The notes below the pieces were generated by a model. That model saw only the letters and a program-made list of their open reading frames with translations, did not search any database and was not told the origin of the DNA. From Bacteroidales bacterium (GTDB taxonomy: Bacteria > Bacteroidota > Bacteroidia > Bacteroidales > JAADGE01), in assembly GCA_021648725.1 (NCBI GenBank), contig JAKISF010000012.1:1-64000 (forward strand): DNA of 64,000 nt, written 5' to 3'. Positions 1-64,000 of this stretch are shown one piece after another. How positions within the stretch are numbered: position 1 is the stretch's first letter; each line of letters begins with the position of its first letter. The translations under genes and the position numbers were made by a program.

Positions 1-1
1 A

Positions 2-100
2 ATTGTTTACAACACCCGGGAGCTTGTAAGACCTAATCGGAAAAACATTCGAAAACATCGGCAAAAGAAACCTTATTCTATGAATTACAAAAGGTTATGA
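2..100 (+). CDS. C-terminal tail of an unidentified protein (5' end outside window)
   Basis: A frame is open from the left edge of the window to a TGA at 98-100, giving 32 codons rich in Arg and Lys (residues such as RPNRKN and KHRQKK). It has no start inside the window, so it could be the end of a gene lying upstream. I do not recognise the family. A basic tail like this would fit a transposase or other DNA-binding protein, but that is a guess. A chance open frame of this length is also quite possible, so confidence is low. Confidence 0.3.
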   Translation: MVYNTRELVRPNRKNIRKHRQKKPYSMNYKRL

Positions 101-466
101 CAGATTATTAACTAAACGACATTGATAAATAAATACTTAAATTTTGAAATTGTTGTTCTCATAATTTTAATTTTGAATGTTTAAATAAATTTTTTACAAA
201 AATATTTCATATTTAGTCGTTCATATATATTTTTACATGAAAGGGCATTAATAATTGATAAAATGCAGTATTTTAATGATTAAGCACCAAGTTAAAGCGT
301 TGTGCATCAATAACTAAACATGCCGAACAACATAAAACTTTTATAACAATCAAGAACCAAAAGGCTTACAGAAAACTTATCTTAATTATATTTCAATGAA
401 GTCAAATTGAAGTTTAATCTTAATATCAGAAAAATCTTGTTTTCTTTACAAAAAATTAGTTTAACG
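101..466. other. Non-coding stretch before the Lpd-like gene
   Basis: About 366 very AT-rich bases without a convincing gene. The only signal I can point to is a Bacteroidota-type promoter-like pair, TTTG at 143-146 and TAATTTTG at 168-175, separated by 21 bases. If used, it would give the downstream gene a leader of nearly 300 bases. No tRNA, riboswitch or strong hairpin was recognised. Confidence 0.4.
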
Positions 467-1942
467 ATGAAAGAATTTGACATTGTAATAATCGGAAGCG
501 GACCTGCCGGTTTCTCGGCAGCAATGAGAGCACTTGATTATAAAAAAAATATTTGTATAATTGAAGCAAAAGAAATAGGAGGAGCAGGAATAATGAACGG
601 AGCATTAGTTTCTAAAACCATGTGGGAATTATCAGCAGACTATGCAATTGCCGGAAAAACAAACAGAGGTTACAGAGCATCCGGTTTAAATGTTGATTTC
701 TCCGAAGTAAGAAAAACAGTTATTCAAGCCGCCAAAGAACGTCAATATCAAATACTTTCACAAATTGAAACATTTTCTTCCGAAAAATCAGAAACAGGGT
801 CAATAACCTTAATAAACGGATATGCAAAATTCTGCGACAGATATACAGTTGATGTAACACATCAAAATAAAACAGAAAAAATAAAAGGAAAATATTTTAT
901 TATCGCAACAGGTTCAAAACCGAGAGAATATCCGGATTTGCCTGTTGACGGAAAACATATATTTGATTCTGACACTATCTTAAAACTGCAGGAATTCCCT
1001 GAAAGAATGGTAATAATAGGCTCAGGTATAATAGGTTGTGAGTTTGCAACAATCTTCTCAAATTACAAACAAACAGAAGTTCATTTGCTCGACAGAACAA
1101 ACCGGGTTATTCCTTATGAAGATGATGATTTAAGTGATTTTGTATCGAAACATCTTGAAGAAAACGGAGTAAATATCCATTATCAAGCTCATTTAAGAAC
1201 AATTCGTAAAAAAAACAATTATTTAGAAGTTGTTTTAGATTATGACGACGGACACAGCAAAGTTATTGAAGTTGATATTGCATTAGTTGCAATCGGAAGA
1301 ATTCCGAACACGGAAAATCTCGGACTTGAAAATATAGGTTTTGAAAAAAATAAAAAAGGAACTTTAAAAACTGATGAATTTTGTGAAATAATCGAAATAG
1401 GGAAATGTAATATTTTTGCAGCAGGCGATATAACGGGGCACGGACAACTTTATAATATTGCACAAGTTCAGGGAAGATACATTATCGATTCAATTTTCGG
1501 AAAACAATCTGATGCAGTATCATATAAAAATATGTCAACATTAATGTTTTTTAAACCCGAAGTTGCCGCAGTAGGGTTAAATGAAAAACAACTGCAACAA
1601 AAAGGAATTCCGTATAAAGTTGCATCATATTCTAATGCACTTGTAAGCAGAACAATAGCAATGCGAAACACCGAGGGTTTTGTGAAAATAATCGTAAGCA
1701 ACGACGGAGAAAATAAAATACTCGGAATGAGAGCGGCAAGTCCGCAAGCATCTGCATTTATTGTTTCGGTTGCACATTTAATTGATGAAAAAAACGGCTT
1801 AAACGAAGTTAATAAAACTGTTCATCCGCACCCCGGAGTTACGGAAGGAATTGAAGAATGTTTAAGATTGTTTAATAATTCATCAATTTTCAAACCCGAA
1901 GCATTTCCCGAGCATATTAAATACAAAGAATGGTATCCCTAA
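467..1942 (+). CDS. Dihydrolipoamide dehydrogenase-like FAD/NAD oxidoreductase lacking the redox disulfide
   Basis: A 491-residue flavoprotein of the pyridine-nucleotide-disulfide oxidoreductase family. The FAD-binding motif GSGPAG lies near residue 11, an ATGS motif near 150, the NAD-binding motif GSGIIG near 185, the second FAD motif AAGD near 320, and the C-terminal dimerisation domain carries the HPHP...E signature of the family's His-Glu pair near residue 454. The usual GGxCxNxGCxPSK disulfide motif is replaced by GGAGIMNGALVSK, so both redox cysteines are missing (Gly and Ala). It therefore should not do classical lipoamide or glutathione chemistry; transhydrogenase or another NAD(P)H oxidation is possible. 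The ATG at 467 is preferred to an upstream in-frame TTG at 407, because it places the FAD motif at the usual distance from the N-terminus. It converges with tatC, with only 2 bases between the stops. Confidence 0.85.
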   Translation: MKEFDIVIIGSGPAGFSAAMRALDYKKNICIIEAKEIGGAGIMNGALVSKTMWELSADYAIAGKTNRGYRASGLNVDFSEVRKTVIQAAKERQYQILSQIETFSSEKSETGSITLINGYAKFCDRYTVDVTHQNKTEKIKGKYFIIATGSKPREYPDLPVDGKHIFDSDTILKLQEFPERMVIIGSGIIGCEFATIFSNYKQTEVHLLDRTNRVIPYEDDDLSDFVSKHLEENGVNIHYQAHLRTIRKKNNYLEVVLDYDDGHSKVIEVDIALVAIGRIPNTENLGLENIGFEKNKKGTLKTDEFCEIIEIGKCNIFAAGDITGHGQLYNIAQVQGRYIIDSIFGKQSDAVSYKNMSTLMFFKPEVAAVGLNEKQLQQKGIPYKVASYSNALVSRTIAMRNTEGFVKIIVSNDGENKILGMRAASPQASAFIVSVAHLIDEKNGLNEVNKTVHPHPGVTEGIEECLRLFNNSSIFKPEAFPEHIKYKEWYP

Positions 1943-1944
1943 AA

Positions 1945-2775
1945 TTAAGTTTCGGAAATATCCGGGGTAAATTTCTTTAGATTTCGTTTTTCAACACGTT
2001 TTGATATTCCGATACCTATTTCATACAATATTATTAAAGGTAAAGTTACCAATATTTGAGAAAAAATATCAGGAGGTGTAATAATTGCAGATAAAGCTAA
2101 AATCACAATTATAGAATGTTTTCTGTATTTTTTTAGGAATTTAGGCGTAACTAAGCCTATTTTGCTTAAAAAGAATATTAAAACAGGTAACTCAAACACA
2201 ACTGCCGATGCTAAAACAACCGAAGTAAAAGTTTGAATATAAGAACTTAAATTTATCTTATTTGCAACATCGCCTACTTCATAATTTCCTAAAAAGTTTA
2301 AAGAAAGAGGAACAATTAAATAATATCCGAATAAAGCACCGATAGAAAACAACATTGATGCCGAAAAAACTGCACCTCTGCTGTGTTTTATTTCTTTTTT
2401 ATTTAATGCCGGTTTTAAAAAACGCCAAAATTCATTAAATACAATCGGAAATGCAACAACTAACCCTACAATTAATGAAACCATTATATGAGTCATAAAT
2501 TGTCCTGTCATTTTAATGTTGATGATATCAAAAGGTTTTTGATTTATGCAAATTGAATCTGTATTAAAATATCTTCCGATTTTACACATTAAATCATTTG
2601 TGAAAAACTCAGGTGTTTTAGGGGCAAATAATACTTGATTAAATATAAAATCTTTAAAAAAGAAAGCCGTAATTGCAAAAACAACAACTGCCAAAATTGC
2701 TCTTATCAAATGTTTTCTCAGAGCTTCTACATGTTCTAAAAAAGACATATTATCTGCTTTTTTTTTCTTTCCCAT
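1945..2775 (-). CDS. tatC: Sec-independent protein translocase TatC
   Basis: TatC is the multi-spanning receptor of the twin-arginine translocase in the inner membrane; it binds the twin-arginine signal of folded precursors. The 276-residue protein begins with the typical cytoplasmic segment MSFLEHVEALRKHL after a short lysine-rich start, then shows about six hydrophobic segments and the conserved cytoplasmic loop FPIVFNEFWRFLKPAL. There is an unusually long periplasmic insert after the first membrane segment, with two cysteines. It lies 21 bases downstream of kdsD on the same strand, so the two are probably co-transcribed. No tatA or tatB is in the window. Confidence 0.95.
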   Translation of the reverse strand: MGKKKKADNMSFLEHVEALRKHLIRAILAVVVFAITAFFFKDFIFNQVLFAPKTPEFFTNDLMCKIGRYFNTDSICINQKPFDIINIKMTGQFMTHIMVSLIVGLVVAFPIVFNEFWRFLKPALNKKEIKHSRGAVFSASMLFSIGALFGYYLIVPLSLNFLGNYEVGDVANKINLSSYIQTFTSVVLASAVVFELPVLIFFLSKIGLVTPKFLKKYRKHSIIVILALSAIITPPDIFSQILVTLPLIILYEIGIGISKRVEKRNLKKFTPDISET

Positions 2776-2796
2776 TCTTTTTCGTTTTAACTCTTT

Positions 2797-3765
2797 CTAT
2801 ACAAATCCTTCTTTTAACATATCATGAATATGTATCAGACCTAAATACCTATTGCCCTCACTTACTATTAATGAAGTAATATTATTTTTTCTCATAATTT
2901 CAAATGCGTTAATTGCAAATGTATCCGGATTTATTGTTTTCGGATTAACAGACATAATATCTTTTGCTTTTATTCCGGTTAAGGAATTTGTCTTAATAAG
3001 CATTCGTCTTAAGTCTCCGTCTGTAATAATACCTGCTATTTTATCTGCTTTATCAATAACTGCAGTTGCTCCCAGTCTTTTTTCCGAAATTTCAATAATA
3101 ACATCTTTCAGTTCTGCATTAATATCAACTTTCGGAGCTTCATTATTTTTATATAAATCTTCAACCCTTAAGTAAAGTATCTTTCCTAATATTCCTCCGG
3201 GATGGTATTTTGCAAAATCATCATTCGAAAAATTTCGTGCATTTAACAGGCTGACTGCAAGTGCATCTCCCATAACTAACTGAGCAGTTGTGCTTGAAGT
3301 AGGAGCTAAATTATTTGGGCAAGCTTCTTTTTCTACAGTTGTTCGAATAACCAAATCTGCTTGTTTTGCTAAAAATGAACCGGAATTTGATACAAATGCA
3401 ATTAATTTATTCCCGAATTTTTTTATAAACGGTACAAGAACTTTTATTTCAGGCGTATTTCCGCTTTTTGATAAACAAATTACCACGTCATTTTTTCGTA
3501 TTATTCCTAAATCACCGTGAATAGCATCTGCCGCATGCATAAAAATTGAAGGTGTTCCTGTTGAATTTAAAGTTGCAACTATTTTTTGGGCAATAATTGC
3601 ACTTTTTCCTATTCCGGTAATTATAACCCTTCCTTTTGATTTCTGAATTAAAAAAACAGCATCAGCAAAATTATCATCTATGAAATTAATTAAATTTTTA
3701 ACTGAATTTGCTTCATTAACAATAACTTCTTTCGCAATTTTTATAATATCTTCGGATTTTTTCAC
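2797..3765 (-). CDS. kdsD: D-arabinose 5-phosphate isomerase (KpsF/GutQ family)
   Basis: This enzyme interconverts ribulose 5-phosphate and arabinose 5-phosphate, the first step towards Kdo in lipopolysaccharide. The 322 residues show an N-terminal SIS sugar-isomerase domain (GIGKSAIIAQK near residue 52, then HAADAIHGDLG and SKSGNTPE) followed by two CBS domains (about 205-320, with TDGDLRR between them). This is the normal length and domain order of the KpsF/GutQ family. It is divergent from recQ, with a good promoter in the shared upstream region, and tatC follows closely. Confidence 0.93.
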   Translation of the reverse strand: MKKSEDIIKIAKEVIVNEANSVKNLINFIDDNFADAVFLIQKSKGRVIITGIGKSAIIAQKIVATLNSTGTPSIFMHAADAIHGDLGIIRKNDVVICLSKSGNTPEIKVLVPFIKKFGNKLIAFVSNSGSFLAKQADLVIRTTVEKEACPNNLAPTSSTTAQLVMGDALAVSLLNARNFSNDDFAKYHPGGILGKILYLRVEDLYKNNEAPKVDINAELKDVIIEISEKRLGATAVIDKADKIAGIITDGDLRRMLIKTNSLTGIKAKDIMSVNPKTINPDTFAINAFEIMRKNNITSLIVSEGNRYLGLIHIHDMLKEGFV

Positions 3766-3827
3766 AGTTTTTTTATATTTATTTTCCTTTTTTCCCTTTT
3801 ACAATAAATTTATTATTAATTTAGCTA

Positions 3828-3856
3828 CAAATATATTTATATATTGTAAAAACAAA
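3828..3856 (-). promoter_or_regulatory. Bacteroidota-type promoter of kdsD-tatC
   Basis: Read on the minus strand, TTTG (plus 3853-3856) is followed after 17 bases by TATATTTG (plus 3828-3835). This matches the TTTG / TAnnTTTG promoter pattern known for this phylum. It would start transcription near 3821 and leave a leader of about 55 bases before the kdsD ATG at 3765. Confidence 0.55.
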
Positions 3857-3882
3857 GATATTTTAGTTGAAAACAATAAACA

Positions 3883-6072
3883 ATGGATTTAAAAAAAATA
3901 AACCTGCTTGATGAGTTACATAAGAATTTCGGGTTTGACACATATAAAGGAGAACAAAAAAAGATTATTCAAAACGTATTAGACGGTAATGACACTTTTG
4001 TATTAATGCCTACCGGAGGCGGAAAATCTTTGACATATCAACTTACATCATTATTATTAGAAGGCACAGCAATAGTAATTTCGCCTTTAATTGCATTAAT
4101 GAAAAACCAAGTTGATGCAATGAGAGGGTATAACGAAGATGATTCAATTGCCCATTTTATGAATTCATCACTTAACAAAACTCAACTGAAACAAGTAAGA
4201 GAAGATGTAAAAAACGGTAAAACAAAACTTTTATATGTAGCTCCCGAATCATTAACAAAAGAAGAAAATGCAGAATTCTTGAAATCAGTTAAAATATCTT
4301 TTTATGCAATTGATGAAGCACATTGTATTTCTGAATGGGGGCATGACTTTAGACCCGAATACAGAAAAATAAGACCCATAATAGAAGAAATAGGAAGGGC
4401 TCCGATAATTGCACTTACAGCAACAGCAACTCCTAAAGTACAACATGATATTCTTAAAAATCTTGATATTCTTGATGCCGACATTTTTAAGGCATCTTTC
4501 TATCGTTCAAATCTTTATTACGAGATAAGACAAAAAGTTAAACCGGAAAAACAAATAATAAGATTTATTAAAGAAAATAAAGGAAAATCCGGTATAATAT
4601 ATTGTTTAAGCAGAAAAAAAGTTGAAGAATTAGCAGAAGTTTTGCAAATTAATGATATTAAAACACTTCCGTATCATGCAGGTATGGATTCAAAAACCCG
4701 TTCAAAACATCAAGATATGTTCTTGATGGAAGATGTAGATGTTATAGTTGCAACAATAGCATTCGGAATGGGAATTGATAAGCCCGATGTTCGCTTTGTA
4801 ATTCATTACGATATTCCTAAAAGTCTTGAAGGATATTATCAAGAAACAGGAAGAGCCGGCAGAGACGGAGGCGAAGGAAAATGCTTGACATTTTACAGCT
4901 ATAAAGATATACAAAAGCTGGAAAAATTTATGCAGGGAAAACCGGTTGCTGAACAAGAAATTGGCAAACAATTATTATTAGAAACTATTGCTTATGCAGA
5001 AACTTCTGTTTGCAGACCAAAAATTTTATTAAACTATTTCGGAGAGAAGTTAGAAGAAGATTGCAATAATTGTGATAATTGTTTAAACCCTAAAACAAAA
5101 TTTGAAGGGAAAGAATACATGGTTAAAGCTCTTAAAGCAATAGTTACTTTAAAACAAAGATATAAAGGAGAGCACGTTGCAAATGTTTTGGCAGGTGTCG
5201 CTACATCAGCAATAAAATCATTTAAACACGATGAAAGTGATATTTTTGGTGCCGGGAATGAGAAAGACACTAAGTTTTGGGAATCTATTATAAGACAGGC
5301 TCTTATACATTATTTTTTGGATAAAGACATTGATAACTACGGTATTCTGAAAATAAGTAAAGACGGAGAAAATTTCATTAAAAATCCGTACCCTCTTGAA
5401 ATAACAGAATCTCACAGATATGAAACAGATGATGATGACAGTGAAGTTAATTTAAAGCAAGGCTCGGGAAGCGGTGCAGGTGATGAGATTTTATTTAAAA
5501 TGCTCAAAGGCTTAAGAAAAGATATTTCGAAAAAAATTGACGTACCGCCTTTCGTAATTTTTCAAGACCCGTCTTTAGAGGATATGGCGACAAGATACCC
5601 GATAAGTCTTGAAGAATTGCAAACTATACAAGGTGTCGGTTCAGGAAAGGCCAATAAATACGGAAAGGAATTTATTAAATTAATTGAAGAATATGTTAAA
5701 GAAAACGAAATTGACCGACCTCAGGACCTTGTCGTAAAATCCGTCGTAAAAAAATCAGGGGTAAAAGTATTTATTATCCAAAGTATTGACAGGAAAGTAA
5801 ACTTAGCAGATATCGCAAGTTCAAAAGGACTTAGTATGAGTGAGCTGCTTAAAGAAATAGAAGCTATTATCAATTCAGGTACTAAATTGGATATTAACTA
5901 CTATATCAACCAAACTATAGATGACGAAAATGTTGAAGAAATATATGACTATTTTTATGAATCAGAAACCGGCTCATTAGAAGAGGCAATTGAAGAACTT
6001 GAAGAAGATAATTTCTCTGAAGAAGAAGTCAGGTTGGTAAGGATTAAATTTATGTCTGAAATGGCAAATTAA
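3883..6072 (+). CDS. recQ: ATP-dependent DNA helicase RecQ
   Basis: RecQ is a 3'-5' DNA helicase acting in recombination and fork repair. The 729 residues contain helicase motif I (PTGGGKSLTYQL, near residue 45), motif II DEAH (near residue 145, within IDEAHCISEWGHDFRP, which includes the aromatic-rich loop), ALTATAT, and motif VI QETGRAGRDG. These are followed by the zinc-binding RQC region with four cysteines (near residues 372-404), a winged helix, and an HRDC domain near residues 560-615 (PSLEDMATRYP...IQGVG). A further acidic C-terminal extension of about 110 residues is present. The length is typical for Bacteroidota RecQ. It ends just before a clear terminator. Confidence 0.96.
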   Translation: MDLKKINLLDELHKNFGFDTYKGEQKKIIQNVLDGNDTFVLMPTGGGKSLTYQLTSLLLEGTAIVISPLIALMKNQVDAMRGYNEDDSIAHFMNSSLNKTQLKQVREDVKNGKTKLLYVAPESLTKEENAEFLKSVKISFYAIDEAHCISEWGHDFRPEYRKIRPIIEEIGRAPIIALTATATPKVQHDILKNLDILDADIFKASFYRSNLYYEIRQKVKPEKQIIRFIKENKGKSGIIYCLSRKKVEELAEVLQINDIKTLPYHAGMDSKTRSKHQDMFLMEDVDVIVATIAFGMGIDKPDVRFVIHYDIPKSLEGYYQETGRAGRDGGEGKCLTFYSYKDIQKLEKFMQGKPVAEQEIGKQLLLETIAYAETSVCRPKILLNYFGEKLEEDCNNCDNCLNPKTKFEGKEYMVKALKAIVTLKQRYKGEHVANVLAGVATSAIKSFKHDESDIFGAGNEKDTKFWESIIRQALIHYFLDKDIDNYGILKISKDGENFIKNPYPLEITESHRYETDDDDSEVNLKQGSGSGAGDEILFKMLKGLRKDISKKIDVPPFVIFQDPSLEDMATRYPISLEELQTIQGVGSGKANKYGKEFIKLIEEYVKENEIDRPQDLVVKSVVKKSGVKVFIIQSIDRKVNLADIASSKGLSMSELLKEIEAIINSGTKLDINYYINQTIDDENVEEIYDYFYESETGSLEEAIEELEEDNFSEEEVRLVRIKFMSEMAN

Positions 6073-6091
6073 AAACTATAAAATTAAATTG

Positions 6092-6132
6092 AAGGCTTTG
6101 CTTTTTGTAAATAATTGCAAAGTCTTTTTTTT
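6092..6132 (+). terminator. Intrinsic terminator after recQ
   Basis: GGCTTTGC (6094-6101) pairs with GCAAAGTC (6117-6124), with one G-U pair, and is followed directly by a run of eight T. It lies 20 bases after the recQ stop and ends right at the start of the next gene (ATG 6136), so that gene must have its own start of transcription overlapping it or depend on read-through. Confidence 0.7.
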
Positions 6133-6135
6133 AGA

Positions 6136-8586
6136 ATGAAAAATATTATACTGAAATATTACTTAACTGTTTTAATTCTCTGCTTTTTTTCTTTGCTTAC
6201 TTTTTCCCAAACAAAAATAAGAGGTGTAATTTTAAATGATGTAACTTCAAAACCTGTCCCTTTCTCAAGTGTTTCATTTGTCGGCTCTGCAATAGGTTGT
6301 ATATCAGATGAAAACGGCGTTTTTTTTATCGAAGCAAATACCGACATTACCCAAATTGCTATCAATAATATCGGCTTTATTAATGATACTTTAGATGTTG
6401 TAAGTAACAAATATCAAGACTTTATTATATATTTAAAACCTGATAATTACAACATTAAAGAAGTTATTATTACACCGGGCGAAAATCCTGCCGATATAAT
6501 TATCAAGAAAGTAATAAAAAATAAAAAATACAATAATATCAATCGTTTAGGTGCATACAGCTATGAACAATATACAAAAATGCAAGTTGATATTAACAAC
6601 ATAAATCCGAGCTCCGAAAATGACCCTATTCTGAAAGATTTCAAATCGGTATTTGCAGGTATAGATACATCAGCAGCAACAGGAAAAATTTATATGCCTT
6701 TAATTATTTCCGAAACATTATCCGATTTTTATTATAAAAAATTCCCGAAACACAGAAAAGAAATTATTAAAGCAGTAAACTTTGCAGGAATCGATAACCT
6801 TAGTGCAAGTAAATTTACCGGACAAATGTATTTGGAATTTAACTTTTATAAAAATTATATTAAAATTCTTGAAAAAGATTTTATAAGTCCTGTTGCTTTG
6901 TCTGGTTTATTAGTTTATGATTATAGTTTGCTCGACAGTACTTTTATAGATAATTCGTGGTGCTACCATTTAAGTTTTTTACCAAAACGAAAATACCAAT
7001 TTACTTTTAAAGGTGATATGTGGATTACCGATACAACTTTTGCACTTAAAAAAATAAATGCAAATATGTCAAAAACTGCAAATCTCGGTTTTGTGTCTGA
7101 TTTTTATGTTAAAAAAGAATATAAAAAAACTGGAAATAACTTTTTCTTTCCTGCCGAAGAAGAATTTTTTATAGATTTCAATATTTCAAAAGTAACAGCA
7201 GGCTTCTTCGGGAAAAAATATACATCACGAAAAAACATTAAACTTAATCCTGAATTTCCACCTTTATTTTTCTCGGCAACCGAATTCAGAGATATAGAAA
7301 TTGAAGATAATGCTGCAGATTATGATTCTGTTTTTTGGAACAATAACAGACATACACAACTTTCTGCAAAAGAAAGAAACATATACAGAATGGTTGACTC
7401 CGTAACTAATCAACCTACGTTTAAGAAAGTTGAGAATTTTATATATCTATTAGCAACAGGCTATGTGAGAAGAAGTTACTTGGAATTCGGACCTTACTAT
7501 AAAGTGTACAGTAAAAATGCAATCGAAGGACACCGGTTGAGGCTTGGTGTAAGAACAAGTAATGATTTCAGTAAGAAAATAGAGTTAAACAGCTATCTTG
7601 CATTCGGTTTAGATGACCAAAAAACAAAATACGGTTTCGGCACAAAATATAAGTTGGCAAGAGAACCTTGGACACTGGCACAAATTAATTACAGCAAAGA
7701 TCTCATTCAACTCGGAGCAAACTTAGGCGAATTCGGTTCTGATAATATCTTTTCAATTTCAGGAAAAAATGATAAATTATTATGGATTGAAAATTTTGAA
7801 GCAAGTATTGAAAGAGACCTTATTAAAAGTATTACAGGAACTGTTTTTATCTCCCATAAAATAATAAACCCTACCGACAGTATACGTTTTTTTGACTCTT
7901 TCGGTAATGAACAAACAAATATAACAACAACAGAACTGACATTCAGTGCACATTTCGGTATAAACGAAGAGTATGTTGAAATAGTTTTTAACAGGCAATC
8001 TTTAGGTTCGCTTTACCCGATATTAGAGTTAGAATATACAATAGGAATTCCCGACTTTATGAATAGCAATTACAAATACTCTAAATTAAAGCTTGGTCTC
8101 AGGCATCATATTTCTTATGCATTTATAGGAAAAACAAATTATTATATCGAAGCAGGAAAAATTTGGGGTACGGTTCCTTTTCCGCTGTTAAAATTACATG
8201 AAGGAAGCACCGGAATTACTTATGATATGTATGCTTTTAATATGATGAATTATTATGAATTTGCAAGTGATAAATACATCAGTTTTTTTGCAGAGCATCA
8301 TTTTAACGGTTTGTTTTTAAACAAAATTCCTGTTCTCAGAAAACTTAAATTTCGTGAAGTAATTTATGCAAAAGGTGTTTTGGGAAGTTTAAATGATGAA
8401 AACAGAAATTTACTTCAATTTCCTTCTGAACTTTCTGATGTTGAGAAACCGTATATCGAGCTCGGTGCCGGAATTGAAAATATAGTTAATATTTTAAGTG
8501 TTAATTATTTCAGAAGAATAAGTCACTTGCAAAAACCGGATGTCAGAAAAAACGGTATTATTATAGGTTTGCAGTTAAGTTTTTAA
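6136..8586 (+). CDS. DUF5686 outer-membrane protein with carboxypeptidase-regulatory-like N-terminal domain
   Basis: An 816-residue protein starting at ATG 6136 with a signal peptide ending near LLTFSQ. The in-frame TTG at 6115 lies inside the terminator hairpin and is rejected. Residues about 25-110 look like a carboxypeptidase-regulatory-like (CarbopepD_reg_2) beta-sandwich (GVILNDVTSKPVPFSSVSF...). The rest has the alternating beta-strand pattern and family features of DUF5686, which are outer-membrane beta-barrel proteins of Bacteroidota. The final strand ends in an aromatic residue (QLSF), as expected for barrel insertion. Its substrate is unknown. The N-terminal domain resembles that of TonB-dependent receptors, but no TonB plug is seen. 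Confidence 0.82.
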   Translation: MKNIILKYYLTVLILCFFSLLTFSQTKIRGVILNDVTSKPVPFSSVSFVGSAIGCISDENGVFFIEANTDITQIAINNIGFINDTLDVVSNKYQDFIIYLKPDNYNIKEVIITPGENPADIIIKKVIKNKKYNNINRLGAYSYEQYTKMQVDINNINPSSENDPILKDFKSVFAGIDTSAATGKIYMPLIISETLSDFYYKKFPKHRKEIIKAVNFAGIDNLSASKFTGQMYLEFNFYKNYIKILEKDFISPVALSGLLVYDYSLLDSTFIDNSWCYHLSFLPKRKYQFTFKGDMWITDTTFALKKINANMSKTANLGFVSDFYVKKEYKKTGNNFFFPAEEEFFIDFNISKVTAGFFGKKYTSRKNIKLNPEFPPLFFSATEFRDIEIEDNAADYDSVFWNNNRHTQLSAKERNIYRMVDSVTNQPTFKKVENFIYLLATGYVRRSYLEFGPYYKVYSKNAIEGHRLRLGVRTSNDFSKKIELNSYLAFGLDDQKTKYGFGTKYKLAREPWTLAQINYSKDLIQLGANLGEFGSDNIFSISGKNDKLLWIENFEASIERDLIKSITGTVFISHKIINPTDSIRFFDSFGNEQTNITTTELTFSAHFGINEEYVEIVFNRQSLGSLYPILELEYTIGIPDFMNSNYKYSKLKLGLRHHISYAFIGKTNYYIEAGKIWGTVPFPLLKLHEGSTGITYDMYAFNMMNYYEFASDKYISFFAEHHFNGLFLNKIPVLRKLKFREVIYAKGVLGSLNDENRNLLQFPSELSDVEKPYIELGAGIENIVNILSVNYFRRISHLQKPDVRKNGIIIGLQLSF

Positions 8587-8622
8587 AAAAGACATTCCAA
8601 GTATTCAAGACTCGGAATGTCT
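8586..8622 (-). terminator. Intrinsic terminator after the formiminotransferase-cyclodeaminase gene
   Basis: AGACATTCC (8590-8598) and GGAATGTCT (8614-8622) form a perfect 9-bp stem with a 15-base loop. On the minus strand the stem is followed by a T run (the complement of the AAAAAA at 8585-8590), and it begins 6 bases after the minus-strand stop. On the plus strand no T run follows, so it mainly serves the minus-strand operon, although it sits between convergent genes. Confidence 0.72.
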
Positions 8623-8628
8623 GATTAT

Positions 8629-10311
8629 TTACGAAATCTTCTTTTCAACCATATCAACAATTTCTTTTTCAAGAGCTGTTGCTTTTGAAAGAATTTCGTT
8701 TCCTGCTTTTAACTTTTCTTTGGCAAATTCTTTATCTTCCAAATCGCCCATATTAATTTTAACATTCATAAAAGCACCGTAAACAGCAGCTTTTGCGGCA
8801 AGTGCACCTACTCCGGCATCGCTTACCGATGCTTGCAGTCCGATTTCTGCCATAGTTTTCATAACTTCCATAGAGCCGTATGAGAGTTCCATAATTTTGA
8901 AAGGAACATTAATGGCATTTTTTGTTGCTTCTTGTATTGCATTATGCCTTGCAGCTTTTTCTTCGTCGGTTTTTTTCGGCAGGCGAGATGCTTCCATAAT
9001 TTTGTTAAAAGCATTTGTGTCTTCGTCAACCATATTTACGAGTGCTTTGTAGTAGTATGCACCTTTTTCCGCCCAATCGGAAAATTCTTCCCAACGCTCG
9101 TCCCAACCTCTTTTATGTGCCGAAAGATTTGCAACCATTGTTCCGAGTGCGGCACCCAAAGCACCCATATATGCCGAAATTGAACCGCCGCCCGGTGCCG
9201 GAAATTCGGAACCCGTAAGGTCGGCAAAATCGTTGAGTTTCATATTAACAAGCGGTTTGGAATTTTTATCTTCCATAACGTATTCAATGATGCGTTCTTC
9301 CGGAATAAAGGGTTTAAGCTCGTCAAGTCCGAGAGATTTTACGGCAATTTTTATAATTTCGGAATCGGCAATTCCTGCGGAACGTTGTTGCATTTTTAGG
9401 TAAAATTTTCCGGCATCGAGCATAGCTTGTAAAGGAATTAAGCCGACAAGTTCCGAACCGCTTACGCGAACACCTCTTTTTTCGGCGTGTTTTTTAACTT
9501 CTTCATAAGCTTTGTGAACGGAAGTTACGGTAATGTCGGTTAAGTTCATTGAGATTTGTGCAATTCCGTATTCCTCTATATACCAGCCGATTGCTTTGAC
9601 TTTTTTAAGGGTTCCGGGAATTCTTACCGTATTTCCGTTTTCGTCTTTTACGATTTTTCCGTTTACTTTTTTTGCTCTTCCGTTTTCTCGAACATCAAAA
9701 GCAACGGCATTAGCACGTCGGGTGGAAGTTGTATTTAAGTTTACGTTGTACGCAACGAGAAAATTTCTTGCACTTATTGCAGTTGCACCTGTTTTTTTAA
9801 CATTTTCGTTAAATTCGGCAGGTCCGTAATCGGGTTTCATTTTCGGGTCGGTAAGTTTTTGCGGTAGACCTTCGTATTCTCCGGCACGGCAATATGCCAA
9901 ATTTTTTCTTTTTTCTTCTTTTGCGGCAAATTCGTAGCAATAAACCGGAATTTCGAGTTCTTTTCCTACTCGTTCCGCCAATTTGTGAGCATATTTTACG
10001 GTTTCTTCCATAGAAATTCCCGAAATCGGCACAAGCGGGCATACGTCGGTAGCTCCGAAACGCGGATGTTCGCCGTGATGTTTGCTCATATCAATAAGTT
10101 CCGATGCTTTTTTTATTGCCAGAAAAGCTGCATCAATAACTTCATCTGGTGTGCCTACGAAAGTTACTACGGTTCTGTTAGTTGCCGCTCCGGGGTCAAC
10201 ATCGAGTAGTTTAACGCCTTCAACGGTTTCTATAACATCGGTAATTTGTTTTATTACGCTCATATCACGTCCTTCGCTGAAATTAGGAACGCATTCTATA
10301 AGTTGTTTCAT
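8629..10311 (-). CDS. ftcD: Glutamate formimidoyltransferase / formiminotetrahydrofolate cyclodeaminase, fused
   Basis: A bifunctional cytoplasmic enzyme that moves the formimino group from N-formimino-glutamate (from histidine breakdown) to tetrahydrofolate and then releases ammonia to give methenyl-THF. The 560 residues start with the diagnostic LIECVPNFSEGRD. The transferase domain covers about 1-330 (HPRFGATDVCPLVPI near residue 80). The cyclodeaminase domain covers about 350-555 (PAPGGGSISAYMGALGAALG). Such fusions are known from animals and many Bacteroidota. The neighbour upstream on the same strand is hutI, 72 bases away, which supports a histidine-use operon. The gene pair looks richer in G+C than its surroundings by eye. 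Confidence 0.93.
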   Translation of the reverse strand: MKQLIECVPNFSEGRDMSVIKQITDVIETVEGVKLLDVDPGAATNRTVVTFVGTPDEVIDAAFLAIKKASELIDMSKHHGEHPRFGATDVCPLVPISGISMEETVKYAHKLAERVGKELEIPVYCYEFAAKEEKRKNLAYCRAGEYEGLPQKLTDPKMKPDYGPAEFNENVKKTGATAISARNFLVAYNVNLNTTSTRRANAVAFDVRENGRAKKVNGKIVKDENGNTVRIPGTLKKVKAIGWYIEEYGIAQISMNLTDITVTSVHKAYEEVKKHAEKRGVRVSGSELVGLIPLQAMLDAGKFYLKMQQRSAGIADSEIIKIAVKSLGLDELKPFIPEERIIEYVMEDKNSKPLVNMKLNDFADLTGSEFPAPGGGSISAYMGALGAALGTMVANLSAHKRGWDERWEEFSDWAEKGAYYYKALVNMVDEDTNAFNKIMEASRLPKKTDEEKAARHNAIQEATKNAINVPFKIMELSYGSMEVMKTMAEIGLQASVSDAGVGALAAKAAVYGAFMNVKINMGDLEDKEFAKEKLKAGNEILSKATALEKEIVDMVEKKIS

Positions 10312-10383
10312 ATTTTGTTTAAATTAGATTTTTAAAAATGAAGTTTCAAAAATAATCTATTTGTTTTAAAGAAAAAATGATTT

Positions 10384-11625
10384 TTAGCTGATAATCTTCC
10401 CTCCCAAAATAACCGTATCAATTAAATTACTTCCGTAGGCGTAAGTAAAATATTCGAGAGTGGGCATTTCTTTTGTTATAAAAACATTTGCCTTTTTACC
10501 TTTTGCAATACTTCCGGTTAACTTGCTTATTCCCATCGCATAAGCAGTGTTGATGGTGCTTGCGTTAACAACTTCTTCTATGGTCATTTTATAATTTACG
10601 CTTGCAAAAGACATCATAAGTTTCATATTTCCCGAAGGCGATGAACCCGGATTAAAATCGGAAGCAAGGGCAAGCGGAAGCCCGGCATCAATCATTTTGC
10701 GAGCGGGAGAGTAGGGCATATTAAGAAAAAAAGCAGCACCGGGTAAAATCGTGGGCATAGTTTCGGAGTTTTTCAGGGCTTTTATTTCGTCATCGCCCAC
10801 ATATTCAAGATGGTCAACCGAAAGAGCATTGTGTTTTACGCCGATTTGCACTCCGCCGGAAAAATCTAATTCGTTGGCGTGAATTTTAGGACGCAAACCG
10901 TATTTTGCTCCGGCTTTTAAAATTTTGTCGGTATCTTCAACGGTAAAAAATCCTTTATCGCAAAAAACATCAATAAAATCGGCAAGTTTTTCTTCGGCAA
11001 CGGCGGGAAGCATTTGATTTACAACCAAATTAACGTAATCTTTTTGTTTGCCTTTATATTCGGCGGGAACGGAATGTGCTCCGAGAAAAGTAGATTTAAT
11101 TATCAGCGGTGTTGTTTCTTTCAGGCGTTTTATAACGCGAAGCATTTTCAGTTCGCCCCCGACCGTAAGACCGTATCCGCTTTTAATTTCAACGGCTCCG
11201 GTTCCTTGCGAAATTATTTCGTTTATTCTCGGAATTGCTTGTTCGTAAAGTTCTTCTTCGGACGTTTTATTCAGCAATTTTGCCGAATTGAGAATTCCGC
11301 CGCCGCGTTTTGCAATTTCTTCGTAAGAAAGCCCTTTAATTTTATCGTTGTATTCAATTTCGCGACTTCCGGCATATACCAAATGCGTGTGCGAATCGCA
11401 AAAAGACGGAAACACAAACTTTCCGCCGGCATCAATACTTTTGTAATTGCCTTCAATATCAGGCATATCCTTCATTTTGCCGAAATCTTCGATTTTATCG
11501 TTGTGCAGAATAAGATAAGCATTGTCGATATTTTTGAGCTTTGCCATATCCTTGCCGGAAACTTTTGTTTTGGGCTTTGTTTCGGTTTGAACGAGTTTTT
11601 TTATGTTTTTTATAAGTATTCGCAT
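10384..11625 (-). CDS. hutI: Imidazolonepropionase
   Basis: HutI opens the ring of imidazolonepropionate to give N-formimino-L-glutamate, the substrate of the next gene. The 413 residues fit the amidohydrolase family: metal-binding HTH in DSHTHLVYAG near residue 80, a later HANELDFSGG (near residue 245), DHLEYV, and SDFNPGSSPSGNM near 320. The N-terminal part before residue 70 is the usual beta-sandwich. hutI and ftcD form a two-gene operon. hutH and hutU are not in the window, so the pathway is completed elsewhere or this pair acts on imported intermediates. Confidence 0.92.
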   Translation of the reverse strand: MRILIKNIKKLVQTETKPKTKVSGKDMAKLKNIDNAYLILHNDKIEDFGKMKDMPDIEGNYKSIDAGGKFVFPSFCDSHTHLVYAGSREIEYNDKIKGLSYEEIAKRGGGILNSAKLLNKTSEEELYEQAIPRINEIISQGTGAVEIKSGYGLTVGGELKMLRVIKRLKETTPLIIKSTFLGAHSVPAEYKGKQKDYVNLVVNQMLPAVAEEKLADFIDVFCDKGFFTVEDTDKILKAGAKYGLRPKIHANELDFSGGVQIGVKHNALSVDHLEYVGDDEIKALKNSETMPTILPGAAFFLNMPYSPARKMIDAGLPLALASDFNPGSSPSGNMKLMMSFASVNYKMTIEEVVNASTINTAYAMGISKLTGSIAKGKKANVFITKEMPTLEYFTYAYGSNLIDTVILGGKIIS

Positions 11626-11697
11626 ATATTTTTATTATCAAATAATTTAGCTTTTTTTGTAAGTTCAAAATTAAATAAATTCATACATTTTAAAACT

Positions 11698-13335
11698 ATG
11701 CTCAAAAATAAAAAAATACCGCATACTTATGTCATTATTTTTTACATTGTTTTAATTGCCGCTGTTGCAACCTGGTTTGTTCCCGGAGGACAATACGTTA
11801 AGGAAACCGTGATTGTTGACGGCAAAGAAAAAGAACAAGTTGTTTATGAAACCGTAAAAATTAACGGTGAAGATGTTTTGCAACCTAAATTTGAATATGT
11901 TGATAATGAGTTTCAAACATGGCAAGTTTTTGCGGCAATGTTTAAAGGTTTTGAAAAACAAGCCGGAATAATTGTATTTATTTTAATGGTCGGCGGTGCT
12001 TTTTGGATTATGAATCAAAGTAAGGCAATTGATGTGGGGATTTTTGCATTTCTTAACTATACAAAAAAACTTGAAAAAGTTAAATTTTTAAGATTTCTCG
12101 GAGTAAACAATATTGTACTTACAATGATTATGATAATGTTCAGTATATTCGGTGCAGTATTCGGCATGAGCGAAGAAACCATTGCTTTTATTGTAATTTT
12201 AGTTCCTCTGGCAATTTCTATGGGTTATGATTCAATAACCGGCGTTGCAATTGTTTTTGTAGCTGCAGGTTTGGGTTTTGCAGGTGCAATTTTAAATCCG
12301 TTTACGATAGGTATTGCACAAGGCATTGCAGAACTTCCGCTTTTTTCAGGAATTGAATACAGAATTGTTACTTGGTTTATTATTAATTTTATAGGAATCA
12401 CTTTTATTTTAAGGTATGCAAATAAAGTTAAAAAGAATCCGAAAAAATCATTGGTTTATGAAACAGATCAATATTGGCGTGATAAATCAGGCGATAAAAC
12501 TGAACAAATTAAATATTATACTCCTAAACGTGCTTGGGTTGTCTATATTTTTATTTTGGTGTCTTTGATATTATTCTCAGTAGAATTTTATTCAACCGAG
12601 ATGAAAATAGGAAATAGTGTTTTTGTTGCTCCTATGCTTCCTATAGCAACCGGATTGTTTGCATTAACCGGTATTCTTTCTTTAAGAAAATCGGTACATT
12701 TTTTTATTCTTAATTTGTTGGCTTTTACCATTGTTTTTTTAATAATAGGCGTAATGGGTTATGGTTGGTATATTATGAAAATAGCAACTTTGTTTCTTGC
12801 AATGGGGCTTCTGACAGGTGTTGCCATGAAATATAACCCGAATGAAATAACTAAACATTTTTTGGACGGAGCAAAAGATATTATGTCGGCAGCATTAGTT
12901 GTAGGACTTGCAGGAGGAATTGTTATCATTTTACAAGAAGGAAAAATCATTGATACAATTTTGCACAGTATGGCAGAAGGAATGAAAGGTTTCGGAAAAA
13001 TTGTATCTGTCGGAATTATGTATGTAATTCAAACGTTTATTAATATTGTAATTCCGTCGGGTTCGGCAAAAGCAGCGATTACAATGCCTATTATGGCACC
13101 TTTTTCTGATTATATCGGAATTTCACGTCAGGCAACGGTTGTTGCGTTTCAATTCGGCGACGGATTTACGAATATGATAACTCCTACTTCGGGTGTGTTA
13201 ATCGGAGTTTTGGGCGTTGCAAAAATACCCTATGATAAATGGGTAAAATGGATTACTCCTTTTATGATAATTTTAATTATTTTAGGTTTCTTATTGCTTA
13301 TACCTACGGTAACCATGGATTTGAACGGATTTTAA
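11698..13335 (+). CDS. YfcC-family membrane transporter (DcuC/AitC-like)
   Basis: A 545-residue polytopic inner-membrane protein starting at ATG 11698. A far longer in-frame reading starting at 11014 runs antisense to hutI and is rejected. The sequence has a first membrane helix followed by FVPGGQY, many further hydrophobic segments, and the family signature PSGSAKAAITMPIMAPFSD near residue 455, followed by FQFGDGFTNMITPTSG. The family includes putative basic amino-acid and dicarboxylate antiporters. The substrate cannot be read from the sequence. Its divergent position next to the histidine-degradation pair makes an amino acid plausible, but that is inference. Confidence 0.85.
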   Translation: MLKNKKIPHTYVIIFYIVLIAAVATWFVPGGQYVKETVIVDGKEKEQVVYETVKINGEDVLQPKFEYVDNEFQTWQVFAAMFKGFEKQAGIIVFILMVGGAFWIMNQSKAIDVGIFAFLNYTKKLEKVKFLRFLGVNNIVLTMIMIMFSIFGAVFGMSEETIAFIVILVPLAISMGYDSITGVAIVFVAAGLGFAGAILNPFTIGIAQGIAELPLFSGIEYRIVTWFIINFIGITFILRYANKVKKNPKKSLVYETDQYWRDKSGDKTEQIKYYTPKRAWVVYIFILVSLILFSVEFYSTEMKIGNSVFVAPMLPIATGLFALTGILSLRKSVHFFILNLLAFTIVFLIIGVMGYGWYIMKIATLFLAMGLLTGVAMKYNPNEITKHFLDGAKDIMSAALVVGLAGGIVIILQEGKIIDTILHSMAEGMKGFGKIVSVGIMYVIQTFINIVIPSGSAKAAITMPIMAPFSDYIGISRQATVVAFQFGDGFTNMITPTSGVLIGVLGVAKIPYDKWVKWITPFMIILIILGFLLLIPTVTMDLNGF

Positions 13336-13337
13336 CT

Positions 13338-14171
13338 TTAATGAATTTCTTTCAGTAAAAACTTTTTTTCAAGATTATAAACAATTTTTTTAACTTCCTG
13401 TGCCCATTCAATATGAGTTTTTGAATCGTTAAATGTTGTATAAGGAATAGGCGTGCCGTAAACAATCGGTATCGTAGCATTTTTTTGCTTAAACACCTCT
13501 CCCGGCAATAAGAATAATTCTAAATTTGCTTTTATTCTGAAAAATTTTCTTATTTTAGCAAGACGATAGAACTTCTTTGAATTTTCTCCGCCTATAAAAA
13601 TCGGGATTATATCTCTTTTGTGTTCTATCGCATTTCTTATAAAACTTCTGTGCCAAGGTCCGTCATCCATTTTTCCTTTAATTTTTCTGGCAACTTTGCC
13701 GGCAGGAAAGATTAATAAATGACCGTCATCTTTTGCTAAATGTTCTTCAATAGCATCTTTTTTGTGTTTTTCATTGCTTTTTAAAATGCTTACAGGCAAA
13801 AACAGTTCTTTTGTATTTTCAACAAATAAAAACATTTCATTAGCCAGAATTTTTATATCCTTGAACTTTTCATATATTTTATCAATCAAAACAGCAAAAT
13901 CAACACCTCCGAGAGAATGATTTCCGGCAAAAATAAATTTCCCTTCAGAAGGAATTGCTTCCTCATTGTAAGTTTTTGTTTTTAAATTCAGGTGTTTTAC
14001 CACTCCTCTTACGAAATCAATTCCGAAATTATGTTCATTTTTTCTCAGAACAACATTAATTTCTTTTTGATGAAATGACTTTTTTAAAAAATTAATAATA
14101 AAATTAGGTAATTTCCTTACAATCTTATTTTCTTGTCCTCTGATTATCTTTTTGATATCTAATTTTTGCAT
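13338..14171 (-). CDS. 1-acyl-sn-glycerol-3-phosphate acyltransferase-like (PlsC superfamily)
   Basis: A 277-residue acyltransferase that likely transfers an acyl chain to a lysophospholipid or aminolipid at the membrane. The ATG at 14171 (MQKLDIKKII...) matches the usual family start better than an in-frame TTG at 14210. The acyltransferase motif I is present as NHSLGGVD near residue 100; relatives usually have NHPLGGLD, so Ser replaces Pro. Later comes FPAGKVAR, the counterpart of the phosphate-binding motif FPxG, near residue 175. No strong transmembrane segment is obvious. It converges with the YfcC gene with 2 bases between the stops. Confidence 0.82.
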   Translation of the reverse strand: MQKLDIKKIIRGQENKIVRKLPNFIINFLKKSFHQKEINVVLRKNEHNFGIDFVRGVVKHLNLKTKTYNEEAIPSEGKFIFAGNHSLGGVDFAVLIDKIYEKFKDIKILANEMFLFVENTKELFLPVSILKSNEKHKKDAIEEHLAKDDGHLLIFPAGKVARKIKGKMDDGPWHRSFIRNAIEHKRDIIPIFIGGENSKKFYRLAKIRKFFRIKANLELFLLPGEVFKQKNATIPIVYGTPIPYTTFNDSKTHIEWAQEVKKIVYNLEKKFLLKEIH

Positions 14172-14339
14172 TGTTTTATTCAGCCTTTCTGTTATTTTGT
14201 AAAGCAACAAACATAATAATTTTTTAAAAGAGAAAAAATAATTGAAAAAAATCTTATTTTTACTTTTTAATTTGAATCACTTTTTTAATATCAACAGGTT
14301 TTCAATTTACCTGTAAAAATCGAAAAATTTATTAATTTA

Positions 14340-17300
14340 ATGAAAATAATTAATATGAGATTTACGAGCATTTTTTTTGTTGTTATGTTTTTATTTGTCC
14401 TAAAAATATCTTCACAAACAGATAAAGAAGATTATAATAAGGCTGTCAATTTTTTTAATCAAGCAAATGAAGCAAAACAAAAATTCGACTTAACAAATTC
14501 CGAACAATTTTTTGAAAAAGCGGCTGAACTTTTTAAAAAATATGGGCATTATACAGGTAATTACATTCAATGTAAATATTCTGTTGCCGATATATTTATA
14601 ATGAGAAATAAATTTAAAGATGCCGAGGAAATATTAGACGAAATCCAAAAATTATCTGTTGAAAAATATGGTCAGAACAACCAGTTTCTTGTTAATATTT
14701 TAAACGGTCAAGGAAAAGTTGAAGCATCAAAAGGAAAACATAAAGATGCCGTTTTATTATATCTAAAATCATTAGAGTTAAATGAGGAGCTTGAAAAACC
14801 CAATCTTTTTTTAAAGTCTAATTTATACGGGAATATAGGTAATTCATATTCAGAGCTTGGGAAGTTAGATTCTGCCTTATTAAACTATAAAAAAGATTTA
14901 ACTATAAAAAAAGAACTTGTAGGAGACAATCATCCCATTTTGGAAGTTGCATACAGCAATATTGCAAATATATATAAGGCGAAAGGACAGTATGATTTAG
15001 CAATACAATTTTTTGATAAGGCATTAGAACTTATATTAAAAGCGTACGGAAAAAATGATGTTAGAATTGCAAAAATATACAGCGGAAAAGGAAATGTATA
15101 TTTAGAAAAAGGACAAAATAACTTAGCACTTGACTTTTTTAATGAATCAATAAAAATTAATAAATCTAATTTCGGGCAGAAACATATTTCGGTTGCAAAA
15201 GATTTAATAGGTATGGGTAATGTTTATAACAAAAAACAAGAATATGAAAAGGCTTTAATTTATTTTAAAGATGCGTATGATATTCAAATTGATGTTCTCG
15301 GAGAAAACCATCCCGATATTGCGGGAGTTTGTAATAACATAGGTTTTATTCTTGAATTTCAGAATAAGCATGAATCATCTTTAAAATTTTATCAAAAAGC
15401 AGTAAAAATAAAAACTGCAAATTTCGGGAATAATCATCCTGAACTTGCGACATATTACAACAACATAGGTGTTAATTATTATAACAGAAAAGAGTATAAT
15501 AAAGCATTAGAAAATTATTTGAAAGCAATTGCAATCTTAGAAAATAATTACGGAAATAAATTTGCGGGTCTTGTAAGGATGTATCTTAATGTTGCCGATT
15601 TATATCGAAAAAAAGAAAAATTTGACAAATCTCTTTTATTTTATCAAAAAAGTTTAACTGCAAATGTTCCCGGCTTTAACCCCAATCATGATAACTTGTT
15701 TGAAAATCCCCGAATTGATTATTATTTGGATATAAATAAACTGTTAAACTCATTAGAAGGAAAAGCCGGTGTTTTAGAAGCATTATATTTGAAAGATTCT
15801 TTAATAAGCGATTTAGAGTTTTCTAAAGAAACATATATACTGTGCGATTCGGTAATCTCTGTTGCAAGGAAACAAGCGTTTAAAGAATCAGATAAAATAT
15901 TTTTAGGTAATCAAACAAGAAAAATATATGAAGATGTGATTGTTGTTTTTAAACAGTTGGCAGATGAGACTGAAAAAGAAAAAGATAAGCAGAAAATATA
16001 TGAGAGTATGTTCAGTTTTGCTGAAAAAAATAAATCTATAATACTTTCACAAGCTATATCTTCTTCTGATGTGAAAAATTTTGCCGGAATTTCAAAAGAT
16101 ATAATTTCAAAAGAAAAGGAATTAAAGAGAGAAATTTCAACTGCTGAGAGAAGTTTGGCAGAATCTGCAGATGTTATAACAGCAGATAAATTCAGGGACA
16201 TATTATTTGAGTTAAACAAAGATTTAAGAGAGCTAAACGCAAGAATAGAGCGAGATTATCCGAAGTACTTTCGAACTAAATATAAAAGTGTTGATATAAA
16301 TGTAAAAGAAATTAAGTCAAACTTAAAGAAAGATCAAATTGTAAGATCATATTTTTTAGGCGAAGACTTTATATTAATTTTCACGATTACCGATGAGAAA
16401 ATAAGTTTAAGTTCCGTTGACAAACCGGAAGACTTTGAACAAAAGGTTAAAGATTTTAACAAATATATAACATCAGGCTATCAAGCAGATTTTAGTAACT
16501 ATCTGGAATCAGCAAATTATTTTTATAATCTGTTTTTTCCGGATAAATTTCCGGAAGATTTAACAAAAATAACTGTAATACCAGACGGTTTAATAAGTAT
16601 GATTCCTTTTGAAGCACTCATTACGGAAGAGTACAAAGGAGATATTACAAACTACAAAGAATATCCGTTTTTAATCAAAAAATATCAAATAAACTATGCC
16701 TATTCAGCCGGCTTACTTATAAAGTCCCTTACAAATAAGAAAAAAAGAGGAAACAAAAAAGCTTGGATCGGAATTGCACCCGTGTTTGATAATGTATCAG
16801 CAATGAGTATTAACAATATAAAAGTTACACCTTTACCGGGAAGTAAAAACGAAATTACAGAAATTGCCGGAATATTTAAAAAAAATAAAAAACAAGCACT
16901 TTCTGTAATTGAAAAACAAGCAACAGAAACATTCTTAAAAAATGCAAACTTAAAAGATTACAAATATATTCATATAGCAACTCACGGAATTGTTAACACT
17001 TATGAACCCAAATTATCAGGATTGATTTTTTATCCGGAAGATGCTGATAATGACGGTGTCCTGTATTCCGGAGAAATTTATAATTTGGAGTTGGATGCTG
17101 ATTTAACGGTGCTTTCAGCATGCGAAACCGGTTTGGGTAAAATCTCAAAAAGCGAAGGAATTATAGGTTTGTCAAGAGCCTTATTGTATGCAGGTTCAGA
17201 CAATACAATTGTTTCGCTTTGGAAAGTTTCCGATAATTCAACAAGTACATTAATGATCGATTTTTACAAGAACTTGCTTGAAAATGAAGATGATAAAACC

Positions 17301-17396
17301 GGAGCTTTACATGCGGCAAAAATAGATATGATAAATAACGGAGGAGATTTTGCACATCCTTTTTTCTGGTCACCTTTTGTATTAATAGGAAAATAG
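14340..17396 (+). CDS. Exported TPR-CHAT protein (caspase-like domain)
   Basis: A 1018-residue protein with an N-terminal signal sequence (hydrophobic FFVVMFLFVLKISSQ) and about nine tetratricopeptide repeats over residues 30-440, many in the 42-residue kinesin-light-chain spacing (NNIG...Y...ALENYLKAI...). A charged coiled-coil-like stretch follows at about 540-640, then a C-terminal CHAT domain, a caspase-fold cysteine peptidase. The expected catalytic pair is visible: His in HIATHG near residue 881 and Cys in LSACETG near residue 928. The start could also be ATG 14355. Export would place the peptidase in the periplasm or at the surface. Its stop is 6 bases before folP, so the two may share a transcript. 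Targets are unknown. Confidence 0.85.
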   Translation: MKIINMRFTSIFFVVMFLFVLKISSQTDKEDYNKAVNFFNQANEAKQKFDLTNSEQFFEKAAELFKKYGHYTGNYIQCKYSVADIFIMRNKFKDAEEILDEIQKLSVEKYGQNNQFLVNILNGQGKVEASKGKHKDAVLLYLKSLELNEELEKPNLFLKSNLYGNIGNSYSELGKLDSALLNYKKDLTIKKELVGDNHPILEVAYSNIANIYKAKGQYDLAIQFFDKALELILKAYGKNDVRIAKIYSGKGNVYLEKGQNNLALDFFNESIKINKSNFGQKHISVAKDLIGMGNVYNKKQEYEKALIYFKDAYDIQIDVLGENHPDIAGVCNNIGFILEFQNKHESSLKFYQKAVKIKTANFGNNHPELATYYNNIGVNYYNRKEYNKALENYLKAIAILENNYGNKFAGLVRMYLNVADLYRKKEKFDKSLLFYQKSLTANVPGFNPNHDNLFENPRIDYYLDINKLLNSLEGKAGVLEALYLKDSLISDLEFSKETYILCDSVISVARKQAFKESDKIFLGNQTRKIYEDVIVVFKQLADETEKEKDKQKIYESMFSFAEKNKSIILSQAISSSDVKNFAGISKDIISKEKELKREISTAERSLAESADVITADKFRDILFELNKDLRELNARIERDYPKYFRTKYKSVDINVKEIKSNLKKDQIVRSYFLGEDFILIFTITDEKISLSSVDKPEDFEQKVKDFNKYITSGYQADFSNYLESANYFYNLFFPDKFPEDLTKITVIPDGLISMIPFEALITEEYKGDITNYKEYPFLIKKYQINYAYSAGLLIKSLTNKKKRGNKKAWIGIAPVFDNVSAMSINNIKVTPLPGSKNEITEIAGIFKKNKKQALSVIEKQATETFLKNANLKDYKYIHIATHGIVNTYEPKLSGLIFYPEDADNDGVLYSGEIYNLELDADLTVLSACETGLGKISKSEGIIGLSRALLYAGSDNTIVSLWKVSDNSTSTLMIDFYKNLLENEDDKTGALHAAKIDMINNGGDFAHPFFWSPFVLIGK

Positions 17397-17402
17397 TTTT
17401 TA

Positions 17403-18239
17403 ATGACAATAAATTGTAAAGGAAAGTTAACAGATTTTTCAAAACCGAAAATTGCAGGAATATTAAATATTACCCCTGATTCATTTTATGACGGAGGGAA
17501 ATACAATAAATCCGGCGAAATACACAGAAGAATAGATGAAATGATTTCGGAAGGTGCAGATTTTATTGATGTGGGAGCATATTCATCTCGGCCCGGAGCA
17601 AAACATATTTCAAAAGATGAAGAATTAAAAAGATTATTACCTGCATTAAACTATCTACAAAAAGAATATCCTGAGCAAATTGTATCTTTAGATACTTTCA
17701 GAGCCGAAATCGCAAAAATTGCAATAGAAGATTACGGCGTTGCAATGATTAATGACATTTCAGCCGGAAATTCAGACGAAAAAATGTTTTCCCTTATTGC
17801 CGAAAAAAATGTTCCGTACATTATTATGCACATGCAAGGAACTCCTCAAACTATGCAAAAAAACACTCAATATGATGATTTATTAAACGATATTATAAAA
17901 TTCTTTGCCGAAAAAATATTTAAAGCAAACAAAATAGGTATAAACGATATTATTGTTGACCCCGGTTTCGGTTTCGGAAAAACTTTAAATCAAAACTATC
18001 AGATATTAAACGAACTTGATAAATTTAAAATTCTTGATTGTCCGGTTATGGCAGGAATTTCAAGAAAATCTATGATTTATAAATTATTAGAGTTAAGCCC
18101 GGAAGACGTTTTGCCCGGAACTATTGCGTTAAATATGACTGCATTGCTGAAAGGAGCAAATATTTTAAGAGTTCATGATGTAAAAGAAACAAAGCAACTT
18201 ATTGAAGTATATTATAAATTACATTTAGGCGACTTTTAA
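17403..18239 (+). CDS. folP: Dihydropteroate synthase
   Basis: FolP condenses p-aminobenzoate with hydroxymethyl-dihydropterin pyrophosphate in folate synthesis, and is the sulfonamide target. The 278 residues carry the family signatures: GILNITPDSFYDGG near residue 20, the second motif IDVGAYSSRPGA near 57 with the PABA-loop SRPGA, DPGFGFGKT near 185, and the C-terminal AGISRKSM motif near 220. The length is normal. It follows the TPR-CHAT gene by 6 bases and precedes cdaA, a gene order common in Bacteroidota. Confidence 0.96.
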   Translation: MTINCKGKLTDFSKPKIAGILNITPDSFYDGGKYNKSGEIHRRIDEMISEGADFIDVGAYSSRPGAKHISKDEELKRLLPALNYLQKEYPEQIVSLDTFRAEIAKIAIEDYGVAMINDISAGNSDEKMFSLIAEKNVPYIIMHMQGTPQTMQKNTQYDDLLNDIIKFFAEKIFKANKIGINDIIVDPGFGFGKTLNQNYQILNELDKFKILDCPVMAGISRKSMIYKLLELSPEDVLPGTIALNMTALLKGANILRVHDVKETKQLIEVYYKLHLGDF

Positions 18240-18299
18240 ACTGAGTTTTTAATAAATCGGATTAATTTAATAATTTAGCCGTAAATATAAATATTAAAA

Positions 18300-19106
18300 C
18301 TGAACACTATCGAATTTCTTGATATTGGCATAACGGATATAATTGATATACTTTTAGTTGCATTTTTGCTCTATCAAATTTATTTCTTGATAAAAGGAAC
18401 GGCAGCAATAAAAATATTTATAGGAATAGCCGTTTTATATCTTATTTGGCTTGTTGTACAAGCTTTAGATATGAAGTTAATAAGTACAATTCTCGGTCAT
18501 GTAATGGGCGTAGGGGTTATTGCACTGCTAATTGTGTTCCAGCAAGAAGTCAGGAAGTTTTTTATGATGTTTACCAACAAATATTTCTCAAAACTTGAGT
18601 TTTCATTTAATAAATTATTGCCTTTTATTAAATATGATGAAATTGAAGTTAAAGTTTGGTCAATAGTAAAAGCCTGCTCTAATCTTTCTAAGCAAAAAAC
18701 AGGAGCTTTAATTACAATAGCCGTACAATCTGAACTTTTATCAATTATTGAATCCGGAATAAAAATTAATGCAGATACAAGCTCGCAATTAATTGAAAAT
18801 CTGTTTTTTAAAAACAGCCCGTTACATGACGGTTCAATTGTTATAAAAAAAGATAAAATAATTGCAGCCGGTTGTATTTTGCCGGTTTCCGAGCAAAATT
18901 TTAATATTAAAGATTTTGGTTTAAGGCACAGAGCCGCAATGGGAATTACAGAGCAAACAGATGCTGTAGTAATTGTTGTGTCGGAAGAAAACGGAAGTAT
19001 TTCGCTTTTTCAAGATTCAAAATTTAAAAAAGACGTTTCTGTTACCGAACTTCGCAATTCGCTTGAAGAAATATTTTTAGAAAGAAAAAAAGATGCAAAA
19101 AAATAA
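18300..19106 (+). CDS. cdaA: Diadenylate cyclase CdaA (c-di-AMP synthase)
   Basis: CdaA makes the second messenger cyclic di-AMP from two ATP at the membrane. The DAC domain shows LHDGSIVI (usual DGA; Ser replaces Ala here) and RHRAAMGI. Three N-terminal hydrophobic segments precede it. The family's usual N-terminus, ending in a helix like DIIDILLVAFLLYQIYFLI, is encoded from 18300 but is preceded by no ATG, GTG or TTG: TAA at 18288-18290 closes the frame and CTG at 18300 is the first plausible start (268 residues). Starting at the TTG at 18366 would cut into the first membrane helix. The 3' end overlaps mtnA by 14 bases, suggesting translational coupling. Confidence 0.9.
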   Translation: MNTIEFLDIGITDIIDILLVAFLLYQIYFLIKGTAAIKIFIGIAVLYLIWLVVQALDMKLISTILGHVMGVGVIALLIVFQQEVRKFFMMFTNKYFSKLEFSFNKLLPFIKYDEIEVKVWSIVKACSNLSKQKTGALITIAVQSELLSIIESGIKINADTSSQLIENLFFKNSPLHDGSIVIKKDKIIAAGCILPVSEQNFNIKDFGLRHRAAMGITEQTDAVVIVVSEENGSISLFQDSKFKKDVSVTELRNSLEEIFLERKKDAKK

Positions 19107-20127
19107 GTTGAACAGAGCTGTTTGGGCAGAAAAAAATAAAGTATTTTTAATAGATCAAACAAAACTTCCGTTTAAAGAAGATGTTTTTATATCAGATTCA
19201 TACAGAGCAACTTGCGTTGCAATTGTTAAGATGATTACCCGAGGTGCAGGGTCAATAGGAGCAACTGCCGGTTTTGCAATGATGCAGGCTGCTTACGAAG
19301 CTCCGAAAGAGAATTTTAATGAATTCTTATTAAAAGCAAAAAAAGAAATTGAAGAAACAAGACCCACGGCACAAGATTTATTTGCAGCAGTTAACAGGGT
19401 TTATAATAAAGCATTAATCTCAACAGAAGAAGCAGAAAATGAAGCACACTTAATTGCAGATGAAACCTCGGAAGCAGGATACCTGATAGGAATAAACGGA
19501 AACGAATTAATAAGTGACGGTTCAAGAATATTAACACATTGCAATGCCGGACCGCTGGCACTTGTTGAGTACGGTTCTGCATTAGCTCCTATTATTTTTG
19601 CTCATAAATCCGGAAAAAAAGTATTTGTTTATGTTGACGAAACACGTCCCAGAAATCAAGGAGCAAAATTAACCGCATGGGAACTTCAAAAAGCCGGAGT
19701 TCCGCATGTAATTATTGCAGATAATGCTGCGGCAATGTTAATGCAGAAAGGAAAAATTGATATTGTTATTACCGGTGCAGACAGAATTGCAAAAAACGGA
19801 GATACGGCAAATAAAATAGGAACTCTTGAAAAAGCAATTTTAGCAAAAGAATTTAATATTCCTTTTTATATAGCAGCACCGAATTCAACATTTGATAAAG
19901 AAATATTAACAGGAAATGAAATTCCTATTGAAGAACGAGACGAAGATGAGCTTTTGTACATTTCCGGAGAAGATGAAAACGGAAAAATTCATACCGTAAG
20001 AATTGCATCTCCGAATTCAAAAGCCTATAATCCTGCGTTTGATGTTACCCCGGTAAAATATATTACGGCATTTATTACTTCCGGAGGAATAAAGTACAAC
20101 AGATTAAAAAAAGACGACAGCAAATAA
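19093..20127 (+). CDS. mtnA: S-methyl-5-thioribose-1-phosphate isomerase
   Basis: MtnA converts methylthioribose 1-phosphate to the ribulose form in methionine salvage. The 344-residue protein belongs to the eIF2B-like isomerase family: TRGAGSIGATAGFAM near residue 50, LTHCNAG with the catalytic-type Cys near 155, DETRPRNQGAKLTAWEL near 178, and ITGADRIAKNGDTANKIGT with the catalytic-type Asp near 235. No other methionine-salvage gene is nearby. The start codon lies inside the 3' end of cdaA in another frame. A related activity, such as ribose 1,5-bisphosphate isomerase, cannot be fully excluded from motifs alone, but the signatures are those of MtnA. Confidence 0.9.
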   Translation: MQKNKLNRAVWAEKNKVFLIDQTKLPFKEDVFISDSYRATCVAIVKMITRGAGSIGATAGFAMMQAAYEAPKENFNEFLLKAKKEIEETRPTAQDLFAAVNRVYNKALISTEEAENEAHLIADETSEAGYLIGINGNELISDGSRILTHCNAGPLALVEYGSALAPIIFAHKSGKKVFVYVDETRPRNQGAKLTAWELQKAGVPHVIIADNAAAMLMQKGKIDIVITGADRIAKNGDTANKIGTLEKAILAKEFNIPFYIAAPNSTFDKEILTGNEIPIEERDEDELLYISGEDENGKIHTVRIASPNSKAYNPAFDVTPVKYITAFITSGGIKYNRLKKDDSK

Positions 20128-20141
20128 TTGTTGTCGTCTTT
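20110..20141. terminator. Terminator hairpin between mtnA and the HtrA gene
   Basis: Positions 20110-20123 pair with 20128-20141 in a 14-bp stem (one G-U pair) around a 4-base loop, ATAA, which contains the mtnA stop codon. The left flank is A-rich, so on the minus strand the stem is followed by a run of seven T, a good terminator for the HtrA gene whose stop is at 20163. On the plus strand only TTT closes the stem, so termination of mtnA is less sure. Confidence 0.7.
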
Positions 20142-20162
20142 AATGTCTTGTAAATTAGTGTG

Positions 20163-21611
20163 CTATTCCATTCCGAATGCATAATATGCAATTTCACCGT
20201 TAGGGTAAATACCTTGAATGTAAACTCCTCCGTGAATATTTTTTAAAATATCTTCTATTTCTTTAGGCGAATCAACCGGGTCTCTGTTAATATGTGTAAT
20301 AATAAAACCTTCTTTTACACCTGCTCTCATTAATTTTCCTGCTTGAAGGTCTGTAACAACCACACCCGATTCAATATTTAAATCTTTTTTTTGTGAGTCA
20401 GAAATTTCTGTAAAACTGGCACCCAAAACATCAATAATGTTTTTATTTACAACATCTGTTGTTCCTAAACTGTTTTTAAGTTCAACTAAGAATTTTTTCA
20501 ACTTATTATTTCTTAACACCCAAACATCAATTTTATCTCCGGGGCTGAACCTGCTTATTTGTTCTTGTAATTCAGAAACTTTCTCAACTTTTGTTTCATT
20601 TATTTTAATAATAACATCTTTAATTTTGATACCTGCATCTTCGGCGGCACTTCCGGTATTAACATTTACAACATAAATACCCTCTGGTTTTTCTAAATCT
20701 AATTCTTCTGCAATTTTTGAATCAACATCTTTAATATTTATTCCGAGCAAAGCTCTTTGAACGGTTCCGTATTCCATTAAATCAGAAACTACTTTTTTGA
20801 CTATAGTTACCGGAACAGCAAAAGAGTAGCCTGTGTATGAGCCTGTTTGTGAGGCTATTGCAGTGTTAATGCCTACAAGTTCTCCGTTTGTGTTAACTAA
20901 TGCACCGCCGCTGTTACCGGGATTAACAGCAGCATCAGTCTGAATAAATGATTCAATTGCATATTGCTGTTTTTGCCTCAGTAAATTAATATTTCTTTCT
21001 TTTGCACTTACAATACCTGCCGTAACCGTTGAGGTTAAATTAAAAGGATTTCCTACCGCCAAAACCCATTCCCCCACTTTTAAAGCATCTGAATTTCCGT
21101 AAGGAATTGTCGGTAAATTTTCAGCTTCAATTTTTACTAATGCAATATCAGTTGCGGGGTCTCTTCCTATAAGTTTTGCACTGAATGTTCTGTTGTCATT
21201 TAAAACAATTTCAATATTATTTGCATTTTCAATAACATGATTATTTGTAACGATATAACCGTCTGCCGACATAATTACACCTGAACCTGATGCCATTTGC
21301 GGCATTCTGTGTCCGTATGGGCTTCCTCCGAAAGGATCTCCGAAAAAGAAATCTGATATTGAAGGCTGTCTGTTATTTTGGGCGTATGTAGTTTTAACAT
21401 GAACAACAGCATTAACTGTTTTTTCCGCTGCAACGGTAAAATCGGGCAGGGTAGTAACAATACTGCTTTGAATATTATTTACGGGAACGACATTACTGAC
21501 TTCTGCCTGCCGAATAAATTGTTTTTCGCTGAAAAACCAACTTATACCGTATGCCGTAAATCCTCCGATTAAAGCAACTAAAAAAACACTTAAAACTTTT
21601 TTTGCTTTCAT
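20163..21611 (-). CDS. Periplasmic serine protease of the HtrA/DegP family
   Basis: A DegP/DegQ-type protease and chaperone for misfolded envelope proteins, 482 residues. A membrane anchor or signal lies at residues 5-27. The trypsin-like domain shows the complete catalytic triad: His125 (NNHVIE), Asp155 (TDIALV) and Ser234 (GNSGGAL). A flexible Gly/Pro/Phe-rich loop near 85-105 resembles the LA loop. Two PDZ domains follow (about 285-375 and 400-480); the second is weaker. The gene is monocistronic, facing mtnA, with 240 bases of non-coding DNA before dapF on the other strand. Confidence 0.93.
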   Translation of the reverse strand: MKAKKVLSVFLVALIGGFTAYGISWFFSEKQFIRQAEVSNVVPVNNIQSSIVTTLPDFTVAAEKTVNAVVHVKTTYAQNNRQPSISDFFFGDPFGGSPYGHRMPQMASGSGVIMSADGYIVTNNHVIENANNIEIVLNDNRTFSAKLIGRDPATDIALVKIEAENLPTIPYGNSDALKVGEWVLAVGNPFNLTSTVTAGIVSAKERNINLLRQKQQYAIESFIQTDAAVNPGNSGGALVNTNGELVGINTAIASQTGSYTGYSFAVPVTIVKKVVSDLMEYGTVQRALLGINIKDVDSKIAEELDLEKPEGIYVVNVNTGSAAEDAGIKIKDVIIKINETKVEKVSELQEQISRFSPGDKIDVWVLRNNKLKKFLVELKNSLGTTDVVNKNIIDVLGASFTEISDSQKKDLNIESGVVVTDLQAGKLMRAGVKEGFIITHINRDPVDSPKEIEDILKNIHGGVYIQGIYPNGEIAYYAFGME

Positions 21612-21828
21612 TTTCTTGAATTTTAATGATTAATAACCTTTTTAAAACGAAAAAATATAAATAATAATATATGTTTTATTTGTAAAATGTCAGTTTTAAA
21701 TTGTTGTTTGTTTGCGGAATTTAAAATATCAAAATATTTACCGGAATAAATATAGCTGACAATATTTCATGTTTTTAAAAAAATAAAACGAAAAAGAAGC
21801 CGAAAAGTTACATTTTATTCTTTAATTT

Positions 21829-21836
21829 TACTTTTG
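21829..21836 (+). promoter_or_regulatory. Putative -7 box of dapF
   Basis: TACTTTTG fits the TAnnTTTG element and lies 17 bases before the dapF ATG, so the leader would be very short. I see no good TTTG at the -33 distance. Confidence 0.3.
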
Positions 21837-21853
21837 TAATTTATTTTTTTAAG

Positions 21854-22645
21854 ATGTTTAAGTTTTATAAGTATCACGGTGCAGGAAATGATTTTGTGTT
21901 AATTGATAATTTCAATGATACGATTTTCAACTTTACAAAAAGTGACATTCAAAAAATATGTGACAGAAATTTCGGGATAGGTGCTGACGGATTAATGATA
22001 TTAAAAAAACATCATGAATACGATTTTGAAATGGATTATTATAATTCTGACGGAAGCGGAGGCACAATGTGCGGAAACGGAGGAAGGTGTATTGTTGCAT
22101 TTGCCGAAAAACTTGGGCTAATTAATAATTATGCGAAATTTTTGGCTTCTGACGGCGTTCATGAGGCATATATTTATGACGGAAATTCGGTTAAGTTAAA
22201 AATGACAGATGTTGAAAATATCAGTAAAGCAGGAGAAGATTATATATGCTACACCGGTTCACCCCATTACATAAAGTTTGAAAATGATATTGCTAAAAAG
22301 GATGTGTTTAGGGAAGGCAGAGAAATAAGATATTCAGACACATATAAAAAGGAAGGAATTAATGTTAATTTTATAAAAGTTAATAATGATAACACGCTAA
22401 ATATCAGGACTTACGAGCGAGGTGTAGAAGCTGAAACTTTTGCTTGCGGAACCGGTGCGGTTGCATCGGCACTTTCTTTTGCAAATTTAAACGGTAATAC
22501 TTCCGGAGAATATTTACTGCATGCAAAAGGCGGCAAATTAAAAGTAAGTTTTAATAAAAAAGATAACAAATATGTTGATATTTGGTTAACCGGACCTGTT
22601 CAATTTGTATTTGAAGGCAGGTTTACTTTAGATATTCTGAAATAA
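21854..22645 (+). CDS. dapF: Diaminopimelate epimerase
   Basis: DapF converts LL- to meso-diaminopimelate for lysine and peptidoglycan synthesis. The 263 residues show the [13 protein letters not shown] start and the two catalytic cysteines: Cys73 in [11 protein letters not shown] and the second in ETFACGTGA near residue 198. The length is normal. The 3' end overlaps the 3' end of the convergent histidine kinase gene by 23 bases, with no terminator between them. Confidence 0.95.
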
Positions 22646-25600
22646 TCTTTCTGAATGATTTTCCGCTTACGGGTTTTGTAATATATTCATCAAAGACGTG
22701 ACTGTACATGTCAATTTCTTCTTTTATTGCATTTGCGGTAATTGCAATAATGGGGGTTTTATCAAATTTATTATTTTGTCTTATTATTTTTGCTGTTTCA
22801 TAGCCGTTTAATCCCGGTAATTGAATATCCATAAGAATTATATCGGGAATAAATGTTTCAAGTTTTTCAAGAGCTTCGTTTCCGGTTGAGGCTTCAATTA
22901 TTTTTATATTGTCGTCTTCAATAAACAATGAAATAAGTTCTTTGTTAAAGTCAATGTCTTCTACATGAAGAATTGAAGATTGTTTTAAAGGTTTATTTCG
23001 TAAATTATTGCGTTCAGTTTTTTTTGGATTATTTTCAATAATTTCAATATTTTTTAACTCTAAGGTAAAAACAGAACCTATGCCGACAGAACTTTTTACG
23101 GTGAGATTTCCGTTCATCAATTCGGCAAATCTTTTTGAAATTGCAAGTCCTAATCCTGTTCCTCCGTATTTTCTTGTGCTTTGACCTTCAACTTGCCTGA
23201 AACTTTCAAAAATAGCAGATATTTGATCTGCCGGTATTCCTATTCCTGTGTCTCTTACTTCAATAATCAGATTAAATTTGTTTTTTTTGTTTAAATCAGA
23301 ACTTTGTTTGCCTTTTAGTATTATTGATACTGAGCCCTTTTCCGTAAATTTAAGAGCATTATTTACCAAGTTAATAAGAATTTGTTCTAAACGCAGAGCA
23401 TCAAGTTTTATTATTCGGGGTATGTTATCAGCAATATCTATATTTATCGGTATTTTCTTCTTTTCAGCAAGTTCGGAGAAAATTACGGGTATTTTATTTA
23501 TAATGTCTTCGATGTTACAAGCTGCATTTTCAATTTTTAATTGGTCTGCCTCTATTTTAGATAAATCAAGGATGTCATTAATAAGTTTTAATAAATTGTT
23601 CCCGCTTAAAGCAATATTTTCAGTAAATGAGATATGTTTTTTATCTGTAAGTTTATTAATTAGTATTTCAGAAAACCCGATTATTGCATTCAAGGGTGTT
23701 CTTATTTCATGACTCATATTTGCTAAAAACTCACTTTTTAAACGATTTGATTCTTCTGCTTGTTGTTTTGCAATTTTAAGGGCTTGTTCTGCTTTTTTTC
23801 TTTCGGTTATGTCTGTAAATGTAATTTGAATTGCTTTTTCGCCTTCATACATAATCATTTTTCCGTAAACATCAACGTCTATAATTTCTCCGTCAATTCT
23901 TATGAATTTTTGTTCGGAATGGTGATCTGTATTTTTTTGCATAATACTGTTTAATGCATTCTTTGCATGTTCTGAGTAATCGGGATGAACAAATTGCAGA
24001 ACATTTGTATTTTTAATAATTTTAGCATCTTTAATTTTGAATGTCTTAAGTGTTTTTGAATTAACATATTTAATGTTTCCGTTAAAATCATGAATAACAA
24101 CTGACATAATTGCATTTTCAGCTAATGTTTTGTATTTTTTTTCGCTGTCTGTTAATGCTTTTTCGTTTTTTTTACGATTTGTGACATTTCTTACAATTCC
24201 CATTATAAGCTGTTTTTCTCCTACATTTATTGTGTCGCCTGTTATTTCTGCAGTATAGCTTGAGCCGTTCTTGCGTTTTAGTTCTATTTCAAATGAGTAT
24301 CCGCTTTCGCCTATTTTTTCAGCGAAATTTGAGTTTTCTTTATTTTTTTTCATATCAAAAACAGACATGCTCAAAAGCTCTTTTTCAGAATATCCTGTTA
24401 TTTTACAAAATGTAGAATTAACGAAGACATAATTCCCTTTTGTATCTGCAATAGTAATTCCTTCTGATGATTGCTCGGTTATTGCTCTGAATTTTTCTTC
24501 ACTGTCAATTAATGCTTGTTTAACTTTTTTCTGCTCGGTAATATCTTCTTTTATTGCTATGTAATTTGTAATTTCATTCGCATCGTTAATTATAGGTGAT
24601 ATAATTGCTTTCTCAATAAAATGAGTTCCGTCTTTTTTCTTATTTATTAGTTCTCCTTTCCATATTTTTCCTTTTGTAATAGCTTGCCATAAGTCTGTAT
24701 AAGTTTCTTTTTTTGTTTTGTCTGTTTTTAATATTCTGGGATTTTTCCCTAATACTTCTTCTTTGCCGTAACCTGTAAGTTTTGTGAAGTTCGGATTTAC
24801 GTATTCAAGGTTTCCTGCTGTATCAGTAATTGCAATTGTTAACGGATTTTGTTCTATTGCGGTTGATAATTTTAAAATTTCTTGTTCTGTTTTTTTTCGT
24901 TCTGTAATATCTTTTACAATTCCTATGGCATTCCATAAGTCTTTTATTTTAATTGCTGATAAAGATAATTCTATAGGAAAAGTTTCGCCGGATTTTCGTA
25001 CTGCTTGAAGTTCTATTGTTTTATTTATTACATTGCCTTCTCCTGTATGTCTGAATTTCTCAAATGCTTTATTTGCAACTTCTTTGTATTTGGAAAGAGG
25101 TAAAATGCTGTGTAAGTGTTTGTTAATTATTTCTTTTTCGGTATAACCGAATATTTTTTGTGCTGCTTTATTCCAAAATTCAACTTTACCTTCGTTATTT
25201 ATTAAAATTATGGCATCATTTGCCGAGTTTGTAATAGCTTTGAATTTTTCCTCACTTTCTTTTAATTCAATTTCTGCTTTTTTTCTGTCAGTAATGTCGT
25301 GATATACTGACATCTTAGAATCATTGTCTAACAGAATATTATTTATTGTTCTGAATTTATCTCTTAAATTGTCTTTTAAGTCATAAGTAATTATTTTTTC
25401 TTTTTTTAATTTTTCAAAAATACACCACTCACACTTTTCGTTTAAATGATATATCGCTTTGTAACATTTTTCATCTTTTTTATCTCCGTTTGTTAAACGT
25501 TTCATTGCTTCATTTTGGTAACTTATCTTATAATCGGAAGATGTAATATAAATAGGATCAATAAATGAATCGATTAACTTTTTAAATTTCTCCTCACTTT

Positions 25601-26213
25601 CAAAAAGCTCTTTGGTTCTTTTTTTTATATCAAATTCTAATTTATTATTAAATTCTTCTAACAGTTTATTTTTCTTTTCAATATCTTTATAAGATTGTTT
25701 TAACTTTGTTTTTAAAATAATTTTTTCTAACTCTTGTGATGCTCGTATTGCTGTTATTCTCAGAACTGATTCAATAGTTTTTTTATTTTCTATTTTTCCT
25801 TTAAACAGTATCGAAATTAATCCGATAGTATTATTTTCAGAACTTTGTAACGAAATTCCGATGTAGCTGTTTATTTGCATTTTTAATAATAAAAGGTCAT
25901 CAGGAAATAGTTTTGTGACATTTGAGTCAAAACAGTAAAATTGCCCTTCTAAAACTTTTTTGCAAGGCGTTCCTTCTAATTTGTAATTTATATTTTCTGT
26001 TATTCCTGAGGAATTACAAAAAGAAACCGTTTCCGTTATTTCCGGTTCTTTTGATGAGTATTTACCGATTAAAACATAATCAGCATCAAATAACTTAGAT
26101 AAGAATATTGACAGTGCATTAAGGAAAGCATTTTTTTCGGCACTTATTTTTTGTTCTGAAATAAATTTTAAAGTTCTTTCTATTTTTTGTATTTGATCTT
26201 TTTCACAATCCAT
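22623..26213 (-). CDS. Multi-PAS hybrid sensor histidine kinase
   Basis: A 1196-residue two-component kinase without an obvious membrane segment, so probably cytoplasmic. The N-terminal 170 residues look GAF-like, followed by a coiled coil to about 210. Five PAS domains follow (about 212-310, 322-440, 447-565, 572-688, 693-815), each ending in a DITERKK-like linker. The first PAS has a Cys cluster (C...KCEWC near residue 262) suggestive of metal, heme or redox sensing. The HisKA box [10 protein letters not shown] is near residue 834; the HATPase N, G1 and G2 motifs [16 protein letters not shown] and [10 protein letters not shown] follow. A C-terminal receiver has its Asp in ILMDIQLPG near residue 1127. 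No partner regulator is adjacent. Confidence 0.92.
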
Positions 26214-26368
26214 ATTATAGCTGTATATTTTTAATAAACATGTTGTTTAACACCATTATTGCAAAACAACTAATATTTTTTGGATTTCAAACTTTAAACA
26301 GAAAAATTTATTATTTCTCTGTGTTATTTGTTTTCGACCGGCATTGCATATTAAGAATATGATGCTAA
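26214..26368. other. Gap between the kinase gene and the group II intron remnant
   Basis: About 155 bases with stops in all frames that I read. No 5' intron consensus (GTGYG) was seen here, which fits loss of the 5' part of the neighbouring intron. The kinase promoter should lie here on the minus strand, but I cannot point to a convincing box. Confidence 0.35.
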
Positions 26369-27093
26369 ACTGCACTTTTTCATAATTGTAGATTTTATCT
26401 GCATAAATGCAAACATGTAAGAAAATTAAGTAAGCCTATTTTTGAAATTAATTATACAGAAGAATACAAAAAGATTATAAAACAAGAGTTGATTGATAAT
26501 TATCCGGATAGTGGAAAACTAATTGAAAAACAAGGAAAAGGCACACCACAAGGCGGAGTAATCAGTCCTTTACTTGCCAATTTGTTTCTCCACTATGTTT
26601 TGGATAAATGGCTGTCAATAAAGTATCTGCAAATAAGATTTGTGTGTTATGCCGATGATGCGATTATACATTGCAGAACAAAATCCGAAGCCGATGCAGT
26701 CTTAAAAGCAATAAATGAAAGAGTTTCAGAATGCAAATTACAATTGCATGAAAAGAAAACAAAGATAGCCTATTGCAAGGATTACAGACGCAAAGAGAAG
26801 TTCGAGAATGTAAAGTTTGATTTTCTTGGATTCAGTTTCAAACCGCAAAGACAGAAGATATAGCAGAACTGTTAAATCCGAAAATCAGAGGTTGGATAAA
26901 TTACTACGGCAAATACAGGAAATGGGAATTAAATCGTACTTTACGCAGACTTCACAGACGTTTAGCGAAATGGTTATTAAATAAATACAAACGTTTAAAG
27001 TGGAGTTTCCGAAGAGCATTTAAATTGTTGCATAAGATAAAACTATCTAAACCAACACTATTTGCACATTGGAAAGCCGGATATAATTTATGA
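26369..27093 (+). pseudogene. ltrA: Group II intron reverse transcriptase/maturase fragment
   Basis: The first part (open from 26369 to the TAG at 26861-26863; a TTG-started frame begins at 26489) carries RT signatures GKGTPQGGVISPLLANLF and the catalytic FVCYADDAIIHC, and runs to FDFLGFSFKPQRQ. The fingers region that should precede it is absent. From about 26851 a different frame continues TEDIAELLNPKIRGWINYYGKYR and a basic tail to the TGA at 27091-27093; this is the GIIM maturase-specific domain. The segment normally joining the two (about 35-40 residues) is missing, so one deletion both removed it and shifted the frame. Clearly a pseudogene; the YADD motif itself is intact. Confidence 0.88.
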
Positions 27094-27104
27094 TTGAATA
27101 AGAA

Positions 27105-27138
27105 GAGCCGTGTGAGGGGAGACTTTCAAGCACGGTTC
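27105..27138 (+). ncRNA. Group II intron domain V
   Basis: A 34-base hairpin starting GAGCCGTG and ending CACGGTTC, with the purine-rich GAGGGGAGAC middle. This is the size and sequence pattern of the catalytic domain V of bacterial group II introns, with the AGC triad at its second to fourth bases. It follows the maturase pseudogene stop by 11 bases, as expected for an ORF in domain IV. Confidence 0.85.
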
Positions 27139-27140
27139 TG

Positions 27141-27174
27141 TGAGAGGCTTGCGGTAAAATTCCGCTTGCCTACT
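27141..27174 (+). ncRNA. Group II intron domain VI-like hairpin and 3' end
   Basis: AGGC and GCGG pair with CCGC and GCCT around a short AT loop (27145-27171), immediately after domain V. The position fits domain VI, which carries the branch-point A. I cannot clearly point to the bulged A, so the element may be damaged here too. Confidence 0.55.
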
Positions 27175-27531
27175 TGAGCAAAACAATAAATAGACAAAGC
27201 CGTTCGGAATAGCGTCTTCGCTGCTTCGGCAATAAACAGTAGCTTGCAGTTGCTTAAATGCGACAGCATTTATCATGTTCAATTAAGGCTGTACTCGGTT
27301 CGGCAAACGGTTTGCATCCGTTGTTATATTGTAAAGTTATTTTTATAATATTTACAAATTTTTCATTATTTTTATCAAAGCAAAACAAACTGCGGTAAAA
27401 TGCAAAACAAAACATAACACAATACTGCTTCGGAAGTTACAAAAAACAATCGAGGTTGAAACCTCGAAACTTGAAAATACACAATTGAAGGCTCAACTTC
27501 TAATTACCTATGCTGTAAAAAAAGAAAAAAC
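27175..27531. other. Non-coding stretch downstream of the intron
   Basis: About 357 bases without a supported gene. It contains a perfect short palindrome, CGAGGT-TGAA-ACCTCG (27451-27466), and a patch of mixed base composition (27195-27260) that looks unlike the surrounding AT-rich DNA. It may be a relic of the element's former flank. Nothing else was recognised. Confidence 0.4.
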
Positions 27532-28404
27532 TTAACCGATATACAAACTAACAATCGTAAAAACAGCAAAAATAACACTTGCAATTCCGTTCACCGTAAA
27601 AAATGATAAGTTTACTTTACTTAAATCATTAGTTTTTACAATAATATGTTGATAAAATAACGAAGAACCGAAAAAGAATGCTCCCGCCCAATACCAAATT
27701 CCCAAAAAATCGGCACCTATTATTCCTGCCCAAATAATAAATCCGGCAGTAATGAGATGCAGCAAAATTGAAAGATTTAAAGCATTCTTTTTTCCTATAA
27801 AAGCAGGAATTGATTTCAATTTTTCTTTTTTGTCAAATTCCTCGTCTTGAAGGGAATAAATAATGTCAAAACCTGCCGTCCAAAATAATACTGTTAATGA
27901 AAATAAAACAGGAAGTAATGAAAATTCACCGGTAACGGCTAAATATGAACCTACCGGAGCCAATGAAAGCCCCAGCCCTAAAACAAAGTGACTTAATGCC
28001 GTAAATCTTTTTGTATAACTGTAGCCGAGAACCACAATTAATGCAACCGGAGCAAGCATAAAAACGAACATATTAATAAAAAATGTTGCAATTAAAAACA
28101 AAACTGAATTGATAATTACAAACCATAAAGCATATTCGGCTTTTATTTTACCGGAAGGAATTTCTCGAATAACAGTTCTGGGGTTTTTTGCGTCAATTTT
28201 TCTGTCTAACCATCGGTTAAAACCCATAGCAGCATTTCTTGCAAAAACCATATCTAATAACACTAAAATTAAAATCTTAATACCTTCATTTGAAAAAAGG
28301 TTTGTTTCGGTTGTTTTAACAGCAAGAAAAAAACCGATAATTGCAAAAGGCATTGCAAAAATAGTATGACTGAATTTTACAAGAGATAAGTAATTCTTTA
28401 TCAT
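27532..28404 (-). CDS. ubiA: UbiA-family prenyltransferase (4-hydroxybenzoate polyprenyltransferase-like, MqnP type)
   Basis: An integral membrane enzyme that attaches a polyprenyl chain to an aromatic acid during quinone synthesis. The 290 residues contain about eight to nine hydrophobic helices and both Asp-rich motifs: NRWLDRKIDAKNPRT (near residue 65) and LQDEEFDKKEKLKS (near 187). In anaerobic-type Bacteroidota this subgroup is usually placed in the futalosine menaquinone route (mqnP), so the ubiquinone-type name is only a family name. The ATG at 28404 is chosen over a TTG one codon upstream. No other quinone gene is adjacent. Confidence 0.88.
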   Translation of the reverse strand: MIKNYLSLVKFSHTIFAMPFAIIGFFLAVKTTETNLFSNEGIKILILVLLDMVFARNAAMGFNRWLDRKIDAKNPRTVIREIPSGKIKAEYALWFVIINSVLFLIATFFINMFVFMLAPVALIVVLGYSYTKRFTALSHFVLGLGLSLAPVGSYLAVTGEFSLLPVLFSLTVLFWTAGFDIIYSLQDEEFDKKEKLKSIPAFIGKKNALNLSILLHLITAGFIIWAGIIGADFLGIWYWAGAFFFGSSLFYQHIIVKTNDLSKVNLSFFTVNGIASVIFAVFTIVSLYIG

Positions 28405-28446
28405 CAAAATTTGAGCTTATATCAATTAGTTCACAAAATTAACTTA

Positions 28447-28480
28447 TTTGTTCAATTTTAACTAAAATTTCTTAAATTTG
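28447..28480 (+). promoter_or_regulatory. Putative promoter of the sigma/anti-sigma pair
   Basis: TTTG at 28447-28450 is followed after 22 bases by TAAATTTG at 28473-28480, which fits the TTTG / TAnnTTTG pattern with slightly long spacing. It lies 26 bases before the TTG start of the sigma gene. Confidence 0.45.
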
Positions 28481-28506
28481 TATTTCTTTTTCAAAACATA
28501 AAATAT

Positions 28507-29115
28507 TTGGGTAAGCTAACTGAAATATCTGATAATAACTTAGTTTCTTTATACAAAGAAAACGGCAATAAAGAAATTATCGGCGAGTTATATAAACGCT
28601 ACACTCAATTTGTGTTTTTGGTTTCCATGAAATATCTAAAAAACGAAGCTGAAAGCAAAGACAGTGTTATGCAAATTTTTGAAAAACTATTTAAAGACTT
28701 GCAAAATCATAAAGTAGATAACTTTAAATCATGGCTGTATATGGTTACTCGCAATCATTGTTTAATGTTTTTACGAAAGCAACAAACTATTTTAAAAAAC
28801 CGACAAGAACTTAAAAAAGATTCAGAGAATTTTATGGAAAATGATATGAATTCTCATCTTATGGGAAATGATATCGAAGAAAAGAAAATTGAAACTATTC
28901 AAGATGCTGTTTCTCAATTAAATAAAGAACAGCAAGAATGTGTTAAATTGTTCTATATTGAAGGAAAATCATATTCGGAAATTGAAAAAATTACAAATTA
29001 CTCGTTAAAAAAAGTAAAGAGTTATATACAAAACGGAAAAAGAAACCTAAAAAACATATTAACAAAAGCAGGAATATCAGCCATAATACTAATTTTTATC
29101 TTACTCGCTCAATGA
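28507..29115 (+). CDS. ECF-type RNA polymerase sigma factor with a hydrophobic C-terminal tail
   Basis: A 202-residue sigma-70 family protein. Region 2 is seen at about 20-90 (ELYKRYTQFVFLVSMKYL...ESKDSVMQIFEKLFKDL...WLYMVTRNHCLMFLRK), and region 4 at about 135-180 (LNKEQQECVKLFYIEGKSYSEIEKITNYSLKKVKSYIQNGKRNL) with its helix-turn-helix. The last 18 residues (AGISAIILIFILLAQ) are strongly hydrophobic, enough for a membrane anchor; this is not part of ordinary ECF sigma factors. The start is a TTG at 28507; no ATG precedes region 2 at a suitable place. The stop overlaps the next start in an ATGA, so the two are translationally coupled. Confidence 0.88.
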   Translation: MGKLTEISDNNLVSLYKENGNKEIIGELYKRYTQFVFLVSMKYLKNEAESKDSVMQIFEKLFKDLQNHKVDNFKSWLYMVTRNHCLMFLRKQQTILKNRQELKKDSENFMENDMNSHLMGNDIEEKKIETIQDAVSQLNKEQQECVKLFYIEGKSYSEIEKITNYSLKKVKSYIQNGKRNLKNILTKAGISAIILIFILLAQ

Positions 29116-30311
29116 ATCCCAATTTCAATAAAATATTCGCCCGAAGTACATGTCTTACTAAAAATGAGATGATTGAGTACGTGTCAGGTAGTTTGTTCAT
29201 TGAAGACAACCGAAAGGTTGAGATTCATTTAGCTGACTGTGAGGTGTGTAATGATGAAATTGAGGGATTATCAAATATGAAAAATATTGAGAAATTAACT
29301 CTTATTATTTCTTCCCTAAATGATAAAATTGATACCCGAATTAACCAAGAAAAATTTAAGATACCTGCAAATTCATCAAATAAATTTAACGTAAAAAGAA
29401 TATTTTCAATTGCTGCCTCTGTTGCATTGTTGATAACAATAGGTTATGTAATTAATAATTTTGCAGATAAAAGTTCTGACAATCTTGCACAATCAGAATT
29501 AATAAACGAGGCTTTGCCGGGAGAAGCTGAATTAACAACAGAATCGGAAGCTATTGACGAACTTAAAGAAACAGAAAGCTCAATTTCAGAAGATGTCAAT
29601 ACCGTTTCAGCGGAAAAGAATGAAGAAACAGTTGATATAACAGCAAGTGAAGATACTTATATCGAACAAACCAACCTGGCAATAACAGATAAAGGGGGAA
29701 TTGTTGAAGATGCCGAAACTGAATATGTTTATACAGAAGAAACAGTCGGTGAAAATATAAATACAGAAACTGACGAAGTTGTTATTGCTTCATATACTGA
29801 CAGAAAAAGAAAAGAACAACCGAATGATACTGACGAAAAAGCTGATATAGAAGAAGACAGGTCAAAAAAAGAAAGTGCAAAATCAATGTTCGGTTTCACG
29901 AAAAGAGGTATTACATCGGGCAGTAATGAAACAAAACCGGCAGCAGGAATTAATTATCTGAGCATGAGAAACAGCGGTTTATTGTCTTATGATGTTAAAA
30001 GCTATGAAGAAGCAATTGAAGAATTTAACAAATACTTAACTTATAAACCGGAAGATTACGAAATTGTTTATAAATCAGGAATGTCTTATTATTACTTGAA
30101 AAAATATAATACTGCAGTCACAAGATTTAATAAGATAATTAACGGCGACATAAATAAATATGTTGAAGATGCACAATGGTATAAATCAATAATTCTTATT
30201 AATCAAGGAAAAGAAAATGAAGCTTTATCACTTTTAAATCAAATTGTATTTAAAAACGGAAAATACCAAAAACGTGCTTTGGAGGCAATTAACCAAATTG
30301 AAAATAAATAA
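29112..30311 (+). CDS. Anti-sigma-like membrane protein with C-terminal TPR
   Basis: A 399-residue protein encoded with the sigma factor by an ATGA overlap. The N-terminal 60 residues include an HLADCEVC segment, like the HxxxCxxC zinc-finger of ZAS anti-sigma factors. One transmembrane helix lies near residues 100-118 (FSIAASVALLITIGYVI). A long acidic Glu/Thr/Ser-rich linker (about 120-280) leads to tetratricopeptide repeats (about 290-395: DVKSYEEAIEEFNKYLTYKP...), which would be periplasmic. The layout suggests binding of the sigma factor inside and sensing or partner binding outside. This function is inferred from layout; the sequence beyond the Cys motif and TPR is not recognised. Confidence 0.78.
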   Translation: MNPNFNKIFARSTCLTKNEMIEYVSGSLFIEDNRKVEIHLADCEVCNDEIEGLSNMKNIEKLTLIISSLNDKIDTRINQEKFKIPANSSNKFNVKRIFSIAASVALLITIGYVINNFADKSSDNLAQSELINEALPGEAELTTESEAIDELKETESSISEDVNTVSAEKNEETVDITASEDTYIEQTNLAITDKGGIVEDAETEYVYTEETVGENINTETDEVVIASYTDRKRKEQPNDTDEKADIEEDRSKKESAKSMFGFTKRGITSGSNETKPAAGINYLSMRNSGLLSYDVKSYEEAIEEFNKYLTYKPEDYEIVYKSGMSYYYLKKYNTAVTRFNKIINGDINKYVEDAQWYKSIILINQGKENEALSLLNQIVFKNGKYQKRALEAINQIENK

Positions 30312-30346
30312 CAGGCATATCCTAAGGCGAACAACTGTTTAATCAT

Positions 30347-30706
30347 TTATTTAACTTCAAAAGAAATCAGGTGTTCATGATAATATTCTTTTTCACTTTC
30401 TCCTGCTTCGTAGTAGGTGCCTATTTCCCATGTAACTTCTAACAGTTGCCCCTTATATTTTCCATCAATAGGGTCGTTATGATATAATGTTACTGTATCG
30501 CCCGCTTCTGTTTCAAAAACACTATATGCATAATCATAATTATCGTCAAATTCGATAAACTTCAGCACATTTGTGTACTTTTCTCCCGGTTTGAGAAGGG
30601 TATTATCAGGTGCTATTTTAGAAGAAAATCCATCTTCATCAACTTGTGCCGCACAAAAACTTGCTGATAATAAGGTGATTATGTTTATTAATACAAGTTT
30701 TTTCAT
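30347..30706 (-). CDS. Small exported hypothetical protein
   Basis: A 119-residue protein with a signal peptide (LVLINIITLLSASFCAAQ) and a mature part of about 100 residues rich in acidic and aromatic residues. I do not recognise a family. A single domain of mostly beta structure is plausible (KYTNVLKF...AYSVFETEAGDTVTLYH...GKYKGQLLEVTWEIG), reminiscent of small OB- or SH3-like folds, but this is only an impression. It stands alone, convergent with the anti-sigma gene. No terminator or operon partner is clear. Confidence 0.65.
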   Translation of the reverse strand: MKKLVLINIITLLSASFCAAQVDEDGFSSKIAPDNTLLKPGEKYTNVLKFIEFDDNYDYAYSVFETEAGDTVTLYHNDPIDGKYKGQLLEVTWEIGTYYEAGESEKEYYHEHLISFEVK

Positions 30707-30814
30707 TGTTCAAGATTTAAGAATTATATTACCAAGTTCTTATTTTTTTTTGAATAATCCAAAAAGTGGCCTCGGAAAATGCAAATAAAGAAATGAAAAC
30801 CGGCAAAAAAATAA

Positions 30815-31483
30815 TCAATAATTTCTTGCACCGAAAATTGTACTTCCGATTCTTACTATTGTTGAACCTGCTTCAATTGCAATTTCATAATCTCCCGACA
30901 TCCCCGTTGAAATCTCTGTAAAACTCTCTTTATCAGAAAAATATTTTGCTTTAATATTCTTAAATAAATTCTTTAAAAACTTAAATTCTTTTTTTATTTG
31001 CGATTTGTCTTTTGTATAAGTTGCCATTCCCATTAAACCGGAAATTTTTACATTTTGCAATTTGTCAAATTCCGGGTTTTCTAATATTTGCTCAACTTCA
31101 TCTTTGTTTAAACCGAATTTAGTATCTTCTTCCGCAATGTGTATTTGCAGCAAACAATTTATTGTTCTGTTATTTTTTTTTGCTTCCTCATTAATCTTCT
31201 TCAATAACCTTAAACTGTCAACAGCATGGATTAAAGAAACAAACGGAGCTATAAATTTCACTTTATTTCTTTGCAAATGACCTATAAAATGCCATTCGAT
31301 ATCTTTCGGCAATCTTTCATATTTTTCCGTTAAATCTTGAACCTTGTTTTCACCGAAAATTTTATGCCCGATGTTGTATGCCTGCATTATATCTTCATTC
31401 GGTTTTGTTTTTGAAACCGCAACAAGTTTCACATTATCAGGTATTTGCGATTTTATTTTTTTAATGTTTGATTGTATGCTCAT
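30815..31483 (-). CDS. YggS-family pyridoxal phosphate homeostasis protein
   Basis: A 222-residue PLP-binding protein of the YggS/PROSC family, involved in vitamin B6 balance and amino-acid homeostasis; it has a single alanine-racemase-like barrel and no known catalysis. The PLP lysine is in LVAVSKTKP near residue 22. IFGENKVQDLTEKYE, WHFIGHLQRNK near 70, the SGLMGMA segment near 155, and the phosphate-binding STGMSGDYEIAI near 195 with VRIGSTIFG at the end are all present. The ATG at 31483 gives the normal family length; an in-frame GTG at 31504 would add seven residues. Confidence 0.93.
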   Translation of the reverse strand: MSIQSNIKKIKSQIPDNVKLVAVSKTKPNEDIMQAYNIGHKIFGENKVQDLTEKYERLPKDIEWHFIGHLQRNKVKFIAPFVSLIHAVDSLRLLKKINEEAKKNNRTINCLLQIHIAEEDTKFGLNKDEVEQILENPEFDKLQNVKISGLMGMATYTKDKSQIKKEFKFLKNLFKNIKAKYFSDKESFTEISTGMSGDYEIAIEAGSTIVRIGSTIFGARNY

Positions 31484-31545
31484 TATTAACTTGTTTGAAC
31501 ACACAAAACTATAAATAATAAAGTATCATTAAAACTTAATACTTC

Positions 31546-31553
31546 TAAATTTG
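31546..31553 (+). promoter_or_regulatory. Putative -7 box upstream of the DUF438 gene
   Basis: TAAATTTG matches TAnnTTTG and lies 38 bases before ATG 31592. No clear TTTG at the -33 distance. Confidence 0.3.
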
Positions 31554-31591
31554 AGAATCCTGCAATTTATTTTAATTTTGAGAAAAAAAAC

Positions 31592-32812
31592 ATGTCTGAG
31601 TTTATTAATAATATTGCTGTAAGAAGAGAAGAATTAATTGCTTTTTCAGTAGGAATAATTAACGGCGGAAAACGAAAAGATTACATAAAACGCTATCAAA
31701 CAGCAATTGATAATTTAACAGCCGAAGATGTTATTTTTGTTACCGATAAGTTAATTGAAAAATACAATGTTGAAATTGTAAAGGAAAACATCGGTAAAAT
31801 TTTGAATATTTTTTATGAACCCCTTAAAAAATTGAAAAGAACTGAAATTGAAGGAAACAGCTTTTTATATTTTCTTGAAAAGGAAAACAGAGAAGCCGAA
31901 AAGATTTTAAAAAATATTAAAGAACTTCTGAAAAAGATAAATAAAAGCCCGAATGCTTTATCTGAAACAAAAGAACAACTAAAATCATATTTTGTTAAAT
32001 TTCAGGAATTTGAGAAGCATTACTCTAAAAAAGAAAATATATTTTTCTCGTATTTTGAAAAAAAATACGAAAACCATACTTGTCTAAAAGTAATGTGGGC
32101 TTTCCATGATGAAATTCGTGACAGCATAAATAAAAATATTGAAATATTAGAAGGCAAAAAACCTGATTTGAAATTGCTAAACAAAGAAACCGGAAGATTT
32201 TTCTTTGCGGTTATTCCTGTTATTTTCAGAGAAGAACATATTTTGCATCCCTTTGCTCTTGAACTTTTCAGCAAAAAAGAATTTAACGAAATGCTGTTGC
32301 AAAGTTTTGAAATTGGTTTTGCATTTATAAAAACTCCCGAAAAACCTGATATTATAGTTAAAGAAGAAATACAAACAACTGATTATTCAAAATTAGGAAA
32401 TCTTTTTGCCGATTTAGAGACAGGAATATTAAGTCATGAGCAAATAAAAATGATGATTAATCATTTGCCGGTTGATATTACTTTTGTTGATGAGGATGAT
32501 ACTGTTCGTTTTTTTTCAAATCCGAAACATCGTTTTTTTACACGTTCAAAAGCAATAATCGGCAGAACGGTTCAAAATTGTCATCCGCACGAAAGTGTTC
32601 ATATTGTTGATGAAATTGTTGATTCTTTTAAAACCGGAAAAAAAGATAAAGCAAGATTTTGGATTCAAATGAAAGGACGATTTATTTTAATCGAATATTA
32701 TGCACTAAGAAATAATAAAGGAGAATACAAAGGTACAATTGAAGTAAGTCAGGATATTACCGAATTAAGACAGCTGAAAGGAGAACAACGTTTATTAGAT
32801 TGGAAGAAATAG
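31592..32812 (+). CDS. DUF438 / hemerythrin-like / PAS sensor protein
   Basis: A 406-residue soluble protein. The first 85 residues resemble DUF438. Residues about 95-260 form a hemerythrin-type HHE region with FEKHYSKKENIFFSYFEKK, the following MWAFHDEIRDS, and FREEHILHPFALELF, giving His and Glu ligands suited to a di-iron site. The C-terminal PAS domain (about 280-400) shows ITFVDEDDTVRFFSNPKHRFFTR and IGRTVQNCHPHESVHIVDEIV. Such proteins are thought to sense oxygen, nitric oxide or redox state; there is no output domain, so it may act on a partner. It is 3 bases upstream of a lipid A deacylase-like gene and probably in one operon with it and the next. Confidence 0.85.
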   Translation: MSEFINNIAVRREELIAFSVGIINGGKRKDYIKRYQTAIDNLTAEDVIFVTDKLIEKYNVEIVKENIGKILNIFYEPLKKLKRTEIEGNSFLYFLEKENREAEKILKNIKELLKKINKSPNALSETKEQLKSYFVKFQEFEKHYSKKENIFFSYFEKKYENHTCLKVMWAFHDEIRDSINKNIEILEGKKPDLKLLNKETGRFFFAVIPVIFREEHILHPFALELFSKKEFNEMLLQSFEIGFAFIKTPEKPDIIVKEEIQTTDYSKLGNLFADLETGILSHEQIKMMINHLPVDITFVDEDDTVRFFSNPKHRFFTRSKAIIGRTVQNCHPHESVHIVDEIVDSFKTGKKDKARFWIQMKGRFILIEYYALRNNKGEYKGTIEVSQDITELRQLKGEQRLLDWKK

Positions 32813-32815
32813 TTT

Positions 32816-33925
32816 GTGAAAAAGACCTCAAAACATATTATAAAAATTCTGGTAATAACTTTTTTGCTGTTTCCAAAAGCAAGTTTTTCTCAAAATACTT
32901 TTTTTAACGATTCTCATATCCGAATTAATTATTTGCATGGTTTCTTATTGCCTGAATACGGCTTTGTTTCTTATTTAACAAATAACAATATAACTGCCTT
33001 TGAATTTGATGTTTACAAAGAACTTTACGGTAATAAACTTTGGCAAAGAGTTTATAAATATCCTTCAATAGGAATATCTTTTATACACACAAGTTTGGGA
33101 AATGATGATGTTTTCGGAAATGCAACTGCCGTAAATCCTTACATCAGATTTAATCTGTTAAATAAGCAAAAAATTAAAATTGAATATAATTTAGGCGTAG
33201 GATTAACTTATGTAAGTAAAAAGTTTGATTTTGATTCAAATTATAAAAATATTGCAGTCGGTTCGCATTTTAATATTTGGCTTAATACCGAACTTACTGC
33301 TTCATACTTAATTTATAAAAATATTTCATTGACGGCGGGAACGGTTTTTAATCATCTTTCAAATGCAAATTTGGAAGAACCCAATATTGGTCTTAATTTG
33401 TGGGATTTTATGCTGGGAATTGATGCTCAGATAGGAAAATCAACTGAGAAAAATGTTGAGCCGGTGCCTGTTTTTAAAGATAAAAACCAATTTGCATTTA
33501 TTCTTGCCGGAGCAAATAAACATACACGCCGTTTTGCAGAAAAAACATATTTTGCCGCTTCCTTATCTTTCGAATATAAACGAATTTTAGGGCATAAAGT
33601 AAGTTTAGGAAGCGGTGCAGATTTATTCTATGATTCTTCCGTACCCGATGAAATGTTTAAAGAAGAAATTACGAATATTAAAGATTTATATAAATACAAA
33701 ACCGGAATCCATTTTTCGCAAGAATTATTAATCGGGAAACTATCATTAGGAATTCAAGAAGGTTTCTATATTTTGCTGACCGATAAATTAAATCATCACA
33801 AAATGTATAACAGAGGAATTATCAGATATAAAATTTCAGATCATTTCTTTGTTAATATGGCAATGAAATCAAATATCGTAGTTTTGGATGTTATGGAAAT
33901 AGGACTGGGTTATTATTGGAATTAA
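32816..33925 (+). CDS. Acyloxyacyl hydrolase / PagL-like lipid A deacylase, outer membrane
   Basis: A 369-residue protein with a signal peptide (to about residue 25, ...KASFSQ) and a beta-barrel pattern. The segment TAGTVFNHLSNANLEEPNIGLN near residue 175 matches the HxSN active-site motif of PagL-type lipid A 3-O-deacylases, which remove an acyl chain from lipid A in the outer membrane. Relatives in Bacteroidota are often called acyloxyacyl hydrolase. The protein is longer than PagL (about 170 residues), with a second barrel-like half of about 150 residues from residue 225, so it may be a double barrel. The start is GTG 32816, 3 bases after the preceding stop. Confidence 0.75.
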   Translation: MKKTSKHIIKILVITFLLFPKASFSQNTFFNDSHIRINYLHGFLLPEYGFVSYLTNNNITAFEFDVYKELYGNKLWQRVYKYPSIGISFIHTSLGNDDVFGNATAVNPYIRFNLLNKQKIKIEYNLGVGLTYVSKKFDFDSNYKNIAVGSHFNIWLNTELTASYLIYKNISLTAGTVFNHLSNANLEEPNIGLNLWDFMLGIDAQIGKSTEKNVEPVPVFKDKNQFAFILAGANKHTRRFAEKTYFAASLSFEYKRILGHKVSLGSGADLFYDSSVPDEMFKEEITNIKDLYKYKTGIHFSQELLIGKLSLGIQEGFYILLTDKLNHHKMYNRGIIRYKISDHFFVNMAMKSNIVVLDVMEIGLGYYWN

Positions 33926-33926
33926 A

Positions 33927-34673
33927 ATGAAATGTTTTTTGTACATATTGCTCATAATCAGCTTGTTATTTTCTTGCAGGAAAGCAGATGATTGCTTAAG
34001 CAATGCAGGAAAAGAAATTGTTGTTGAAAGTTCTCTTAATGAGTTTGATACATTATTCGTAAATGACATTTTTACAATTTATTTAATACAAGATACATTT
34101 AATCAAATTCGAATTGAAGGCTATGAAAATTTTGTAAACTCAACAACTTTTGAAGTTAAAGATAATTCGTTGTTTTTGCAAAATGAACATAAATGTAAAT
34201 TCTCAAAACCGAATAAGAAAGATATTTTTGTTTTTATTACGATTAACGAAATAAGCAGAATTCGTTTAAATGAGGCATCAAAAGTTATATCTGAAACAGA
34301 ACTTAATAACGACAGTGAAATCGGGCTGATAATAAATTCAAAATATAACGAAGCTGATTTGAATTTAAATTGCAAAACATTTTATTATTGGAATACACAT
34401 TTAAACGGAGGAAAAATAAATTTAAAAGGCAAGGTTGAGAACTTAAGATTATGGAACACAAGTTTAGGAAGTGTAGATGCAAGCAATCTTTCGGCAAAAA
34501 ATGTTCTGGTTGATACTGATTCAAAAGCAGATTGTAAAGTTGTCGCAAACAGTAAATTAGATTGTACAATCAAAGGACAAGGAAATGTTTATTATTCCGG
34601 AAATCCCGATATAATTATTTTGAATGATACTGTTTCAACAGGTAAGTTAATTTATTCCGAAAAAAAGGATTAA
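33927..34673 (+). CDS. Lipoprotein with head-GIN (DUF2807) domain
   Basis: A 248-residue lipoprotein: signal segment ending LLFSC with the lipobox Cys near residue 14. The mature part shows repeated short beta-strands typical of the head-GIN putative adhesin fold (DTLFVNDIFTIYLIQDTFNQIRIEGYEN ... then NSEIGLIINSKYNEADLNLNC). This domain is frequent on the Bacteroidota surface; its function is unclear. It starts one base after the preceding stop, so it belongs to the DUF438-deacylase operon. Its 3' end overlaps the 3' end of the convergent YKSDA-repeat gene by 4 bases. Confidence 0.78.
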   Translation: MKCFLYILLIISLLFSCRKADDCLSNAGKEIVVESSLNEFDTLFVNDIFTIYLIQDTFNQIRIEGYENFVNSTTFEVKDNSLFLQNEHKCKFSKPNKKDIFVFITINEISRIRLNEASKVISETELNNDSEIGLIINSKYNEADLNLNCKTFYYWNTHLNGGKINLKGKVENLRLWNTSLGSVDASNLSAKNVLVDTDSKADCKVVANSKLDCTIKGQGNVYYSGNPDIIILNDTVSTGKLIYSEKKD

Positions 34674-35017
34674 TACATCAAATGTTTTTTCGATGAACTT
34701 CTCCAACCGGCATCACTTTTATAATCGCTGAACCAAATTTTTATATCTGCATCACTCTTATAATCAACAAAATATACCTTTTTGTCAGCATCACTTTTGT
34801 ATTTTACGAAAAACCATTTTCCGTCATTGCCCGAAGCATCACTTTTATAACTGCATTTATAAACAACTAAATCAGCATCACTTTTGTAGTCGGTTACATA
34901 AACTTTTACGTCAGCATCGCTTTTATAATCACAAGAAAATACTTTTTGTGCATTAATATTTACACCCGAAAAAACAGAAATAAAAATAACGATAATTAAA
35001 ATTTTAGTTGCTTTCAT
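34670..35017 (-). CDS. Small secreted YKSDA-repeat protein (DUF6150-like)
   Basis: A 115-residue protein with a signal peptide (to about residue 24, ...NINAQ) and a mature part built of six YKSDA units, each followed by a short hydrophobic beta-strand (such as VKVYVTD, LVVYKCS, KKVYFVD, IKIWFSD). The units are spaced at about 11 to 20 residues. The pattern suggests a small beta-solenoid or beta-sheet repeat, perhaps metal-binding through the Asp residues. It resembles DUF6150 proteins of Bacteroidota. A -7-like TATCTTTG (complement of 35044-35051) lies upstream on its strand. Confidence 0.75.
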   Translation of the reverse strand: MKATKILIIVIFISVFSGVNINAQKVFSCDYKSDADVKVYVTDYKSDADLVVYKCSYKSDASGNDGKWFFVKYKSDADKKVYFVDYKSDADIKIWFSDYKSDAGWRSSSKKHLMY

Positions 35018-35054
35018 AATTTTAAAATTTGGTTAATTTATTCCAAAGATAATA

Positions 35055-36476
35055 TTAAAATCCTTCGGTGTGAATAATTTCAACATTAATATTAAAATTT
35101 TCTTTTAAAAATAAAGCAGTTTTCTCAGCAAAATAAACAGAACGATGTTGCCCTCCGGTACATCCGAAATTAATTGCTAAATTTTTGAAACTTCTTGATT
35201 GGTAGTTTTTTACCGAAGCAGAAACAATTTGCTTTACAGCTTTAAAGAAGTTATGAGTTTCCTGCAAATTTTCTAAAAAGTCAACAAGCTTTTTATCTTT
35301 TCCGCAAAGTTTTTTGTATTTTTCAATTCTGCCAGGATTATCAATAAACCTGCAGTCAAAAACATGTCCGCCGCCGTTGCCGGTATTATCATAAGGGATT
35401 CCTCTTTTGTATGAAAAACTTTTTACAGTTACTTTTAGTTTGTCATTTTGTTTTATGTTGTTTAATTTTTCAGAAACGGTCAATTCTGTTAAAACTCGTT
35501 TTAATTCAGGTAAATTATTAAGTATTTCAACAGTTTTAATAATTTTTTTTAAACTTTTTAATCTCGGAGGAATGCTGTCAATATAATGTTGTTTTTTTTC
35601 AAATAAACCTCTGTAACCGTAAGTTCCCATTGCTTGCAATATTCTTATCAAAATATATGCTCGGTATAGTTCTTTGAATTTTTTTCGGTCAATTTTAATT
35701 AATTTTTCAACACAATCAATATAATAGTTCAACAATTCAGTTTTGACACCTTTCGGAATATCAGCTTTTGCTTCATACAACATCGAAGCAATATCATATT
35801 GCAAAGCACCCTTTCTACCTCCCTGATAATCAATAAAATAAACGTCATTGTCCTTAATCATTATATTTAATGACTTAAAATCACGGTATAGAAAAAAACT
35901 TGTGTCGCCGGTCAATAAATACTCTGTTAATTTATTAAAATCATCTTCCAATAATTGCTCGTCAAATTTAACATCCGAAAATTTGAGGAAATTATATTTA
36001 AAATAGTTTAAATCCCACATTATTGATTGCTTATCAAAAGCAGCACGAGGATAGCAAATCGAAAAATCTAAATTCTTACTTCCGTTAATTTGAAGTTCGG
36101 TAAGTTGTTTTATCGATTTTTTGTACAGATTAATTACTTCTTCAGGAAAAATATCTCCTTTTCTTAACTTTTGTGAAAAATCAAATAAAGATACATCTCC
36201 CAAATCTTCTTGTAAATAGATGTGATTATTAAGTTCTTTTGCATATATCTTCGGAACATTAATGCCGTTTTTCAAAAATACTTCTGACATATTTATGAAG
36301 GCAATGTTCTCTTTTTTGTCGGTATTGTATGTTGCAATTACCGAACGTTCTTTACTTTTTATTCTGTAGTACAATCTTGAAGAACCTGAAATCGGTAATT
36401 TTTTGACAGATGTCGGCAGCTCATTAAATGTATTATTAAATAAATCTTTAATATTTTGTATTGAGTTCTTCTGCAT
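35055..36476 (-). CDS. Fusion of aminoglycoside-phosphotransferase-like kinase and RapZ C-terminal domain
   Basis: A 473-residue cytoplasmic protein. Residues about 1-330 form an APH/choline-kinase fold: KSLNIMIKDNDVYFIDYQGGRKG (near residues 200-225) carries a catalytic-loop-like RDFKSLN and the DYQ metal motif. This half resembles the sugar kinase AmgK of cell-wall recycling. Residues about 345-473 are a RapZ C-terminal domain with DCRFIDNPGR near residue 378 and the signature GCTGGQHRSV near 437. In Escherichia coli this domain binds an sRNA and glucosamine-6-phosphate, but the N-terminal P-loop ATPase of RapZ is replaced here by the kinase. The combination suggests a link between amino-sugar kinase activity and envelope precursor sensing; this is inference. 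Confidence 0.85.
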   Translation of the reverse strand: MQKNSIQNIKDLFNNTFNELPTSVKKLPISGSSRLYYRIKSKERSVIATYNTDKKENIAFINMSEVFLKNGINVPKIYAKELNNHIYLQEDLGDVSLFDFSQKLRKGDIFPEEVINLYKKSIKQLTELQINGSKNLDFSICYPRAAFDKQSIMWDLNYFKYNFLKFSDVKFDEQLLEDDFNKLTEYLLTGDTSFFLYRDFKSLNIMIKDNDVYFIDYQGGRKGALQYDIASMLYEAKADIPKGVKTELLNYYIDCVEKLIKIDRKKFKELYRAYILIRILQAMGTYGYRGLFEKKQHYIDSIPPRLKSLKKIIKTVEILNNLPELKRVLTELTVSEKLNNIKQNDKLKVTVKSFSYKRGIPYDNTGNGGGHVFDCRFIDNPGRIEKYKKLCGKDKKLVDFLENLQETHNFFKAVKQIVSASVKNYQSRSFKNLAINFGCTGGQHRSVYFAEKTALFLKENFNINVEIIHTEGF

Positions 36477-36562
36477 ATTTATTTTTTAGAATTCAAAAAT
36501 ACAAAAAAGTATTGCATAAGTTTAAGTAACCGGTGTATATTTTAACACAAGTTTATTTTTTA

Positions 36563-36570
36563 TATATTTG
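36563..36570 (+). promoter_or_regulatory. Putative -7 box of the beta-helix gene
   Basis: TATATTTG, a perfect TAnnTTTG match, lies 20 bases before ATG 36591. No good -33 TTTG was seen upstream. Confidence 0.35.
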
Positions 36571-36590
36571 CCTGACTAAAGTTAATTAAT

Positions 36591-38012
36591 ATGAATAAAC
36601 TATTTACTTTTTTATTTGCGGTTTTAGTTTCCGCAAATATTATCGCACAAACAAATGTAAGCGGAAATCAATCGGGAACATGGACAGCAGCAAATTCACC
36701 TTACAATGTTACGGGAGAAATAACAGTACTTGCAGGTGAAGTTTTAACAATTGAACCCGGTGTTGAAGTTAATTTTCAAGGATATTATAAGTTTAATATA
36801 TTCGGGAACTTGCAAGCAATAGGAACCGAAACAGACAGTATATTTTTTACGACGGATAATCAAGCAACAGGCTGGGGAGGAATTAGAGTTGATGTTGCAG
36901 ATATTAATGACGTTATAAATTTAACTTATTGCAGAATTGAATACGGTAAAAGTGCTGCAACAGATTATCCTGATATTCACGGCGGCGGTTTAGCTTTGTT
37001 TAGCTCAGATGCAGTAATTTCTCATTGTGTTTTTGCCGATAATGATGCAACAGGCAATGATAACGGAATGGGAGGTGCAATATATGCGATTAATACCGGA
37101 AATCTCAGCGGAGTTTCTGCTACTTCAATCAGCGATACAAAATTTATAAGAAACCATTGCTACGGAGAAGGCGGAGCAATTAAATTTACTTCTGACGGAA
37201 ATACCGAAATAACAAATTGCGAATTTATCGGAAATGATTGTCTTTACGGCGGCGGAGCAATTTCATTTTATTCTGTTGTAGGCACAAAAATGATTAGATG
37301 TCTTTTTGCCGACAACTATACAATGTATTCAAACGGCGGAGCAGTTCATATGCTTGGTTTTAGCAACACTTTATTTTTTAAAAATTGTACAATTACCGGA
37401 AATCAGGCTGTAACCGGTGACGGCGGCGGTGTTTATATCGTTAACGGAGTTATTGATTTTGTAAATTGTATTGCATACAATAATTCTGCGATGTACGGAG
37501 GAACACAAGGAGATAATATATATGTAACTCCTGACGGTTCAACAGCAACAATAAATTACTGTAACTTAATAATGCCGGAATACGGAAGCTCCGGAGCAAA
37601 TAATATTAATGTTAATCCTTTATTTGTTGATGCAAATAACGGAAACTTTCATCTTCAAGAAATTTCTGAATGTATTGATGCCGGTACTGATATTGGTTTT
37701 TCGTATGAAGGAGATGCTCCGGATATGGGTTGTTTTGAATACGGTGTTCCGAATAATGTAAATAAAAACGATATCTATGATTTTATTGTTTATCCAAACC
37801 CGGCAAAAGACTATTTTACAATTCAAAATATAAAAAATGCAGAATACCTATTGCTTTTTGATATTTCCGGTAAAGTTATTTTAAGCCGAGGATTGTTTAA
37901 AATGAATAAAGTAAGAATTAACACTTCCGATTTTAAAAGAGGTATTTATTTTATAAATATATTTTTAGAAAACAATAAAATAGAAAGCAATAAAATAGTT
38001 TTATCAAAATAG
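36591..38012 (+). CDS. Secreted right-handed beta-helix protein with T9SS sorting domain
   Basis: A 473-residue protein: signal peptide (to about residue 20, ...ANIIAQ), then a pectate-lyase-like parallel beta-helix (about 40-370) with coils rich in GGAI/GGGV turns (such as GGAIKFTSDGNTEITNCEF and GGGVYIVNG). An N-terminal segment (NQSGTWTAANSPYNVTGEI) resembles the helix cap common in these proteins. The C-terminal 80 residues carry a type A T9SS sorting domain: DFIVYPNPAKDYFTI, then LLFDISGKV, ending in KIVLSK. It should be exported to the surface or medium; catalytic residues of a polysaccharide lyase are not obvious, so an adhesin or binding role is equally possible. Confidence 0.88.
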   Translation: MNKLFTFLFAVLVSANIIAQTNVSGNQSGTWTAANSPYNVTGEITVLAGEVLTIEPGVEVNFQGYYKFNIFGNLQAIGTETDSIFFTTDNQATGWGGIRVDVADINDVINLTYCRIEYGKSAATDYPDIHGGGLALFSSDAVISHCVFADNDATGNDNGMGGAIYAINTGNLSGVSATSISDTKFIRNHCYGEGGAIKFTSDGNTEITNCEFIGNDCLYGGGAISFYSVVGTKMIRCLFADNYTMYSNGGAVHMLGFSNTLFFKNCTITGNQAVTGDGGGVYIVNGVIDFVNCIAYNNSAMYGGTQGDNIYVTPDGSTATINYCNLIMPEYGSSGANNINVNPLFVDANNGNFHLQEISECIDAGTDIGFSYEGDAPDMGCFEYGVPNNVNKNDIYDFIVYPNPAKDYFTIQNIKNAEYLLLFDISGKVILSRGLFKMNKVRINTSDFKRGIYFINIFLENNKIESNKIVLSK

Positions 38013-38073
38013 CCTAAATTATATTATTGTGAATTTTTTTAAAATAATTAAAAAATAATTTTGCAGATTAAAT

Positions 38074-38103
38074 AAAAAAGCTCTGAAATTTCAGAGCTTT
38101 TTT
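38074..38103. terminator. Bidirectional intrinsic terminator between the beta-helix gene and pckA
   Basis: The segment is one perfect 30-base palindrome: AAAAAAGCTCTGA, AATT, TCAGAGCTTTTTT and flanking bases. In either direction it gives an 8-bp GC-containing stem followed by six T. It lies about 60 bases after the stop of the plus-strand gene and 17 bases after the stop of pckA, and so serves both. Confidence 0.85.
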
Positions 38104-38120
38104 ATTTGACTATGTATTAT

Positions 38121-39737
38121 TTATATTTGTGGACCTGCTGCAACTAACTTTTTTGCGTCTTCACTATCTGTAAAGAATTCAAAATTATCAATAAATCGTT
38201 GTCCCAAATCCATTGCTGCTGCATCCCAGTCTTTTGCATCTCTCCATAAATTTCTGGGGTTAAGCAATTTGTTGTCAACATTATTTATTGCTTTCGGAAT
38301 TGCCAAATTGAATATAGGCAGATTTTCAAATTCTGCATTATCTAATGAGCCGTCAAGAATCGCATTAATAATTGCACGAGTTGACGGAAGGTCAATTCGT
38401 TTTCCTGTTCCGTATGCACCGCCTATCCATCCGGTATTTACGAGGTAACCGGTTGCTCCGTTCATTTCCATTTTTCTGATTAATTCTTCTGCATATTTTG
38501 TAGGGTCAAGCAATAAGAAAGCAGCACCAAAACAAGCAGAAAATGAAGGAACAGGTTCTGTAATACCTCTTTCAGTACCGGCAACTTTAGCAGTATATCC
38601 GCTTATAAAATGATATTTAACTTGGTCAGGTGTTAATTTAGATACAGGAGGTAATACACCGAATGCATCTGCAGTTAAGAAAATAACTTTTTTTGCATGT
38701 CCTGCTTTTGAAACAGGTTTAACAATATTATCAATATGATATATCGGGTATGAAACACGTGTATTTTTAGTTTTTGAAGTATCTGCAAAATCAATTACAC
38801 CGTTTTTATCAAAACCTACATTTTCTAATAAAGCATCTCGTTTAATGGCTTTATAGATATCAGGTTCTTTTTCCGGATCTAAATCAATAGTTTTTGCATA
38901 GCAACCGCCTTCAAAGTTAAAAATTCCGTCATCATCCCAACCGTGCTCGTCATCACCGATTAAAGCTCTGTCTGGGTCTGCCGATAAAGTTGTTTTACCT
39001 GTTCCGGAAAGCCCGAAGAAAATAGCAGTATTTCCGTCTTTCCCGACATTTGCAGAGCAGTGCATTGCTGCAATTCCTTTAAGAGGAAGATAATAATTCA
39101 TAACAGAAAAAATTCCTTTTTTCATTTCACCGCCGTACCAGCTTCCGCCGATTACAGCCATTTTTTCTTTTAAGTTAAAAGCTGCATATACATCACTGTT
39201 AAGACCTTGTGCTTTCCAGTTAGGATTTGAGGTTTTTGATGAGTTAAAGACAACAAAGTCAGGTTCAAAATTTTCAAGTTCCGATTCTGTAGGGCGTATA
39301 AACATATTTTTTACAAAATGTGCTTGCCATGCAACTTCAACAATGAATCTTACTTTTAATCTTGTGTTTTCGTTAGCTCCGGCATATCCGTCTTGAACAT
39401 ATAATTTTTTTCCTGATAATTGTTTGATGCTGGTAGCTTTTAAATCTTCCCAAATTTCAGAAGAAATAGGTTTATTGTCGGAAGCAGGTCTGTGTTCATT
39501 TTTCCACCAAATATTACCTTCATTTTCTTCTTCTTTTACAATATATTTATCTTTTGGAGAACGACCCGTAAAAATCCCGGTATCAACCGTAACAGCATCT
39601 AGGTTAGTTAGATAACCTTTTTCAAATCCTTCCAACTTATCATCTGTTTCATGTTTAAATAACTCTTCATACGAAATATTGTGGAAAATTTCTTTTACAT
39701 CATTGATTCCGTATATACTCAAATCTAATTTTGCCAT
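38121..39737 (-). CDS. pckA: Phosphoenolpyruvate carboxykinase (ATP)
   Basis: PckA interconverts oxaloacetate and PEP using ATP/ADP, serving gluconeogenesis or, in succinate-producing Bacteroidota, CO2 fixation to oxaloacetate. The 538-residue protein starts with [12 protein letters not shown] and shows [11 protein letters not shown] near residue 60, the P-loop [16 protein letters not shown] near 250, the metal-binding [23 protein letters not shown] near 270, and [14 protein letters not shown] near 385. ATG 39737 is preferred over an in-frame TTG at 39773, since [10 protein letters not shown] is the normal beginning. It is monocistronic, with about 250 non-coding bases before the divergent Bat cluster. 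Confidence 0.96.
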
Positions 39738-39951
39738 TTTTAATAAGTTTAGTTTATATTTTATTAAATGCAAATTAAAAGAATATCATTTTAATAAATT
39801 GAAATATTGACCTATTATAAAACATTTTTGAAGTTGTTATATAATATAGTATAAAAAAAACTCTTTTGTGTCGTGCCGGAATTTTAATAATTTTGTGAAA
39901 GAATTGACGTTTATTTTATTAAAATGTAATGGGTTTCATTATGTATTTTAA

Positions 39952-39959
39952 TATGTTTG
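39952..39959 (+). promoter_or_regulatory. Putative -7 box of the TPR/TSP3 (BatC-like) gene
   Basis: TATGTTTG matches TAnnTTTG and is 25 bases before ATG 39985. The -33 element is weak. Confidence 0.3.
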
Positions 39960-39984
39960 TTCGAGGTTTTAAATTTTATTATAA

Positions 39985-40977
39985 ATGAAACAATATATCA
40001 TAATACTGATATTTTTATTATTCGGAATAAATTCTTTTTCACAATACGAACGAAAATATATTCGCTCGGGAAATAAAAATTATAAAAAGGAAGAGTATAA
40101 TAATTCCGAAGTTGAATATCAGAAAGCATTACTTGAAGACTCATCCTCTTTAGCTGCAAATTTTAATTTAGGCAATGCCTATTATAAGCAGAATAAATTT
40201 GATTTAGCTGTGCAAAAGCTTACCGAATCACTTAACTTGTGTGATAATAAAAATGAGAAGGCATCAATTTTCTATAATTTAGGAAACACTAAGTTAAAGC
40301 AAGCTCAAAATTTATTAAAACAAGGTAATGCAAAAGAAGTTATGAAAAAAGTTTCAGAAAGTATTGAGGCTTATAAAAATGCTTTACGAAATAATCCTGC
40401 CGATAATGATGCAAAGTTTAATATGCAAATTGCAAAAGAAGTTTTAAAACAATTAAAAGAACAACAAAAACAGCAAGAAAACAATCAAGACAGTCAAAAT
40501 AAGCAACAAAAAGACGAAAAAGAAAACAAAAATCAAGGTAACCAACAAAATAAAGACAGAGACCAAGGTAAAAACAAAGATTCGGATAACGACGGAATTC
40601 CCGACAGCAAAGAAAAGAATGAAGATAATTCCGGAAAAAAACAAAATCCCGATACTGATAAAGACGGGAAAAAAGATTTTGAAGACACTGATTCGGACAA
40701 TGACGGAATACCTGATTCATACGAGGCAGGAGATAATCCTGAAAACCCTAAAGATACAGATAAAGACGGTATTCCGGATTACAGAGATACTGATTCTGAT
40801 AATGACGGTATTCCGGACAGTAAAGACCCTGATGCAATACCGAAAGCAATGAAAATTTCGGACGAAGATGCCAAACGTTTATTGCAGTATATGCAAGAAA
40901 AAGAAAAAGAAACATTAAAAAAAGCTAATTTAAAGAAAGCGAAAGGGACAAAAGTAAAAACTGAAAAAGATTGGTAA
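39985..40977 (+). CDS. BatC-like TPR protein with thrombospondin type 3 repeats
   Basis: A 330-residue exported protein: signal segment [16 protein letters not shown], then tetratricopeptide repeats (about 25-150, with [29 protein letters not shown]), a Gln/Asn/Lys/Glu-rich linker (about 150-195), and about four TSP3-type calcium-binding repeats of the form DxDxDGIPDxxE/D (about 200-275). A charged helix ends the protein. TPR proteins at this place in Bat clusters are BatC. The Asp-rich TSP3 part is an addition not found in the classical BatC I know. Frame and codon use match the neighbours. Confidence 0.8.
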
Positions 40978-41145
40978 TTTGTATAAGTGACAATTCGTCA
41001 GTATAAAAAAACTTTTTAAATTATTTCGTTTTATGCAATAATTTTAATGATTAAGAAGTTCTGCGGATAAAAAGCAAATTCCCACATTCATTTTTATTTA
41101 CAGTAGTCATAAATTTAATTTATTGCATACATTTTGTTATTTTAC

Positions 41146-41176
41146 TTTGGCAAAAGTTGTTTAACTTGTAAATTTG
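41146..41176 (+). promoter_or_regulatory. Strong Bacteroidota-type promoter before the short BatD-like gene
   Basis: TTTG (41146-41149), 19 bases, then TAAATTTG (41169-41176): both elements match the consensus and the spacing is ideal. The ATG of the gene follows only 6 bases later (41183), so the transcript would be leaderless or nearly so. Confidence 0.6.
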
Positions 41177-41182
41177 TAAAAT

Positions 41183-41617
41183 ATGAAGAATTTAATTTTA
41201 GTATTGTTTGTAAGTGCAAGTTTTTCTTTAAATGCACAAGTAGAATTTAAAGCAAGTATTTCAAAAGATGCAGTAATAACAGGTGAACCTTTTAAATTAG
41301 AGTATAAGATTAATCAAAACTTTGACAACTTTACTTTACCTGACTTTGAAGGCATAGAACTTATTTCAGGTCCGAATACGTCAATGCAGCAAAGTATCAA
41401 TTTCACAAACGGAGAAATGCAAAAAACAACTTCGGTTACTTATACTTATTTTTTAAAAGCAACAGAACCCGGCATACAAACTATTCAACCGGCAGAAGTT
41501 AAAATCAATGGCGAATATTTTTATTCAAATTCTGTTGATGTGATTGTTGTTGAAGGCAATTACCATAATCCGAAAGAAGACAAAGGTAAAAATATTAAAG
41601 GAACATCAAGGTTATAG
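41183..41617 (+). CDS. Short BatD-like protein (single N-terminal domain)
   Basis: A 144-residue exported protein with a signal peptide (to SFSLNAQ) and one BatD-type beta-sandwich (VEFKASISKDAVITGEPFKLEYKIN ... TYTYFLKATEPGIQTIQPAEV). The same domain, with clearly parallel sequence, opens the next gene (41635-43479). It lacks the further domains and membrane helix of BatD. It may have arisen by tandem duplication or by splitting of a longer BatD gene. A strong promoter lies immediately upstream, so the downstream bat genes are probably transcribed from here. Confidence 0.8.
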   Translation: MKNLILVLFVSASFSLNAQVEFKASISKDAVITGEPFKLEYKINQNFDNFTLPDFEGIELISGPNTSMQQSINFTNGEMQKTTSVTYTYFLKATEPGIQTIQPAEVKINGEYFYSNSVDVIVVEGNYHNPKEDKGKNIKGTSRL

Positions 41618-41634
41618 TTAGTGATATATTAGTT

Positions 41635-43479
41635 ATGAAGAGAATATTGTTATATGTTTTTTTATTTGTCTTTATTGCATCTTGCGAATACGAAGTAAGC
41701 ATTGAAAGCAATTCTTCCGGAGAAAATATTTCGAAACCCGATACTGATAAGCAAGAAATAAAAACTGATATAAAATTTACGGCAGAAGCAGAAAAGATAG
41801 TTGAAGGCGGTGAGGTTTTTCAAGTGACATATTCAGTAAATGCAAATGTAAGTAACTTCTCTCCGCCAAATTTTAAGAATTTTGATGTATTAGCCGGTCC
41901 TTTTACTTCATCGTCTTCCTCTACGCAAATAATAAACGGAAAGAGAAGCAGTAAGGTTTCAAATTCATATATTTATAATATCTCGGCACAAACCCCGGGA
42001 ACATATACAATTTCGGCTGCTGAAGTTAGGGTAGGAGGAAATACCTATAAGTCAAATACACTTGAAATTAAGGTAATAGGTGAAGCAAAGCAGAATAAAA
42101 CAAATAACTCAAATAATAATAAAAGGCAAATATCAAATAAAGATATTTTTTTAAGTACTGAATACAGCAGCACTAATGTTTACAAAGGAGAATATATAAT
42201 AGCAACAACAAAAATTTACACAATAAAAGATTTTCAAAATGTATCCGAAATAAAATTCCCTGATTATAACGGGTTTTGGTCAGAAGTACTGAAAGCACCG
42301 CGACAATTAAATTTTAAAAATGAATTGATTAACGGAAAAAAATATAAATCGGCATTGTTGAAACAAACATTATTGTTTGCCCAAAAACCGGGTAATTATA
42401 CTGTTTCTCCTTATGAAATTGAATTGCAAATTAAGAAAAAAGACGGAAAAACAAGAGATTTCTTCGGAAAAATTGTTGACAACTATAAGCTGATTAATAA
42501 AAAGTTAAGTACAGGAAAACAAACTATTACTGTAAAACCTTTGCCGCAACCAGTACCTGATAATTTTTCGGGAATTACCGGAAAAAATATCAAAATAGAA
42601 GTTAATATCGACAATAACAACATAAAAACCGATGAAAGTGCAAATTTACAAATATCTGTTTCAGGAAACGGAAATTTATATTTACTGAATGAACTGAAAT
42701 TAGAACTACCCGAAGGAATTAAACATTTTAAACCGCAGGTTGAGAAAACAGAAAAATATACCGAAAAAGGAGCATATTCCGAAAAACAATTTAATTATAT
42801 TATTGTCGGTAATAAAACAGGAACTTATTCATTGCCGGCATTTAATTTTGTATATTTCGATACGAAATCGGAAACTTATAAAACAGTTTCAGGAAAAGAA
42901 ATTAAATTAAATGTTGAAAAAGGTTCAGGATACATTTCTCCGGAAGATTTAGATAAGAACAAATTAAGTAAAGATATAAGACATATTAAAACTGAGAATC
43001 CTAATTTTCTTAAAATTAATTCAACATTCGGCGGTTCGTTTTTGTATTACTTATTGTTTGTGATTTTATTATCTGTATTTTTTATCTTTTTACTTATACG
43101 AAAAAAATATATTGCTGCAAACAGCGATATTATTAAAGTAAAAAAGAAAAAAGCCGGTAAAGTTTCTCAAAAACGACTTAAAACAGCTTATAAATTTATG
43201 AATGAAAATAACGAACAAGCGTTCTATAAAGAAATTTTAACAGGTATTTGGGGATATTTAAGTGATAAAATGTCTGTAAATGCTGATTCATTAACTAATG
43301 AAAGCATTCAAAAACTTTTGAAAAAAAGAAATGTTTCTGATGAAACAATAAGCAAAATGATGAATGTTATAGAAATTTGCGGATATGCACAATACGGACC
43401 GTCAGGAGACGAAGGAAAACCTGAAAAAATATATGAAGATACAGCAAAAATTATTAACGATTTAGAAGCATCTTTATAA
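41635..43479 (+). CDS. batD: BatD-like lipoprotein/membrane protein
   Basis: A 614-residue protein of the BatD family, part of the Bacteroides aerotolerance complex in the inner membrane and periplasm. The signal segment ends in a lipobox (FIASC, Cys near residue 17), which is unusual for BatD. A BatD beta-sandwich follows at about 45-150 (FTAEAEKIVEGGEVFQVTYSVN ... TPGTYTISAAEVRVGG), an Asn-rich linker near 155-170, two further beta domains (about 175-445), one transmembrane helix near 470-490 (FLYYLLFVILLSVFFIFLLI) and a cytoplasmic tail of about 120 residues. The gene sits 17 bases after the short BatD-like gene and 11 bases before BatE. Confidence 0.87.
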   Translation: MKRILLYVFLFVFIASCEYEVSIESNSSGENISKPDTDKQEIKTDIKFTAEAEKIVEGGEVFQVTYSVNANVSNFSPPNFKNFDVLAGPFTSSSSSTQIINGKRSSKVSNSYIYNISAQTPGTYTISAAEVRVGGNTYKSNTLEIKVIGEAKQNKTNNSNNNKRQISNKDIFLSTEYSSTNVYKGEYIIATTKIYTIKDFQNVSEIKFPDYNGFWSEVLKAPRQLNFKNELINGKKYKSALLKQTLLFAQKPGNYTVSPYEIELQIKKKDGKTRDFFGKIVDNYKLINKKLSTGKQTITVKPLPQPVPDNFSGITGKNIKIEVNIDNNNIKTDESANLQISVSGNGNLYLLNELKLELPEGIKHFKPQVEKTEKYTEKGAYSEKQFNYIIVGNKTGTYSLPAFNFVYFDTKSETYKTVSGKEIKLNVEKGSGYISPEDLDKNKLSKDIRHIKTENPNFLKINSTFGGSFLYYLLFVILLSVFFIFLLIRKKYIAANSDIIKVKKKKAGKVSQKRLKTAYKFMNENNEQAFYKEILTGIWGYLSDKMSVNADSLTNESIQKLLKKRNVSDETISKMMNVIEICGYAQYGPSGDEGKPEKIYEDTAKIINDLEASL

Positions 43480-43490
43480 ACTTTTAATAC

Positions 43491-44249
43491 ATGAAAAAAA
43501 TCCTAAACATAATTGTTGTTATTGTTTCTTTTTCTACTGTCTCATTGTCAGGCAATTATGAGCAAAAATTTAAAGAGGCAAATAATTTATATTCACAAAA
43601 TAAATTTGAAGAAGCATTAAGTTTATATAATGAAATTATTTCCGGAGGCTTTGAATCTGCAGATTTATATTACAATGCGGCAAATACATCATACCGTTTA
43701 AACAGAGTAGGAGAGAGTATCTATTTTTACGAAAAAGCATTGCAATTAAATCCGAATAATGAAGATTATAGATACAACCTCGAATTAGCCGAATTAAGAG
43801 TAAAGAATATTCCGAATGTTTTACCGAAAACGGCAATAATTACCTTTTTTGATGAATTGGTTTATTCTGCATCTGTAAAATTCTGGGCTAAGCTCAGTAT
43901 CGGATTGTTTGTTTTGTTTTTGCTGCTGTTTTTTTTATACATCAAATCGCAGCATTCTCGACAAAAGAAAATAATGTTTTTAGGCTCTGTTATCATTTTA
44001 TTCTTTTCTTTGCTTGCTGTATTTTTTACACAATATCAAAGTTCCGCTTTAAAATCAGATTCAACGGCAATTGTTATTATAAAAGAGTTTCAAGCAAAAA
44101 GTTCCCCCGATAATTCGGCAACAGAGTTATTTCCGATTTTTGAAGGTTATAAAGTTGAAATTGAGGATAGTTCTGATGATTGGCTTGAAATTAAATTGAC
44201 CGACGGCAAAAAAGCATGGATAAAAGAAGAAAACATTAAACGATTATAA
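43491..44249 (+). CDS. batE: BatE-like TPR and SH3 protein
   Basis: A 252-residue membrane protein: signal segment, tetratricopeptide repeats (about 25-105: NNLYSQNKFEEALSLYNEII ... YYNAANTSYRLNRVGESIYFYEKALQLNPNN), two transmembrane helices (about 130-150 and 160-180) and a C-terminal bacterial SH3 domain (about 190-250, ending in DDWLEIKLTDGKKAWIKEENI). This is the domain order of BatE. With the preceding genes it makes a Bat cluster lacking the von Willebrand A proteins BatA and BatB. Confidence 0.87.
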   Translation: MKKILNIIVVIVSFSTVSLSGNYEQKFKEANNLYSQNKFEEALSLYNEIISGGFESADLYYNAANTSYRLNRVGESIYFYEKALQLNPNNEDYRYNLELAELRVKNIPNVLPKTAIITFFDELVYSASVKFWAKLSIGLFVLFLLLFFLYIKSQHSRQKKIMFLGSVIILFFSLLAVFFTQYQSSALKSDSTAIVIIKEFQAKSSPDNSATELFPIFEGYKVEIEDSSDDWLEIKLTDGKKAWIKEENIKRL

Positions 44250-44262
44250 TAACTGAAATATA

Positions 44263-44436
44263 ATGAACAAAACAAAACTTGCCAGAATCTTTATGTTGAT
44301 ATTCGGAGTTATATTCCTTACAGCAGGCATTATTACTTTTCTTGCCAAAATAGATATGACTAATAATTTCGGCTTTTTTCTTACCGGAGGATTATTGGTA
44401 TTTCTCGGTTTAACTTGGAAGAAAAATAAAGAGTAA
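44263..44436 (+). CDS. Small two-helix membrane protein
   Basis: A 57-residue frame (ATG 44263, TAA 44434-44436) that starts 13 bases after the BatE stop and ends 4 bases before YgiQ. It has two hydrophobic helices (about 7-27 and 35-50), a conserved-looking loop ITFLAKIDMTNNFGF and a positively charged tail (KKNKE). Tight packing between two genes on the same strand and clean Bacteroidota codon use support it as a real gene. No family is recognised. Confidence 0.7.
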   Translation: MNKTKLARIFMLIFGVIFLTAGIITFLAKIDMTNNFGFFLTGGLLVFLGLTWKKNKE

Positions 44437-44440
44437 ATAT

Positions 44441-46270
44441 ATGACTCTGCAACACAAAATTACCGATTTCCTTCCTACAACAAAAAAAGAACTTAAAGCT
44501 TTTGATTGGGACGAACTTGACGTAATCATTTTCTCCGGAGATGCTTATGTCGATCATCCGGCATTCGGAGCAGCTGTTATCGGCAGAGTAATTCAAAATG
44601 CAGGTTTGCGTGTTGCAATTGTTTCGCAACCGAACTGGAGAGATGATTTGCGAGATTTTAAGAAGCTTGGAGCTCCGCGTCTGTTTTTCGGTGTAACAGC
44701 CGGAAATATGGACAGCATGATTAATCATTACACCGCAAACAAACGCCTGCGTTCAAATGATGCTTACACGGTTGACGGTAAAGCCGGACAAAGACCCGAT
44801 TATGCCGTAACGGTTTATACAAAAATACTTAAAGAATTATATCCTGATACACCTGTTGTTATCGGCGGCATTGAAGCATCTTTAAGGCGATTAACACATT
44901 ACGATTATTGGTCTGACAAACTTAAACCTTCGGTTCTTATTGAAAGCGGTGCCGATTTATTGGTTTACGGAAACGGTGAAAAATCAATTGCCGAAATTGC
45001 CCGCTTGGCTGCAAAAGGAGTTCCTGTTTCAAATATGAAAAATATCCCTCAAACAACTTATTTGACAGGTTATGAATTAAATACAAAAAAGAAAGAAACC
45101 AAACATCCTGCTTTATTCTTGCACAGTCACGAAGATTGTTTGAAAGATAAAAAAAAGTTTGCCGAAAATTTTAAACAAATTGAAATTCAGTCAAATCAAA
45201 TTCACGCAAAAATCTTAAAACAAAAAACAGGAAAATTTTATGTGAATGTCAATCCGCCGCATCCGCTTACAAGCGAAAAAGAATTAGACGGTTTTTACGG
45301 TTTGCCTTATACCCGACTTCCGCATCCGAAATATAAAAATAAAGGAAATATTCCGGCTTATGAAATGATTAAATTTTCGATAAATATGCATCGGGGTTGT
45401 TTCGGAGCTTGCAGTTTTTGTACTATTTCGGCACATCAGGGAAAGTTTGTTTCAAGTCGTTCCGAAAAATCAATTTTGAAAGAAGTTGATGAAATAACTA
45501 AAATGCCCGATTTCAGAGGTACGATAAGTGATTTGGGCGGACCTTCGGCAAATATGTATAAAATGCAGGGCAAAGATTTGAAGATTTGCGAAAAATGTAA
45601 ACGTCCTTCCTGCATTTTTCCCGATATTTGCTTTAACCTTAATACCGACCATTCGGCTTTAACCGAAATTTACAAAAAAACTCGTAAGCATCCGAAAATA
45701 AAACATGCTTTTATAGGAAGCGGCATTCGTTACGATATGCTTTTTAATAAACAAGGTAAAATAGTAGGCGATAAAGCGGAATATACAAAAGAATTGATAA
45801 AATATCATGTTTCCGGAAGGTTAAAAGTAGCTCCGGAACATACCGAAGATAAGGTGCTGAAAATAATGAGAAAACCATCTTTTGATTTGTTTTATAAGTT
45901 CAAAAAATATTTTGAGGAAATTAATCGTGAGCAAAAAATGAATCAGCAAATAATTCCGTATTTTATTTCAAGCCATCCCGGAAGCAAAGATTCGGATATG
46001 GCGGAACTTGCCGGTAAAACAAAAAAACTTGATTTTAAATTGGAACAGGTACAAGATTTAACTCCTACCCCTATGACGGTTGCCGCAGTAATTTATTATT
46101 CAGGTTATCATCCTTACACGCTTGAAAAGGTTTACACCGCACGCAGTAAAGAGCAAAAACTTACCCAGAGGATGTTCTTCTTTTGGTATAAAAAAGAATA
46201 TCGACAAAAAATAAAAGATAAACTTCTGAAAATGAAGCGGAAAGATTTAGTTAAGAAGTTGTTTTCGTGA
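44441..46270 (+). CDS. ygiQ: YgiQ-family radical SAM protein
   Basis: A 609-residue UPF0313 protein. The N-terminal B12-binding-like region (about 1-280) has DVIIFSGDAYVDHPAFG and VVIGGIEASLRRLTHYDYW. The radical SAM core has the cluster motif CFGACSFC (CxxxCxxC near residues 320-327) within MHRGCFGACSFCTI. A second Cys group, CEKCKRPSC, is near residue 385. The C-terminal part has VAPEHTEDKVLKIMRKP and QDLTPTPMTVAA. The family's reaction is not established. The gene is 4 bases after the small membrane protein, so it may be read from the Bat transcript. Confidence 0.92.
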   Translation: MTLQHKITDFLPTTKKELKAFDWDELDVIIFSGDAYVDHPAFGAAVIGRVIQNAGLRVAIVSQPNWRDDLRDFKKLGAPRLFFGVTAGNMDSMINHYTANKRLRSNDAYTVDGKAGQRPDYAVTVYTKILKELYPDTPVVIGGIEASLRRLTHYDYWSDKLKPSVLIESGADLLVYGNGEKSIAEIARLAAKGVPVSNMKNIPQTTYLTGYELNTKKKETKHPALFLHSHEDCLKDKKKFAENFKQIEIQSNQIHAKILKQKTGKFYVNVNPPHPLTSEKELDGFYGLPYTRLPHPKYKNKGNIPAYEMIKFSINMHRGCFGACSFCTISAHQGKFVSSRSEKSILKEVDEITKMPDFRGTISDLGGPSANMYKMQGKDLKICEKCKRPSCIFPDICFNLNTDHSALTEIYKKTRKHPKIKHAFIGSGIRYDMLFNKQGKIVGDKAEYTKELIKYHVSGRLKVAPEHTEDKVLKIMRKPSFDLFYKFKKYFEEINREQKMNQQIIPYFISSHPGSKDSDMAELAGKTKKLDFKLEQVQDLTPTPMTVAAVIYYSGYHPYTLEKVYTARSKEQKLTQRMFFFWYKKEYRQKIKDKLLKMKRKDLVKKLFS

Positions 46271-46276
46271 AGTTAA

Positions 46277-47023
46277 CTACTTTATGCTGTCACAATCAAA
46301 CCCAACATCACTTACTTTATATTTTGTTCCGCAATCATGTGAAAAATGCCACCATTCAGAATTTATACCGATAAAATGATGTTTTTGCATAATTGTTCTT
46401 AATAACATTCTGTTTTGAAAAATTGTATCATTAAATCCTCTGTAGAAAGTACGTCCTTTCATGCTTAAATCATCATGATCGGTTCCCATATCAATGTCAT
46501 TCCCCTCTAAATCCGTTAAACTCAAATCTATTGCACTGCCTCTGTTATGTCGAGAGCCTGTTGCCGGATTTGCGACCAAGCCCACAATCGGAATTTTTTC
46601 CCACATAATTTTTTGAACTGATAACGGTCTGTAGCAATCAAATAATTTTATTTTATAACCTAATGATTTGAATTCGGATTGCACCCGCAATAAATCTTTC
46701 AAAACTTCATATCTCAACAAACATTTTGCACAAGGGTATAAAATTGTATCAAGAAAATTGTCGGCTGTTGCATATCTTATGTCGAGAATAAACTCATCCG
46801 TAAATAAAGTAACATCAACTAAATCAATATCTTCAAAAGGTGCAGTTAATGTGTCTAAAAAAACGGGTTCCGGCTCGGGAACATCAAACTTAACGAAAGT
46901 ATCTTTGTTTAAAACTTTTTGTGCGAGCAGTTTATTATCTTGTTCCGTTTGTGTATTATTGCATGCCGAAAAAAGTATTACAAATGTTGAAAATAAAAGG
47001 AGGATGTAATATTTTATATTCAT
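46277..47023 (-). CDS. D-alanyl-D-alanine dipeptidase (VanX family) lipoprotein
   Basis: A 248-residue zinc dipeptidase of the VanX/DdpX family, cutting D-Ala-D-Ala released from peptidoglycan turnover. The ATG at 47023 gives a lipoprotein signal (LLFSTFVILFSAC, lipobox Cys near 20), better than the in-frame start at 47041. The catalytic features are present: SRHNRGSAIDLSL (HxxxxxxxD zinc motif, near residue 160) and NSEWWHFSH (the ExxH motif near residue 232). The lipoprotein anchor places it in the periplasm. It is divergent from the binding-protein gene next to it. With no van regulatory genes present, this is for wall recycling rather than vancomycin resistance. Confidence 0.9.
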   Translation of the reverse strand: MNIKYYILLLFSTFVILFSACNNTQTEQDNKLLAQKVLNKDTFVKFDVPEPEPVFLDTLTAPFEDIDLVDVTLFTDEFILDIRYATADNFLDTILYPCAKCLLRYEVLKDLLRVQSEFKSLGYKIKLFDCYRPLSVQKIMWEKIPIVGLVANPATGSRHNRGSAIDLSLTDLEGNDIDMGTDHDDLSMKGRTFYRGFNDTIFQNRMLLRTIMQKHHFIGINSEWWHFSHDCGTKYKVSDVGFDCDSIK

Positions 47024-47068
47024 AATACGAAGAGTAAACAAAATATAAAAGTAAGAAATAAATATGAA

Positions 47069-48202
47069 ATGAAGATACCTTATTATATATACCTTATATT
47101 AATTATGTTTTTAATCAGCTGTTCTCCCGATAAAAAGGAAGCAACGCAAAACAATTCACTAAACATAATTAATAATAAATATGCCGAATTATTCAAAATT
47201 CAGGAAGAGGAAGGCATTAAGTTTTTAACAATTTTTGACAAATCAGGAAATAAAAAAGAAGAGTATGTCTTGATTCCGAAAGCACAAAAAATACCGGATT
47301 CTTTAAAACAAAACAATATAATAAGAACTCCGGTTGAAGTTGTAGTGTGCCTTTCAACAACGCATATTGCTTTTTTGGACATTTTGGAGCAAACAAATAA
47401 GATTAAAGCAGTATCAGGCAGTCAATATATTTATAATGGGAGTGTTAGAGAAGGAATAGAAAGCAATAAAATAAAAGATGTAGGTTATGAAAATTTGCTT
47501 GATTTTGAAACATTATTAAGTTTAAAACCTGATATGGTAACGGTTTATGATATTAACGGAAGCATTTCTCCTACGATTAATAAACTTAAGAAATTTAATA
47601 TCCCGGTTGTTCAAATCAATGAATATTTAGAATCATCGTTATTAGGACAAGCTGAATGGATAAAGTTTTTTGCTGAATTTTTCAATAAAAGAGAACTTGC
47701 AAAAACACGATTTAATAAAATATCAAAATCATATAATCAAATGAAAAACTTAACAGATACAATAAAAAATACCCCGACTGTTTTAGTAAATATGCCTTGG
47801 AAAGGAACATGGTATATTCCCGGCGGCAAATCAAATATTGCACAACTTGTAAAAGATGCGGGCGGCAATTATTTATGGTCAGAAACAAAAGAAAAACATA
47901 ACATACCTCTAAATATTGAAGATGTGTATCTGAAAGCAAATCGGGCAGATGTGTGGTTGAATACCGGGCAGGCAAATTCAATAAATAATGTAATTGAAAC
48001 AGACAAAAGGTTGAATGAGTTTAAAGCAATTCAAACAAATTCAGTTTATAACAGAAACAAACGATTAAACAAATCGGGAGGAAATGATTATATGGAATCC
48101 GGCACCGTAAGACCCGATTTAATTTTAAAAGATTTAATTAAAATTTTACATCCGGAACTTTTGCCCGAGCATAACCTTTTTTACTATACAAAATTGCAAT
48201 AA
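47069..48202 (+). CDS. ABC transporter substrate-binding lipoprotein (iron-siderophore/cobalamin type)
   Basis: A 377-residue periplasmic binding protein of the BtuF/FhuD/FepB class (PF01497). The lipobox is LISC near residue 18. The two lobes are joined by a long helix. Family features are VVCLSTTHIAFLDIL (near residue 90), IKDVGYENLLDFETLLSLKPDMV (near 130), and VLVNMPWKGTWYIPGGKSNIAQLVKDAGG (near 236). No ABC permease or ATPase is adjacent in the window, so it is an orphan here. Substrate is likely a metal chelate but cannot be told from sequence. Confidence 0.85.
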   Translation: MKIPYYIYLILIMFLISCSPDKKEATQNNSLNIINNKYAELFKIQEEEGIKFLTIFDKSGNKKEEYVLIPKAQKIPDSLKQNNIIRTPVEVVVCLSTTHIAFLDILEQTNKIKAVSGSQYIYNGSVREGIESNKIKDVGYENLLDFETLLSLKPDMVTVYDINGSISPTINKLKKFNIPVVQINEYLESSLLGQAEWIKFFAEFFNKRELAKTRFNKISKSYNQMKNLTDTIKNTPTVLVNMPWKGTWYIPGGKSNIAQLVKDAGGNYLWSETKEKHNIPLNIEDVYLKANRADVWLNTGQANSINNVIETDKRLNEFKAIQTNSVYNRNKRLNKSGGNDYMESGTVRPDLILKDLIKILHPELLPEHNLFYYTKLQ

Positions 48203-48228
48203 AAATAGTTAGATTTATTCTAATAATT

Positions 48229-48236
48229 TATATTTG
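48229..48236 (+). promoter_or_regulatory. Putative -7 box of the LeuC-LeuD-like gene
   Basis: TATATTTG, a perfect TAnnTTTG match, lies 47 bases before ATG 48284. The -33 element is not evident. Confidence 0.35.
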
Positions 48237-48283
48237 TAAGCTAAATTAAAATTAAAAAAAACAATTCAAAAAAATATAGAACT

Positions 48284-50095
48284 ATGGCAATGACAATAAT
48301 CGAAAAAATCATCGCAAATCATTCAAAATATGATACCGTTAAACCCGGTGATATCGTTGATATTGAAATTGATGTAAGAGCTGCCAGAGATTTCGGCGGA
48401 CCCAATGTAGTAAAGCATTTTCAAGAACATAATTTAACACTTGATGATGCAAGTAAAACATTCTTTACATTTGATACTAACCCTACGGGTTCAGACCAAA
48501 AATATGCCGTAAATCAGCATATTTGCAGAACTTTTGCCAGAAATACCGGTATTAAAGTTTTCGATATTAACAACGGTATCGGAACGCATGCTCTTATTGA
48601 AGAAGGCTTGGTTTATCCCGGTTCAACAATAGTAACAACCGATTCGCATGCCAATATTATGGGTGCGGTAGGTGCATTCGGACAAGGAATGGGCGATAAA
48701 GACATTGCCGTTGCATTTAATAAAGGCAGCGTTTGGTTTAAAGTTCCTCAATCAGTAAAAATTAATCTTGTCGGAAAACGTCCCGTAAATATTACCGCAA
48801 AAGATATAGTTCTGAATTTACTTGATAAATTCGGTGCAAATTCTTTACTGCAATATTCGGTTGAAATGTACGGCGAAGAAGCTGAAAAACTCACTCTTGA
48901 CGAAAGAATTACCATAGCATCAATGGGAACAGAAATGGGAACAATTATTATTTTGTTTCCGCCGAGTAAAGAAATACTTGATTACAGTTCGGAACGTGCA
49001 GGCAAAAAGATAGAAGGAGTCTATGCTGATGAAGATGCTCATTATGAGGAAGTTCACGACATTGACATTTCAAAATTCGTTAATATGGTTTCACTTCCGG
49101 GTAAACCGCACGGAACCGTAAATATTATCGAAGCACATAAAACTAAAATTGATTCCGGCTTTATAGGGTCATGCACAAACGGTCGTATGGAAGATATGCG
49201 AGCAGTTGCCGAAGTTCTTAAAGGCAGAAAAGTTGCTCCGGGCGTTGTTCTTAAAATTGTTCCTTCAACCGATGCAATTTGGCAACAATGTTTAGATGAA
49301 GGTATAATTAAAATTTTTAAAGAAGCAGGTGCATTAGTTTCAAATGCCGGATGTGCCGGATGTGCCGCCGGACAAGTAGGTCAAAACGGACCGGGAGAAA
49401 TTACTATCAGTACGGGAAACCGAAATTTTCCCGGCAAGCAAGGGAAAGGAGAGGTTTACTTATCATCCCCCGAAACAGTTGCAGCTTCGGCAATAGCCGG
49501 ATATATTACAACAATTAATGCAATACCCGATGAACCTGCAATTTTTACACCGCAAGAAATTGATGCAAAGATTGAAAATGCAAAAAAAGAACAATCACAA
49601 TCAGATGATAAACAGACTGTTGTAGAAGGCAGAGTTTGGTACATACAAGAAGATGATATTGACACAGACATGATTTTTCATAACCGATACCTTGCAATTA
49701 CCGATATTAATGAAATGGGACAATATGCTTTCGATAACTTAAAAGGTTATGAAGATTTTGCAAAACAAGCAAAACCGGGAGATATTGTTGTTGTTAATAA
49801 AAATTTCGGTGCGGGGAGTTCACGTCAACAAGCTGTTGATTGCTTTAAAGCATTGGGCGTACAAGCAATTGTTGCCGAAAGTTACGGAGCAATTTACGAA
49901 CGAAATGCAATCAATGCAGCATTCCCTATTGTAATATATAAAACTTTGGAAGGATTAGATTTGGAACATTTCGATACGGTCAAAATTAACTTTGAAACCG
50001 GAGAAATGACAAATATTTCAAAAAATAAAAGCATACAAGCAGAACCTTTTTCAGATGTTCAGTTAGAGATTTATCAGAATGGAGGATTATTTTAA
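48284..50095 (+). CDS. Aconitase-superfamily hydro-lyase with LeuC- and LeuD-like parts in one chain
   Basis: A 603-residue [4Fe-4S] dehydratase. Residues about 1-415 are LeuC/homoaconitase-like: DSHANIMGAVGAFGQGMGDKD near 125, the first cluster Cys in FIGSCTNGRM near 297, and the CAGC pair in NAGCAGCAAGQVG near 360. After a charged linker (about 430-450) the C-terminal part is the LeuD-like swivelling domain (DIDTDMIFHNRYL ... GAGSSRQQAVDCFKALGVQAIVAESYG). LeuC and LeuD are usually separate proteins. Substrate could be isopropylmalate, citrate or homocitrate. No leucine genes are adjacent, so aconitase is at least as likely. All cluster cysteines are in place. Confidence 0.85.
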   Translation: MAMTIIEKIIANHSKYDTVKPGDIVDIEIDVRAARDFGGPNVVKHFQEHNLTLDDASKTFFTFDTNPTGSDQKYAVNQHICRTFARNTGIKVFDINNGIGTHALIEEGLVYPGSTIVTTDSHANIMGAVGAFGQGMGDKDIAVAFNKGSVWFKVPQSVKINLVGKRPVNITAKDIVLNLLDKFGANSLLQYSVEMYGEEAEKLTLDERITIASMGTEMGTIIILFPPSKEILDYSSERAGKKIEGVYADEDAHYEEVHDIDISKFVNMVSLPGKPHGTVNIIEAHKTKIDSGFIGSCTNGRMEDMRAVAEVLKGRKVAPGVVLKIVPSTDAIWQQCLDEGIIKIFKEAGALVSNAGCAGCAAGQVGQNGPGEITISTGNRNFPGKQGKGEVYLSSPETVAASAIAGYITTINAIPDEPAIFTPQEIDAKIENAKKEQSQSDDKQTVVEGRVWYIQEDDIDTDMIFHNRYLAITDINEMGQYAFDNLKGYEDFAKQAKPGDIVVVNKNFGAGSSRQQAVDCFKALGVQAIVAESYGAIYERNAINAAFPIVIYKTLEGLDLEHFDTVKINFETGEMTNISKNKSIQAEPFSDVQLEIYQNGGLF

Positions 50096-50101
50096 ACAGG
50101 A

Positions 50102-50262
50102 ACACGGATTGTACGGAATTAAATGGTATGAGTTTCAATTATTAAATTATTTGAAAGCAACAGAAATAGAAGTCGGATTACTGCTCGGTTTTTGAAAAGA
50201 AGCAAAATTTAAACGGAAAATCTTTACAAATGACAGAAAATCAGGACATTTAAAATCCGTGT
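50102..50262. repeat. Inverted repeat around the GxxExxY remnant
   Basis: ACACGGATT (50102-50110) and AATCCGTGT (50254-50262) are a perfect 9-bp inverted pair flanking the degraded gene. The right arm lies within the gene's own 3' end. Short repeats of this type are often seen next to GxxExxY genes, so the match may have a mobile origin. Confidence 0.45.
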
Positions 50263-50264
50263 AA
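50133..50264 (+). pseudogene. Remnant of a GxxExxY-family protein
   Basis: One frame reads FQLLNYLKATEIEVGLLLGF, then a TGA stop (50193-50195), then KEAKFKRKIFTNDRK and ends at a TAA (50262-50264). This is the C-terminal half of the GxxExxY family, whose usual ending has the form QLLNYLKAT.xEVGLLLNFG followed by a basic FKRK. The N-terminal GxxExxY part and a start codon are missing. A single in-frame stop plus the 5' loss make it a pseudogene. It lies between the LeuC-LeuD gene and the OmpH-like gene. Confidence 0.75.
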
Positions 50265-50324
50265 ATCAGGTTTCTGCGTATTCAAAAAAACAGAAAATAA
50301 ATTATTTAATTAAACATCAAATAT

Positions 50325-50332
50325 TATCTTTG
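50325..50332 (+). promoter_or_regulatory. Putative -7 box of the OmpH-like gene
   Basis: TATCTTTG matches TAnnTTTG and is 35 bases before ATG 50368. The upstream TTTA at the -33 distance is only partial. Confidence 0.4.
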
Positions 50333-50367
50333 CACATCAAGAAAAAACTATAATTAAAAATTAAGAA

Positions 50368-50979
50368 ATGAAGAAATATTTTTTAGGATTAGGAGTAACA
50401 GCATTAATGTTCGGAAGTTTATTGTTTACAAATTGTGATAAAGGAGAAAGTAACAATAACCAACCTGCAAATGATAATTTGTTTAAAATAGCTTATGTAA
50501 TGACAGATACCTTGTCGGAAGCATACGAATATTTTAACGACTTACAATCATCTCTTCTTATTGAAAGACAAGAAAAAGAAGCAGAATTAAGCAACAGATA
50601 CCAAGTATTGCAAAATAAGTTCTTGAAAATTCAAAGAGATGTTCAAAATCGTATGATGACCCCGACAACCGGACAAAAGAAGCAAGAGCAATTAGCTTTA
50701 CAGCAACAAAAATTGCAACAAGACCAACAAATGTATGAAATGGAGATAATGGAAAAAAGCCAAAAAATGACTTTGCAAATACTTGACAGTATTCAAAACT
50801 ATCTTTCAATCTACAATAAAGAACATAATTATAACATGATTATTACAAGTGATACTTTGGGGTCTCAAATTTTATATGCCGATAAAGAATTTGACATTAC
50901 AAAAGATGTAATTGACGGTTTAAATAAAAGATACAGAGCATCACTGGGTAAAAGTGAAGTTGAAGAAGGAACGGAATAA
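50368..50979 (+). CDS. OmpH/Skp-family periplasmic chaperone-like lipoprotein
   Basis: A 203-residue protein with a lipoprotein signal (FGSLLFTNC, Cys near residue 23) and an OmpH-type body: an N-terminal strand KIAYVMTDTL, a long Gln/Lys/Glu-rich coiled coil (about 60-145), and a closing YNMIITSDTLGSQILYADKEFDITKDVI segment. Skp chaperones guide outer-membrane proteins across the periplasm. Here the lipid anchor would tether the protein, unlike free Skp. It is followed by a clear terminator, so it is transcribed alone. Confidence 0.85.
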   Translation: MKKYFLGLGVTALMFGSLLFTNCDKGESNNNQPANDNLFKIAYVMTDTLSEAYEYFNDLQSSLLIERQEKEAELSNRYQVLQNKFLKIQRDVQNRMMTPTTGQKKQEQLALQQQKLQQDQQMYEMEIMEKSQKMTLQILDSIQNYLSIYNKEHNYNMIITSDTLGSQILYADKEFDITKDVIDGLNKRYRASLGKSEVEEGTE

Positions 50980-50997
50980 AACTAATTATAAGTAATG

Positions 50998-51027
50998 AAA
51001 AAATCCGGCTTTATGTCGGATTTTTTT
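50998..51027 (+). terminator. Intrinsic terminator after the OmpH-like gene
   Basis: AAATCCG (51001-51007) and CGGATTT (51017-51023), extended by flanking A and T, form a stem with a 9-base loop and end in a run of seven T. It lies 19 bases after the stop. Confidence 0.8.
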
Positions 51028-51056
51028 GTGTATATTACGAACCAAAAACCAATATT

Positions 51057-52316
51057 TTGGCATTTGCAAACACATATTTTAAAAGGTTTCAGGCAAAAGA
51101 TGCTGTAATTAACGAACTTCCGCAAAAAGATTTGTTTTTATCAATTGTAATTCCTGTTTTTGATGAGCCGAATTTATGCAGGTCTTTGCAATCTTTAAAA
51201 GATTGTTTAATGCCTGAAAAAAGCATTGAAGTTATTGTTGTAATAAATTCTTCCGAAAATAGCCCTAAGCATATAATTGACTTAAACAGAAAGATATACA
51301 AAAAAGCAAAAGTATTTGCGGAACAAAACAGCAATCAAAAAATTAAATTTCATATTCTTAATTTTGAGAAACTTCCTAAAAAGTTTGCAGGTGTCGGATT
51401 AGCACGAAAAATAGGAATGGATGAGGCTTTGCACAGATTTAATAAATTGGAAAAATCGGATGGGTTAATTGCCGGTTTTGATGCAGATGCTTTAGTTGAA
51501 GAAAATTATTTTACGGAAATTGAGAATTACTTCAAGCAAAACCCTAAAATAAATGCTGCATCAATAGATTTTCAACATCCCGTTTCAGGAAATGATTTTT
51601 CGGAAGATATTTACAGAAACATTATACAATATGAACTTCATTTACGATATTTTATTGAAGCTTTAAGATTTGCAAACTTCCCTTTTGCCTATCACACAAT
51701 AGGTTCGAGCTTTGCAGTTAGAGCCGATGTTTATGCAAAGCAGGGCGGAATGAACAGACGCAAAGCAGGCGAGGACTTTTATTTTCTGCAAAAAATTATT
51801 CAACTCGGTAATTACGGCGAAATAAATACGACAAAAGTAATTCCCTCTCCCCGAATTTCTGACAGGGTACCTTTCGGAACAGGTGCGGCTGTTAAAAAAA
51901 TGATTGAAAATAACGAAACAACTTATTTGACATATTCTTTTGAGCTTTTTGAAATGATTAAACAATTTTTTATTGAAAAGAATTCTTTTTATCTTAAATA
52001 TTCATTAAAAAAAGTTCCTGAAACTATCTCAGAGTTTTTAAAAATTAATAAATTTGAAGAAGATTTGAAAAAAATCAAAAAAGAAAGTCCGAATATAAAT
52101 ACATTTCAAAAAAAGTTTTTTGAATGGTTTAATGCTTTCAGGGTAATTAAGTTTTTAAATTTCGCACATGAAAAATATTATAAAAAGCAATGCGTAAAAA
52201 ATGAAAGTATTAAATTATTAAAAATATATCATCCTGAAATAAAAGTTGATAACAACAATACAAAATTATTAAATATTTACAGAAAAATCCAAATCCATAA
52301 AAATGAAGAGTTATAA
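51057..52316 (+). CDS. Family 2 glycosyltransferase-like protein
   Basis: A 419-residue protein with a GT-A fold start SIVIPVFDEPNLCRSLQSL (near residue 30) and a DxD-like sugar-nucleotide/metal motif in GFDADALVEENYF near 138. A later segment, RRKAGEDFYFLQKII (near 235), fits the acceptor-side ED motif. No membrane segment is evident, so it acts in the cytoplasm. The acceptor is unknown. The start is a TTG at 51057 inside the tail of the terminator region; an ATG further in (near 51238) would remove the GT-A start. Its 3' end overlaps the next gene by 14 bases. Confidence 0.82.
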   Translation: MAFANTYFKRFQAKDAVINELPQKDLFLSIVIPVFDEPNLCRSLQSLKDCLMPEKSIEVIVVINSSENSPKHIIDLNRKIYKKAKVFAEQNSNQKIKFHILNFEKLPKKFAGVGLARKIGMDEALHRFNKLEKSDGLIAGFDADALVEENYFTEIENYFKQNPKINAASIDFQHPVSGNDFSEDIYRNIIQYELHLRYFIEALRFANFPFAYHTIGSSFAVRADVYAKQGGMNRRKAGEDFYFLQKIIQLGNYGEINTTKVIPSPRISDRVPFGTGAAVKKMIENNETTYLTYSFELFEMIKQFFIEKNSFYLKYSLKKVPETISEFLKINKFEEDLKKIKKESPNINTFQKKFFEWFNAFRVIKFLNFAHEKYYKKQCVKNESIKLLKIYHPEIKVDNNNTKLLNIYRKIQIHKNEEL

Positions 52317-53187
52317 AGTTTTAATCACAAGTTTATTCTTGCTTTTTTCAATATTTATTCAAGCACAGGAGAATTCAACAACAGAAAAATCATTACTTTG
52401 GGAAATTTCCGGGAACGGTCTTGAAACTCCGTCATATATATTCGGAACAATACATCTTATCCCTGTTGAAGATTATTTTTTTACGGATGTTATGAAAGAA
52501 AAACTCCTGAGCTGCAAAACATTAGCATTAGAGATAGATATTAATATGTCTTTGGCGGATAAAATTGATATGGCAAAAAAAATAATGTTACCCGACGGAA
52601 AACGATTATCCGATTTTCTTACCGAAGAACAATATCAAGAATATTCTGCATATATTTTAGATTCATTAAAAATCAAAGAATCAAAATTTAAACAAATGAA
52701 TATGCTGAAACCGATTTTTGCATCTTCAATAATTTTAGTAGAACTTCTCGGAAAAACAAAAACTTATGAGGAAGAACTTAATAAACTTGCAAAAAAGAAA
52801 GAACTAAATGTAATAGGTTTGGAAACAGCAGATTATCAGTTATGTATATTGAACGGAATTAGTTTAGAAAAGCAAATTGAAATGATATTTAAAGACGGTC
52901 TAAGCGGAAATCCGACAGAAGAGTTTCAAGAAATATTAGATGTTTATAAAGAACAAGATTTAGAAAAAATGAATGAACTTTTTAAAGCTGATGAAAGTTT
53001 GGCAGAATTCGGAGATGATTTATTGGTAAACAGAAATAAAAATTGGATTCCTGTTATGGAAAAACAAATGAAAAAAAACAGTATCTTTGTTGCTGTCGGT
53101 GCTGCTCATTTGCCGGGAGAAACCGGAGTTTTGAACTTATTAAGAAATAAAGGCTACACAATTACTGCAACTGACATTAAAAAATAG
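52303..53187 (+). CDS. TraB/GumN-family protein
   Basis: A 294-residue exported protein: signal segment VLITSLFLLFSIFIQAQ, then the TraB/GumN domain. The first family motif is in YIFGTIHLIP (GTxH, near residue 50), with LETADYQ in the middle and the second GxxH in AVGAAHLPGETGVLNLLRNKGY (near 267). These pairs of Gly-x-x-His motifs are thought to mark a metal-dependent peptidase fold (Tiki/TraB). Its target is not known. It starts within the 3' end of the glycosyltransferase gene (14-base overlap), suggesting coupled translation. Confidence 0.88.
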   Translation: MKSYKVLITSLFLLFSIFIQAQENSTTEKSLLWEISGNGLETPSYIFGTIHLIPVEDYFFTDVMKEKLLSCKTLALEIDINMSLADKIDMAKKIMLPDGKRLSDFLTEEQYQEYSAYILDSLKIKESKFKQMNMLKPIFASSIILVELLGKTKTYEEELNKLAKKKELNVIGLETADYQLCILNGISLEKQIEMIFKDGLSGNPTEEFQEILDVYKEQDLEKMNELFKADESLAEFGDDLLVNRNKNWIPVMEKQMKKNSIFVAVGAAHLPGETGVLNLLRNKGYTITATDIKK

Positions 53188-53200
53188 TAAAAAAAACTCT

Positions 53201-53836
53201 ATGATTGAAATAAACTTGAAATTACTAAAACAGAAATTTCCTCAATTTGAAAAAAAAATGCTAAAGGAAATGCTCTCTTCCGGAATTGTAAAAGAAATTC
53301 CCGAAGCAGTAGAAGTTATCAGGCACGGTCAATATTTAAAGATGCTGCCGGTTGTGCTGGACGGTGTTGTTAAAGTTTACAGCCAATATGAAGATAAAGA
53401 ATTTTTGCTTTATTATATCAAATCGCAAGAGAGTTGTATAATGTCAATGTCTGCCGTTTTGCATAACAGTCCGAGCCGTATATTTGCCGTAACCGGTACC
53501 GATACTGTTTTAATGATGTTCCCGGTTGATAAGGTAAAGAAGTGGGTAAAAACCAGTCCGGCATTTAATTCATTGTTTTATAATTTGTATGATGACAGAT
53601 ATTCAGACCTTATTAACACCTTAAACCAAGTTTTGTTTGAGAAACTTGATAAAAGATTATATGAATATCTACAGGAAAAATCAAAAGTTTCCGGCTTAAA
53701 AAAGATTAATATTACGCATAAAGTAATTGCAACAGAACTCGGAACTGCAAGAGAAGTTGTAAGCAGGATATTAAAAAAACTAGAAAATAACAAACAAATT
53801 ATTCAAGGCAAAGGAAATATTGAACTTTTATACTAA
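53201..53836 (+). CDS. Crp/Fnr-family transcription regulator
   Basis: A 211-residue regulator: cyclic-nucleotide-binding-like beta-roll (about 25-130; RHGQYLKMLPVVLDGVVKVYSQYEDKEFLLYYI) and a C-terminal winged helix (about 150-205) with the recognition segment VIATELGTAREVVSRILKKLE. The usual cAMP-contacting Arg/Glu phosphate cassette is not evident and no Fnr-type Cys ligands for an iron-sulfur cluster are present (only one Cys, in SCIMSMSAVL), so the signal is unknown. It lies 13 bases after the TraB gene and 330 bases before the peroxiredoxin cluster, which it could regulate. Confidence 0.9.
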   Translation: MIEINLKLLKQKFPQFEKKMLKEMLSSGIVKEIPEAVEVIRHGQYLKMLPVVLDGVVKVYSQYEDKEFLLYYIKSQESCIMSMSAVLHNSPSRIFAVTGTDTVLMMFPVDKVKKWVKTSPAFNSLFYNLYDDRYSDLINTLNQVLFEKLDKRLYEYLQEKSKVSGLKKINITHKVIATELGTAREVVSRILKKLENNKQIIQGKGNIELLY

Positions 53837-54006
53837 TTTATTTCAGCACTTACCCTGAATTGTAAAACACTGATTTAGAGTGTTGAACCCATCTCTGTCT
53901 TTTTTGTATTTTAGGATTCTGCCACATTTTTATACTATCCCAAAAATATTTTTAATTATTTTTCGTTTTTGTGACATTAGTTACAGAACATTGTTATAAA
54001 ACATAT

Positions 54007-54014
54007 TATATTTG
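54007..54014 (+). promoter_or_regulatory. Putative -7 box upstream of the peroxiredoxin-decarboxylase cluster
   Basis: TATATTTG perfectly matches TAnnTTTG. A TTG at 53991-53993 is too close for a normal -33 element, so the assignment is tentative. Confidence 0.35.
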
Positions 54015-54063
54015 TAAGTAATTAATGACAAATAATAATTAGTAGATTTGTTCATACTTCGTT

Positions 54064-54114
54064 CATTGCTGTTGACTCCCGAGTTTTTTAGAGTTCCTTG
54101 GGAGTCCGGCAATG
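54064..54114 (+). repeat. Long imperfect inverted repeat in the leader of the peroxiredoxin gene
   Basis: CATTGC (54064-54069) and GACTCCC (54074-54080) on the left pair with GGGAGTC (54100-54106) and GCAATG (54109-54114) on the right, with a 19-base loop and small internal bulges. It lies within 105 bases of the ATG at 54167. It could be an RNA control element or a small relic of a mobile element. Confidence 0.5.
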
Positions 54115-54166
54115 ACATTAAATCCTTATTTCATATTCCCGTTTTCTAATTTAAAATCAATTTAAA

Positions 54167-54781
54167 ATGCTAAACAGTATAATCAATAAATATTTAAAAA
54201 ATATTTTGTATATTGTTGCGTTATTAATTTTTACAAATAATAAAGTAACATCACAAGAACAACTGAAAACTGGCTCAAAAGCCCCTGAAATAAAAGCAAT
54301 TGATCATGATAACAACACTTTTGTTCTGAGAGAAAAGTTAAAAGAAGGACCTGTTGTTCTTTTATTTTACAGAGGAGAGTGGTGTAAATATTGTAATTTG
54401 TATATGCACGATCTTGCAGATTCATTGTCTTTTGTCACAGATATGGGAGCTAATGTTGTTGCAATTACACCTGAAAGTAATGAATACATTGACATAACTA
54501 TTGAAAAATCAAAAGCAACATTCAGCATTATTTATGATGAAGAGCACAAAATAATGGATGATTATAAAGTTACATGGCATGTCAGTAAATTTGCTAATTT
54601 TTTCTATAAATTAAGCGGAAAAAATTTAAATAAAGCAAATAATAATTCTGACAGAGCATTGCCGGTGCCTGCAACATACATTATAGATAAAGACGGAACA
54701 ATAAAAGGTGGTTATTTTAATGAAAATTACACAAAACGAATGCCTGTAAGTGAAATAATAAAAGTGTTGAAAACTATATAA
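54167..54781 (+). CDS. Exported peroxiredoxin-like (AhpC/TSA) protein
   Basis: A 204-residue thioredoxin-fold protein: signal segment (about 8-29, ...NNKVTSQ), then GSKAPEIKAIDHDNNTFVLRE, the active-site region FYRGEWCKYCNLYMHDL with CxxC near residues 74-77, and the conserved cis-Pro loop in PVPATYIID (near residue 174). It resembles the peroxiredoxin-like AhpC/TSA group. It is 4 bases upstream of the decarboxylase gene, so they share a transcript. An exported redox protein beside a cytoplasmic decarboxylase is unexpected; they may serve different compartments. Confidence 0.87.
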   Translation: MLNSIINKYLKNILYIVALLIFTNNKVTSQEQLKTGSKAPEIKAIDHDNNTFVLREKLKEGPVVLLFYRGEWCKYCNLYMHDLADSLSFVTDMGANVVAITPESNEYIDITIEKSKATFSIIYDEEHKIMDDYKVTWHVSKFANFFYKLSGKNLNKANNNSDRALPVPATYIIDKDGTIKGGYFNENYTKRMPVSEIIKVLKTI

Positions 54782-54785
54782 CAAA

Positions 54786-56261
54786 ATGTCGGTAAATTAT
54801 AAAGAAACATTAGAAAAATTATTTGATATTATTATTAATTATATAGATGATAACTTTAAAAAAAATAATAAAGCAATAATTGAATACAGAACCCCTTCCG
54901 AATTAAAAAAAGAACTTTCTTTTAAAATTAAGAAAGCCGGTATTTCAGATAAAGAACTTTTAGATGAAGTTAATAACTATCTGAAATACAGTGTCAAAAC
55001 GGGCGACAAACAATTTTTTAATCAACTTTATTCAGGCTTTAATATTCCCGGTTTTATAGGAGAAATAATTACAGCATTAACAAACACTTCAATGTACACT
55101 TTTGAAGTTGCTCCTGTTGCTACATTAATCGAAAAAGAACTTATCAATAAGATGTGCAATATTGTAGGGTTTAAAAACGGCTCCGGAATTTTTGTTACCG
55201 GAGGAAGCAACGCAAACCTTATTGCAATGTTTTCTGCCAGAAATAAAATATTTCAAGATGGAAAGACAAAAGGAATGTATAATGCAAAAATATTAACTGC
55301 ATTTGTTTCGGATCAAGCACATTATTCTTTCGGAACAGCAGCAAATCTTCTCGGAATAGGTTCAAACAATCTTATTAAAATTAAATCTGACGAAAACGGA
55401 AAAATGATTCCGCAAGAGTTGGAAAAAGAGATTATTAAATCATTACAAAAGGGAGATTTACCGTTTTTTATTGCAGCAACAGCCGGCACTACCATGCTCG
55501 GAGCATTTGATGATTTCGGAAAAATAAATGAAATTTCAAAAAAATATAATTGCCGGTTTCATATTGACGGTTCATTCGGAGGTTCAATTCTTTTAAGTAA
55601 AAGCAAAAAACACTTATTTAAAAATGCCCAATTTGCTGATTCATTTGCCTGGGATCAGCATAAATTAATGAACGTACCTTTAGCTTCGTCAGTAATTCTT
55701 TTTAACGAAAATAATGTTCTCAAAAATAATTTAACAAAGCTCAAAACTGACTATATTTTTCATGAAAACGAAGAAGATAATTGTGATTTAGGCGAAAGTT
55801 CAATTCAATGCGGCAGAAGAAACGACAGTTTAAAACTTTGGCTTGCTTGGAAATATTTCGGAGATTCTGGTTATGAAAAACGAATTAATAACTTATTCAA
55901 ATCGGTTGAATATCTGAAAATAAAAATAATTGAGCATAAAAATTTTGAATTATATGCAGAAGTGCAAACATTAACCGTATGTTTCAGGTATAATCCCGGT
56001 AAAGAGTATGATTTAAATGCCCTTAACTTAAAAATCAGAGAAGATCTTCGTAAAAGCGGAAAGTCTATGGTAAATTACGGTTATATTAATAATCAATTGA
56101 TTATAAGGTTTGTTGCTGCAAATGCCGATATTGAAAATAATGATATTGATACTTTCTTTAACAATTTCTTAGAAATTGCTCAAACAGTTACAAAAAACAT
56201 AAACAATAAAAATGCAGACAGATTCAGTAATAATAATGGCATGGCCCCAAACTCCCGCTAA
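54786..56261 (+). CDS. Group II PLP-dependent amino-acid decarboxylase
   Basis: A 491-residue cytoplasmic fold-type I enzyme of the glutamate/aromatic amino-acid/cysteine-sulfinate decarboxylase family. Motifs seen: GIFVTGGSNANLIAM near residue 135, SDQAHYS near 175, AATAGTTMLGAFDDF near 233, and the PLP lysine in WDQHKLMNVP (about residue 293), preceded by FHIDGSFGG near 258 with its PLP-contacting Asp. Substrate is not settled by these motifs. It begins 4 bases after the peroxiredoxin stop. Its 3' end overlaps the start of the next gene by 26 bases, which points to coupled expression and a shared role. Confidence 0.9.
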   Translation: MSVNYKETLEKLFDIIINYIDDNFKKNNKAIIEYRTPSELKKELSFKIKKAGISDKELLDEVNNYLKYSVKTGDKQFFNQLYSGFNIPGFIGEIITALTNTSMYTFEVAPVATLIEKELINKMCNIVGFKNGSGIFVTGGSNANLIAMFSARNKIFQDGKTKGMYNAKILTAFVSDQAHYSFGTAANLLGIGSNNLIKIKSDENGKMIPQELEKEIIKSLQKGDLPFFIAATAGTTMLGAFDDFGKINEISKKYNCRFHIDGSFGGSILLSKSKKHLFKNAQFADSFAWDQHKLMNVPLASSVILFNENNVLKNNLTKLKTDYIFHENEEDNCDLGESSIQCGRRNDSLKLWLAWKYFGDSGYEKRINNLFKSVEYLKIKIIEHKNFELYAEVQTLTVCFRYNPGKEYDLNALNLKIREDLRKSGKSMVNYGYINNQLIIRFVAANADIENNDIDTFFNNFLEIAQTVTKNINNKNADRFSNNNGMAPNSR

Positions 56262-56982
56262 AGCTATCGGTATGTGGTATGATGCCGTTACTGAATTGTT
56301 CGGCTTCTTAAAAAACGGATATTACAAAGCAGGACATGCAGCAGCAGTTTTAGTTAATCATTCAACAAAAGAACTTCATTACTTCGATTTCGGACGTTAC
56401 CATATGCCCAAAGAATATGGCAGAGCAAGAAATAAAGAAACAGACCCTTTACTTAAAATTAAAACAGAACTTCTATTGTCTGATAAAAATGAAATTTTGA
56501 ACATTGATAAAATTTTAACAGAATTAAATAATAATAATGCTTGTCACGGAGAAGGACCTTTATACGCTTCAATATTGGAAAATGTAGATTTTAATTCTGC
56601 TTTTAAGTATGCAAAATCAATTCAAAACAAAGACGCAGTCCCTTACGGACCGTATGAAAAAAAAGGTACAAACTGTTCTCGGTTTATTACGTCAATTGCA
56701 AAAAAATCAAACCCCGCAAGAAAAATTAGATTCAGATTATCAACTTCGTTATTGTTGACACCTCTTACAAAAGCAAATGTTTTTGCATCTTCCGATATTT
56801 ATTATAAAGTTGTAAATAAAAATGTTGCAAAACACAAATTAACATATAAAGACCAGTTAAAAAATTTTATGCTTCCGTATATCATAAAAAGCATAGATGA
56901 AACAGAAAAACAGGATATTCAAAACATTCAACTTCCGGTAAATACTTCCAAAGCATTATATTGCTTAAACAGAAAAAAATGA
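56236..56982 (+). CDS. DUF6695-like protein, N-terminal part; possible permuted papain/LRAT fold
   Basis: A 248-residue protein starting at ATG 56236, 26 bases inside the decarboxylase gene in another frame. The sequence AWPQTPAKAIGMWYDAVTELFG...YKAGHAAAVLVN...HYFDFGRYH resembles DUF6695. The order His34 (AGHAAAVLV) then Cys147 (GTNCSRFI) is the order seen in permuted NlpC/P60 and LRAT enzymes, where His precedes a NC(E/x)F motif; that suggests a thiol hydrolase or acyltransferase. This is inference from motif layout. The stop overlaps the next ATG as ATGA; the family's C-terminal part appears to be encoded by that next gene. Confidence 0.7.
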   Translation: MAWPQTPAKAIGMWYDAVTELFGFLKNGYYKAGHAAAVLVNHSTKELHYFDFGRYHMPKEYGRARNKETDPLLKIKTELLLSDKNEILNIDKILTELNNNNACHGEGPLYASILENVDFNSAFKYAKSIQNKDAVPYGPYEKKGTNCSRFITSIAKKSNPARKIRFRLSTSLLLTPLTKANVFASSDIYYKVVNKNVAKHKLTYKDQLKNFMLPYIIKSIDETEKQDIQNIQLPVNTSKALYCLNRKK

Positions 56983-57260
56983 TTACTCCTCCGGATAATA
57001 TACCTGCAAACAGCAAATTCCTTGAAGGAGTAGGAGAGAGTGCCTGGTTTAATATCAAAGCAACAAGCAAAAAAAATGAATTTATAATTAGTCGCTACAC
57101 AACAGAAGGTACTTTAGAATGTTCAAACACCTTCATTATCCAAACTCCAGGGTTTGACATTTCAAAACAATATGAGTTTACTTATGTATCTCATTGTACA
57201 AAATGTACCTTGTTACAGAATAATAAACGGCATATCTTGTTAAAAATAAGGAAGATATAA
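56979..57260 (+). CDS. C-terminal part of a DUF6695-like protein, encoded separately
   Basis: A 93-residue frame starting at ATG 56979, overlapping the stop of the preceding gene by ATGA. The start ITPPDNIPANSKFLEGVGESAWFNI and the later TTEGTLECSNTFI read like the C-terminal domain that follows the permuted-papain-like domain in longer DUF6695 proteins. It is therefore either a naturally split domain made as a separate chain by termination-reinitiation, or a frameshift within one ancestral gene. Both parts look intact in composition, so I favour a functional split. An upstream in-frame start at 56961 is possible. Confidence 0.65.
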   Translation: MITPPDNIPANSKFLEGVGESAWFNIKATSKKNEFIISRYTTEGTLECSNTFIIQTPGFDISKQYEFTYVSHCTKCTLLQNNKRHILLKIRKI

Positions 57261-57427
57261 AACAGCCTGCTTCTTTAAATCGGTAATAATCACATAATTA
57301 GTTTCTTATGAAAAGAAATTTAATGTTGATGCAACTTTTTTGCCGAAAAACATATCATATTATTAGTGATATTATAATTATTATTACTATTTTTACCTAC
57401 TTTTTTCTTATTAAAATAATTGGATGT

Positions 57428-60400
57428 ATGGGTAATTTAAACAAATTTTTACAACAGCTGTCATTAATTTTCTTATTATTAGGTGTATATAATATTGTAT
57501 TTTCTCAAACAATAGTGTATCAAGATTTTGAAGGAGGTGCCGATAACTGGAATTATTCAGAATCTCCGGTTGCTTATAATGTGTCCGGAGATATTTGGGA
57601 CATAGTATCATCATTAAACTCTGTTAATCCTTCAAGTAATAGTGCGATGTGGGGTATGCAAGATTTAGATAATGCAAGCGGTGGCGGAACTTTTGACCAT
57701 ACTCTTACATTTGCTTCTGTAGATGTAAGTACCGTAATAGGAGCACAAATTTCATTTGACTACTATACATTCGGATTTGAAATAGGTGACTATTTAAAAT
57801 ATGAAATTTTTGAAGACGGAGTAGGACAAGGGCAAATCCGGTTAGATCAAAATACCCAAGAATGGAGAACTATAACATATAATGTACCGGATGTTGTTAA
57901 TAGTGTTTACATTGTACTGATCGGTTATATGGATACAGGTTCCGATTACGGAATGTTTGACAATGTTAAAATCAGTGGTACAACAAGCGGAAGTCCGTTA
58001 GTTGCTGTTTCGCAAACAACTTTTAATTTTGATAATGTTTATACAGGAACTTTTAATTCTGAGCCGGTGCAATATACTGTAAGAGGTGCAAATTTAAGTG
58101 CTGATATTGTAATCACAGCTCCTGCCGGATATGAAGTATCTACATTTTGCACTTCCGGTTATGCAAATTCTCTTACATTGACACAATCCGGAGGAACAGT
58201 TGCGGAAACAACAATTTATACAAGGTTTAATCCAAACAGTTACGGTATTTTTACGGGTAACTTTACACATACTTCTACCGGGGCAACAACTAAAAACATT
58301 GTAGTTGACGAAACAAATGTTGCATCAAATTTACCCGGAACATACTATAGCACAGCCACGGGAACCGGAGCAACATTAAAAACTCAACTTCATAATATTA
58401 TTAACGGGCATACGGTTATAACCTACGGTGATTTATGGACTAACTTTTACACAACAGATGATAAACCAAACAGTCACAAAGTTTGGGATATGTATTCAGA
58501 TCAAGCTTGCGGGACACCTGCTTATGAATACCAATTCGGTATAGATCAAACCCGAACAACTGTTACAGTTGTTGAAGGAGATACTTATGAAAGAGAACAT
58601 ACATTTCCTAAAAGTTGGTGGGGTTACACAGACGGCGTAGGAGATACAATGTACACTGATATTTTTGCAATAATCCCTGCAGATGCGTATTGTAACAGAG
58701 AACGTGTGAATTACCCTTACGGTAAAGTTACAGCACCATCAATTACTTTTACAAACGGGGCAATGGTCGGTCCGAATACTTACGGTACTTATACCGGAAC
58801 TGTTTATGAACCTGTTGATGAATATAAAGGTGATTTAGCACGAAATATGTTTTATATGGCAACACGTTATGACGATATTATAGCCGGATGGGAACTTAAC
58901 AGCCCGCGAGGTGATGCCGCTCTTAACGGAACACAATGGCCGTCTTTTGAACAATGGTTTATAGATATGTTGCTCAGTTGGCACATTCAAGATCCTGTTT
59001 CTCAAAAAGAAAAAAACAGAAATGACGATATCTATCTTGTACAAGGCAACCGAAATCCTTATATTGATAATCCGAACTTTGCAAATTTAGTCTGGGGAAC
59101 ACCGGGAACTTCCACAATTACTGCCGGCACAGCTGCTCCGGCTACAATATCTTCTTTAACCGATACACAAATTGAAGCTGTTTTAAATTTTGAGTTTGTA
59201 TTTAACGATGACGGATTAACCCCGTCTGCCGATACAGAACCCACAATGTTTTCGCAACTCGAAATTGTGCAGGGTATCGGTAATGCCGTAGAATTAGCAG
59301 ATTGGACACAAGCCATAGCAGGGGCGGAACTTTCTGACGGTACAACAATCGTTGCGGCAACAATATCATCAACAAAATTAACCTTTTCTCCTTTGGCATT
59401 TTCAAGTGCAGGTGATTTTGGTTATATAGCAGATAACGGAAGCAAAACATACACACTTAAAATTTGGCTTAATTCCGCACTTGGCGGAACTCTTCCTGCT
59501 ACCATCGACGGAAAAGATTTTGTATTTGATATTTTAGCTTCAGGATTTACTTTTGAAGGAACAAGCAGCACTCTAGCCGACGGTGAATCTGAAACTTCGG
59601 GAGACGGTCTTAATGTCGTTGAGGTTATTGCTACTGCTCTTAATATAATTCAGCAACCTTCCGATGCCAATGTTAATATTGCAATGGTGCCCGATGTCAC
59701 TATTGAAGCAATTGATGCAAACGGAAACAGAGATTTAGACCATGCTGATAATATTACTGTGGTTTCCACGGGAATTACTACTGTTTCTCCTATTATAGGA
59801 TTGCTCTCAAACGGCTTAGCAACATTCTCAAATATAGTACATAGTCAAGCAGGAGTAGGTTTGATATTAACTGCTTCATCGGGAACATTACCGGATATTA
59901 ATTCCGGAACATTTATTATTTCTGCTCCTAAAAGTGCAGATTCTGATGTTATACCGGTTGCAGCCAGTGAATCTGCTACGGTACCGTCTAATGAAAACAC
60001 CCCCGGACCCTTAACTTCCGTGCAGGGAATACAAGTTTGGCAATTTACGATTAGAGACGGAGGAGGCTTGGCTGATGCTGATGAATTCGCAACAATTGTA
60101 AATCAGATTGTTATAACGCAAAATGCAGGTAATTCTATGAACGATTGGGATGATGCAATTTTAGCATGTGATTTGTTCGACGGAACAACACATATCGCTT
60201 CTGCTGTTATAGGAAATACAACACTTACATTTTCCGGTGCTCCGTTGGTTACGGTGCCTGATAACGGAAATCTTACGCTTACATTAAGACTTTCTCTTCA
60301 GTTGAACCCTAATAACTTAGGTAATAACTTGGACGGAGATGATTTTGTGTTTAATATATTAAGCACAAATATAACTGCCGATGCTTCAGGTTCAGGATTT

Positions 60401-63400
60401 AGCTCATTTACGGGGACTCAATCAACAAACAGTATGAACGTTTTTGAGATTGTAACTACCAAGTTATTGTTTGTTCAGCAACCTACAAGTGTAGGTGTCG
60501 GTATTGCAATGACACCGGATGTAACTGTCGAAGCAACAGACGCAAACGGAAACAGAGACTTAGATTTTAATGCAAATATTACATTGACTTCAACAGGAAC
60601 TATGACAGGAGACCCTATTACTGTTACAGCAGTTTCCGGGTTAGCAACATTTTCAGGTATAATACATACAGCAATAGGTACAAATTATACAATGACGGCA
60701 TCAACTGTAAGTCTTACTGATGCAACAAGTACAAATTTTGATATACTCGATATAACGGTTTTAGAACCCGGAGATTTAATGGTATTAGCTGTAAATACAG
60801 ACAATCAAATTATTTCAGGAGAAGAATTTACATTCATTTGTTTTAAAGATTTAAAAGAAGGAACTGCCATTGATTTTACCGATAACGGTTGGGAAAGAGA
60901 TTTTCCGGGTAAGTGGGGAGGCACAGAAGGAGTAATCAGACTTTCAAGAGCAGGAGGTGCCGGTATCTTACCTGCAGGAACCAGTGTAACTGTTGTGATG
61001 AATGATGCTGCCGGTTATAATGAAACCGACTTTGATATATTTGTCGGAGGAGTAGATGAATTGCTTGGAACTCCTAAGTGGACAATTTCTGAATTAAATC
61101 CGACAGACGGCTCAGGTTATAATATGAATGCATCTGATGATTTATGGATTATGCAAAACGGAGATTGGATAGAAAATGATACAAGCACAGATCCTACAAA
61201 TCAAGATGATGATTATACCGGTAATGTTCTTTACGGTTGGACTGCAACAGGTTGGCCGGGAGGTGATGCTGCAAGTTCCACTTCATTTTCAAACCTATAC
61301 CCATTCTCAGATTGCTTTAATACAGATGTAAGTGCCGGTTTATTAGATGAAACCGGAAATAATGCAACAGCAACTGAAAGAAGCAAAGTAAGATATACCG
61401 GAGATACAACAGCAACTTCAAAATACGGCTGGATTGCTCGTGTAAATGATGTTGCAAACTGGACAGGTTTTGACACTGATTCTAAATATGATACATATTC
61501 TGACGGGACTCACCCTAATTATGAATACAGGCAAACAGGAATTACAATAACAATTAATCCCGGCGGTTTTGTTTCCGGGGTTTGGACAGGTGCCGGCGGT
61601 GTTGAATGGTTTGATTGTGCAAATTGGCAAAACTTAACCGTTCCTGATGCAACAACAGATGTTTTATTCGGAACAGCTGCCGTAAGCAATGCGATTATTG
61701 ACGCTTCAACGCCAAAAGCAATAGAATATGGCGGAATTGCAGAATGCAACGATTTAACAATATCTAACCAAAGTTTAACACTTGAAGCTAGTGTGGATAA
61801 TAAAATAGAAGTTAACGGAAATTTATTAATTGACGGCACAGGTGTGTTGGATATGGATGACGGCACCGTGGCTGATGACGGACAAATGTATCTGTCAGGA
61901 AACTGGACAAATCAAGGAAATTTAAGTTCATTCTTGCAAGGGCATAGCACAATACATTTATTAGGTACCGGTTTACAAACAATTTCTACCGACGGAACAT
62001 TTGAAGAAAGTTTCTATAATTTATTGGTAAACAATACTTCAACAACAGGAATTCAGCAAAATTCTGATGTTACTGTTGAAGGAGAACTAACCCACATTTT
62101 GGGCGAACATGATTTAAACGGAAACAATATTACATTACAAGGGAATTATACAAATACTTCAGGCTTATTTATAGGTGATATAGCTTCAGATTTTACGATT
62201 ATCGGTGCAGGTACTTTAGGAGATATTTATTTTGAAACAGATTTCAATCTGAATAATTTTACTATGAACCGTGCGGCAACAAATGCAAATCTTATGACGA
62301 ACCTATCCGTAAATTCAGATATGACAATTTCGGCAGGTTCTGTTACATTAAATTCCCCGAACCAATACGATGTTTTCGGATTGTTAAATAACTCAGTAGG
62401 AACAACAGGGCTTATTATTAAGTCAGATATTAACGGAACAGCTTCTTTAATTCATAATACTGCTGTTGTAAATGCAACTGTTGAACGTTATTTATCCGGT
62501 TACAATTGGCATTATGTTTTTTCTCCGCTTTCAGCTGTTCCTTTAACGCAAGTAAATCAAATTGACGGAACAGGAAACATAAATCCGAACTTTTATTTTT
62601 ATGACGAAACACAAGCTGATTATTGGGATGCAACAACTATATACGGAACAAGCGGGTGGACAACTGCTGTTGATTTTGCCGTTGATAAAGGTTATATTCT
62701 TTATCATACAGCTAATCTGACATATAATTATACGGGCGGAAGTTTATTTGCAGGGCAAAAAGATTTTACTCTTTCATATAATGACAGCGGAACAGGAAAT
62801 ATTAATACAAACGGAGTAACAGCAGATTGGGACGACTTTGAAGGATGGAACTTGCTCGGAAATCCTTATCCTTCTGCAATAGATTGGGATAATGCCGGTA
62901 TAGATAAAACATATATTGAAAATGTAATATATTATTATGATGATTCGGTAGATAAATACCTGTATTACGGAAGCGGAACAACTTTTTCGCAAGGTATTAC
63001 AGTCGGAGGAGGTTCAAGTTTTATTCCTGCGGGGCAAGCTGTTTTTGTGAAATCTTTAAGCAACGGTAACACACAAAACTTAGCAATCCCGAATAATGCT
63101 CGAGCACATAGTTTACAGGCTTTCTGGAAAACACAAAATAAAAATAATAATTTGATAAGAATACAAATTGAGAATGAAGGTTATACCGATGAAACAGTTA
63201 TTCGTACTTTAATTCCCGAGTCAAATGTTTCGGAAGGCTTTGATGCAGATTATGATGCACATAAATTATTTGCAATTAATAAAACAAATCCGCAATTATA
63301 TACCGAAGATTTGCCGGGTTCTCATTCTTTTGCAATAAACAGTATTCCTGAAATTCACGAAAATAAAATTGTTCCTTTAAAAATGCACATAGGTAAAAAC

Positions 63401-64000
63401 GGAATATATGCATTGCATACAACTGAATTTAATTTTGAAAATACTCACGTTTGGTTAGAAGATGTTGTTCTTAACACAAAAACTCGTATTTATGAGCATA
63501 AAGCCTATCATTTTTCTCAATCTGTTGAAAATTATGAAAATCGCTTCTTTTTGCATTTTGATATAAATAATAAACCTGTTGTTAATATTAAAATACCTGA
63601 TCAAGAAACTGAGGTTCATGAAGACTATATATATAATTTGCCCGAAAATGTTTTTATTGACAACGATTTTGAAGATGTTTTAACAATAACAGCAAGCCTG
63701 TCGTCAGGCGAAGAATTGCCTGTTTGGTTAGAATTTAATTCCGAACTAATGAATTTTTCGGGAATACCCGACGAAGTTCAGACTTTAGAAATTAAACTTA
63801 CGGCAAAAGATATATTCGGGGCGGAAGTTTCTGATATTTTTTCTTTAAATGTAAAAAGCCTTGTTTCGGTTTCCGTTTTAAATGAGCAATCTGTTTTTGT
63901 ATATCCTAACCCTACTAATGATGTTATTAATATTTTTATTAAGAACAATAATTTAAAAGGTAATATTAAAATATCAAATGTTAACGGTCAAGAACTGTTT
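57428..64000 (+). CDS. Giant secreted endonuclease I protein with T9SS sorting domain (3' end beyond window)
   Basis: Open from ATG 57428 to the window edge (2191 codons). An in-frame ATG at 57308 is possible but would put a second hydrophobic stretch before the signal peptide (ending NIVFSQ). Domains: a jelly-roll-like binding region (about 30-190) and an Ig-like domain; endonuclease I (about 300-550) with EREHTFPKSWWG near residue 390, the DEYKGDLARNMFYMATRY helix and DPVSQKEKNRNDDIYLVQGNRNP; two tandem repeats of a beta module (about 575-835 and 840-1110); a lamin-tail-like region; long beta-rich regions; a cadherin-like segment; and the start of a sorting domain (FVYPNPTNDVINIF) that runs off the edge. 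The nuclease would act outside the cell. Confidence 0.85.
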   Translation, partial: MGNLNKFLQQLSLIFLLLGVYNIVFSQTIVYQDFEGGADNWNYSESPVAYNVSGDIWDIVSSLNSVNPSSNSAMWGMQDLDNASGGGTFDHTLTFASVDVSTVIGAQISFDYYTFGFEIGDYLKYEIFEDGVGQGQIRLDQNTQEWRTITYNVPDVVNSVYIVLIGYMDTGSDYGMFDNVKISGTTSGSPLVAVSQTTFNFDNVYTGTFNSEPVQYTVRGANLSADIVITAPAGYEVSTFCTSGYANSLTLTQSGGTVAETTIYTRFNPNSYGIFTGNFTHTSTGATTKNIVVDETNVASNLPGTYYSTATGTGATLKTQLHNIINGHTVITYGDLWTNFYTTDDKPNSHKVWDMYSDQACGTPAYEYQFGIDQTRTTVTVVEGDTYEREHTFPKSWWGYTDGVGDTMYTDIFAIIPADAYCNRERVNYPYGKVTAPSITFTNGAMVGPNTYGTYTGTVYEPVDEYKGDLARNMFYMATRYDDIIAGWELNSPRGDAALNGTQWPSFEQWFIDMLLSWHIQDPVSQKEKNRNDDIYLVQGNRNPYIDNPNFANLVWGTPGTSTITAGTAAPATISSLTDTQIEAVLNFEFVFNDDGLTPSADTEPTMFSQLEIVQGIGNAVELADWTQAIAGAELSDGTTIVAATISSTKLTFSPLAFSSAGDFGYIADNGSKTYTLKIWLNSALGGTLPATIDGKDFVFDILASGFTFEGTSSTLADGESETSGDGLNVVEVIATALNIIQQPSDANVNIAMVPDVTIEAIDANGNRDLDHADNITVVSTGITTVSPIIGLLSNGLATFSNIVHSQAGVGLILTASSGTLPDINSGTFIISAPKSADSDVIPVAASESATVPSNENTPGPLTSVQGIQVWQFTIRDGGGLADADEFATIVNQIVITQNAGNSMNDWDDAILACDLFDGTTHIASAVIGNTTLTFSGAPLVTVPDNGNLTLTLRLSLQLNPNNLGNNLDGDDFVFNILSTNITADASGSGFSSFTGTQSTNSMNVFEIVTTKLLFVQQPTSVGVGIAMTPDVTVEATDANGNRDLDFNANITLTSTGTMTGDPITVTAVSGLATFSGIIHTAIGTNYTMTASTVSLTDATSTNFDILDITVLEPGDLMVLAVNTDNQIISGEEFTFICFKDLKEGTAIDFTDNGWERDFPGKWGGTEGVIRLSRAGGAGILPAGTSVTVVMNDAAGYNETDFDIFVGGVDELLGTPKWTISELNPTDGSGYNMNASDDLWIMQNGDWIENDTSTDPTNQDDDYTGNVLYGWTATGWPGGDAASSTSFSNLYPFSDCFNTDVSAGLLDETGNNATATERSKVRYTGDTTATSKYGWIARVNDVANWTGFDTDSKYDTYSDGTHPNYEYRQTGITITINPGGFVSGVWTGAGGVEWFDCANWQNLTVPDATTDVLFGTAAVSNAIIDASTPKAIEYGGIAECNDLTISNQSLTLEASVDNKIEVNGNLLIDGTGVLDMDDGTVADDGQMYLSGNWTNQGNLSSFLQGHSTIHLLGTGLQTISTDGTFEESFYNLLVNNTSTTGIQQNSDVTVEGELTHILGEHDLNGNNITLQGNYTNTSGLFIGDIASDFTIIGAGTLGDIYFETDFNLNNFTMNRAATNANLMTNLSVNSDMTISAGSVTLNSPNQYDVFGLLNNSVGTTGLIIKSDINGTASLIHNTAVVNATVERYLSGYNWHYVFSPLSAVPLTQVNQIDGTGNINPNFYFYDETQADYWDATTIYGTSGWTTAVDFAVDKGYILYHTANLTYNYTGGSLFAGQKDFTLSYNDSGTGNINTNGVTADWDDFEGWNLLGNPYPSAIDWDNAGIDKTYIENVIYYYDDSVDKYLYYGSGTTFSQGITVGGGSSFIPAGQAVFVKSLSNGNTQNLAIPNNARAHSLQAFWKTQNKNNNLIRIQIENEGYTDETVIRTLIPESNVSEGFDADYDAHKLFAINKTNPQLYTEDLPGSHSFAINSIPEIHENKIVPLKMHIGKNGIYALHTTEFNFENTHVWLEDVVLNTKTRIYEHKAYHFSQSVENYENRFFLHFDINNKPVVNIKIPDQETEVHEDYIYNLPENVFIDNDFEDVLTITASLSSGEELPVWLEFNSELMNFSGIPDEVQTLEIKLTAKDIFGAEVSDIFSLNVKSLVSVSVLNEQSVFVYPNPTNDVINIFIKNNNLKGNIKISNVNGQELF
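59150..60760 (+). repeat. Tandem duplicated module inside the endonuclease I protein
   Basis: Two copies of about 800 bases (59150-59935 and 59950-60760) encode parallel proteins: each has a VQGI/Q-type opening, a variable ADG/DGTT segment, an ATALNIIQQP or TTKLLFVQQP joint, then an EAxDANGNRDLD segment and SNGLATFSNIVH or SGLATFSGIIH. The two copies differ clearly in sequence, so the duplication is old. Confidence 0.7.

What the first reader, a model, noticed from the sequence alone, without database searches (positions are those of the whole stretch)
54167..57260. Four-gene cluster: exported thiol-redox protein, amino-acid decarboxylase and a split His-Cys protein
Seen: gaps of 4 bases, then overlaps of 26 bases (decarboxylase into the DUF6695-like gene) and an ATGA overlap into a 93-residue gene. 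Known: group II PLP decarboxylases make amines; permuted papain-fold enzymes (LRAT/PLAAT, NlpC/P60-like) transfer or cut acyl groups on amides. Inference: the pair could make and acylate (or deacylate) an amine, a small-molecule pathway I do not know described for this family. This is my best candidate for a new system in the window.
Basis: partly seen in the sequence, partly recalled or inferred. Interest (0 to 1): 0.62.

Follow-up and report, generated by a model that had tools for sequence, protein, structure and literature searches.

The report
Hypotaurine-type decarboxylase beside TseH-like enzyme
A bacterial gene cluster pairs an enzyme that probably makes hypotaurine from oxidised cysteine with a relative of lipid-acting and toxin enzymes, and the same pairing recurs in many Bacteroidota, hinting at an undescribed amine or lipid pathway.

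Summary
The four genes are real: an exported AhpC/TSA peroxiredoxin-like protein, a PLP decarboxylase, a TseH-like permuted NlpC/P60 cysteine enzyme, and a separate DUF6695 C-terminal domain. Four of 13 other same-genus genomes keep the set. The third gene more likely starts at 56212, so it overlaps the decarboxylase by 50 bases, not 26. Its His and Cys lie in one gene; what is split is a two-domain protein. The predicted fold matches TseH, then YiiX.

The decarboxylase looks like cysteine-sulfinate/aspartate decarboxylase: best PDB match CSAD, and Tyr/Phe instead of GAD's Ser in 56 of 56 relatives. Cysteine dioxygenase occurs in 14 of 15 genomes of its clade that were searched. In 16 genomes of two other linked clades neither dioxygenase nor PanD was found, so there it may make beta-alanine.

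Best inference, untested: a hypotaurine (or beta-alanine) maker coupled to an acyl-transferring enzyme. Product unknown.

The parts
54167..54781 (+). AhpC/TSA (peroxiredoxin-like) protein with an N-terminal hydrophobic stretch, probably exported; CxxC in RGEWCKYCN
   Evidence: PF00578 E 6.8e-24; upstream of the decarboxylase in all five same-genus loci
54786..56261 (+). Group II PLP decarboxylase of the CSAD/GADL1/GAD type, 491 aa; PLP Lys293, specificity residue Tyr82
   Evidence: PF00282 E 3.3e-84; best PDB match CSAD 6zek E 1.1e-93; Tyr/Phe at position 82 in 56 of 56
56212..56982 (+). TseH-like permuted NlpC/P60 cysteine enzyme, 256 aa; likely start 56212; His42, Cys155
   Evidence: PF25218 E 2.2e-48; model pLDDT 86 (modelled from 56236); 6v98 Z 16.4; His and Cys invariant in 60 of 60; start
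56979..57260 (+). Separate DUF6695 C-terminal domain, 93 aa, ATGA overlap with the gene before
   Evidence: PF20405 E 1.2e-25; in one ORF with the TseH-like domain in 20 of 81 loci

Best explanation
The cluster is a metabolic module. The decarboxylase makes a short acidic amine: most likely hypotaurine from cysteine sulfinate in the window's lineage, perhaps beta-alanine from aspartate in some relatives. The TseH-like protein is a permuted NlpC/P60 (LRAT/YiiX-type) cysteine enzyme with the DUF6695 domain as its partner; it most likely forms an acyl-enzyme from a membrane lipid or other acyl donor and passes the acyl group on, with the amine as the likeliest acceptor. Shown here: gene content, predicted fold, conserved His/Cys, recurrent linkage, and presence of a cysteine dioxygenase relative in the same genomes. 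Inferred: the decarboxylase substrate, the acyl transfer, the acceptor, and DUF6695 as a binding partner. The peroxiredoxin-like gene is an accessory of unknown role.
For: Decarboxylase relative directly upstream in 33 of 81 loci; linkage changes at least 4 times on the decarboxylase tree and 8 times on the TseH tree. Best PDB match CSAD; Tyr/Phe instead of GAD's Ser in 56 of 56 (meaning of the residue from PMC7367687 section 10). Cysteine dioxygenase relatives: in the upstream operon of 5 of 81 TseH loci, beside the decarboxylase in 10 of 20 loci without adjacent TseH, in 5 of 5 same-genus genomes with the cluster against 1 of 8 without (p 0.005), in 14 of 15 genomes of the clade. PanD is present elsewhere in 13 of 15 of these, so beta-alanine does not depend on the decarboxylase there. 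Fold: TseH and YiiX; lipid/acyl activities reported for permuted NlpC/P60 enzymes (passages of PMC12994826). TANGO2, the gene most often found in the same upstream slot instead, is reported as an acyl-CoA binding protein (listing abstract).
Against: No substrate or product was shown. In 16 genomes of two other decarboxylase-TseH clades neither CDO nor PanD was found, so hypotaurine cannot be the common product. The CDO relatives of TseH loci are divergent and barely pass Pfam (25-36 bits, cut-off 23). In 27 of 81 loci the slot holds TANGO2 and no decarboxylase, so TseH does not always need the amine. TseH itself gave no activity in one of two phospholipase assays. No lipid-synthesis gene was found in the window cluster.
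Confidence: 0.38

Rival explanations
1. Beta-alanine supply: the decarboxylase is an aspartate 1-decarboxylase feeding pantothenate and CoA, and the TseH-like gene next to it serves something else.
For: In G503, G531 and G557 (decarboxylase next to TseH) PanB is present and PanD was not found; in 13 further genomes of another linked clade PanD was not found. In G022 and G243 a second PanD follows a fused TseH-DUF6695 gene. GADL1, with the same Tyr, uses aspartate (PMC7367687 section 10).
Against: PanD is present in 5 of 5 same-genus genomes with the cluster and in 8 of 10 further genomes of the clade, and CDO relatives in 14 of 15.
Confidence: 0.2
2. Antibacterial effector and immunity pair: the TseH-like protein is a toxin and the DUF6695 protein its immunity protein.
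For: Homology to the T6SS effector TseH. In L146 an Rhs-like TseH protein is followed by a small membrane protein that matches the DUF6695 profile (hhalign probability 96.5%; 18.8 bits, below Pfam's cut-off of 25).
Against: The window protein begins with the catalytic domain and has no delivery domain. Toxin and DUF6695 domain are one ORF in 20 of 81 loci. The eleven upstream ORFs scanned show no secretion-system or Rhs family. The neighbours are metabolic genes.
Confidence: 0.08
3. Redox protection: hypotaurine and the peroxiredoxin-like protein protect the envelope, and the TseH-like enzyme is a phospholipase that removes damaged acyl chains.
For: A peroxiredoxin-like gene is in the upstream run of 15 of 81 TseH loci, AhpD-like and thioredoxin-like genes in some. 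TseH showed phospholipase activity in a fluorescence assay.
Against: The peroxiredoxin-like gene is missing from the upstream run in 66 of 81 loci; hypotaurine as antioxidant is recalled, not tested here.
Confidence: 0.14
4. Amidase or peptidase: the TseH-like enzyme hydrolyses an amide of the amine, or a peptide, rather than transferring acyl groups.
For: The superfamily includes peptidases, and TseH was first proposed as an endopeptidase (passage of PMC12994826).
Against: The permuted members described in those passages act on lipids; a biosynthetic decarboxylase next door fits making a conjugate better than breaking one.
Confidence: 0.15

Closest known systems
TseH (VCA0285), T6SS effector of Vibrio cholerae, PDB 6v98; Pfam TseH-like PF25218
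   Same: Profile hit E 2.2e-48; fold Z 16.4 over 162 residues; His and Cys conserved
   Different: 18% identity in the structural alignment; no delivery domain, no secretion genes among the upstream ORFs scanned, operon with a decarboxylase, DUF6695 partner domain
YiiX / LRAT-type permuted NlpC/P60 lipid enzymes, and DUF4105 (Lnb), Bacteroidota lipoprotein N-acyltransferase
   Same: Permuted papain-like fold (YiiX Z 8.2); acyl chemistry reported for the group (passages)
   Different: Separate clades in the published tree; donor and acceptor unknown here; no LRAT or PLAAT entry among the rows
Animal cysteine sulfinic acid decarboxylase (CSAD), GADL1 and GAD
   Same: Best PDB matches over the whole length; Tyr as in GADL1, Phe as in CSAD at the specificity position; PLP Lys and His conserved in 56 of 56
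   Different: Substrate not measured; bacterial operon with a TseH-like gene
Cysteine dioxygenase plus cysteine sulfinate decarboxylase (hypotaurine/taurine synthesis)
   Same: CDO relative beside the decarboxylase in 10 of 20 loci without adjacent TseH and in 5 of 81 TseH loci
   Different: In the window genome the CDO relative is on another contig and scores only just over the cut-off

Membership tests
TseH-like PF25218 / permuted NlpC/P60 | Profile score over the curated cut-off | tested here: met
   164.7 bits, cut-off 27
TseH-like PF25218 / permuted NlpC/P60 | Catalytic His and Cys conserved, His before Cys | tested here: met
   Invariant in 60 of 60 and 15 of 15
TseH-like PF25218 / permuted NlpC/P60 | Permuted papain-like fold | tested here: met
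   Predicted model only; 6v98 Z 16.4, 2if6 Z 8.2
T6SS effector | Delivery domain or secretion-system genes nearby | tested here: not met
   None in the protein or in eleven upstream ORFs; the long downstream ORF was not scanned, nor the whole genome for T6SS
LRAT/PLAAT acyltransferase | Acyl transfer from phospholipid | not testable with these tools
   Needs an enzyme assay
LRAT/PLAAT acyltransferase | Structural match to an LRAT/PLAAT entry | tested here: inconclusive
   None among the rows listed; absence there is not evidence
Cysteine sulfinate decarboxylase | Sequence closest to CSAD among solved structures | tested here: met
   6zek E 1.1e-93, GAD1 close behind at 6e-91
Cysteine sulfinate decarboxylase | Tyr/Phe instead of GAD's Ser in the specificity pocket | tested here: met
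   Tyr82; Tyr or Phe in 56 of 56. Does not separate Asp from cysteine sulfinate
Cysteine sulfinate decarboxylase | Activity on cysteine sulfinate | not testable with these tools
   Needs an enzyme assay
DUF6695 C-terminal domain PF20405 | Profile score over the cut-off | tested here: met
   90 bits, cut-off 25
Cysteine dioxygenase PF05995 (partner gene outside the window) | Profile score over the cut-off | tested here: met
   Own genome 25.5 bits, cut-off 23: only just over; 10 of 10 beside decarboxylases without adjacent TseH at 68.6-98.3 bits

The most novel reading that the evidence does not exclude
A widespread Bacteroidota pathway makes an undescribed aminosulfinate or aminosulfonate lipid (N-acyl hypotaurine or taurine, with beta-alanine analogues in some lineages): a cysteine dioxygenase and a CSAD-like decarboxylase make the head group, and a DUF6695-bound TseH-like enzyme attaches the acyl chain. 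The antibacterial TseH toxins, and perhaps their immunity proteins, would then be offshoots of this housekeeping enzyme and its DUF6695 partner domain.
Probability: 0.2. Interest if true: 0.78.

Novelty: new variant of a known kind. Interest (0 to 1): 0.57.

Why it matters
In the open library searched, DUF6695 is named by one paper, as the TseH effector clade. A recurrent operon with CSAD-like decarboxylases, and cysteine dioxygenase relatives in the same genomes, gives the Bacteroidota branch a metabolic setting and a short list of substrates to test. If acyl transfer is right it would add a lipid class and a likely origin for a toxin family. Even without that, it points to candidate hypotaurine synthesis genes in Bacteroidota.

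Tried and rejected
Glutamate decarboxylase: judged unlikely from the specificity residue. Diaminobutyrate, PanP, tyrosine and histidine decarboxylases: NCBIfam models hit far below their cut-offs. Sphingosine-phosphate lyase: only weak PDB hits, E about 1e-8. Anti-phage defence: no PADLOC hit for the four proteins. RNA elements: no Rfam match at the gathering score in 50000-58500. Cysteate route: in L030 and L032 a PLP enzyme precedes the fused TseH gene; the cysteate synthase model is the top NCBIfam hit for L030 and third for L032, at under half its cut-off, so it is only a lead.

Fold search: no LRAT or PLAAT entry is among the rows for the window model. For the fused model the DUF6695 part gave rows of Z 4.0 or less, so its fold is unassigned.

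Results that weaken my reading: my first comparison of CDO in TANGO2-linked genomes used 0 of 6 and left out G621, which has a CDO; corrected to 14 of 15 against 1 of 7, p 6e-4. Several CDO hits barely pass the cut-off (G753 22.9 bits, 23.5 with neighbours; G751 24.2; G000 and G757 25.8). G015, a same-genus genome without the cluster, was not in the CDO search. The species are related, so the p-values are not independent tests. In one search, 3 of the 32 class/phylum loci repeat loci of the first set (L152=L041, L154=L043, L156=L053) and 1 had no recognised TseH; in that sample decarboxylase comes first upstream in 3 of 32 (all three repeats) and TANGO2 in 8. Neighbours are BLAST labels; only representatives were checked by Pfam. 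Rows left out: 6 near-copies of 62 in the decarboxylase tree, 17 named loci in the TseH tree, decarboxylase ORFs under 400 aa and the three repeats. Both trees are quick ones with SH-aLRT support only.

Papers: PMC12994826 passages; PMC7367687 passages and section 10; PMC5947694 passages; TANGO2 papers by listing abstract. Searches for hypotaurine or acyl-taurine in bacteria listed no paper whose title or abstract start describes this pairing; I opened none of them, and the library is open-access only.
Full report
WHAT IS THERE. Four co-directional genes run from 54167 to 57260. Pfam names them AhpC/TSA (E 6.8e-24), Pyridoxal_deC (3.3e-84), TseH-like (2.2e-48) and DUF6695 C-terminal domain (1.2e-25). 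The third gene more likely starts at 56212: in the other 80 loci the frame continues upstream of the AWP motif with a short M...IIxL-like stretch, and the window has MQTDSVIIMAWP from 56212. The overlap with the decarboxylase is then 50 bases. His42 and Cys155 are both in gene 3; gene 4 is the C-terminal domain that other species carry in the same ORF.

IT IS CONSERVED. Of 21 genomes of the family searched, 6 have DUF6695: the window genome, 4 of the 13 other same-genus genomes, and one of another genus. The four same-genus relatives hold the same four genes in the same order at 47-72% identity; in G006 the TseH-like frame is broken. The other-genus genome (G001, L025) has a fused TseH-DUF6695 with peroxiredoxin-like genes and no decarboxylase in the stretch held.

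THE ENZYME FOLD. A model of the third gene from 60 sequences has mean pLDDT 86 (modelled from 56236). Foldseek has one PDB match at E 0.001 or better, the V. cholerae effector TseH, 6v98, E 1.1e-5. The second look gives TseH Z 16.4 (162 aligned, rmsd 2.5), YiiX Z 8.2 (131 aligned, rmsd 3.6) and CLN5 Z 4.5. His and Cys are invariant in 60 of 60. PMC12994826 (passages) places TseH, which it equates with DUF6695, among permuted NlpC/P60 families with LRAT, YiiX, Tox-Act1 and DUF4105. It reports phospholipase activity of TseH at pH 8.9 in a fluorescence assay and none in its mass-spectrometry assay.

THE PAIRING RECURS. A genome-contig scan found 416 relatives and returned the best 80. With the window that is 81 loci. 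The first same-strand upstream gene within 300 bases is a decarboxylase relative in 33, a TANGO2-family gene in 27, and something else or nothing in 21. In a class sample, 28 of 395 genomes have TseH and 24 have a decarboxylase relative at E 1e-68 or better. Seven have both, and in four (the window genome, G503, G531, G557) the genes are adjacent. On the decarboxylase tree the TseH link needs at least 4 changes, 3 forced by starred branches. On the TseH tree it needs 8, 4 forced. These counts cannot tell gain from loss, but the linkage was formed or lost repeatedly, and decarboxylase and TANGO2 genes alternate in the same slot.

WHAT THE DECARBOXYLASE DOES. The best PDB match is cysteine sulfinic acid decarboxylase, closely followed by GAD1 (E 1.1e-93 and 6e-91). 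PMC7367687 section 10 attributes the preference of GADL1 and CSAD for aspartate or cysteine sulfinate over glutamate to Tyr or Phe in place of GAD's Ser. All 56 ingroup decarboxylases have Tyr or Phe there, Tyr in the window (the position was matched by me from the alignments). This does not separate aspartate from cysteine sulfinate.

Cysteine dioxygenase (CDO) is the better clue. A CDO relative is in the upstream operon in 5 of 81 TseH loci, and beside the decarboxylase in 10 of 20 loci where TseH is not adjacent; those 10 pass Pfam at 68.6-98.3 bits. The versions in TseH loci are divergent, 25-36 bits against a cut-off of 23 (one truncated ORF gave no hit). In the window's own genome a CDO relative (25.5 bits) sits at G000:C46:102-743 beside YceI-like and OB-fold genes. 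In G006 and G011 the same gene types stand just before the peroxiredoxin-like gene; in G017 and G018 they stand together on another contig. CDO is found in 5 of 5 same-genus genomes with the cluster and 1 of 8 without (p 0.005; G015 not searched). With ten further genomes of the same decarboxylase clade, CDO is in 14 of 15 and PanD in 13 of 15. For comparison CDO is in 1 of 7 TANGO2-linked genomes searched (p 6e-4).

THE EXCEPTION. In genomes of the other two decarboxylase-TseH clades (3 and 13 searched) neither CDO nor PanD was found in any of the 16. PanB is present in the 3 tested. The 13 are held at 1.0-1.8 Mb and their completeness is not told. There the decarboxylase may supply beta-alanine. 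In G022 and G243 a second, lower-scoring PanD follows a fused TseH-DUF6695 gene and a PLP enzyme precedes it. The common thread is a decarboxylase for a short acidic amino acid next to the TseH-like enzyme, not one fixed amine.

MECHANISM. The most economical reading is that the amine made by the decarboxylase is used by the permuted NlpC/P60 enzyme, most likely as acyl acceptor; the product would be an N-acyl hypotaurine, taurine or beta-alanine. Acyl chemistry is reported for the superfamily, and TANGO2, the alternative neighbour, is reported as an acyl-CoA binding protein (listing abstract). Single TseH loci have a lipid desaturase (L163) or a fatty acid hydroxylase (L028) next door. None of this is shown for the window proteins. 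DUF6695 may be a binding or regulatory domain: next to an Rhs-like TseH protein in L146, a small membrane protein matches the DUF6695 profile (hhalign probability 96.5%) though below Pfam's cut-off.

VERDICT. The cluster is best described as a CSAD-like decarboxylase coupled to a TseH/DUF6695 enzyme. The chemistry of the second step remains open.

Noticed in passing
57308-64000: Very long open frame (2231 codons, running off the window) directly downstream of the cluster; its domains were not analysed.
   Followed up: no
54063-54115: Strong hairpin (RNA MFE -27.6 kcal/mol) between the CRP-like gene and the peroxiredoxin-like gene; no Rfam match. Could be a terminator or a leader.
   Followed up: partly
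L146:3301-4398: Rhs-like protein with a TseH domain followed by a small membrane protein related to DUF6695: a possible toxin-immunity pair whose immunity protein resembles the housekeeping partner domain.
   Followed up: partly
TseH loci such as L029, L082, L155: The upstream slot of TseH often holds a TANGO2-family gene (27 of 81 first upstream), usually preceded by a DinB-like gene (Pfam DinB_2 19.6 bits, below the cut-off of 24.8).
   Followed up: partly
L030 and L032 (G022, G243): Fused TseH-DUF6695 gene between a cysteine-synthase-like PLP enzyme and a second PanD: a possible cysteate or beta-alanine variant of the module.
   Followed up: partly
L060, L063, L065, L068, L071 and others: In one Flavobacteriales clade the order decarboxylase, TseH, DUF6695, small glutaredoxin-like gene, amidophosphoribosyltransferase-like gene (PurF, named by eye) recurs.
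   Followed up: no
G006 (L021:9162-10023, L086): The TseH-like gene is broken into two overlapping frames in this genome.
   Followed up: no
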